This document shows positions 1 to 64,000 of a stretch of DNA of 64,000 nt, in pieces (the stretch's first letter is position 1; each line of letters starts with the position of its first letter). The notes below the pieces were generated by a model. That model saw nothing but the letters and a program-made list of their open reading frames with translations. It searched no databases and was not told the DNA's origin. This DNA comes from Branchiostoma floridae (Eukaryota; Chordata; Leptocardii; Amphioxiformes; Branchiostomatidae). The stretch spans positions 30,145-94,144 of the forward strand of contig NW_023365837.1 in assembly GCF_000003815.2 (NCBI RefSeq), given 5' to 3'. The translations under genes were made by a program, and so were the position numbers.

Positions 1-1013
1 ACGAATGAATGAATGAATACCTTTGTTGTACAGTTTTGCCCAACCGAGCTAAGTACAGGTCACAACGAGTCAAGAAATATACATATAAAAGTATCACAAA
101 TCTAGTCTAACACAAAAGTTCGGATTCTTCTCGCTTCTTGGTAATGGTGAAAATGTAGGACTGAATGGGTTTAGCTATGGTCGGTTTGTCAAAACGCATG
201 AGGAATATAAACTTGTCAGTGCTACTCGTGTCTAAAATGAGGGAATCTACTTTCTATGTATTAACTGAATAGAGTATTTCTATCATTGACATACATATCG
301 CAAACAACAGTGAAGTGCACTTCATCTTCTACCATGTTTAATGACATGAAAGGTCTTAATTATAGCAACCGACCTTGTTGACGTATGTTTACCTACACTC
401 AAGTGGGCCCCCTGCAAGCCTTTTCTCAGTACTTGGTCAATGCAATCATATTTGTAAATGTCAAATACAGTAGAAGCAGCTTAATTGCACACCCCATTTG
501 CGAGTGTTTTTCTTGCAATTATTCCAATGGTGCATCAAAGCAAAGTTATTAAGCTGGACCGCATCACTACAGGATTCGGGGGATTCATGCAAATAATTGA
601 AGTGTGCGATTATCCGTTGTGCAATTAACTGGCTTTCACTGTATATCAGTGGTTATTTCAGTGGCACTACTAAAATAGGTTATCAACTTGAGTGTAGTAC
701 CGGACTGCCCTTGCCTCTGTTCAAAACCAAATAAAGAAATCGTTAAAGAGATTCATTAGTCACGTATGTTCACAGCTAATAGAATTTTTCATCAATCAGT
801 GACTGTTATTAAAGGTAAGCAAACATACCTCCAAGCGTACCTCCAAGTCTTGAGCTAGTTCTCGCAACTCTCGCGAGAACTAGGTTACTCCGTGAGCAAG
901 ATGGACTGGATAGCCATCGAAAATTTAGCGGTACGTTTGCTTACCTTTAGTAACAGTCACTGATTGATGAAAAATTCTATTAACAATTTAAAAAAAAAAC
1001 ACTTTTATTCCAG
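1..1013. other. Upstream sequence/intron of the neuroglobin-like gene
   Basis: I see no convincing coding exon here. Earlier exons of the globin gene should lie upstream of the window or in poorly recognisable sequence near its start. The stretch begins with a short GAAT tandem run (about 4-16) and holds one palindromic MITE (777-982). A polypyrimidine/AG acceptor ends it at 1013. Confidence 0.5.
777..982. mobile_element. Palindromic MITE just upstream of the globin acceptor
   Basis: The left end (777-about 826) and right end (about 934-982) are inverted copies of each other over roughly 45-50 bp, starting TAATAGAATTTTTCATC. The middle contains a second short palindrome (CTCGCGAGAACTAG area). 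There is no coding capacity. It ends about 31 bp before the splice acceptor of the globin exon, so it occupies the branch-point side of that intron. Confidence 0.75.
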
Positions 1014-1181
1014 ACTGTTGGAGCGGCGTTGATATACATACTGGAGACCAACCTTGGCGACAAGCTGACGCCGAGCATCAGACAGGGCTGGGTACTGGTG
1101 TACGCCATCGTGGGGGCCACCATGAAGAAAGGCATGCAGCAGGCTATGGACCACCAAAACATGGCCAAAACCCGTCCGTAG
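1014..1181 (+). CDS. NGB: Neuroglobin-like globin, last exon (partial gene)
   Basis: This is an oxygen-binding haem protein of the globin family; only the last coding exon (56 codons with stop, phase 0) is in the window. It follows a clear TTTTATTCCAG acceptor and ends at TAG 1179-1181. The peptide starts TVGAALIYILETNLGD and continues KLTPSIRQGW...VYAIVGATMKKGMQQ, which fits the end of helix G and helix H. It matches the vertebrate neuroglobin tail (recalled pattern TVGESLLYMLE...FTP...W..LYGAV) better than haemoglobin or myoglobin. A phase-0 intron at this place agrees with the conserved globin G7 intron. The haem-ligating histidines lie in exons I cannot see, so function is inferred from family. 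In human, NGB lies next to POMT2, as it nearly does here, which supports orthology. Another amphioxus globin paralogue remains possible. Confidence 0.8.
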   Translation, partial: TVGAALIYILETNLGDKLTPSIRQGWVLVYAIVGATMKKGMQQAMDHQNMAKTRP

Positions 1182-2067
1182 TAGGAGATCCTTCTCATCC
1201 GCCATGTTTGAAATTTGCAATGTAACGTTTTGTATAGTGACGTCATACAATCATATTATGATAGGTACCAAAGGTGGTGAAAAAACATTTGATCGTACAC
1301 GACAAGCCGTCTTGTTCCTATTTGAATATGCAGAGCCACTCCCGTAGACCATGAACGCTTTATAGCAGTTACTCAAGCAACTGGATATGGTTTTGGAAAC
1401 GGTCAGACGTTTTAGGTTGCATCCAGTTCAAGATCTGTTGAAAAGCCGGTTTTTGAACCAAAAACGTTGAATTGATATGTACATGAGGTCAAATTCTAGA
1501 TAGGCTCTGCTAAAGCGGGCTGAGACTTCGACTGTTGTGGGCGTGGGCTAGGGCTCTAACCAGCTGGTAGGCAATAAGATAATCTAGAGACATTATACGC
1601 CGAAGAAAAGATTTGGGCGATTGTCTAGGACCACGCCAACAAAATATTAACCTCAGCAGAGCCCTCCCAAATGGTATATTTCAATGGCCGCGTGTGAAGC
1701 TCTGCATAGGAGAATGCCTCGTAATAAAGGTTGTATCAGACCTACCAAACGTTTTACGTAACGACACAGTTCAACTGAGCTGTAGATCATCCTCGTTGCC
1801 AGAGAATGCAATATGAACACCAGACACAAAATGGGTCGGAAGATCCGGCAAGTAAGCTACTTTATATAGCGCTATTCTAGATACAAAACAAATAGTTCCT
1901 GTTGCAAGCTTCGTGTGGATGTGTATTATATAGCTGTTATTGCCTGGCAAAATATAAGAAGAAGTAAAACCGAACAACACTCATGGATATTGTAAGAATT
2001 TTGCATGCTAGTTGTACACGAAAGAAAGCGCGTACCACAAGCTTTTTACCAATTTTCTTGTAGTTCT

Positions 2068-2648
2068 AAAGTTCATTTGACCCACATATGCATAGCCTAC
2101 ATCATTTGATCTGAGCGGAAGTGTGACGTCAACAATGGGTCAAAGGTGCTCGGAAGTCGATGTCGGCCCCCGTTGAGGGATGATCGAAGGATTGTTTAGG
2201 CCCTATAGAATTCCTGTAGATGGCCTCCTCCTCACTAGCCTGGGTACCATCCGGAAAGTAGTTCGCTTCGGCGTCCATTATATACTATATACAGTCGCTT
2301 CTAGCTCTGACAAAAAAAGTCACATTCATTATACACTATATACAGTCGCTTCTCTATAGCAGAAGCGAACATAGGAGCGAACTACTATCCGGATGGTACC
2401 CAGGCTACCTCTTCACAGCACATACATATCAATTTCCTGAACATTCTGTCAGTTTAGACAAAGTCAGAATTCTGGGCACTAAACAGGATTATTTCCCAAG
2501 AGTGAAAGAGGCCAGCTACATTAGGGCCTATCGACCATTCCACAACAGAGACGTGGGCCTGACTATACTGACGCACCTTTGATCCGTTGCTTACGTCACA
2601 CTTACGCTCAGGTCCAGAAATGTAGACTTCGGGTCAAATCAACTTGAG
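2068..2648. mobile_element. MITE with ~80-bp imperfect inverted termini, split by a second MITE
   Basis: The left arm (about 2068-2155) contains TTTGACCC, GAGCGGAAGTGTGACGT and GGGTCAAAGGTG. The right arm (about 2570-2648) carries the reverse complements in reversed order (CACCTTTGATCC, ACGTCACACTTACGCTC, GGGTCAAATC). There is no open frame. Another inverted-repeat element sits inside it at 2236-2407, so this one is the older insertion. Confidence 0.6.
2236..2407. mobile_element. Short MITE (TAGCCTGGGTACC termini)
   Basis: The ends are near-perfect inverted repeats of about 32 bp, reading TAGCCTGGGTACCATCCGGA at the left and its complement at the right. The interior holds a direct duplication of a roughly 20-bp ACTATATACAGTCGCTTC segment (about 2285 and 2335). 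It is non-autonomous and nested in the larger element 2068-2648. Confidence 0.75.
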
Positions 2649-3398
2649 AAGGACCAAACGACTGGTTGGAAGCCTGTTGGTAAGCGGTTTACTCTGTGTA
2701 CGGATATAGCGTGAAAATGTCTAGCAATATTTGATAACCGTCAGAAATGAACTTTCATACGAATGGATCTAGAATCTCACATTGAATACACTGTGTTCTA
2801 TGTTCACTGTGTTTTAACGTCTCTATCACTTTCTCACTATTGTAATCAGCCTATAAATAGATTATCGCTATAAAAAAAATTATTTACGAAAAAAATAGCT
2901 TGATTCTATCTTAATAAAAATACGTGCTCTTCGTAGGTTATAAATCTAAATTTATTTATTGTAGTATCAGTTGTTACGAAGGTTTCGAATGTCAACATTT
3001 TCGAAATATTACAGTTTGAAACCACCTTAGCGTCTGTCGACACGGGATCCCTAAACATTATGTTTTTAAAAAGACCGGATATAAGTTACCCCCGAATAAA
3101 GGTAAACTGACGTTAGAGATCTTACGACCCTCTCCGACTGTACTTGGTATGCTTGATTCACAGAACAGACCACCACATGAATACATTTAAAAAAATGCCA
3201 TTGGAATTGTTACAAATTCGAATGCATCTAAACTGCGGTCCGTTAAAATGCAAATCAAGGGAACCAACATGGCGGTTAGTTCCTATACGTCAGTCCAATT
3301 TCTATCTTTTTGGCGACGCGTCAGGAGCGAGCCAAATGGTATATTATTTGCCTTGTGCCGGATTGTGAAGGAGATGACATGGCTATGGGCTCATCGTT

Positions 3399-6300
3399 TC
3401 ACTTTTGAGGATGTTGGCTCCAGTCGTAGTACATGTACTGGGGTGCGAAGGTGAGTTGTCCCCTGGTGTATTTACTGTCACTGCTGTCCCGTATGTTGGC
3501 ACCACCCCCTGTCACTGCTGCATAGGTGGGTGGAGGGGCTGCGATGGGAAACAACAATGAATGATTTCTTTTTTACTTCAGTATATAACTGTATCTCAAT
3601 GGGTAGAAGCTTCACATGGACGTTAGTTCACCTTTATCCGCGGGGCATCCTATATTCATTGAAATATAAAAACAAGGTATTTAGGTATTGCAACGCTTAA
3701 CGGACGATGGCTTTCAAATCTGCAATATTTTGAAAATATTTGAGTTTGAAACTATCATATACAACGGATATAGAATACCCCGCGGATAAACGTGAACTAG
3801 CATTGGATCTTCTGGTTCAAATTAGTTGGTTATGCTTTGGTCACAACAGAAATTAATCACCTAAATTACTGGTTATGTCTACTGTTTGCATACAAAAAAA
3901 TTTGCAGACGCCTCAGGGGTGGATCCTGTTATTTTTACTTACGTAGAGGTGCTGCTACTGCTCCTAGATTGTCTGGCACGCCTGGTATTGCCGGGCCGTA
4001 CTCTGATGACAGGAAGCCACCATAAGGCGTCGTCAGCGGAATAGAGCCGATTTTAATGGGGAGGTAAACTTCAAGATGCATGTGTGGTCCACTAATGTGA
4101 GCTCTGACCTATGGCATATTTAACAATCGTCAGTTATTAATTTACAATCATTCTAAATGGTGCAAAACATGGCTATGAAAGTGCGTGTTCATTTTCTGTT
4201 GATAAAACTGAATTGAATTAAGAAATATGCCACCAAAGACTAACAGAAAAATACGTAAACCACTATCAAATCAACTATATACTAGAAATAACTATAGTGA
4301 CGCTGATATAAAAGCCATTCGTAGAAAAAAAGGTGTTAATGCTTTAAGTCATTAGGAGTATGACTATGTATTTATGTATATGTATGTATGTATATATAAA
4401 TCATATATAAATCTCATATATAAATAAATAAATAAATAGATGTATATTCAGGATGTTCACCTTTACTCAACTTCCAAATGCGAAAGTATGACATTCCCAT
4501 CATTTACCACCATGTGGAATCATATCATGAATAGCATTTTCTCAATGTCTTTCTCGTATAGGACTATTTAGCCACAGTCGACGCTGTAGGGATGATATCA
4601 ATTAGGATTTTATTATGGTCAATATTGACCGCATATCGTAACACTGCATTACCTGAGCAACATAAGTGATGTTAATGATGGAGCAATATCTCAGCCCGGA
4701 GGGGGGAGCGGCAGGGATTGGAAGAACCAGTTCTCCGATGTTCCCGGATGTACGACCTCTACAGCCCAGCCCTACAGCAGAACTCAAAGTGTGTAGCCTG
4801 GATGTTGACCTTCCGCTGGCATAGAAGGTCACGGTCTTGTAAGAAACAAATCGTTCTTTAAATGTGAAAGACTGTGTAATTTCTGGGAAATAGTTAACAC
4901 ATATGTACCTTTGCCCAACATAAAAATTACTTTTCAGGAGGTTTTATTTGGAAAAATTGATCATTTAATAACTGCTAAAGACCAGAAAAATAGAACCTTT
5001 ACTGTTACTGTGGCTAAATGGACAATCTTTAAAACTTGGATCTGGTATAGAAAAGACCCACACCTGTGCATAACTAACCTCTTTAATGTCTTTAAAAGGG
5101 ACTTCGAAGAACGGACGTACTATTGATATTTTGGCAAGAACCCCTTGTTAGACTACTCCATGTTTGATCATAGTGTAATAACAGACTGTACATATTCCTT
5201 AAGGTTTCCCAGTATTTTGACAAATGTACTACATGTATCTGTCTTTCCTGACTGTTTCACTGCCCATGTACTGCATGTTAAGTTACACATGTTATTCGTC
5301 CAGACACACCAGTATATGTTATCCCTCCATGTGCAATAGTACTCGACTATACAAACACTAGTCTTAGTGGTTGACAAATGTACCATTGTTGTTGTTGTTT
5401 TTGATTTAAAAAAAATCATTTTTTTTAAACCGATATTCTCCACAAAAAGTGACATTCCCATGTTTTGTAATCTTTCATCATCATACTAAACTCGGCACAA
5501 AACGTTTGGAATATTAACTTCGGTTGGAAGTGTGTGTAACTTTCTTTCTAATGGTACCAAGCTCATTATGCAACACGTACAAGGCTTGCTTACGTGAGTG
5601 GGTCACCAAAAAAGGGCCCAAATTTCCCCGCTCCTTTTCAATATTGTACCGTCCGGTTGTTATGGCCGACATCTAGAGATTATCATGCTCTTGAACATAC
5701 CATTCTACGCAGAGACATTCAACGGCGCCAGCAAACCGCCTCTTGTCTGTACTCTCCTATCTCAACCCTCACCATCAGTTCCTTACATAAATATTAATGA
5801 GCTTACCCTTATATAAATGCGAGATCCCTATTGAAAACTGAAAGGCCTATTCTCTGATTGGCTGACAGCTGGTTTGTGGCGACGCCCACAGGAACTGATG
5901 GTGACGGTTGAGATAGCAGAGTAGACAAGAGGCGGTGTGCTGGCGCCGTTGGATGTCTTTGCGTAGGAGAATGGAACATACCTGCATAATCCTAGCTGAT
6001 GTCTTGGTGATCCTTGTATTGCTGTTGTTTTCCAGCGATCCCTTTACAAGGACCGTCTCACCAGGACAGTACCCACCTCTGTCTGTCTGTGCCTGGAGTT
6101 CTATCGGTCCTGATGCGCAGCACAGGCAGCACAGAGTCTTGGAGTTCTGATTTCTTGACTGCATCTGAGTAGTATAGTAGGCGGAGAAAGTAGCAATTTT
6201 CTGGAAGTACTTTACTTATAATGTAGTAGTATACATTTTGTAGCATGACAAAAACAGCATGGGTACTTATCATGGAAGCTCATATGTGTAGTACAATGCT

Positions 6301-9300
6301 AAACTTTATTCCAACAGAAAAGTACACACGGATCAAATTGTCAACGACCACTTCTTCAGGTTCAATACTAATGACCAATCACTTCAGAACTTATTCACAC
6401 GTGATCTTGTGGATATGTGTCGTCAGGAAGTATAGATACTTATTCATCTATCTAAACACAAACATTACAAACGTCAACCATTACAAATCATATCAATATG
6501 TCTTTTAATATCCTAATGCTGACTGAGGACCCAAAATCTAATCATTTCTAGGGCTCATTAAGACCTAGATTATACCCACATATCGAATATCAGTACAATC
6601 TATCTAGGCTTTCTCGTGTTATGCTGGTCTTATAAATGTTAGTTATTCGTATTTCTCGAAACAAGTACAACAGAATTCAAAAGACTCGATGCTACAGACA
6701 GATTTGTATTTATCTTTAGATGTCACAACTCCCATAATGCAAAAATAGGCAAATGTATACTGCTTTGTTTCTAGAACGAATACCTAAACTAATGATAACC
6801 TACTCCATTGTGACACTATATCAAAGAATATCATGTTAGCCCTTATTGTAATGTTAACTAAGATGTTACGCTTTATCTTATACCTCTATTTGTACTTTGT
6901 GTAATAGTTGTTGCCATAAATTGCACCGTGTACAATTGCCGTGCAATGAAGTTCTTACACAAACACACATACACACACACATACAAACCCTACTCTCCAA
7001 GCAGAGGTTAGGCTCTGGTTGTTTTTTAGTCGTTTTTATCGGGCTTTCTATTCTTTATTTTATCTTGCTGTATCAAAACCTAACAGTTTGGCTGGCGGAC
7101 TTCAAGAAAAATGACAAATTAGAAAGCCCGATAAAAACGACTAAAAAAAAGTTATAAAAAAAACAGCCGGAGCCTAACCTCTGCTTGGAGAGTATACAAC
7201 CCTACCGAAAACATAATCTTCTTGGTGAAGGTAACAATGATGAGAAACAACTTACCATAGCACTGTTTTCTTTATTGAGATCGTACATGTCCAAAACGGT
7301 GAAGGCACATTTTGTGGTGTGGTTGAAGCGCCATGGCCTGTCAATGATTCCCTTGATGTAGTAGCGTACGTAGCCGATGCCACCCTCAAACGATGAAGGC
7401 AACTTCTTGCCTAACTGGTACTGGAATGGGAACTCGTGGTATCCCGCGGGAAGGGTTGGGTTTTCTCCAGTCTTGTCCCCCAAATCTATTACATGGTGAT
7501 TAAAATCCATACTACATGACTATTTATGCATCTTTTAAGTATCTATGGTATAGTAATTCTAGCATAATGTACATTGACGCCTTCATCCGCGGAGGAACCT
7601 ACATCCGTTACAGAATTTTGATACAGAGTATTTGGGGATGCCGCGGAAAATGATTTCAAATTGAAATACACAATGTTTATCTTTAAACCCTGACCTTCTC
7701 TGAAACAGGATATGTGGGGGATACAAACTTAGCCGTGTATGGGATCGAATTCTCACCACAAAAGCGCCACCTACATCTTCCACGTAGGGCGACAAGAAGC
7801 AGCAATCGAATCAGAAGCTCGGAGGAAGATGTCTGATTCACATCGAAACGTAACTAGGTGAGACTTTTCTAGTTGTGAAAAGAAAACCTAAATATCCTAT
7901 CATTCTCTGATCTTGAAAAAAATTAAACGATTTTCAAACTACTGACCTTTTCCCCAGACGGTGAGCGTTTGGTCGAAATACGTTCCTTCAGCTGAGTAGT
8001 GTTCTGTCCTTTGATGTTCTCCTGTACCATGGGACTCAGTCCAGTGCACGTAAGCAAAACCATGGAGCCTGGCACGAACAGCTGGATATTAAAACGGAGA
8101 AGGCAATCAGAGACCACAGGCGTCACCACATGCGTTGAGCACATTTATGTCATACCTGTGACGCAAAAACGTTCGATACGGGTGTTCCGGACCGGGCCAT
8201 AACTTCCGTATCGCACCGGTTCGAAAGGCGTATCACACGGTCTCCATTCGAATAAATCGAACTGTTTCGAGCGGGCCGAGTGCGGCGCCATCGACAGTTC
8301 GAATACCTGACTCGGACGTTGGAACATTACTGTACATAATGTACTGTACACTTTTTGTTCGAGGGCACCAAATTTGTTCAACATCTGGCGCATTTCGCAT
8401 CAAAACAGGGGCTGGTATCTCGGGTGATACGGAATACACCGTGTTGTATTCTATATTTATACAGAATACATTTCTTTTTCTTTTTTACTTTTGCTGAAGC
8501 CGCTGTCCAAACAACCAAAGTTGCCCAGCCTAGCCGTCAGCTATGATTATTGGAGAGAATACAGCGTAGTTGCATAATAGCGCTTGCTACTCTAATTAGA
8601 GATTTCTTTTTGAAACCAAAATTTCTACAAAAAACATTGATATGGGTAACATTACAATCTTGGCATGAGAAATATACTTAATGATATTTTTACGCTAGAA
8701 TATCCATGATCATTCCTCCCTCGTGTTAAATTTTCTGATTGGTCAATGTCTTGTTAATTTCTCATTCTCATGGGTCAATACCCTTTGCATTTCTCCCTTT
8801 AATCCTGTGACAAAGGTCTTAATAATGACATTTCTATTAGAGACTTTACTATTAGAGACTTTTCTAGTAGAGACTTTTCTAGTAGAGACTCCTGCAAAAA
8901 AGATACAGCTGGAGATTTCTCATCTCGAGGCACATGATGTTACGATATGAAATGAGGGTTTGTTGATGGTCAACGTTGTCTGGCACACGGATATAGGTTA
9001 CTCCGTGGATAAAGGTGGCTTAGCGTTACATACATAACTAGAGTTCGGCGACCTCATACCTCCATGAAAATTTAGAGCTTTTGTAAATGTCATGCAATTG
9101 ACTAAGACATTAATATGATTTATGCGTGTTGTTGTTCATCATTGACTAACGTACACATGTCACAAGTATAAAATTCCAATCATTAGACTTAAAGCGGCTT
9201 TGCAATTTTTACATGAATTATGCAAATAAGTTCCTCATTACCATATTTGGTATCTGCTTATATTCCATCTATCTTAATTAATAAGTGTTACATTTATTGA

Positions 9301-10766
9301 AGTCCAGTTATTAGTAATAATGGTATTACACAATTTCCTCATTAATTATGCAAATAAGGTCCTCATTTGCATAACATGTATATCATTATGAACACCTTTG
9401 CCTGAGCTACCTGCACTCCTAAAATGATGCCAATCCGTCAATCCTTTCTGCAGTCATCCACTTTGGAATGTCTTGACAAAAACGCCCCTGCAGTTCCGAA
9501 ATTACATGTTAGGGGGCTGAAATCTGCCCCACTTTGTCATGTCACTGCAAGCTATCTACCACCCAAATGTCAAGACTATATCATGTCCGGGACAAGAGAT
9601 ACATTGAAAAAACTGCCATGATAGAATATTCTCATTTATTATGCAAATTTACTCCTATTTTGCATAATTCGTATCTTATCTTGTACAACATTGTCTAAGG
9701 TACCTACATACCAAAAATCATGAAAATCCATTGTTCCCTTCTTGAGTTATCCTCTTCAGAAGTTTTTGACAAAAATGCCCCTGCTATCCCAAACCTAGTC
9801 GGTAGGGGGCCAAAACTTATGTCACTTATTCCTGAGCACAAGAGCTATCTAACACTCAAAAATAGTGACCATAGCGTGTTCAGAACACGAGATAGCAAAA
9901 CCGGAAGTTGCGCTGCAGTACCAAGGGAAGCCGCTAGGGGGCCCAAAATCTAATCACCTCTAGCTTTCATCGCACCCCACCAACACACCAAGTATGAAAC
10001 TAATCCATCCAGCCGTTCTTGAGTTATCTTGTTGACAGACAGACAGACACACACACACACACACACAAACGCTGGGTAAAATATAACCTCCATGACATTT
10101 CATGGAGGTAAAAAAGTTAGATAAGGCCACAGCAAGTAAATCTTATGGATGACATCCTCCACAGACTGAAAAATAGTGCGATAGGGTGAAAAAAAACAAG
10201 ATGGGTGGAAAAAAACAAGATTGCTAAATTTTCCAAGAATATGCAATAAACATTATTAAAAATGAAATGAAGCGAATAAACATGGTATCGTATTGGTTAC
10301 CCCACGAATAAAGGTGAACTAGCGCTAGCGTTAGGTGTTGCTGAAAACTATGTGCAATGCCTAGGGTTAAAATGATAGACCTTTGATAAGACGCCTGTGT
10401 GATGCCATAGACTGTAACGTTAGTTCACCTTTATCCGCGGGGTAGCCAATATCCGTTGTTGATAAACATGGTATCTATGGATATTAAATCACCGGGCGGT
10501 GGTTTAAAATTGTAAAATTTTCAAACCACCAACCGTTCTTCTACTCAATATCCCCAAATGCTTTGTTTTAAAACCAACGGATATAGGTTACCCTGCGGTT
10601 AAAGGTTAACTAGCGTTACCAGTCGTCTAAGCCTGGACACACACAAACCTCTTGCTTTTATCCCTTCTGTGACGTCAGCAATCAGCTTTCCACTGACGAT
10701 CTCTCCAGCCTGGTACACGTCCTTGTTGTTGTCGAAAGTGATCACGAACGACTTTAACTTCCCCAT
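3399..10766 (-). CDS. Arrestin domain-containing protein (alpha-arrestin, ARRDC type)
   Basis: Alpha-arrestins are cytoplasmic adaptors that bring NEDD4-family ubiquitin ligases to membrane cargo. The coding exons are complement(3399-3538, 3943-4108, 4653-4835, 5982-6164, 7256-7485, 7947-8081, 10649-10766), 1155 nt and 384 residues, with GT-AG borders and matching phases throughout. The start MGKLKSFVITFDNN is typical for the family. Arrestin_N covers about residues 5-150, with GFAYVHWTES and AGYHEFPFQYQLG. Arrestin_C covers about 172-305, with KTLCCLCCASGPI and MHLEVYLPIKIGSIPL. The tail has one PPTY (341-344), a PPxY ligand for WW domains; vertebrate ARRDC3 has two. The protein ends YDWSQHPQK. 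Which vertebrate ARRDC or TXNIP it matches best cannot be settled by eye. Intron 1 (8082-10648) is full of repeats. Confidence 0.92.
3621..3802. mobile_element. MITE of the GTTAGTTCACCTTTATCCGCGG family, arrestin intron 6
   Basis: The left end reads CGTTAGTTCACCTTTATCCG and the right end is its inverted, slightly changed copy (CGCGGATAAACGTGAACTAG). The length is about 180 bp, with no coding capacity. Related complete or partial copies lie at 3062-3115, 8985-9028, 10290-10335, 10415-10618, 27350-27396 and 48295-48458. Confidence 0.7.
5693..5981. repeat. Fold-back (inverted repeat) abutting an arrestin splice donor
   Basis: Two arms of about 88-90 bp (5693-5782 and 5891-5981) are inverted copies at high identity. 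They share the string CGGCGCCAGC and the run CCGCCTCTTGTCT. They flank a loop of about 108 bp. The right arm begins exactly at the GT donor of the arrestin exon 5982-6164, so this intron end lies inside the hairpin. Confidence 0.75.
6993..7192. mobile_element. Palindromic MITE (CTCTCCAAGCAGAGG termini) with TA target duplication
   Basis: This 200-bp element has long inverted arms that read CTCTCCAAGCAGAGGTTAGG inward from both ends, with the AAAGCCCGATAAAAACGAC arms also paired. TA sits on both sides (6991-6992, 7193-7194), as expected for a Tc1/mariner-type target. A second, more diverged copy is at 63126-63288. It lies in an arrestin intron. Confidence 0.8.
8145..8450. repeat. Dispersed repeat with inverted ends in arrestin intron 1
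   Basis: The segment starts with GATACGGGTGTTCCGG and ends with CGGGTGATACGGAATACACC, an imperfect inverted pairing. The right-end string recurs near 24960 (GGGTGATACAGAATACATTG), so this is a dispersed family. The inside is rich in TTCGAA and CpG. I see no coding frame of interest. Confidence 0.4.
9380..10085. repeat. Tandemly arranged diverged repeat with (GACA)n/(CA)n tail
   Basis: Two diverged units (about 9380-9640 and 9650-9960) and a shorter third piece (about 9965-10080) each carry an AAAATCATGAAAATCCAT-like block followed by TTCTTGAGTTATC and a GGGGGC(C/T)-AAA block. A GACAGACAGACACACAC tail ends the array. A related copy, without a clear tandem arrangement, lies at about 53200-53960. 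It resembles the 3' part of a non-autonomous retroelement; the family is not identified. Confidence 0.55.
10415..10618. mobile_element. MITE of the TAGTTCACCTTTATCCGCGG family near arrestin exon 1
   Basis: The inverted ends read TAACGTTAGTTCACCTTTAT at the left and the complement of that string at the right (AGGTTAACTAGCGTTA). The middle has a short inverted piece, GGTGGTTTAAAATTG...CAAACCACC. The same family occurs at 3621-3802 and 48295-48458. It ends about 30 bp from the arrestin exon 1 donor. Confidence 0.7.
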
Positions 10767-11054
10767 GTCTGATTGTGGACCTATGTCGAAAAAGGGTCAC
10801 AATATACTACCGTGATTAAAATAACATTTGAGCACAACTCTGGATAGCATAAAGCACTGTTTAAGGCAACGTCACCACATTTCCACAAAGGGGCCCGGGT
10901 GGGCAGTTTCAGGGAACGAAAAATACGATGATATAAAAGACATCAAAGGCACAAAACGTACCAACATAATTCAACAGCATGCCTTGAGCATGATTATTGA
11001 CAAATACTTTGATTTTTCGTTTCCGCAAACAGCCTGGCTGGGCCCAGGGTAGGA

Positions 11055-11375
11055 AATGTATCTGTATCTGTATCTATATAGCCGGTATAACCGCCGTTCG
11101 GCGTAACACACCAGCGCGGCAGCAGCTGGTTATATTACACCGAACGACTCGTTACCCCTAACTTTTGCACATCTATCTGCAAGCGTTCTTTAAAACTACC
11201 GAGAGAAGATGCATATGCGCCTACTGTACTTGGTGATAACAAGTTCCACTCTACGATAGTTCTGGGAAAGTACGAATTTTTGAACACATCAATCCTAGGT
11301 TGGTAACTCCGGTATTTGAAGGCATGAATAGAAATGGTCCACATTTGGCACATGAATGCCACGCAATTAATAATT
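11055..11375 (-). mobile_element. LINE 3'-end fragment
   Basis: Read on the minus strand, it encodes a short piece with FKNSYFPRTIVEWNLL and LGSFKERL. This resembles the extreme C-terminus of CR1/L2-like reverse transcriptase proteins (F.PR....WN.L... SL..FK..L). It then runs into a short (GATACA)n tail near 11055-11080, a usual 3' end for such elements. The rest of the element is missing. Confidence 0.65.
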
Positions 11376-11840
11376 TCCTCGTTTAAAAAAATCCTAATTT
11401 CCGTGATACGAACTTTTCTTACCCCGTTCCCTGATGTATCATTGATCTTTGTGATTTATACCAAAGTGTAGAGGCTAAAAAGTTAGATGAATTTGCTAAT
11501 CAATGAATACTATACAGCTAGCTTGGCCACTCTGCTTGCGAATTTGTGAAAACCAACCGAGCTTCTTAATTAAAGCCACATAATCACTCCATTGTTACCT
11601 AATTACCTCCATTAAAACAGTTACCAAATCTATTTATTAAATAGTTATTGATTATAACGTTATCAGTATTGTTACCTAATTCTCGGTTCATATATGTTGC
11701 AATATCCTCTGTTCATCCAAACTATATGAATGATCTTTATTGCGCAACAATTGTACGGGTACAATGTATGGCAAGTTCGGGTGTAATACATGTACAGAAC
11801 ATCAAAACTAATATCTACGTGGTTGCTTATACATAACAAT
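11376..11840. other. AT-rich spacer, nothing recognised
   Basis: This is AT-rich intergenic sequence between two LINE fragments. I find no gene, RNA or clear repeat in it. Confidence 0.5.
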
Positions 11841-12132
11841 GGTAAGAGGGTTCTATGTAACAAATGACTAGTCGCTATGCTACTTTAGCTGAGCGGATTA
11901 ATTCATGGGAAACAGGTATTACTAGAACATAGTGGTACACGATATAGAATTAACATCAAGTGTTTGTGTCAGTACGATTCCTTTTTGGTAAGAGGGCTCT
12001 ATGTAACAAATGACTAGTCGCTATGCTACTTTAGCTGAGCGGATTAATTCATGGGAAACAGGTATTACTAGAACATAGTGGTACACGATACAGAGTTAAC
12101 ATCAAGTGTTTGTGTCAATACGATTCCTTTTT
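11841..12132. repeat. Tandem duplication of a 146-bp LINE 3' end
   Basis: Unit 1 (11841-11986) and unit 2 (11987-12132) are almost identical; both begin GGTAAGAGGG and contain GAGCGGATTAATTCATGGG. Unit 2 runs into the last codons of the LINE frame that ends at 12102, so the duplicated unit is the 3' terminus of that LINE on the minus strand. Confidence 0.85.
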
Positions 12133-13548
12133 TGAAAAGCAGTAGATATGTATTGGCCTATGTACAAGGAAATTGCATCAGGACATGACATAAGTAAATT
12201 GAAAGTTTCTGAACTTGTCTTAGGTAATGTTATGTTTGTAGTCTTGTTGATAACGTCCATAAGCTTCTGCCTTTCCTCAGTATATGTGGGACATAATAAT
12301 AGAAAGTGTAGTTCGTCTTCGATACCATGATTGCAAGTAGGACAGCGTCTCTGAGTGGCTGGTATATTATTATATCGACCTTTTTCTATCTCCAAACAAT
12401 GTGCACTAATTCGCAATTTTGTTATGTTAGCAACAAATGATTTATTTTGAATTGATGAAAGGTACTTTTCGAGAGTGAAGTTGGTCTTGAATTTAGAATA
12501 GGTTTGCAATTTGCTATAATTTCTTATCTCTTGCCTCCAGCCAGAAACAAACGTGTCTTTCAGACGTTCCTTGAACACGTTTCCAAAATGTTTGGCGTCA
12601 ACTGCAGGGTTTAACCAAACATTTTGGAAACCGTGTCTGCACAATATGTCTTGTACATGTACGGCCCAGTCCTGTTCTTGTTCAACAGCAAAATCGTAAG
12701 CTTTTTTAACTATTCTATCGTTTGGAAGGTTTTGTAGTCTAAGCCAATATTTAATAAGTTGAGATTGGGCTTCAATGTATAATGGAAATGTTCCGAGTTC
12801 ACCCCTTACGGCGGCATTAACGGAACTTCTGGGAACTTGAAGTAGGATTTTACAGTAATTGAGAAGAACATGCTCTAGATCAGACACTTCATATGAGAAT
12901 TTGGGATGTGTCAATAAAATATTTTGATTCGATAGTAATTCCGATTGATATAGAATATTTAATTTGTCACTATATCTCTTAAACCGGACTAGAACAGGAC
13001 GAGGCGATGTCACATCGTTCTTCTTTCCTAATCGTGTAACCTTTAGGAGTTGTATATTTGAACCTAATATCGGAGAAAGGATGTTATAAATTCCTTCCCG
13101 TATATTTTCAGCAGGATATTCCTGTACTCCATTAAAGATCAAGTCTCTACATTGGATGTTTGTCCCTAGTACCTCAGCACAGTAAAGTAATATAGGTTTG
13201 ACTAAACTATGGAACAGATCAAGGGCAAGGGAAATTGATGGGTTATGGTTTGATGCTAGTAAGGATTTGAGTTTAAAGGAGGCCCTGAGAGCTTTTAGTC
13301 GCAGCTGTTTAGTAGCCCGTGAGAATGACCCTGATGGGGTGATATCTATGCCTAAGTAAGTATAAAATTTAGTGATGTCTATTGTGTGCCCTTGTGTTCG
13401 GAAAGTTGATTGCTGTTGCTTACTTGTCCTGCCATGTTTTGAGAAAATCATGATTTTAGTCTTATCTCTGTTAATTGATAGTTTCCAAAGAGAGCAAAAG
13501 TCATCTAATCTTTTGAGACATTCTATATATGTTGGTGTGTGTTTTATA
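12102..13548 (-). mobile_element. CR1-like LINE fragment: C-terminal part of reverse transcriptase protein
   Basis: An open frame of about 480 codons encodes the region after the RT palm, starting LKRLDDFCSLWKLSINRDKTKI (the block following YADD). It continues with TYLGIDITPSG, LKALRASFKLKSLL and a C-terminal KLRISAHCLEIEKGRY plus a CPTCNHGIEDELHFLLLCP zinc-knuckle-like motif. The catalytic YADD half and endonuclease are absent because a mariner-type MITE (13549-14027) begins exactly where the frame stops being LINE. The frame is open over almost 1.5 kb, so this copy is fairly young. It is a mobile-element relic, not a host gene. The element at 20311-23604 is a related but distinct subfamily. 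Confidence 0.85.
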
Positions 13549-14027
13549 CGAGGGGTGATCAATAAGTTCTTGGCCTCACCCAGAAATAATAAGCACAACT
13601 CAAATTTCGAGGCGCATTCGTTTTTTCTTCAAATCAGAAGGTAAGGGGCGAGAAAAAGAAGGGTGAATTGTGATCAGACATGTGTAGGTCGAGTTTCCCA
13701 TGCCGTAAATTCTTTGTCATTAGCAAAAGAAATTGTCAAAATGTTTCATGATTCTCTTCCTATTTCAAGCAGAAAGAAGTGGGTGTCTGAATTCCAGCAG
13801 CGCAAGTTCACGCGCACACCTCAGGTCGCAGCTCAATTGTCGACGTTTTTTTCCTTCTCCCTTACCCAACGTTACTGGATGTCGCATGCACAGTGATGAT
13901 CGCAATAATTTGATTCAGAATTTTGGTACACATTCATGAAAGACTTTATACTTGACATCTATGCTTCGAAATCTGAGCTGTGCTTATTATTTCTTGGTGA
14001 GGCCGAGAACTTATTGATCACCTCTCG
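13549..14027. mobile_element. Mariner-type non-autonomous element with ~60-bp terminal inverted repeats
   Basis: The left end, CGAGGGGTGATCAATAAGTT, and the right end (its inverted copy with CGAGAGG) match for about 60 bp, including AGAAATAATAAGCAC. TA flanks both sides (13547-13548, 14028-14029). The interior has no intact transposase. A short frame with SSRKKWVSEFQQRKF could be a scrap of one, but this is weak. It truncates the LINE 12102-13548 on that element's 5' side. Confidence 0.85.
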
Positions 14028-14624
14028 TAAGCCATTGCAGCAGCAAGAATGCTGTCCCACACGTGGCTCGGCTTGTATCCCGACCCCTACCCCACCCCCC
14101 CCCCCCCCTACCCCCTCGTCTCTGTTCATGACTGGAGCTGCAAGTAGCAGCAAGAAACAGACCTAGTCATTCTAACCCTGATGATGGTGTCTGATCGACA
14201 TCGAAACGTTGGAAGTGAGTACAATTCTGGTTGTGTATTGAAGAACCTTACTATTATGTATGAAAAATAAAAATACTATTAGCTTTTTACATGGCTGATC
14301 TATCAACTAGAACTAGAACTAGATGCATTTAATGAATACATAGAAAATAGAGATCTTTACTTCAAAAATCTATAACGTTAAAGACTACGATCTTTTTTTA
14401 TTGCAATATGGCAGCTTTCAGCATAAAGACTAAATAAATAAACTTTAAGGTAAAACTTCACTGATACATTTCTCACCTCTACTTTCAAAACTATATCTTA
14501 CATGTAGAGGAGAACATTATGCACTATAGAACAGCTTAATTTGTAACAGTTGGCCTTCCTCCTGAAGATCTGTTTACACGACAGTTACAATGTAGAAGGG
14601 CAGAGAAACCGGTCTGCAAAGAGT

Positions 14625-15165
14625 GGAAAGTATTCCTCCAGTACAGAATAGAAGTGTGTGCCAGTACAGCTGCAGCCTACCAGTACAAAACCGTTTTTTC
14701 TTGTTGGACCGGTCCAGAAAAAAACAGGCCTGAAAAAAATCAGTGGACCGGATTTTGGAACAATGAAAAAATGAACAGATAATACCAGCAGCACGTGTTT
14801 TGGGACTTAAACATCTATATGAAAAACAAGAGCGAAGAGAGTTGATGGTCATTTTTACCAAGTTTTTACAGTCAAACTTGGTCTAAAACAGAGACAGTTA
14901 GTATTGTTTACATGAAGATAGGATTATAGAATGCCAGTGGGTGTCGGATACTCCACCAAATAGAATCCTTTGTAGCAAAATGGACAATTGCTTTTGGTAT
15001 CGCCCAGTTGCAAACAATCAGGTTCAGGTCCAGACCCTGATCCTCTGTACCTGGACCGTACCTGGATCTGAAATTTCTGTACGGGTACCCACCCCTAGTA
15101 CAGAATATTCAGATCTAGATCTGATCCAGGTTTAGAGGATCAGGTCCAGGCCAGATTATATTAGT
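14625..15165. repeat. Dispersed repeat with hAT-like features
   Basis: The sequence is rich in repeated GGTCCAG/CTGGACC, CAGGTCCAG and GATCTAGATCTGATCC blocks and contains GTACGGGTACCCACCCCTAG. The last string resembles the terminus of a short hAT-like element. No transposase is present. The boundaries are uncertain. Confidence 0.35.
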
Positions 15166-15489
15166 ACAGCAAACTGACCTTCGAGATTTGGACAAAACAT
15201 TGCACATTGGAAGAAATACTTTTTTCTAGGTGTCGGTAGAAGCCCATGTGATAACCTGTTAGTTATCACCTGGTCAATAACATGATTGTCATCACAGTAT
15301 GACATTAAGTCATCACATATAATCTTATATTCTACATATTCCGGTGGAACCATTTGTATTGCAACACTTTTCATGCCACAAAGATAAGGCTATACGATCA
15401 TTAATCCTCATCAATAGAATTATTTCTTGACAGTTCAATTTCTGGCTTCTGGCATAAACATCACTGATCAAAAAGGTGCAAACAAATCT

Positions 15490-16383
15490 ATTTTCATATT
15501 TCCCATGATTTCATTGTCATCTTTCCCATGATTCCTTTGTCATATTTCCCATGATCCCATTGCCATCTTTCCCATGATTTCATTCTCCACTTACACACTT
15601 CCCATAATTAAGTGCGAGAGGGTTCCGGATATGGCTGCTCCGAACTCCGGAACTGACTCCAAGGGCACAGAAAATTGGTTCTAACCAATTCCGAACACAG
15701 AAAACATCAAGGAGATGATAGTTTGGTGTGGAACCGATCACAGGACAATGGTTTAATCACTTTCCGACAGGAAAAAAACAAAGGCTGCAGACGAAACGCC
15801 AAGGTGTGGCCCTTGAGGTCATCGGAAGAAACCAACTAACAGCCACAGTGGTGCACGTGTTAGGTAGTTACTTCTGACCACAAAACTTGTAAGATTCTCG
15901 GCCCAAATGATAACTGTACTATATTCGCCAGACAACTTATTAGTTTATATGCTTTTCCGCCCTCGTACTGAAGGTTTTAGCTGGTTCCACCCTGGTTTCG
16001 CACCCTGAGCAACTGTGGTAGCATCCAAGTAACATCCATATCCGGAACCCTCTCGCACTTAATTATGGGAAGTGTGTAAGTGGAGAATTGTCATCTTTCC
16101 CATGATTCCTTTGCCACCTTTCCCATGATTCCTTTGCCACCTTTCCCATGATTCCTTTGCCACCTTTCCCATGATTCCATTGTCATCTTTCCCATGATTC
16201 CTTTGTCATCTTTTAGGACTTGGGAGCAGCCATGAAAGACCGCGTGCTGTGGAGAGACGTTGTGCAACGCCTCACCCCGCCCGCCAGGGACGATGATGAT
16301 GATGATGATGATTGTCATCTTTTCCATGATTCCATTGTCATATTTCCCATAATTCCCTTGTCACCTCTCCCATTATTCCATTG

Positions 16384-16402
<19 letters not shown>
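15490..16402. repeat. 23-bp minisatellite grown from the 3' end of POMT2
   Basis: The units have a 23-bp period (for example CATGATT at 16101 and 16124) with consensus TTTCCCATGATTCCwTTGyCA on the plus strand. They lie at about 15490-15582, 16092-16215 and 16310-16402, interrupted by the MITE 15583-16091 and by a GAT-repeat segment at 16290-16312. The unit at 16380-16402 includes the last POMT2 codons and its stop, so part of the array is coding. Confidence 0.8.
15583..16091. mobile_element. MITE with ~50-bp inverted ends inserted in the POMT2-tail minisatellite
   Basis: The left end (about 15583-15640) and right end (about 16037-16091) are inverted copies over about 50 bp. They share CCACTTACACACTTCCC and AGTGCGAGAGGGTTCCGG. 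The element is about 509 bp, has no coding capacity, and is flanked on both sides by CCCATGATTCC minisatellite units, so it landed inside the array. Confidence 0.8.
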
Positions 16403-35492
<19,090 letters not shown>

Positions 35493-37887
35493 TGTCAAGT
35501 TTCCAACTTGCGTTTGAACCCCCGTTTGAGACCAATTTCTATCTACAGCATCTCCCTATCAGCACAAACGAATACTCGGTACCTTTATCTTCATTTTAAA
35601 CCCAATTTTCATTTACCTGACCCGCTAAAAAGCAATAAAAATCGAGAAAACTTCATAAATGTGCGAAACAAAAACTGCAAACTTGTGGTCGCCTTTACCC
35701 TCTGACGTATGACCCCAAATAGTAACGTTGACTTTGTAAATAGGGGTGCCTAAATACAAAAGAAAATCTATTCTGAGTATAGTCGTCTATGCAAACTATT
35801 AAGCCAACAAAATAATTCAAATGACAGTTTAAATTCATTCATGGATAGATATACGGTTGCGTAAAGGTTTTATATGCATATATAGAAAATACCCCATTAC
35901 GAATGGACTATTCCATATTTAGGGTGAAAAGTGTACGGCCCCGTCCACGTATCGTCCGGTGTCCGCCCAACATGTCATCCAAAGTAAAGCTTTTCTTTGT
36001 TTTCCTGTACAGTTTAGGCAAAATTTAGTGATGTTATTATATCCTTCATGAAACCTTGTATTGCAATATGGTGTGTAGGTAATAGATTTCATGAAAAAAG
36101 ACCGACAAGGAAATGGACAAATGTATGCCTCCGTCACATGTTTTCCGAGGGGGCCCGTAGGGGGTGTAGCCGATCTTTGGCCCCGGCCGGGTTTTGGAGG
36201 TCGGGGGAGCTGGTCTACCAGGGCCCCGGTCGGGCGCTGAAGTCGGGGCAAAGCCGTCTTTCACGGACATGCTGTACGCATTTTACATTTCTAAACCCGG
36301 CAGCTTACGGGCTTTTCCCCCCGGGCGTTCGATCGGGGCCCCGGCCGTAAGACTCCCGCTGTCCCCGGGCTGTTTCTTCGATTCGGGGTGCCCCCCAGTT
36401 GATTTCACGATGATTTCACGTTACAGATTGGTTCCGGCACATTGTTTTCGCTGGGGCCAGGGCTGATTTTAATAATGTGCGAATCAGAATAAATGGCGGG
36501 CCCGCCCAAGCCCGTAAATAGCCCAGCACCCACTGGGAATCCCAGGGGCCCCGTCCGGTGTCATGCCAAATTCTGCTCAACTATACTTTTGTTCCATGGG
36601 ACATTAGGGTTTTTGGGTTACCCCCAAATGGGTTACTCTGTACAGGGCAACTCCTCTCAACTTCTTCTGCTTGAAAGGTACCACACCTCAGGAGTGCAAC
36701 AAACTTCCTGTCAGGTGTACTGGAAACCCCCAAGCAGTGTCAGGGCAAATATTTGTCAGGAGCAAAAACTTGGCTTGTCACTGGTCAAAGTGCAAAAATG
36801 ATTTAAAAAACAGGATGTCAACAACTTGGTGGGGTATCCGATTGCAAATGTGACCGCAGTGTAGTTTGCAGAGCCACATTGTACAAAATGTATTCATTCA
36901 TTAGATTTTATTAAATTGTAATTGCATTAGTCATGGTGCCCCAATGACCCACTAGAAGGTCAATGGATAGGTGAGGTGAGAGAATTGCAAATGTAATACA
37001 GTCACTGTCACATTTCCAAACAGTGAAACAGGTGCCTTGGTGAGGGCGTGCATGCCCCTTTTCCATAAGGCGTAGGCAGACTATTTTAATTTCCCGTTAT
37101 TCATTAGGAAAGCTTATTCATAAAATGCGTAGCGAGATGACCAAACTTTGCATAACTACTTGCCTTTCTTGATTTTGCATAATGCATAAGAGGTTCGTCT
37201 GAATTAAGTAGGACCCCTTTTCAACTGAATAACATAACAATTAACATTGATTTGATTTTCAAGACAGATGTATTAATACCTGTGATTTACTATCATTTAG
37301 TCCAAACTGAGAACCTGTAGGACTTTAGCAAAACTTCAGTAAAACTGTCCCCAACCACCTGTCATTCAAATGTAGTTTTAAACATTAAGATTTTAGACTA
37401 GGTGAAACTTATGGACATTCAGATTTAGAGAAGTTTAAGTGGCTTATATCAAGTTATACATGTTTGTTTGTATCATATGCTGGATTTCCTTACCCTCCTG
37501 TCCCTGGTGCTGAACAACATTCCCACACCCATCCCTGTCACTGCTGACCAACTACTGGGTCTGCACTAGAAAAATCATTTTTTTCAGGGCAGGCCTGGTA
37601 GTACCAGTAGTAGTCTATCTAATAATAGGATGGCATATAGGCTAGACTTTCTTCCCAAATAAATTTGAACAGATTAATTCTTTTGTTGTGAATAGTATCT
37701 ACTTAACACTTAAAATCAGCCTTGGTCCTATGAAAAAAAGCAGGCTAGAAAGAGATGTACATTTGTACTTGCTGTAACCTGATCGTGATAACGTCGGCAG
37801 TCACAGAACGGTCACTCAGAAAAAAGCCATACAGTGCACACTTCATGTTCGTCAAGTTCGTCAAGTTTTACCACTTTGTAATTCATC
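35493..37887. other. Region between POMT2 and the MADF gene
   Basis: This should contain the POMT2 promoter, just above 35492, and a promoter for the plus-strand genes. 35940-36560 is unusually GC-rich, with GGGGCCC/CCCCGG runs, against an AT-rich background. A short candidate leader exon for GSTZ1 (36493-36513) lies at its edge. 36600-37880 shows no confident exon or repeat. Confidence 0.4.
36493..36513 (+). CDS. Candidate first coding exon of GSTZ1 (tentative)
   Basis: The sequence AAATGGCGGGCCCGCCCAAG opens a seven-codon frame, MAGPPKP, followed by GTAAAT. It ends in phase 0, as the acceptor at 43857 requires, and joins to PLLYSYFRSSC. Human GSTZ1 also has a tiny first exon ending before PILYSYF. 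If real, the whole MADF gene is nested in the first intron of GSTZ1. A GC-rich setting makes chance matches easy, so this stays a candidate. Confidence 0.25.
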
Positions 37888-40800
37888 ATGCCAAAGGGGA
37901 AGAGGCCTATGACCACATTCCCAATTGCAAAGCGGAAGATGACAGAAAGAGTGAGAAAGAGGGAGGAAGAGGTAGAGGCGACGGGAAGCGGGATGCGCGA
38001 CGAGCCAGCGTGGGGGCGGGTGAGACCCAGTCTGGATGACGATCTGGACTACGAGCCGTACCCCTACAGCCAGCACAGCCAGCTGGGTCAGCAGTCCGCA
38101 CAGAAGGTCGCCATCTCAGAGGAACAAGATGAACGGATTGCAGCCTTCATAGAGAACCACCCAGCCTACTATGACATGTCCAATCCGGACTATAAAAACA
38201 AGGCCAAGAAAAGTGCATGGTTGAAGGATGAGGCCACTGCAATTGGACTGACGCGTAAGTTTCTATCCCTGTTCAGTTTCCTCATTTCCTAGTTATTGAC
38301 TTCATGTACAAAATGTACAGAGCAAGCCTTGATACATACAGTGTATCTGTGTTGGTGGGACGGTGTGTCTGTAATTGTTTGAATACACTGTCAGTAGAGT
38401 GGCAAGAAGTCAGGGAGTGGGAAGATTGTTGCAAGGTCAGACTTGCAGGAGTGACAGGAAGTAGAGTTCAGAGTTGGTACAACTAGTCATTAATCAGACA
38501 TGACAGTCCAGGCCATGGGGTCAATGGAAGAGACTACTAATTTATGGGGCCATATTGTTTTTGGCATGTCTGTTTTCCAAGCCATATTTTACAAATTCTA
38601 GCTAGTTTTGTTGCAAATTTCAAATATACATTTTTTGCACTGTTTTTCCTTTTCTTTAATTCACAGCCAAACAGATCCTGACCAGGTTCCAGACTATGAG
38701 AACAGACTATTTTAAACTGAAGCGGAAGATCGTGTCGAAGTCTCCCCGCGGTCGGCCCAGGATTACTCCACTACAGGAGTTCAAGCTGCGCCGCTACACG
38801 TTTCTCGACGCACACTACCGGGGGCGGGGCCAGAATTCTTCACTGGAATTTGGATCGGTAAGCCTTAGGAAGAATTTGTATAATTTTTTATACCATTCCA
38901 TGAAATATTCTTCTACATTTGCACTTTTTTTGACTACTGTACTTGCCTGATCAAGCCAGTGCCGTTTTTCCATGGGTAGAATAAAATGTGGGCAGTTACA
39001 ACTTACATACTTTCAATGGCATTTCTTGTACTGAAAAATCAAAAGATTTCCTTGTTGCATAAAAATTGCCTATAAATATGTCATTCAAATTTCCGGACGT
39101 TACAAAATTGGATTGGACCAGTAGAGTTTTTATATGCTCTTATCCTATAAGGCCACAGCAATTTCATTAATTGGTTCTTGGAATTTTTCCAACAATGAAG
39201 ATAATGTGGGTACATTTATCATTGCAGTAAGATTTTTCTTTCCTGTAGTACAGACATAAAAAAAATTTGATAACTTTCAATAAACAGATGCAGCTACCAC
39301 AGTGCATGTGGTAGAGTTTGTTTGCTTTTGAAAGCTGATAACTTATCATCCTTTTAAGTTTTGTACTCTTAGCCCTTATCTTTAATAGACTTTACCCAAG
39401 ACTGAGGTAGCAAATCTTTTTCGTCCCTGTCGCTCCATTTTTTTTTTCTGAAATATTCGGGAACCAGCACAATGAGTAGGCATAGCCTAAGTGAGGTTTA
39501 AGACTTGTTAAACTCTGACCTGTCCTTTCCTATGTTTCAGGCTCCGCAGCCAGATTTCAGTTCCGACGAAGACGAAGTAGATAACGTGAGGTTCACCTCG
39601 AGTGCGGAAAACAGCGCGGGAACCAGTTACAAACGCAAGCACCATGCATACGACAGCAGCGCGCCCTCGCCCTTACCCAGCAAGAAGAGTAAGAAGGGTG
39701 TGACAGAGGTGCTGGTAGAGCTGCTGACAGACTCACACAAGGAACTCCGACAGTCGCAAGCTACCCGGGCTGTGGTACAGTACTTTTCTGTTGTCTCTGA
39801 ACGAGTTGGATTCTGTAAGAAAAAGATAGGGAAACGTATTGTTTTTGCTCTTTTTCTTCTTCTTTCTGATTCTTCTTTTGTTATGGAGGTTCACTGGAAG
39901 CAACCATATACATGCAATAGTTGTCTTATACTTCTTATGGTGTTCTACATGTAACTGTCCTTAAAAATGGCCAGACACAAAAATGCACTTGAATGTCAAG
40001 AAACTGATTTTGTCAAGAAGTACTGTAAATGCAGAAATGTTCGTGGTGGTTTTATGTCCGCAGTTTAAAACCACCGCGAACATTTTTCCATGGCAGTAAG
40101 AGACAATAAGTAAGTACATGGTACTACCGCGAAATTAAATCCACCGTGAAAAGTCCCTTTTCCCGCTACCGCGAAATTAAATCCCTGCGAACTTAAATGC
40201 ATTTACAGTATTGCCCATATTCCTTTGTATGCCAAAACATGTTTATTGCCTCAGGTAATGAATGAATCAAGTTGCATGAATTAGGTTTATGTTTTTTTTT
40301 TGGCAATGGCTCAGGGGTGAGCCTAATATTACAGTGTGTGCATGAGCAGCTTGTCAAAAGACAAATTCCTGGGAGGGAAACATCCTGAATTTTCTGGAAA
40401 ATGTTACCTTTCTATTTCTTCCAGAATGTCAATGGCAGGGTTAGACATTAGTCCATTAGCCTGATTGCCCGGGCAAGTGCCGGTTGTTTTACCGTATTTG
40501 GGGAAGGACTCATAAAGAACATGTTGGTCTCATCTTCCCCAACACAATCCAATGTACTTAGTTTTAAGTAATTTAACATCTAAGTGGATACTTTTTTTTC
40601 TAGATACTTGCAAGATAAAGATCAAGGGTGTAGGTCTTGTGTAACTTTAAAGCCCCACTTAGCTGCAGTCAATCACTGAATGAGGTTTATTGATATCCAG
40701 ATTATACTTACTTACTTGCTTATCCTCTTCATGAAGATTAAGCCTTCTTATTATTATGTTCTGTATTTTATATGTTGTTACTCCTATGTTATAATTGTAC

Positions 40801-41240
40801 TGTACGTAGTTGATGTTATTTTTATGTGAGGGAGGGCAATACTTGTAAAGATCGTTCGAACCTGACTTGCCCTCCCATCACTTTCTGATAAATTCAGATA
40901 AACAAATAAAGACTGCTTTACTTTTACTTAGGCTTCAACATCTAGCAGTGCCATCCCGAGTACCAGTGTTCCGAGCGAGCGCAGCGCCTGGGCACAGTGG
41001 CTGTCCAGTCTACAGCAGGAGATCCCACAGGACGTGTGGAGGGCCTACCAGATGGAGACCTTCTCCGTAGCCATGCGCTACGCCATGGGGGCACAGCAAC
41101 AGCAACAACAGCAGCATCCCAGCATCCTGTCTCACCAGGAGCTGTCACTGCCGCTGCCTCCGTTCAGCATCGCTGCCCCGACAGCACAGCAGGGTCAGCA
41201 ACAGGCAGACTCAAAAACAGTACGTACACCTTCATGTTAG
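37888..41240 (+). CDS. MADF (Adf-1-type Myb/SANT) domain protein
   Basis: MADF proteins bind DNA and usually act as transcription regulators in the nucleus. Four exons join in phase: 37888-38254, 38667-38857, 39541-39774, 40932-41240 (1101 nt, 366 residues). The MADF domain is at about residues 77-155: ISEEQDERIAAFIENHPAYY, then KSAWLKDEATAIGL, then TRFQTMRTDYFKLKRK. An acidic serine-rich stretch follows (FSSDEDEVDN). There is a basic KKSKKG patch. A leucine/tryptophan segment near the end (WLSSLQQEIPQDVWRAYQ) may be a BESS-like interaction motif, followed by a polyglutamine run. The start is the first ATG before the basic MPKGKRPMTT. The stop used here (TAG 41238) lies 18 nt past a good donor, ACA|GTACGT at 41219/41220, so an alternative splice into GSTZ1 is possible. 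It has no clear vertebrate one-to-one counterpart that I can name. Confidence 0.8.
40021..40210. mobile_element. TACTGTAAATGC MITE, copy C, MADF intron 3
   Basis: A full copy, bounded by TACTGTAAATGCAGAAATG and GCATTTACAGTA, with CCACCGCGAACATTTTTCC inside. It is about 190 bp and non-coding. Confidence 0.85.
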
Positions 41241-41269
41241 GCCATGTTGATTTCACTATGTGGATGACA

Positions 41270-41481
41270 TGCTGTAAATACAGAAACTTTCGCGGTGGAT
41301 TGATGTTCGCGGTTTTCGCGGTGGCCACTTCACCACGAATTTAAAACCACCGCAAACATTTTTCCATAACAGTAAGAAACTACAATGCATGGTGCTACCG
41401 CTGAATTAAATCCACCGCGAAAAGTCCATTTTACCGCTCCCGCGAAATTAAATCTCCGCGAACTTAAATACAATTACAGTA
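41270..41481. mobile_element. TACTGTAAATGC MITE, copy D, after the MADF gene
   Basis: A full copy of the same family starting 29 bp after the MADF stop codon. Its TTCGCGGTGGATTGATG and CGCGAAATTAAATCTCCGCG blocks match the other copies. Depending on the true gene end it lies in the 3' UTR or in an intron. Confidence 0.8.
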
Positions 41482-42309
41482 TTCTGGGAACCTCCCAAAA
41501 CAAATGTGAACATGTGAAGAAAAAGTCGAGCAAAAAATAAAAGGTCAGGAAGGTTGAACAAACCACTGAACACACAGATTGTGGAATACCAAACAATTAA
41601 GATTCTCCTTTTTTCTTCTTCTTTGGTGGAATCTTTTGAAATTGGCTTTGGCATTGTATGACATTAGTACATGTATCCAGTTTCAAATATTTTTGGGGGT
41701 AAAATGTAGTACTACTCATAAATTTTTCATTTCATTTATTGAAATGCAGCTGCTTTGTTCGATTTACAGTATGGTTGTAATTATTTGTTTTGAAATTAGC
41801 AAAACTTGATGCGCATAGGAATGTCATGCATTTAATCAAATCAACATGGTCTTATTTGCACAGGATTTTTTATATGCTTGCACAACAATCAAGAAATGAC
41901 ATCATGATAGACAGATTTTGTTTGAAGAGAAAGACCCTGTCACAGTCCGATACTTTGTTGTGATCTCTTTTCTCTAATCATTTTCAGCTTCCAGTTATCG
42001 CTCACATCATGCTGTTGTGCCTTTATCACATGATTTTTTATTTCGCTCTGTCTGCATGTTTTTAAGATAAATTACGATTTTGAATGAATCAGATGATCAT
42101 TGGTAGTTCTATATATTAGATTAACGTACCGTATACATGTATTGTTTGTCTTTTCAATATGATGCATCTATATTTACATTTCTTTTTTATTTACTATAGG
42201 TCATCACAAAAAGTTGAAAAGCCACTCAAGGTTTAGGGCCACATACAATATAAACATAAAAGTGAGAACTTGGTGAGATAGATGAGAGAGCCCAGAGTCT
42301 CTCAAATCG

Positions 42310-42690
42310 TTCAGCCCCTGTGAGAATTCAATTTAGAATAACAAAGATGTCACAAGAGTTGATCCATAACTTGAAGACGTCAAGATTATAGATTCGAAGC
42401 AAATACGAAGAAGCAGGTATCTCACTGGGCGGTGACTTTTTGCAAATCATGAGATTCGCTAGTAGTCGACAATTCTTTGCCGATTTGTTGCCTGAATTGG
42501 GAATCTTTTTATAACTTCGAAAAGGGCAATTTGCAAAATGTTGTGAGTGGGCGATCACTGCAAATCTCTTTTTGATAAATCTTCATCACTGTACATATGC
42601 TAATTCTGGGTGTGGCCATTTTGTGTATAGAGGTCAAGTATTTTATCAGTGTATCGCACTTAAGTGTGACGCAAAGTTGCTGGAATAGTT
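42310..42690. repeat. Dispersed repeat shared with 46725-47110
   Basis: The blocks CAAATCTCTTTTTGATAAATCTTCATC, GCCATTTTGTGTATAGAGGTCA and AAAGTTGCTGGAATAGTTTG recur in the same order and orientation at 46840-47090, with substitutions. The family is not identified and there is no coding capacity. Confidence 0.5.
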
Positions 42691-43856
42691 TGTCATCAAC
42701 AGTCCCAGTGAGATCCTGGGAAGTTGTAGATGTAACACCAGTGTGGTAGCGGTGGTATTAGGCTGCCACACTAGTGTCACTTTCTGCACATCTTGAATAC
42801 AGAAATAAAAGACTTGTTGACTGTGATGTCATGTTTTGTTGTTTCAATTCTTGTTACGATGTTTATGGTCTTTGTGGTTTTTATCCATTTCCAAAGTTAT
42901 CACAAATAGCCACTGTGAACATGAGTCATTGCTTGACAACATGGCACTGCCATAGTACATTGCCTCCATACAGTAGTGTGCATAGCCCAGTGGTTCGTGG
43001 CCTGGCGCCTCTGAAACTAGAAGCCATTTTATTTTAGCATGAAAGTTCATTTGTGTTGGTAAATGGCATTATAGATAAACTAAACTGCCCAATTGATGGG
43101 GACTTACCCCCCCCCCCCCCCCAAAAAAAAAATTTGGAGCAAGTCCCAATCAATTTTATTGTTGGTTATCGGAGATAAAGTTAAGTTTATCCATAATAAA
43201 AGCCGTAAGTTTACATCCTGGCTGTTGTTACTCAACTGACATGTACGCTACTGGAAAGGGTCACAGTCCACAGGACAGGGTGTTAAGTTGTGGTCCACTC
43301 AGTCCATTTTTCTTTTTTTTCATTTTTACCCAGGGTTGCACAGCTCAGTGTTACTGTCACTCCTTTGCAGTCACTGTGGTGCCCTGTTCCTTGTTGAAAA
43401 GAGCAGAATTTTCCCAGTACAATGAACCTGCAGTCCTGTAAATACTGTACATTAGTGTATAGTTAGCCTGTGTTTACACAAGCTCTCGCTGGCCAGAGTT
43501 AATTACCCCCTCCCCCAACGGCGGCAATCGTAGGGCCGGCCACTAGGGGTGCGATTTTAGTCAGGCTATAGTGTATAGCATCCCTATCAGTATCACAACC
43601 AGTAGAAGAATACTAGTAGCTCTTCAATGAGCTAAACTGAATCATCACATGTTCAGAGCCTAGTGTGGCCTAGATCTGCTACATCCCATACAGACCCCCC
43701 CTTGGAAATGTGACTGAGGCATAAGTAGGGAGCATTGTCCGTTACAAGCATTCACTGTAGCATACAGTGAAAACTTCATGTGTGTATTCTTTCTTTTGAA
43801 TTTGATCTATGACATGACAATTCTAACAATTGTGCCTCTTTTTTTTTCCCTCCCAG

Positions 43857-46800
43857 CCTCTACTGTACTCCTACTTCCGTAGCTCATGTGCCTGGAGGGT
43901 TCGCATTGGTATGTTATTATTAATATCCATCAATATACAACAGTCTACATTATTGCTAATCAATTCCTTCTACTCGTAACAGGACATGAAAATGCATGAA
44001 ATGCCATTTTTTAAGTCCTTATTTCATAGTAGAGTCACACAGCATGAACATCAATTGGCCAACAATTCTGCTAGCTCTATATCTAACTGACTTTTGGCTG
44101 TGTTACGCCCAATGTTCTCTAATTGATCATTGCATGATTTTTTAGGGATTGTTCAATGTTAGCATGTCACTGGGCTCCATAAAAGGGTAGATTTGAAAGG
44201 GTAGATTTTGGCAAAGTTACACATTGTCAATGTACTACTACTAGGCTCATGAAATGATTTTTCCCCACCAAGTCTAGGTTTCTCTTCACTTTGAATTTAG
44301 TGCTTGTTGTAACTGTTTATTTTGATTTCTTCTACATGTTCTAGCTCTGAACCTGAAGGGAATTGAGTATGACCAGGCTCCGGTGCATCTCATAAAGGAT
44401 GGCGGACAACAGGTAAACAACACAACTGCTTTATGATTTGGACATTACATAAAACCATACAATCATGTTACAATCCAAATATCTTAGTTTAAAACTAGCT
44501 TGAAACATTTAGAAGTCATTGCTCAGTTAAAATCTTTTTTTTTTTCAACCTTTATTAAAGCTTGGTACATCTTCGGCCTAAGCCGTTTTTCAAGATTTCA
44601 AGGGTGGAGGAGGTCAGAGGTCTTGTCTAAAATCTTAATACATTTGTAGTACACAAAAAATACAATTCTACATTCCATAATCACTTTCAAAGTAGTAAAC
44701 ATGATATCAGTCCACCTCATAGTCCATAGTTGCGTAATTCTCGTCGAGGAAATTACTGGATGTACTATTAAGAAGGCATGACCTCTGACCTCCTCAACCC
44801 TTCAAATCTTCAAAAACTTGTTCAAAGTTCATGAAATGGCACTTTGTATTCCAGTTGAAGGATTGTCTTGTTGTATTGTCTAATCCCTGTCTCTAATCCC
44901 TACAATACAATGTCCCTGTCTCCAAACAGAACTCAGAAGAGTACAAGCAGAAGAACCCCATGGCACAGGTGCCCACCCTGATCATAGATGGACACAAACT
45001 CACCCAGTCTGTAAGCACACTCATTCGACTATTGTATTTTTCTTCACATATATATATGATCTATACTAGCAGTGTATGTACTAGAAAATGAAAGGCATCA
45101 ACACTCAAATAAAGAATAAAACAGTGTTGGGTAGCAAGTAGTTAGTGCATTTTTAAATAGCAGGTATTGCTTCATCCAAACCAATCAATTAATGATATCA
45201 AGTCAGTGTACAATGGTTTAAAACTGCCCACGCTAAAGTGGGGTTGTCTTGCATAACAGCAAGATGTTTGGCCCATGATCCAGAGGTCATGGGTTCAAAT
45301 CCATTAATTTTGCGCTCTTGGGAAAGACACTTTATTAGTTTATATAGATTCTATAGCTTTCCTCACTTTATTCAGGTGAAAATGAGTGAAATGCTTCAGT
45401 TTAAGGAGAGCCATACCTCAAGCACGTTAAAGAACCCAGTACACTTACAAAAAAGAGTAAGGGTCCTTCATGGTATGATTGGCTCAAACCTATAGCCGCA
45501 CCTTGGCAATTGCTGTCGTATTTAGGTCACTAGTGCCAAATGGCAGCTCACTCTAGACTCATATGATTTAGCCCTTTTTGTCTGTGAATAGAGTGTTGTC
45601 GGCCTCCCCAATGATGATTGTGACAGAGTTTATTTGTATTGATCCTGAAGAAGGCAACAGTGCCCGTTGAAAATTTGATCCATGTATACCTTTGTGTTGG
45701 AAGAAAGTTAAGCATTGTACTGAGCTTATTTGTAGTGTATAATAATACTGTATGTTGTAACTTTTTAGATGGCAATCCTGGAATACCTGGAGGAAACTCG
45801 TCCTGACCCTCCCCTCCTGCCTAAAGACCCTGCTACAAGGGCAAAGGTAAGGAAGGATGTAGTGTACCTCATAAAAAGCTGTTTGAAACAAGTGCATAAT
45901 TATCTAAATGTGTAAGATGATGAAAACCTATTACTAGATTGACATTTTGCATTAGAATGTGATATTTTTGAAAACGATTCTTTGAAAATTAGGGTCTGTA
46001 GGTAGAATTCTCCTTTTTCATATTCTTTTTTGTTTTAAATTTTGATCAAAGGGATCCAACAAATACCTTGGACCTTGATGAACCTTGAGGGGGGACATCT
46101 AGCGATACAGTTAAATAATGCAAAACTGAAATGCATCATGATCAGGACATCATTCTGGTATTTTCAACATCATACACAGTATTTCAATATGTTATGCCAT
46201 GTTTCAACATAAATGGGGCTTGGCCTTACCAGTTGTAACATTCAAAGCTGTGGCCAGTTGGCATGCAACTAAAACCAGCTACCTGTCAATATTTTGGTTA
46301 CCGGTTACTTCTTCTGTTACCTTCCTCAACACAATACTGACTGTGGTTCTGCTTCCCACTGCTAGGTGGAGCTGCAGTGGGACAGACCTCTATCTAACAT
46401 CTTTTTATCAATCCATGCAGAAACTATTCACAGACACATAGATCACCATCATCTATTCAAATTGAATGATATCTTGTATATTCCAGGTTCGGATGATTGC
46501 AGAGACTGTTAACGCAGGCATCCAACCCATTCAGGTGACCTTCCATTTTATATACTTCCAATGTGAAATCTCTACTGTCATTGACATTGACATCATTGAA
46601 AATAAGCAAGCTTTCTACGGTTTCCTGTCTTTTGAAATAACTTATTACGTTCCTTCATTACAAAGTTTAGATTTTATGACTCTGGGTATTTCATTGGACT
46701 GCATCTGTTGCCAACAGTGATAGACTCACTAACTCACTCAGTCGCCAACTTGGGAAATTTATTATTAAATGTAAACAAAAATCGTAATTGGCGAAATGTT

Positions 46801-49800
46801 GAAATTGGCTCGAACTAGACTTAAACTAGTTGCCAACAGGCCTGATCACTACAAATCTTTTTTTATGAATCTTTATCATTTTACCTTACTTTTAATTTCA
46901 TTCAGCAGTAACACTGCAATCTGCAATAAAGTTGTCATATATCTCATTTTGAGCCAAAAATAAGGATGTGACATTCTGGGATGCTGCCATTTTGTTTGTA
47001 GAGGTCACTTATTTTATCCGTGTTTCGTTTCGTCGGTGTTACAGCAATGGAAAATTGGCGGAAAAAGATGCAAAGTTGCCGGAATAATTTGTTGCCAAAA
47101 GATTCTCCCCTGATACCCACATGAATAATCTCAGAACACAAGACATTGCTGCGCTATATCTGATATCTACCCCCCTTTCTTTCCCCCCTCCCCAGAACCT
47201 GAGTGTGCTACAGAAGGTCGGGGATGAGAAGAAGATGGAGTGGGGGCACTACTGGATTGACCGAGGATTCACAGGTGAACCTACTGTAAACCTTGAAATG
47301 TCTGCGATGTTTTCATTTTTGAGATAGCTTCTCAACTACTGACTGATGACACAGAAAATATGCATATCCACTGTATCACTAATGTACTAGAAAATTGCTT
47401 TAACTGCTATCTTACAACAACATGAAAACCTTCTTTCTCCTTCTACTGCCAAACTTAGTTCCCATGAAAAAAAATTAGTTCACAGCGTTCTTCTTTCTTC
47501 CGTTCAACATTGCATTCAGAGATTGGCATGTCATCATCATCATCATTGGCATGTAAAATATTTTAAACATTTAACTTTGCATGTTAAAAACTTCCAAAGT
47601 GTTTGCACTGTGAAGGTCTCATACTGTATCATGTAATATACCCCATTAGTTTTGCATTTCTGTTTTCTTCAGAAGAATTTCCCATTAGTTTTGCATTTCT
47701 GTTATCTCCAGAATTATTGCCCTTAACACATTCATTCTATATATTGCCTCAAAATCCTTTACTTTGTAACAAACTGATTCCTTCCTCATTGGCTGTAAAG
47801 TATAAGTCAGAGACTGTGACACAATTCCAAAGATTAGCAAAAAAGTTTGCAAAATGAGATATCTGCTTTAGGACAACATTTTATTGCTTTAAGTTCTGTT
47901 AACACGTGTACTTATTACAAATACAAATGCAGCATAACTTATTGTTGCAGCTTTGGAAACTGTGCTGGGTGAGACTGCAGGAAAATACTGTGTGGGTGAC
48001 CAGGTGAGCTGACATTATCCAATATGATGTTTGTATCTTCGTTTGTTTATACTGTTCTCCCTCCAGCCTTCTGGATTTTTTTCTAAATATCTTTTCTAAA
48101 TATCTATCACTTCTTTGACTACTTCCAGGTCACTATGGCGGACCTGTGTCTGGTACCACAGCTGTATAATGCCACTAGGTAAGTTTACAGGATTCTAATT
48201 TTTTCCTGGTGTGTTTGAAGACCACTCTCAATCCCAGAAGCAAAAGTTCTCAGTTTCTTCAGATTCAAGTTTCTGAATGCAACAAAGTTAATGCTGGCTC
48301 ACCTTTGTCTGAGGGTAACCTATATTCATTGTTTGTAAGAAAAAGGTATATAGGGATATAAAGTCTACGGACATTGGTTTCAAATCTGAACATTTTTTGT
48401 GCTGTTTTTAAAGACAACGGATAAAGGTCACCCCACAGATAAAGGTGAACTAGCGTTAGATGTGTTGGCAACTTTTGTTTGGACTTGCAGCAGTTGCATC
48501 ATGTACAACACCAATGCAATGTGTTTCTGAATACTTGTTTGTGCCAGTAAAACGAAAACTTGTTTGCTAATGATCGACTTGGCTCCCTGGCAACCATCCC
48601 CATACATATACCTCCAAAGAAAGTGGTTGACGTTCAGAAATGTAGACTGAGGTGGTCTTAAAAAGCAGAACAAATGTTGTGTTCTGATTCCTACTAGGGT
48701 CAGAAGGAAGAAATTCTCTCCGTCTTTTTATCTTAATGAATTAAATCTGAATGTAAAACTACCGATTGAAAATAGTATTTCAGATTGAAAATTGTATATT
48801 CTTTGGCAATGGCTGACAAAAAAAGTCTTGGGTTGGTAAACAAGAAACACAACATTATTCCTAAGCCTTAGCAATTTAATTTTCTTCTTGCTATGGACCA
48901 AAATTGATTTGAATTGTATATTCTTTGGCAAAGGCTGACAAAAAAATTTTGGGTCGGTAAACAAGAAACACAACATTTTTCCTAAGCCTTAGCCTTATAT
49001 AAGGGACCGTACGGCATTTAGCGAGGGGGGAGGGCCGGTCGCCAGGGGGGGGAGGGCCAAGCAAAAAAATATTTTGCCAGGGGGAGGGCCTAGCAAAATT
49101 TTTTTTACTTGGGGGGAGGGCCAAGCAAAAAAAAAAATAGCTTGGTCTGCCAGCAAAATATGTCCCTTAAAATCCAAGAAACGGCGTTTCAGAGGGTCAA
49201 GATTTCAAAATTTTTCTGGACCTCTGCAAGGGATCGCCCGAGGTTGGCGCTCGGGACACAGTGAAAATGCGAAAGGGAGGGGGCGGGGCTTATGCATCGA
49301 CCTCGAAAACCTTCTTCACGTACAGAAATGTTATTATATATAATAAGCTCTGTATTAGTCTGCCAGCAAAATTTACCCCTGTCTTATTGCCCTCAAAATG
49401 TAAGAAATGGCGTTTCAGAGCTCGAGGGTAAATATTTGCAAATTTCCCTGGATCCCTTTTGACGTGACCAGCCTCGCGCCTTTGATGACCGACATCGTGA
49501 TAATGTGTTTGGAGGGGATTTAATTTTGTATTTCTAAATTGAAATGCTATTAAAGTTAGCTTTGTTTGTCAGCAAAATATCTCCTCAAACTGAAGGAAAT
49601 AGCTTTTAAGAGGGTCAAGATTTCAAAATTCTCCCGGACCTACCTTGGGATTCTTCGTTTCTTTGGCGCCGAACATGGTGTTCGGAACGTCGCTCTCAAA
49701 AACTTGAAACCCTCGTATTTTTTTTTCATAGAAATGTCATCTAACCAGCAAATTTCCCATAAAAAAGCAATGCAGGAAATCGTGGCAAAAAAAGCGTGGC

Positions 49801-51960
49801 ATTTCTAAAAGATCTTCTGCCAGTCTGCGGTCTCACGCCCGCCGGCGACCGGTCTTACCCCGCCGTGGGAAAATCAGCGTCACGCGTCGGCGCCCCCCTC
49901 CCCACTACAGTTTTGGAAGTCGAATCGTGCTGTCGTTTTGGTTTTCATTTTCCCCCCCGATTTACCGTAAGTTATTACCACCACAGAACCAATAAAAAGT
50001 CCAAAATATATGTAAATTGAAAATAGTTTCCGTCAAGCCGCTCAGGCCCGCGAGCTTGCAATACGTAAATTTAGGGAGCGGGGCGCACGCCGCTTCGTGG
50101 CGCAAATCTACTAGAAATCCAGGTACAAATGCTTTTTAGGTGTTGTTTTAATATCAAAACAATGAAATAGCTTCTAAAAAGGAAATATTTATGCCTCTAT
50201 GAAGCAGATATTCATCCCTCTATTAAGCAGATATTTTGAGCCATTCTGTTTTCCTTTTTTTACTAGGGGTGAGAGATCTGCTTCTCGATGAAAATCATGA
50301 AAAAGTATGACGCAAAGGACATTTCCGAATGCGGGAGCGCAGTGTTTTATTGGCGTCTTGAATATTTTTTTTCAAAGTTGATAGGAGGGGGGAGGGCCAG
50401 ACCTAGAGGGTCATCTTTGGTCTGCATAGGTTTTCTTGATGATACATGTACTGTAAGTTCATTTATGTTCACGAGATTCGCTAAGACCTTATCTTCATGA
50501 ACTCATCTCCTCATGAACTTTTTTTACTGTATTGCCCCCTTCCCCACACCTTTCATTCCAAATATTCAATCTCAAAATCAAATGCGTGTGCAATACTACT
50601 AGAACTATCAAGGACAAGACTCAATCGATAACAGAGCATTTATTCTTTTCAGACCGAAATGAAAGTTTTAAATTCAACATTGTACATTGTAGATGGTCTA
50701 TTTTGTAATATGTGATTATTATGTTATGAGGTTCCATGAAATTTGTTTGATTGTATTCATAGAAAATTCTTCAAAAAAGATACTTGCTTCTGGGGTTGAG
50801 AGTACAATAATTCCAATTTAACAATGCATGTACACTACAGCTGAATAAATCAAATCAAAATCAAATCAAATCATTTAAACAAAATTACTACAATATTTAT
50901 AAATTGACATCCCTAATTTAACATTGAATTCCAAGCAAGCCGCATTGACCACAAAATATTTAGGGTGTCGATTTAGTGACTCTTTTTTTTCTTCAAATTT
51001 TATCTTTTTCTATAGAAACAAAGTGAACATGGACAAATTCCCCGTGATTTCCGCCATCATAAAACGCTGTTCGGAGCTGGAATCGTTCCAGGCCGCCCAT
51101 CCATTCAGCCAGCCAGACTTTGTTGAGAAGGAAATATAGAATACGGACTGTAAATGCATTAAGTTTATAGTGATTTTATGTTCTAGCGTATGTAGAGACC
51201 TCTTAACTTCAAGCTCCAAACCACAACAAAAATTGTTCTGCCTACCTGCTTACCTTTTGTCTAGTAGTACACATTATGTACAAGTCCTCACAAAACATTG
51301 CACATGCAGTTACAAACTGTCTTAACAACGTAAATGAAGTATACATTGTACATGACTATAGGTACAATCTACATTGTACATGATATATATTTTTTTGGGG
51401 GGGGGGGGGTTCTTTTGTAGATTTTTTTTTACTAGCAAGATGAGCATTGCAGGCGCTAGTTTTGTATGGGGGTTAGGGGCATGCAACTTTGAAAAATCAA
51501 CCCTCTAAAATGGCATCTTCTGTGTTTTTGAGAAGGTAGCCCTTCCAGATCTGTATAGATTTTGTAACAATGTCACTGCAATTCCTGTCTAAAATCATCT
51601 ACTTGAAACTAATGTTGTTACTACATGTAAGCCCATAAGAATGATACCTGTTAACAAGACTTGTGAGCTCCTGATGATATGATAACCAGGCTAGTTAGCT
51701 GCTGCCTTCTGAATTTAGCATTGAACATTCGCATTATCGTAATGTTCCTAAAGTGTGAATCATGAACAATTCTCATTGTACCCTTCAGTACATGTATAAG
51801 GAAAAAAGGCTACTTGATTTTCATACATTCCAGGTTCAAGGTGGACCTGTCCAAGTTCCCCGCCATCACGCGAGTGTGCGGAAACCTGGCGGAGCTGGAG
51901 GCCTTCAAGGCGGCCGACTACTCTCGACAGCCCGACACCCCTGAAGACCTCAAGGCCTGA
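43857..51960 (+). CDS. GSTZ1: Maleylacetoacetate isomerase / glutathione S-transferase zeta
   Basis: This enzyme uses glutathione to turn maleylacetoacetate into fumarylacetoacetate, the step before the last in tyrosine breakdown; it is cytosolic. Nine exons join in phase: 43857-43908, 44345-44412, 44930-45010, 45769-45846, 46487-46534, 47196-47274, 47951-48003, 48129-48178, 51834-51960 (636 nt, 211 residues plus stop). The thioredoxin-like half carries the zeta signature YSYFRSSCAWRVRIALNLKG with the active-site SSC. NPMAQVPTL holds the glutathione cis-proline, and MAILEYLEETRP and GIQPIQNLSVL follow. The C-terminal half has YCVGDQVTMADLCLVPQ and ends RQPDTPEDLKA. The first exon listed has no ATG, so a short upstream coding exon is missing; see 36493-36513 and the MADF gene. 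An alternative last exon is at 51016-51139. AATAAA at 52796-52801 is a likely polyadenylation signal. Confidence 0.93.
44560..44820. repeat. Inverted repeat in GSTZ1 intron 3
   Basis: The arms GTTTTTCAAGATTTCAAGGG...GGAGGTCAGAGGTC (about 44583-44625) and the complement (about 44772-44818) flank about 150 bp. This looks like a short MITE. It is non-coding. Confidence 0.5.
45233..45545 (+). mobile_element. tRNA-derived SINE, GSTZ1 intron 4
   Basis: A tRNA-like head has B-box GGTTCAAATCC, then CTCTTGGGAAAGACACTTTA, TCCTCACTTTATTCAGGTGAAAATGAG-type and TTAAAGAACCC blocks. These are the same order of modules as the SINE at 34675-35190 but on the plus strand. It is non-coding. Confidence 0.65.
46725..47110. 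repeat. Dispersed repeat shared with 42310-42690
   Basis: A diverged copy of the repeat at 42310-42690, with the shared GCCATTTTGTTTGTAGAGGTCA and AAAGTTGCCGGAATAATTTG blocks. It lies in GSTZ1 intron 6. Confidence 0.5.
48295..48458. mobile_element. MITE of the GAACTAGCGTTA family, GSTZ1 intron 9
   Basis: The left end (CTCACCTTTGTCTGAGGGTAACC) and right end (GATAAAGGTGAACTAGCGTTA) form diverged inverted termini, as in the copies at 3621 and 10415. It is about 164 bp and non-coding. Confidence 0.55.
48791..48993. repeat. Two-unit tandem repeat, 122-bp period, GSTZ1 intron 9
   Basis: ATTGTATATTCTTTGGCAA starts units at 48791 and 48913. Both continue with GGCTGACAAAAAAA, GGTAAACAAGAAACACAACAT and CCTAAGCCTTAGC. 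It is non-coding. Confidence 0.75.
48995..50430. repeat. Array of diverged G-rich repeats, GSTZ1 intron 9
   Basis: A GGCGTTTCAGAGGGTCAAGA-type block (or its variant) recurs at about 49180, 49405 and 49600, each followed by an AAATTTTTCTGGACC-like block. GGGGGGAGGGCC purine runs occur at about 49024-49120 and again at 50385. The array has strong strand asymmetry. It lies between GSTZ1 exon 48129-48178 and the alternative last exon 51016-51139. No gene is evident. Confidence 0.5.
51016..51139 (+). CDS. GSTZ1: GSTZ1 alternative last exon
   Basis: After acceptor TTCTATAG, a 41-codon frame reads NKVNMDKFPVISAIIKRCSE and then LESFQAAHPFSQPDFVEKEI with stop TAG at 51137-51139. It aligns along its whole length with the constitutive last exon (FKVDLSKFPAITRVCGNLAE, then LEAFKAADYSRQPDTPEDLKA). 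It has the same phase (it completes an AG|A arginine codon after 48178) and its own stop. It therefore looks like a tandem exon duplication that now offers a mutually exclusive C-terminus. It keeps the helix pattern but changes the terminal tail. I do not see an AATAAA close after it, so it could be used at low level or be decaying. Confidence 0.7.
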
Positions 51961-54051
51961 AGTCATTTTTCTGATCATGTTAACGTCCTTAGCTATGGAT
52001 GTGAGATAATGATTATAGACTGAGGCAGTTATCTTTCTCTTAACATGCTGTCTGTGTGGTTGGGTTTTAAAGTTCCCTTTTGTAGGATTTTGCTGTCAGA
52101 AATTGTAAATAATCTGAATTTAACACTCTCCATTCAGATTGACGTTTGCTACTTTTTTACAACATAATTGTATCAGTTGTCCACATTTTGAGCTTTGTTG
52201 AACAACTCCAAAGCAAGCCATACAAGTCCCAGAGTGTACATTTTATTGGTGTACATTTTATTGGTCCTCGGAATGGTCTTCTTTGGCTATTTTAAAGTCT
52301 GGTGGTACTCAAGACAAAACAAAGCAAATTTAGAAAAAGATCCCAGGTTTTCATAAGGCTCAAACATTTGCTAGGTAATGTGATATAATGGTAGAATCAA
52401 CTTATCAGGTAAAGACATTATCAAAACATCAATTTACTCTTACACTCTTATCCTACAATAGGGACCTTTAAAACACAATTCTCAAGAATGATTGAAAAGA
52501 AGTAAAGACAGTGTCTAATGTTAAGCTTGCCTTGAAGATAGCATACCGGAAATTCTGTTTAAAGCCCTCCCTTCTCTGCAATGATGATCATGGTGACATA
52601 ATCAGTTTTGTCAAGGCTGTAAAGCTATTGAAAGATTTTTATTTGCTTTTATCAGAAAAATCGGTGAAGCGGGCGACATATTGGTAACGTGAGAGTAGGT
52701 GGCTGGATGTTATTTGAATCTTTAAACGGATTAATGTATGTATTGATTTTATGTCTTTTCTTTGTTTCACTGAAATCATACCAAAGTAAAAGAGGAATAA
52801 AAGAGGAATGAAATATCTAATACATGTATCATCGTGAATTGTTTTGTGTGTTTTTTTGTTATATCCATATTGTTGATACCACCTTTAGATAACTTTTACC
52901 ATTCCCATTTTCTACATGTAATAAACCTGCCTATTTAAAATATTGTCAACACATTTTCCTGCTGATGCGACTTTGGACCTTGGCTAAGCCAACCTTTCTA
53001 TCCTGTCAGTCTCCTATTACACTATCTTCCATATCACATCCTGCCGCTACAATCTTTTTAGACACATACTAGGACAAACAAACATACAGACCAAAAAAAA
53101 GTACCTCCCTTTTGACGGAGGTAACATTTCCAGCAAATCTGCTGTATCTGTCTACATTATTTTACTGAACATCTTTTAGTTTTTCTTTATGTGAACAATC
53201 TTGTGGAAACTAGAGGGCCCGATACTTAGGTCACTTTTTCCATCATAAAAGCTTTTTACCCACAAAAACTCGTGACCATCCAAAACAAGAATTCGAAGAC
53301 CTCATATCTCCACGAAATAACTAATAAGTCTGATTATGTAACTGATTTCCACAGTTACATAATCTATGCTTGGCTATGTACATATTTAGATAACTTACAC
53401 AGTGTCACAATGTTGATTCTAGTATGATAACATTTTGTTAAATGTGTTGAACTTGTTCTTTTTTTTTAATTTCAGATTTTAATTAAGACAAAGTTTTCAC
53501 AAATAGAATCGTTAGATTGAAGATCCTTGACGAGTTTCAGTCATCTTCTGTCAATTGAAATGACAAGTTTCTAATTAGTGACAAAACTTTTACAAAGATG
53601 GCTAGAATTATTAAGAATATGAATTGAACAAGCTGCCAGTGGGCCCAAATTTGCACCACTCCTTCCTCACATTAATGGCTATCTGGCCCAAAACATTAAG
53701 GCTATATATAGCATTTCCAGGGCCAAAGTTACTAAAACAGGAAGTATAGCTGCGGTACCAAGGTCAATCACAAGGAGGCCAAATTTGAAGTTTACCATTG
53801 CGCTAACCCATGCACCAAATTCCATCACGCAATACGTTCTTTGGATATATCATATACTGTCAGAAATTCACATCGCACACACTCATGCGCATGCACACTC
53901 GCACACACACACATGCCATGTAGAAATATAATGCATCAAATTTTATGGACGTAACATTGTTATATGTTTTAAATAAAGATACGCACAATGCCTCACACAT
54001 GAACACCTACGCACAAGTAACACAGTACAATTGATGTAAACTTCAAAATAC
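51961..54051. other. GSTZ1 3' UTR and intergenic region towards Lefty
   Basis: 51961 to about 52820 is probably GSTZ1 3' UTR, ending after AATAAA at 52796-52801. From about 53200 to 53960 there is a diverged copy of the repeat seen at 9380-10085 (GTGGGCCCAAATTTGCACC, AAACAGGAAGTATAGCTGCGG, then a CACACAC tail). TTTATT at 54052-54057 could be the Lefty polyadenylation signal on the minus strand. Confidence 0.5.
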
Positions 54052-54890
54052 TTTATTTTTACTCCAAAATCACTCCTTACAAAGAAGCATAAATTCTTAA
54101 ATCTCAGCATCTGAAGGATAGGAACACTAAATCATGCTTGTCTCATGTGCTTCAAAAATATATGTTTTCTGTAATTACAATATTTACATCACGTTTTCTT
54201 TCGGTAACAAGTAAGTATACCCCTTCCTTGCCTATGCAGGTCTATGTACAAAGTGGTTCGATCGGACGCAACAGTTGGAGGTGCTATAGCAATAGAGCAT
54301 TCGTGGTTTTAAGTTTGTAAAAGAAGCTTACTTATTCAGGAAATGTACAATTGCAATCATATACAGTGGTACACAATTAGTAAAGATTTGTAATACTGAG
54401 AACACATGCCTAACGTTACGGGCAGAGGGCCCAATACACATCCCTATGGGTACCCACTCCAGGGGTCCCGCCTCATTGACTGTTTACCGCTTAGCATGTC
54501 TATTAGGTGAGAACAGGGTGTTATCACCACAGATGCCCAATACACATCCACAAGACTTGCGGCTACAGGCCATCAAAAATGCTTTGCAACAGTTTCTGAG
54601 TCAGAATAAGGTTTCACTGCGATTTTACCAATATAATAATGTATCAGTAAGTGATGACTTTGTATAGTCTTTTACAAGACGTTGGTCTTTAGTTTGTTTG
54701 ACAACCCAATACACATCCAGGACGGATGTGTATTGCCCCAGCATCTATTACCACAGCACACAATAACGTTAGTCCAGATCATCTCGGATATATACACTCC
54801 ATAAATACTCATTATGCCACACGAAACGGGCTTCTAGCTTTTTAACACCGGCATTTGCACAGTCATCGTTGTTGAAAGACTTTCGAGTTT

Positions 54891-56743
54891 TTACTGTGTG
54901 CACGCACACTGTTCTACGATCATGTTGGGAAAGTCTGCTACCTCTATCTCCGTCTTGTCGCCCCTGCTGACGAGGTACATGACGGGGAGGGGTGCCGTCC
55001 TCACCACCCCGCACGTCTGCTGCAGCTGCTCGGGGTCGTTGTGCATGTACCACCGCGCGCGCTTCGGGCAGCCGCCGCCGCACTGGAAGGCGTCGTAGCC
55101 GCGGGGCTCCAGGATGAACTGCTCGGCGAACGGCAGGTCGGTGAAGTCGATGTAGTTCTCGGAGCGACAGCAGCGGTTGCTTCTGCTGGGAAGGTCCTCA
55201 CAGTTGCGTGCACCACTGGAGAATTAAAAAAAGAGCAAAACTCATGAATTTCCACCTCGCAGTAAATTTTGGTTTCCACAAATATATATACGTACGGACT
55301 CACTGTACACTAGAAATCCTACGCGCTAACCATTTTCAACGTTTGACAAAGCACTTAACTCAAAACTCTAATGTCCAATAAAAAAAGTCACTGCTACTTC
55401 TTTGACTTGAAGACAAAGCAACTTTTACGTGCCAAGAAAACCGAAAGTGTTAGACATTCAAAAGGAATAGTACAAAACACAGAAAGCGATGCCTACCTGG
55501 CGTCAGTCGAGTTCTCGGTGTACATGATGAGCTCGGGCCGGCGCTCGTTCTCCTCGGGAAGCTCCTGGGTGGCGAACTCGACCATCTTGGCGACGCGTGC
55601 CGGGTACCTGCCGGGGGCGGCCCCCTCGATCCACAGCTCCAGCCCGTGGTTCCCGCTGGGGTTCACCTGCCACTCACGCACCGCCGCAGACACGTCAAAC
55701 ACCTCCCAGCCAGAACCGTTCACGGGGATGAGTCTGAGAACAGTCACAAAACAGAAGAAACATTTAGTACGGAAGACATAACGCAATAGAGGATGGGAAT
55801 AAGCGTCACAGAAAAAAAAGGAACATTTTACAAGGCGTACACGAAAAAAAGATCGCAAATCAAAGTTCTACATCTACAAAGTATATTCATAACCTTGAGT
55901 TCAGATGAAATCAGAAATGTCATAAAACCATAATGGGACTGTGTCTTACCTGGAGTCGAGCAGCCTGTTAGCGGACCCCTCCTCCCCCGTGGCCAGCACC
56001 TGGTACACGGACACGCGGGCGGCGTTGACGGCACGAGGGTGCGCCCGCAGCCGCTTGTGGTGAGAGAAGTTGGGCAGGCGCTTGAACACCCTGAGCTCGG
56101 CGGACTTGAGCACCGTCTCCTCCGTCAGCCGCTCGGCCACGTTGAAGTGGAAGGTGAGCCGGGTGGTCTCCGTGTACACAACGTCTCCCACGATTCCTGA
56201 GACAAAGGACGGAGGCAAATCCGATTGAGTAAAAGTGATTCTCAACACTCCAGAACATCTATTCCAACAATATTTTCGTCGTAATACAAAGACGAAAGTC
56301 AAATTACAACGCTTATAACTTTCTTAGGAACACGAAGAAAAAATATACTACAAAGCTTACGTAACAGCAGCTGGAATGCAGATTTTGTATTTTACAAGGT
56401 TGTAAAGAGAAAATAAAGGATTGAAAACTAAGTGTAGAACGTAAAGTTGTGTTTTCTTACCTGGATTTTTGTGAACGGTGCGGAGCAGAGTAGCCAGGCT
56501 GGCTTCCCTCTTCCTGCGACGGCTGGCCGGGGCCTGGTGTAGGGCCTGGTGAAGCTTCAGCATGGACTCGTACTTGGCTCGGATGTGCGCTGGCACCTCC
56601 ACGTCCCTCTTGCTCACGGTCAGAGTCGGGAAGTTCTCGCCCCCGAGCCTGTCCAGCAAGGCTCTCCTGACGTGGTCCGCCGAGAACGCCAAGGCGCTGG
56701 CCAGAACACACGAGAACAGCGCACAAACTAGAACAGGTTTCAT
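54891..56743 (-). CDS. Lefty: Lefty, secreted TGF-beta family antagonist of Nodal
   Basis: Lefty is secreted and blocks Nodal/Vg1-class signalling at the receptor/co-receptor level; it sets limits to mesendoderm and left-right signals. Four exons join in phase: complement(54891-55215, 55497-55733, 55950-56196, 56461-56743), 1092 nt and 363 residues (human 366). A signal peptide is at about 1-20 (MKPVLVCALFSCVLASALAF). The prodomain has a basic RRRKR at 75-79. The C-terminal cystine-knot domain has NRCCRSENYIDF, LEPRGYDAFQCGGGCP and ends PNMIVEQCACTQ. As in other Leftys, only one cysteine (QQTCGV) stands where dimerising family members have CC, and the long helix region is cut down. Four exons is also the vertebrate Lefty layout. 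A minus-strand TATAAAAA box lies at 56883-56876. It faces the Gdf1/3-like gene across 3957 bp. Confidence 0.93.
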
Positions 56744-56875
56744 CGTAGTAGTGGTGGTATAACAGCTACCAAATGTCGAAACAGTCGCAAAGCAAAGAGC
56801 GGGAGCCGGTAAGATGCGATGTTGCTGCGAAGGTTTCGTCTGACGAAATGGGTGATGAATAATTATGCCTTAGAC

Positions 56876-56883
56876 TTTTTATA
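56876..56883 (-). promoter_or_regulatory. Lefty TATA box
   Basis: The minus strand reads TATAAAAAGTC, a strong TATA box, 133 bp before the Lefty ATG. The transcription start is expected near 56850, giving a 5' UTR of about 110 nt. Confidence 0.7.
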
Positions 56884-56925
56884 CCGAGAACCAGCCAGTC
56901 GTCTAGTGGCTCTCCACGACCCGCT

Positions 56926-56949
56926 AATAAACCGTCTGTCTCTTTGATT
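56926..56949 (-). promoter_or_regulatory. Lefty-proximal composite TCF / Smad / FoxH1-like element
   Basis: On the minus strand the sequence reads AATCAAAGAGACAGACGGTT then TATT. This is a TCF/LEF-type ATCAAAG, two contiguous AGAC Smad half-sites and GGTTTATT, one base off the FoxH1 octamer TGTTTATT. All four touch each other and sit about 45 bp upstream of the TATA box. Confidence 0.5.
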
Positions 56950-58062
56950 GAGGTGATGAGCCGTCCCACCGCCTTCCGCAGTCACCGCACCTTTTCATCC
57001 TAATCATTCCGTCTGAGTAGTACTTGCTGTGTACAAAATAACCTCCATTGTCTGGCTTCGGCCCCTGTCGTGTTTGTCTACACCTTTGACATTCAAAATA
57101 GGGGACTGGCGAAGTAAACCGAAGTGAAATCGCACCCGATCCACCAAAAGAATACGACTAATAAAAGCATGAATGACAAACTAATGGGACTTTTGTTTCA
57201 CCGACTCATTGGGAGGTTCTGAGCCCCTAATTAAGATGTCCCTGTCCTGCTCATGTCGGATGCACCACTCTGTCGGGGTCCCCTGGTACAAATTTTCAGC
57301 CGTAATTAACCATTGAAGACTTTGAATACCAAAAGATCTTGTCTCACACCTAACTCAGAATAATAGCACAAATATGGATTTGCCCTAAACTGATGCATTG
57401 TTGTGGCATGTGTATTGGAATCTTTGCAAAAAGAATATGACCAAAAGACGCCATGTATCTCTATGCTTATATGGGTGCTGGAGAATAACCGTCAATCTTT
57501 ATCAAAATCTATCTCAAAATCCCTTTAAATCCAGAGAAAACAAGATACGAAACCAGAAACGCGGGTAATTTCAATTTCAGTTTAGAGAGGCTATCGATAC
57601 AGATAAACTCTGTCGCGACAAAGTGGGCCAAAGGACAAGTGTGCAAATATGACATCTTTTTTCGCAATTTGGTCTTAGTTAATAATGCGGACCACTAACA
57701 GTCACTGGTAAATACCAAGCGAATAAAATAGTCTTTAGAAATATTCATTTCTATTAAACCGCATATCGAATTTCCCAATCCATTTTTCAACTCCCATGGC
57801 TATGACATATTTTGTTTTTGTTGGTTGATATCTTGACACTGTCTAAAGTGCCTTTTTTAATCCAAGAAATTTCAATATGCTTTATAAGAAATCGGGCCAA
57901 ATGCTGTTAAACTTCAAGTGCCGTTGCACAACTCTAAATCTTTTTCAGGAATTCTAACTATGCAATTTCATCAGTTTTTCGGAGCGGACGAGTTTCGTTC
58001 ACATATAAAATCGAATATTTCATCGCTACTACATGTGTGTTGTTGACCTGTTCTTTTTTTAG

Positions 58063-58207
58063 AACGTGGCTTGGCTTGGTTTGGAGAACCACAGCCAAGC
58101 CAAGCCAAACCCGCTTGGTTCCATTGTCATAACGCTTGGCGAGCCTAAATATGGACCAAGCCACGCCGAACTTTACTTTCCCTTTGTTTGGTGGCTTGGC
58201 GTGGCTG
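58063..58207. repeat. Inverted GGCTTGGC cluster in the shared intergenic region
   Basis: TGGCTTGG/CCAAGCCA motifs occur several times on both strands within 145 bp (for example GTGGCTTGGCTTGGTTTGG and AGCCAAGCCAAGCCAAAC). TTGGC/GCCAA is the NFI half-site, so it may be regulatory. It also forms strong inverted repeats and could be a short degenerated element. Confidence 0.5.
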
Positions 58208-58918
58208 GAAAACAACAATACACCCAAGCCAACTCTCACTTTCAATATGTGTATTAGTATACGGCAATACGAACATGTACACTTTTTGTACGGCGTTGAC
58301 TTTTTCTGCGTAAGAGTAAGACAACTTCAGATCGGCGGTCTCTTGATTATAAAAGTTGATCAGTGTTACTACGGCGGCATTGCTCTAAGTTACTTCAATG
58401 CAATTCTTTGCAATTTGCATGACTTGCTGTCTACATCTTATTGATCAAAGGCAAACCCTTCACTCTAACAAAGTTCGTTGTAAAATTGTCTTACTTCTCT
58501 TCCTACATTATGTCGTTCGCTCCAACTTTGATGTCTACTCCTTTGATCAAAATGTCTTTTTGAGCCAGCGACAAAAAGAAGTTGTCTGATTTCAGTGGTA
58601 ATGTTGGTCTGTTTTCATATTCGGTTCCAAGTAGTTTTACCTAAACCGTGCTTTGTAGTTTGTTGTGAAGTTTTAGGAAAGATTGTTTACTTTGTTTGCT
58701 GTAAAGAAATTACGCAAACATATAACGACACCAACCACATGATAGACAAGGATTCTATATTCTTGATTTGTATACCCAACACACACATCCGCACAAACAC
58801 ATATAGTGTTCAACTTCCGAGAAATGCAAACTGTTTCAACATTAGACTTTGCCGGTACAATTAGCTTTGTGTTTTTGGAGAGATAAGTATTTTCTTATTT
58901 CTGCCAAAGCAGAACGGT

Positions 58919-58986
58919 AATACACATTACTAAACAGCTGTGAACATCTGTTAGTTTTTGTGAACAAAGTTTTTGAGGAATACACA
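58919..58986. promoter_or_regulatory. Paired FoxH1-type octamers with SOX-like site between
   Basis: AATACACA occurs at 58919-58926 and 58979-58986, the minus-strand form of TGTGTATT. Between them lie CAGCTG (E-box) and GAACAAAG (SOX-like). I recognise this as a candidate enhancer core; no activity can be inferred from sequence alone. Confidence 0.4.
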
Positions 58987-59611
58987 TTTTCCTGTTGACA
59001 CAATGCGAGGTTTCATTGCGCCAGGTTGACTTACATAATGACCAAAACCGACAACCGATACGGTGCGACAAAGGCGTCCCATTGCAGTGTGTTACTAACA
59101 TGTTTTGTCTTCTCTCCATAATCCGACTGCTCCGTTAAGCTTTTCGCACGTTTCTCTGTTTGCTTTGACGTGCTAAGCAGGTAAATCTGTGACGATCGGG
59201 AAGCCTGAGAACCACAGGCGGGGAGAGGGGCCGCTTGGGCCGCCAACAATTCCGCGTCGTTTCCTTACTCAAAAGCTTGGGTCTGATACATACGTGCCAG
59301 ACTGATACATGCATTAACATGACATACCGCGTCAGTTTGATCCCAGACAAGCCAAGCCGCGTACGTTTGAGAACTATTTTTAAAAAAGGACGCGGCTTGG
59401 GAAAAACTGAATTCACACACACCAAAATTAGTTTGGCTTCCGATCCAATATAGTTTGGTTAGCGCCCGCCCTAGGACTCGACACGTTTCTCCAACAGTTG
59501 TACTTGTGTGTTTATTTTTACCTTTGTCTTGTACACCATGGATAACGGGATAGACGCGCCCTTTATCGCTGTGAATTTGTAGGACAATTAGTGGATTACA
59601 GGGCCCCGCCG

Positions 59612-59631
59612 TGTGGATCATGGTCTCAGAC
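59612..59631. promoter_or_regulatory. FoxH1-like plus GTCTCAGAC Smad palindrome
   Basis: TGTGGATC (one base off TGTGGATT) is followed three bases later by GTCTCAGAC, two Smad half-sites facing each other. GTCTCAGAC is the exact reverse complement of GTCTGAGAC at 60336-60344. Confidence 0.4.
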
Positions 59632-60335
59632 ATAACTTCCTGGTCAGACCGTGTGAAACACTTCGCAAAATAACTAACTCTCCGAAAATAGAAGATTTTT
59701 TGATACCACGCTGTTCTTCCGAAAAAATAAAAACATACTGAAAAGCGTCAACGATTCGCATGCATTATCGGTTTAGATACGTGACGTCTACTGTTTAGTA
59801 TTGGATTATCCTTTTAAATTGACTAATATCACGGGCTTTGCGTATAGTCAGCATTTTCGATTTCCGATATCCCAATCTCATCCTTACGCCAGTCGGGTGG
59901 TCTATCTCGTGTGCCCCACGGTGTCTGCGCACCGAGGCTATGAAACTGATCCCTTGGATTAACTAGGCTTCTCGTATTTGCCGCTTGGGACTGATAATAA
60001 ATATGGTTAGATACAATCTGATCTAGGAAGACGCCAGGACACGGCTTGGAAAACACGCCCTAAAGGCTAAACAAAAAGCAGCGTAATGTTTCTTCCTTAT
60101 TTTGCAGAAGCATTTATTTTTCCGTTATTCTTGGACAACATTCATTGGCATAAAACGAACATATGTCTCCATTTTATTCAGTGGGTACTAGTTTTACTTA
60201 CTTCACAAGACAATGTTGTCTGTTATAACATAAGGTTGGGTTCTTAGAGCCATTCAATTCTTGTAAGGATGCGGCCACTGCTTTTACTTTTTCGGTACGT
60301 CTCGGTCTTTGATCAGCGTGGCTGTCTCACCTGTT

Positions 60336-60359
60336 GTCTGAGACGGGCGGGTGTGTATT
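60336..60359 (+). promoter_or_regulatory. Gdf1/3-like proximal Smad palindrome plus FoxH1 octamer
   Basis: GTCTGAGAC (two facing Smad half-sites) lies 7 bp before an exact FoxH1-type TGTGTATT. Another GTCT is at 60323. The element lies about 340 bp upstream of the Gdf1/3-like ATG and fits the known FoxH1-Smad activin/Nodal response arrangement. Confidence 0.5.
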
Positions 60360-60571
60360 GCGGGAAGCCAGCCCCTTTGTTCCCGTTCGCCCGGTCCCAC
60401 CGATCAACGGGCGGTCATTGTTTTTTCTCCTCTGGTAGTTGATTACCACCAACATCATATGCATATGAATGCGCACGTCCATATGATAAACACGGCCGAC
60501 GTTTAATTATTCCTGTCCCGAAGAGTGGCGCAAATTGGGCTATCGGCCGGAGGGGGGCTCAAAGCGGTGCT

Positions 60572-60579
60572 CATAAATA
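60572..60579 (+). promoter_or_regulatory. Gdf1/3-like TATA-like box
   Basis: CATAAATA lies 122 bp before the ATG after a GC-rich stretch. It would give a start near 60605 and a 5' UTR of about 95 nt. Confidence 0.4.
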
Positions 60580-60700
60580 TCGTAGTCGGGACTTAGATTA
60601 AATCTTGATGCCTGGCAAAACAGACCATCAGTTTGTCGAGTGATAGCGAAGTGAACACACCTCTCTTGCGATTCCCTCACAAGTCCTTATCCACTACACC

Positions 60701-62247
60701 ATGAGAGTTGGAGTTCTCTTTTTCGTCACCGTAGTGACGACTCTCCTGACGGGAGGGTTGGTGAGCGGTGAAGCTGGCCCAGACCCGAGGATAGCCAAGC
60801 TGGAGTCGGCGATGCTGCGTGCCCTGGGGATGACGCACAGACCGCGGCCCCGGAGAGGAGCGACGGTCCCGAGGCACATGCTGGAGCTGTACGGGCGGCA
60901 GGAGAAGCTGCGGGCCCAGCCGGCGGGACAGCCGTCAGACTGTCAGTTCCCAGACGTCACCGTACCGGGAAACATCGTCAGGAACTTCAAGGGCAAATGT
61001 AGGTATCATTTCTATATTCTTAAAACATTTTTTATTATTATTTGGCGTACAGACATTTTATCGTTTACGTGTACTGTTGATGATTGTTTGGCTTGGCGTC
61101 ATGTTTGGCGTCATGTAACGGCACAAGAGATATGATTCGATTGTACGTAATATTGTTATTGAGTGTAATTTCTGTGCAAGGTTTATCATTTCCGTTATAT
61201 ATCAATATCAAGTACGAACTCGGTGTCTCATGGAACTATTTGAGTGCGTGTGGATGGGGGCGTTTTCTGTGTTTTAATTTTTATAACAGCAATATTCCGA
61301 CCGATCCAGTTAGAGCCCAGGTAGCCTTTATTCCTTGGTGAACGTAGCATATCACTATCCAGTGTATCCACTGTCTATTTGCTTTCACATGAGATGTTTT
61401 TGCACCTTTATTAAATTATGTTCATCATTTCTTTATAGATCACGACACCGTCGACCTTTCCCCGACGGCCTGCTCCAGTCAGGGCGTGACGTACTCCGTG
61501 TCTGCCGTCGCCGCGGAGGAGTTCGTCCGTTCCGCCGAGCTCAGGGTGCACGTCCCCGACGACCCGCGGGTTTGGTCCGCGGCTCAGGCGTACACCGTCA
61601 GCGTCTACCGTGTGCTGCGGCCCGCTGAAGTCGGCAGCGCGGACAACTTGGAGCTGCTGCAGGCCCACGTCATCACGCCTTTCGACAGAGACGACGTGAA
61701 GGCCTTCAACATCGTGAGCGCCGTGCAACGCTGGCAGAGACGGGGTGAGGACAACCACGGCCTGCTGGTGTCGGTGGAGGCGGTGCCGGCAGAGGACGGT
61801 ACCAGGCTAGACTCCTGCCCACACTTCAGCCTGACAGACATGGAACTGTTCGTCATCTCCACGGACATGCAGCAGTGCAGGAGCCGGGACAAGCGGTCCG
61901 CACGGGCGGTAGACTCCCCCAGCGGTCCCGGCAACATCTGCAAACGGAGGAAGCTGTACATCAGGTTCAAGGACGTCGGCTGGGACGACTGGATCATCGC
62001 TCCTCAGGGCTACATGGCGTACCACTGCAGCGGTGAGTGCCCCTTCCCGCTCAACGAGCACTTGAACGGCACCAACCACGCCGTCATACAGACGCTGGTG
62101 AACTCTCTCACCCCCGACTCGGTACCCCCGGCCTGCTGTGCGCCGACCAAGTGGTCGTCCATCTCCATGTTGTACTTCGACAACAACGGAGACGTCGTCT
62201 TGAGACAGTACGAGGACATGGTCGTAGACGGCTGCGGCTGTAGGTGA
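60701..62247 (+). CDS. Gdf1/3-like: Gdf1/3-like (Vg1-type) TGF-beta ligand
   Basis: This is a secreted dimeric ligand of the Vg1/GDF1/GDF3 group; in other chordates it pairs with Nodal to signal through activin-type receptors and Smad2/3. Two exons join in phase: 60701-60998 and 61439-62247 (1107 nt, 368 residues). A signal peptide is at about 1-24 ([19 protein letters not shown]). The prodomain includes [16 protein letters not shown] furin-type RDKR is at 249-252, giving a 116-residue mature part. The mature domain has all seven knot cysteines: [32 protein letters not shown] and [26 protein letters not shown] and [14 protein letters not shown] are strongly Vg1-like, and [12 protein letters not shown] is the family ending. 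AATAAA at 62798-62803 is the likely polyadenylation signal. It diverges from Lefty. The choice between Gdf1/3 and its lineage duplicate Gdf1/3-like rests on linkage to Lefty. Confidence 0.93.
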
Positions 62248-62803
62248 AGAAAGAAAAAAAAGAACTTTGGTTTCAAGCTTGTATTTAAGTCTAAGAAGAG
62301 TGTTTCCAGAGCTGTGTATTGTACAGAACGTCCAGCCGAAGGATGTGTATTCCTTATTTGTGAAAATCTGATGGGGTGACAAACAGCACAATAGGGGAAA
62401 ATGGATGTGTCTGGGTAGCTGATGACCAATTACGCCATTATAGCCCCACGGTGGTCTACAAAATTGACACGAGTGTAACCGATACTTGCTCAAAATTCGC
62501 CATTTTTCTTGTCACAAAAAAACAAACAATTCCCCATTTTTTTCACAAAGTATTTTGAATCCTCTGACTGTTCGTGTAAGGTATAAAGAGCATAAAGTAC
62601 TTCCAGTCGACTGCCTGTAAATATTATTGTAACGATTTGTATATATGTAATTTGAGCAGAGTTTTCTATGCAGGGACTGTTGTTTATTTTCCTAAATTCT
62701 AAGTTGACAAAGGAGCAAAAATATTTACAATAGCATTGACTAAATGGTGCTGATATGACAAGGTGCCAGTATGGTTGATTGTTTAGAGAGCTATGTCAAT
62801 AAA

Positions 62804-64000
62804 ACTTCTAACATTTTTACGATGGTCTTTTGTTTCTCGTCTTTCAAGTTACATTTCACATTAAGGTTTATAGACACACGGACTAGTAAGATAAACAAAG
62901 TTATCTTGAAGGGATCATGGTCATGAATAAGAAAAACAGAAAAATAACCTTCAATTATTTGTCTCACAACATAACCGTTAACACATTGCGAAATGATAAT
63001 AATATTCTTAAAATTCGTACTAACGATACCTTCTAATGTCTTGCACAAAAAAGACGCACATTGCAAACTAAAATGGTTCAAAAGTTAGCACTTTAAAATT
63101 ATCGACAATGATCACGTACTCCGTACTCTCCAAGCAGAGTTTCGACTCAGGCTGTTTTTTGTGGAATTTTTAGGCATTTTCTATTTTGTACCCTCTTCTT
63201 GATTAAAGAAAACGGATTCTGTCCCGCGGCCCTGTTAAAACGCCTAAAACACGTCAAAAACAGCCAGAGCCGAACCTCTGCCTAGAGAGAGGTGTTCCGG
63301 AGCAGGTCAGATTACGAAAGGTGGTCATTAAGTTGATTCTCGGACTCACGAATCTTTTATACACTCTAAGTTGCGTGCCTTTAGTCATACTTGTGCGTTT
63401 AGCAAGATATTTCTATCATAAAGTTCAACTTAGATCGCACCGACGTTCATGCACCCGCGTATAATCGAATCAACATTGGACGTCGATGTTTAGACATCCA
63501 GATATTAAGATCTGCCGTCACCGACGAAAGATGCTACTAGTGTCTGAAAGTAAATCACAAAGACATAACCAGTTTGAGTAACTGCTCTTTGGCGAATCAA
63601 CGCAGCCTTACAAAAATAACCGCAACGATGCCTTATTCAATTCATATCCTTGTCATCTTTCTAATTGTAAAAGTTATATGAAATGAAAATTTGCAATTTC
63701 AGAACACAAAAGATCAAATAGTTCTCTAAAACTTCAAATAGCTCTATCTCTAAACTCTTAAAATTTGAAACAAAAATCCCTTTAATGACACAAACCATTG
63801 CGGGAACTTTAAGTCCCAACTTTATGCATAAATGCATCTAAGATTTACACACACACACGCACGCACACTCACATACGCACGCACAATGATAGTTACACTC
63901 GCCAAGAAGGTTATATATATGTTTTCGTTAAATCGTTAGCGTTTGACTGTATGTCAGTACGATGACTCAAGAGTGTCTTGATATTGGTTAGGTTAGCCCT
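62804..64000. other. Downstream of the Gdf1/3-like gene
   Basis: Non-coding up to the window end. It holds the MITE 63126-63288 and a CACACGCACGCAC microsatellite at about 63850-63885. I see no further exon. Confidence 0.5.
63126..63288. mobile_element. Diverged copy of the CTCTCCAAGCAGAG MITE
   Basis: The ends CTCTCCAAGCAGAG...GCTGTTTTTT and the inverted CAAAAACAGCC...CCTCTGCCTAGAGAG pair as in the 6993-7192 copy. The interior has diverged. TA precedes the left end; the right flank no longer shows a clean TA. Confidence 0.65.

Follow-up and report, generated by a model that had tools for sequence, protein, structure and literature searches.

FoxH1-type candidate sites within and beyond the segment shared by Lefty and Gdf1/3-like in Branchiostoma floridae

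Introduction

Why should an inhibitor of Nodal signalling and a ligand of the Vg1 type stand head-to-head in the genome of Branchiostoma floridae, and which sequences could control both? The initial annotation of this locus proposed one enhancer set for the two genes, captured by gene relocation, and suspected that the linkage was already known. It is known: the Gdf1/3-like–Lefty linkage in Branchiostoma was reported by Shi et al. 2024 (PMC10794066), who cite an earlier report by Satou et al. 2008. The observation is thus confirmed, was correctly interpreted and is already published. One testable addition is presented here, a map of FoxH1-type sites. The window is a stretch of 64,000 nucleotides (contig C279, positions 30145-94144) within a searched genome of 513 Mb in 431 contigs.

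Results

Gene structures and identity

Lefty on the minus strand and Gdf1/3-like on the plus strand are both intact, and the described divergent arrangement, with starts 3957 bp apart, is exact to the base (Table 1). The outer limits of the region, 54891 and 62247, coincide exactly with the stop codons of the two genes. All Lefty introns have GT-AG splice signals in the spliced translation, and the two exons of Gdf1/3-like are supported by donor, acceptor and translation. The gap between the genes was said to be gene-free, and this appears to hold: open frames longer than 60 aa are present in it, and taken together rather than singly none appears gene-like.

In Pfam, Lefty contains TGFb_propeptide (PF00688, 5.2e-22) and TGF_beta (PF00019, 4.6e-11), and Gdf1/3-like contains a BMP-like mature TGF_beta domain together with TGFb_propeptide. 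In Lefty proteins, the cysteine by which the two subunits of a ligand are linked is absent. This cysteine is missing here as well, as seen by eye in the unaligned motifs LQQTCGVV of Lefty and PPACCAPT of Gdf1/3-like. Among nine published B. floridae primer and TALEN sequences (taken from PMC10794066), seven match the window exactly and two with one mismatch. One of the two Lefty primers is exact and the other has one mismatch, and the Lefty identity rests on both; the junction-spanning primer for Gdf1/3-like matches exactly. Another two primers, designed for Gdf1/3 and for Nodal, have no match in the window, as expected.

When the 3957-bp segment was searched against the whole genome at the DNA level, skipping very common words, the segment itself was the sole match. 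A repeat comparison of 54000-63500 found no long similarity between the promoter regions of the two genes.

Table 1. Features of the Lefty/Gdf1/3-like locus (window coordinates)
Feature	Position	Strand	Description	Evidence
Four FoxH1-type sites 3' of Lefty	54433..54734	.	54433, 54539, 54708, 54727; three with the 14-mer CCCAATACACATCC	
Lefty gene	54891..56743	-	ATG 56743, stop ending 54891; exons 56743-56461, 56196-55950, 55733-55497, 55215-54891; 363 aa	spliced translation, Pfam
Divergent intergenic segment	56744..60700	.	3957 bp; counterpart of ~4 kb drives both genes	PMC10794066
TATA-like box, Lefty	56878..56883	-	140 bases before ATG; putative promoter use	
Smad-type GTCTGTCT joined to Tcf/Lef-type CTTTGATT	56934..56949	+	near Lefty promoter	motif match
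FoxH1-type site TGTGTATT	57409..57416	+	intergenic	
FoxH1-type site TGTGTATT	58248..58255	+	intergenic	
Two FoxH1-type sites	58919..58986	-	58919, 58979; intergenic	
Candidate module	60307..60359	+	Tcf/Lef-type CTTTGATCA 60307, Smad-type GTCTGAGAC 60336, FoxH1-type TGTGTATT 60352	
TATA-like box (ATAAATA), Gdf1/3-like	60573..60579	+	128 bases before ATG; putative promoter use	
Gdf1/3-like (Vg1) gene	60701..62247	+	ATG 60701, stop ending 62247; exons 60701-60998, 61439-62247; 368 aa; phase-1 intron	translation, Pfam, primer match
Two FoxH1-type sites	62313..62351	+	62313, 62344; just 3' of Gdf1/3-like stop	

Shared and separate control

Linkage, bidirectional activity and partial Nodal dependence have been demonstrated in PMC10794066. 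In that study, a stable line expresses mCherry under the 4-kb segment, and in injected embryos the segment drives mCherry to one side and eGFP to the other; these dual reporters are active in the dorsal organizer with a similar pattern. The proposal of one enhancer set for both genes is therefore well founded, and the dual-reporter and co-expression tests suggested for it had already been published, with an outcome that supports shared control. The same work describes the loss of most anterior and dorsal structures in Gdf1/3-like mutants.

Two parts of the initial annotation need qualification. The idea that both genes are switched on in the same cells agrees with their similar expression, but the patterns are not identical (PMC10794066), and at N0 Gdf1/3 is bilateral whereas Lefty is already left-only (Soukup et al. 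2015, PMC4423147). Since the other Gdf1/3 paralogue is undetected before the neurula and very weak in late neurulae and larvae (PMC10794066), we infer that the 'Gdf1/3' of PMC4423147 is Gdf1/3-like. Similarly, the placing of the ligand under Nodal feedback is borne out by the lowering of both reporters under SB505124 (Nodal inhibition) and by maternal Nodal mutants, in which both genes are reduced or abolished at G1-G3; however, the onset of Lefty and Gdf1/3-like at the 256-cell stage is normal in these mutants, and both are back at G5 (PMC10794066). Under Nodal inhibitors, Lefty expression persists at N0 in a reduced, bilateral form (PMC4423147). Because of the normal start and the return at G5 in the mutants, and of the N0 difference between Gdf1/3 and Lefty, control depends on Nodal only in part and is shared only in part.

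FoxH1-type sites at the locus

The locus contains dense, locus-specific FoxH1-type words that reach beyond both genes. We take TGTGTATT to be a FoxH1 form, and the forms used for the Tcf motif and the Smad palindrome are likewise our assumption. The window has 17 copies of TGTGTATT, with 11 in 54350-62400 and 6 in the remainder. Five of the 11 are in the intergenic segment (0.29 expected), and the other six lie outside it, 3' of the two genes, four of them after Lefty (0.04 expected in 54350-54890) and two just after Gdf1/3-like. With this word and the limits 54350-62400, both picked after the sites had been seen, the 11 copies compare with 0.58 expected from 14 arbitrary genome stretches of 10 kb each (L017-L030, at round coordinates and unmatched to the locus in base composition), which hold 8 copies in the 110,141 bases that masking leaves readable. 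In 1000 dinucleotide shuffles, a count of 11 was never reached. The direct neighbours of the window have two copies in 10 kb (L011) and none in 7,615 readable bases (L012). When the 8-mers occurring at least four times inside the locus were ranked by excess over the window remainder, ATACACAT came first and AATACACA third, and between them stood a word from a local cluster of TTGGCTTGG.

Previous work scored Branchiostoma FoxH1 sites by the looser TGTNNATT and is also the source of the Smad-type GTCTG used here (PMC6679436). Over the 8-kb locus, TGTNNATT is not enriched relative to the window remainder (16 vs 11.5, p 0.15); the count of 16 was reached by none of 1000 shuffles, and the 8 copies of the segment alone by 54 of 1000. 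Smad-type sites do not accompany most FoxH1-type sites, as GTCTG, the one form considered (GC-type excluded), lies within 50 bp of just one of the 11. The site at 60352 is the only one of the 17 in the window with both GTCTG and CTTTGAT within 60 bp. The segment holds 5 of the 18 window copies of the Tcf-type CTTTGAT (1.1 expected by length) and 15 of the 126 copies of GTCTG (7.8 expected), counts that are no more than suggestive.

The main text of PMC10794066 does not contain the terms 'FoxH1', 'Smad' or 'binding site', and a longer record of it has 'FoxH1' twice and 'binding sites' twice; its results on gene evolution, Gdf1/3, Gdf1/3-like and hijacking describe no elements 3' of Lefty or Gdf1/3-like. 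A wider field of FoxH1-type sites was not found in the open-licence PMC literature. Cephalochordates are reported to have a FoxH1 orthologue (PMC7535936, which cites Yu et al. 2008).

The sites beyond both far ends (four and two) could also mean that the enhancers are mostly separate, with promoter-proximal and 3' elements for Lefty and the module at 60.3 kb plus 3' sites for Gdf1/3-like, both genes being Nodal targets and sharing only partially. The two promoter regions carry separate Smad/Tcf-type motifs, and the N0 patterns differ as described, with Lefty at N1 also at the midline (PMC4423147). We consider this arrangement unlikely, though not to be dismissed lightly, since the two reporters show similar organizer patterns when driven by nothing but the 4-kb segment (PMC10794066). 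It is compatible with shared control by captured enhancers, from which it differs in degree.

Comparison with other loci

At the Nodal locus, TGTGTATT is found 7 times in 20 kb (1.43 expected). Two of the copies form an inverted pair, 22 bases start to start, between a site matching a Nodal primer and the adjacent exon of the TGF-beta domain, and are probably intronic. Genome-wide, inverted site pairs have at least 96 matches per strand (17 for the control), and among the matches listed many visibly belong to one unrelated repeat; the comparison of loci leaves these matches aside. In the parental neighbourhood, at Gdf1/3-Bmp2/4, there is a single TGTGTATT in 20 kb (1.45 expected). The counts at Nodal and at Gdf1/3-Bmp2/4 fit capture from Lefty to Gdf1/3-like.

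The 14-mer CCCAATACACATCC occurs 19 times in the 513 Mb (5 for the reversed control word), and three of the copies lie within 290 bp, 3' of Lefty. Of the 16 elsewhere, nine share one repeat flank, two share another and five have unique flanks; in a 3-kb stretch at each, further TGTGTATT copies are absent at 14 and number one at the remaining two. A unique-flank copy at C3:22882085 is 5299 bases from a homeodomain exon and has a second TGTGTATT at 499 bases. This exon is the best match in the genome for a homeodomain of the Pitx type (E 3e-21, 88% over 48 residues; the second-best match has 4.6e-11), and we call the gene Pitx-like on that match. Such proximity would arise by chance with a probability of about 1e-4 for the five places and 3e-4 for all 16. 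Pitx had been named as a positive control before the genome positions of CCCAATACACATCC were known, and the left-sided Pitx expression of amphioxus is lost under Nodal inhibitors (PMC4423147).

A repeat origin of the FoxH1-type sites was considered and rejected, given the rarity of CCCAATACACATCC and the unrelated flanks of its three Lefty copies, though repeats carry some copies elsewhere. More broadly, the cluster might have nothing to do with FoxH1, being due to chance, to repeats or to sites of another factor, as the repeat-flanked copies of CCCAATACACATCC (nine with one flank, two with another) and the lack of enrichment of the loose TGTNNATT over the window remainder would allow. This is quite improbable in view of the different flanks of the Lefty copies, of the TGTGTATT excess at Nodal with none at Gdf1/3-Bmp2/4, and of the Pitx-like neighbour of one of the five unique-flank copies.

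Origin of the Gdf1/3-like copy

Gdf1/3 and Bmp2/4 are about 8 kb apart on C1, where three of four published Gdf1/3 sequences match exactly and the fourth was not found. When exon ends are read visually in the open frames, the coding intron of Gdf1/3-like has the same place and phase (1) as those of Gdf1/3 and Bmp2/4. As this intron was kept, Gdf1/3-like moved as DNA and not as a retrocopy through RNA. PMC10794066 reports phylogenetic evidence for its descent from the Gdf1/3-Bmp2/4 pair. The capture of enhancers by relocation is likewise supported in print as enhancer hijacking, the conclusion of those authors being that Gdf1/3-like took over the Lefty regulatory region, with the direction inferred by them.

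Satou et al. 2008 (cited in PMC10794066) proposed instead that the pair is ancestral or a tandem duplication in which Gdf1/3-like gave rise to Lefty, which would leave no capture to explain. We regard this as very improbable. According to PMC10794066 the linkage is confined to amphioxus, and Lefty genes are cited there in lophotrochozoans. The proteins are distant, the best-matching solved structures being TGF-beta and inhibin proproteins for Lefty and BMPs for Gdf1/3-like, and Lefty has three coding introns against the one of Gdf1/3-like.

Discussion

We suggest that, very probably, a copy of Gdf1/3 made at the DNA level was placed beside Lefty and fell under its Nodal-responsive control, with FoxH1-type sites maintaining both genes. 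The head-to-head arrangement would date from a cephalochordate ancestor. Both genes would be switched on by an early Nodal-independent input, perhaps Wnt/Tcf; a start through Tcf would suit the Nodal-independent onset at the 256-cell stage. Nodal and Gdf1/3-like would then activate Smad2/3, which with FoxH1 bound to the repeated TGTGTATT candidates, the outer ones presumably active too, would maintain both genes. One field would thereby give positive feedback via Gdf1/3-like and negative feedback via Lefty.

A tentative extension, which we hold to be possible rather than probable, is that Gdf1/3-like landed not next to the enhancers of Lefty but within a wider Nodal/FoxH1 response field that now extends beyond both genes. 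The 3' sites, four behind Lefty and two behind Gdf1/3-like, would then be private clusters and might explain the similar but not identical patterns, and CCCAATACACATCC might be an extended FoxH1 element of high value, present both at Lefty and near Pitx.

In vertebrates, the asymmetric enhancers of Nodal, Lefty2 and Pitx2 carry paired FoxH1 sites. Repeated FoxH1-type sites are found at the same three kinds of genes in amphioxus, a likeness that is not known to extend to homologous spacing or positions. The locus published in PMC10794066 is the identical one, with the same gene pair, orientation and ~4-kb segment. In Branchiostoma lim1 and gsc fragments placed in Xenopus, mutation of the FoxH1 motif abolished the Nodal response for lim1 and greatly reduced it for gsc (PMC6679436). 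These organizer genes resemble the present pair in their FoxH1-type sites and Nodal response, but they are single genes, whereas Lefty and Gdf1/3-like are a pair with 11 copies of one candidate word over 8 kb. The zebrafish her1-her7 genes, to which PMC10794066 likens the pair, are also co-regulated; however, both of their proteins repress their own transcription, while of Lefty and Gdf1/3-like one inhibits and the other activates a signal.

The locus is a published and experimentally tested case of network rewiring by a gene move, which brought a copy of an activator under the control of its inhibitor. The site map turns the '4-kb region' into eleven named candidate sites, and suggests that some control elements may be missing from the published ~4-kb construct. 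With CCCAATACACATCC also beside the Pitx-like gene, there is a hint of a simple sequence by which direct Nodal targets might be recognised in amphioxus.

Repeats and exons in the Lefty region

Remains of a retrotransposon and several tandem repeats are found in the window (table). The 508-aa frame at 12102-13628 has no Pfam match, and by eye it resembles the tail of a retrotransposon of this kind. About 3 kb past the Lefty 3' end lie two exons that resemble maleylacetoacetate isomerase (GST zeta) in its C-terminal part, probably belonging to two adjacent copies. Within the divergent intergenic segment between Lefty and the Gdf1/3-like gene, short inverted repeats at 58064-58232 and 59341-59400 are built of TTGGCTTGG words in either orientation. 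Among 8-mers with 4 or more occurrences in the locus (54350-62400), ranked by enrichment over the rest of the window, CCAAGCCA occupies rank 2.

Features located in the window and at the Nodal locus
Feature	Position	Strand	Evidence
Exon	5847-6215	minus	Arrestin_C match (Pfam)
146-base unit, twice in tandem	11840-12132
23-base tandem repeat, 3 arrays	15490-16404
Retrotransposon remnant	21554-23671	minus	endonuclease and reverse-transcriptase matches (Pfam)
GST zeta-like exon, C-terminal part	50903-51139	plus	similarity
GST zeta-like exon, C-terminal part	51766-51960	plus	similarity
FoxH1-type sites, inverted pair	Nodal locus, C3:20999838-20999867 (another contig; L015 9839-9868)

FoxH1-type sites elsewhere in the genome

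At the Nodal locus, the inverted FoxH1-type pair is probably intronic. The exact 14-mer CCCAATACACATCC, the extended FoxH1-type site common to three sites 3' of Lefty, is borne by a dispersed repeat family (copies in stretches L031, L032, L034, L035, L036, L039, L044, L045 and L046), which could spread FoxH1-type sites across the genome.
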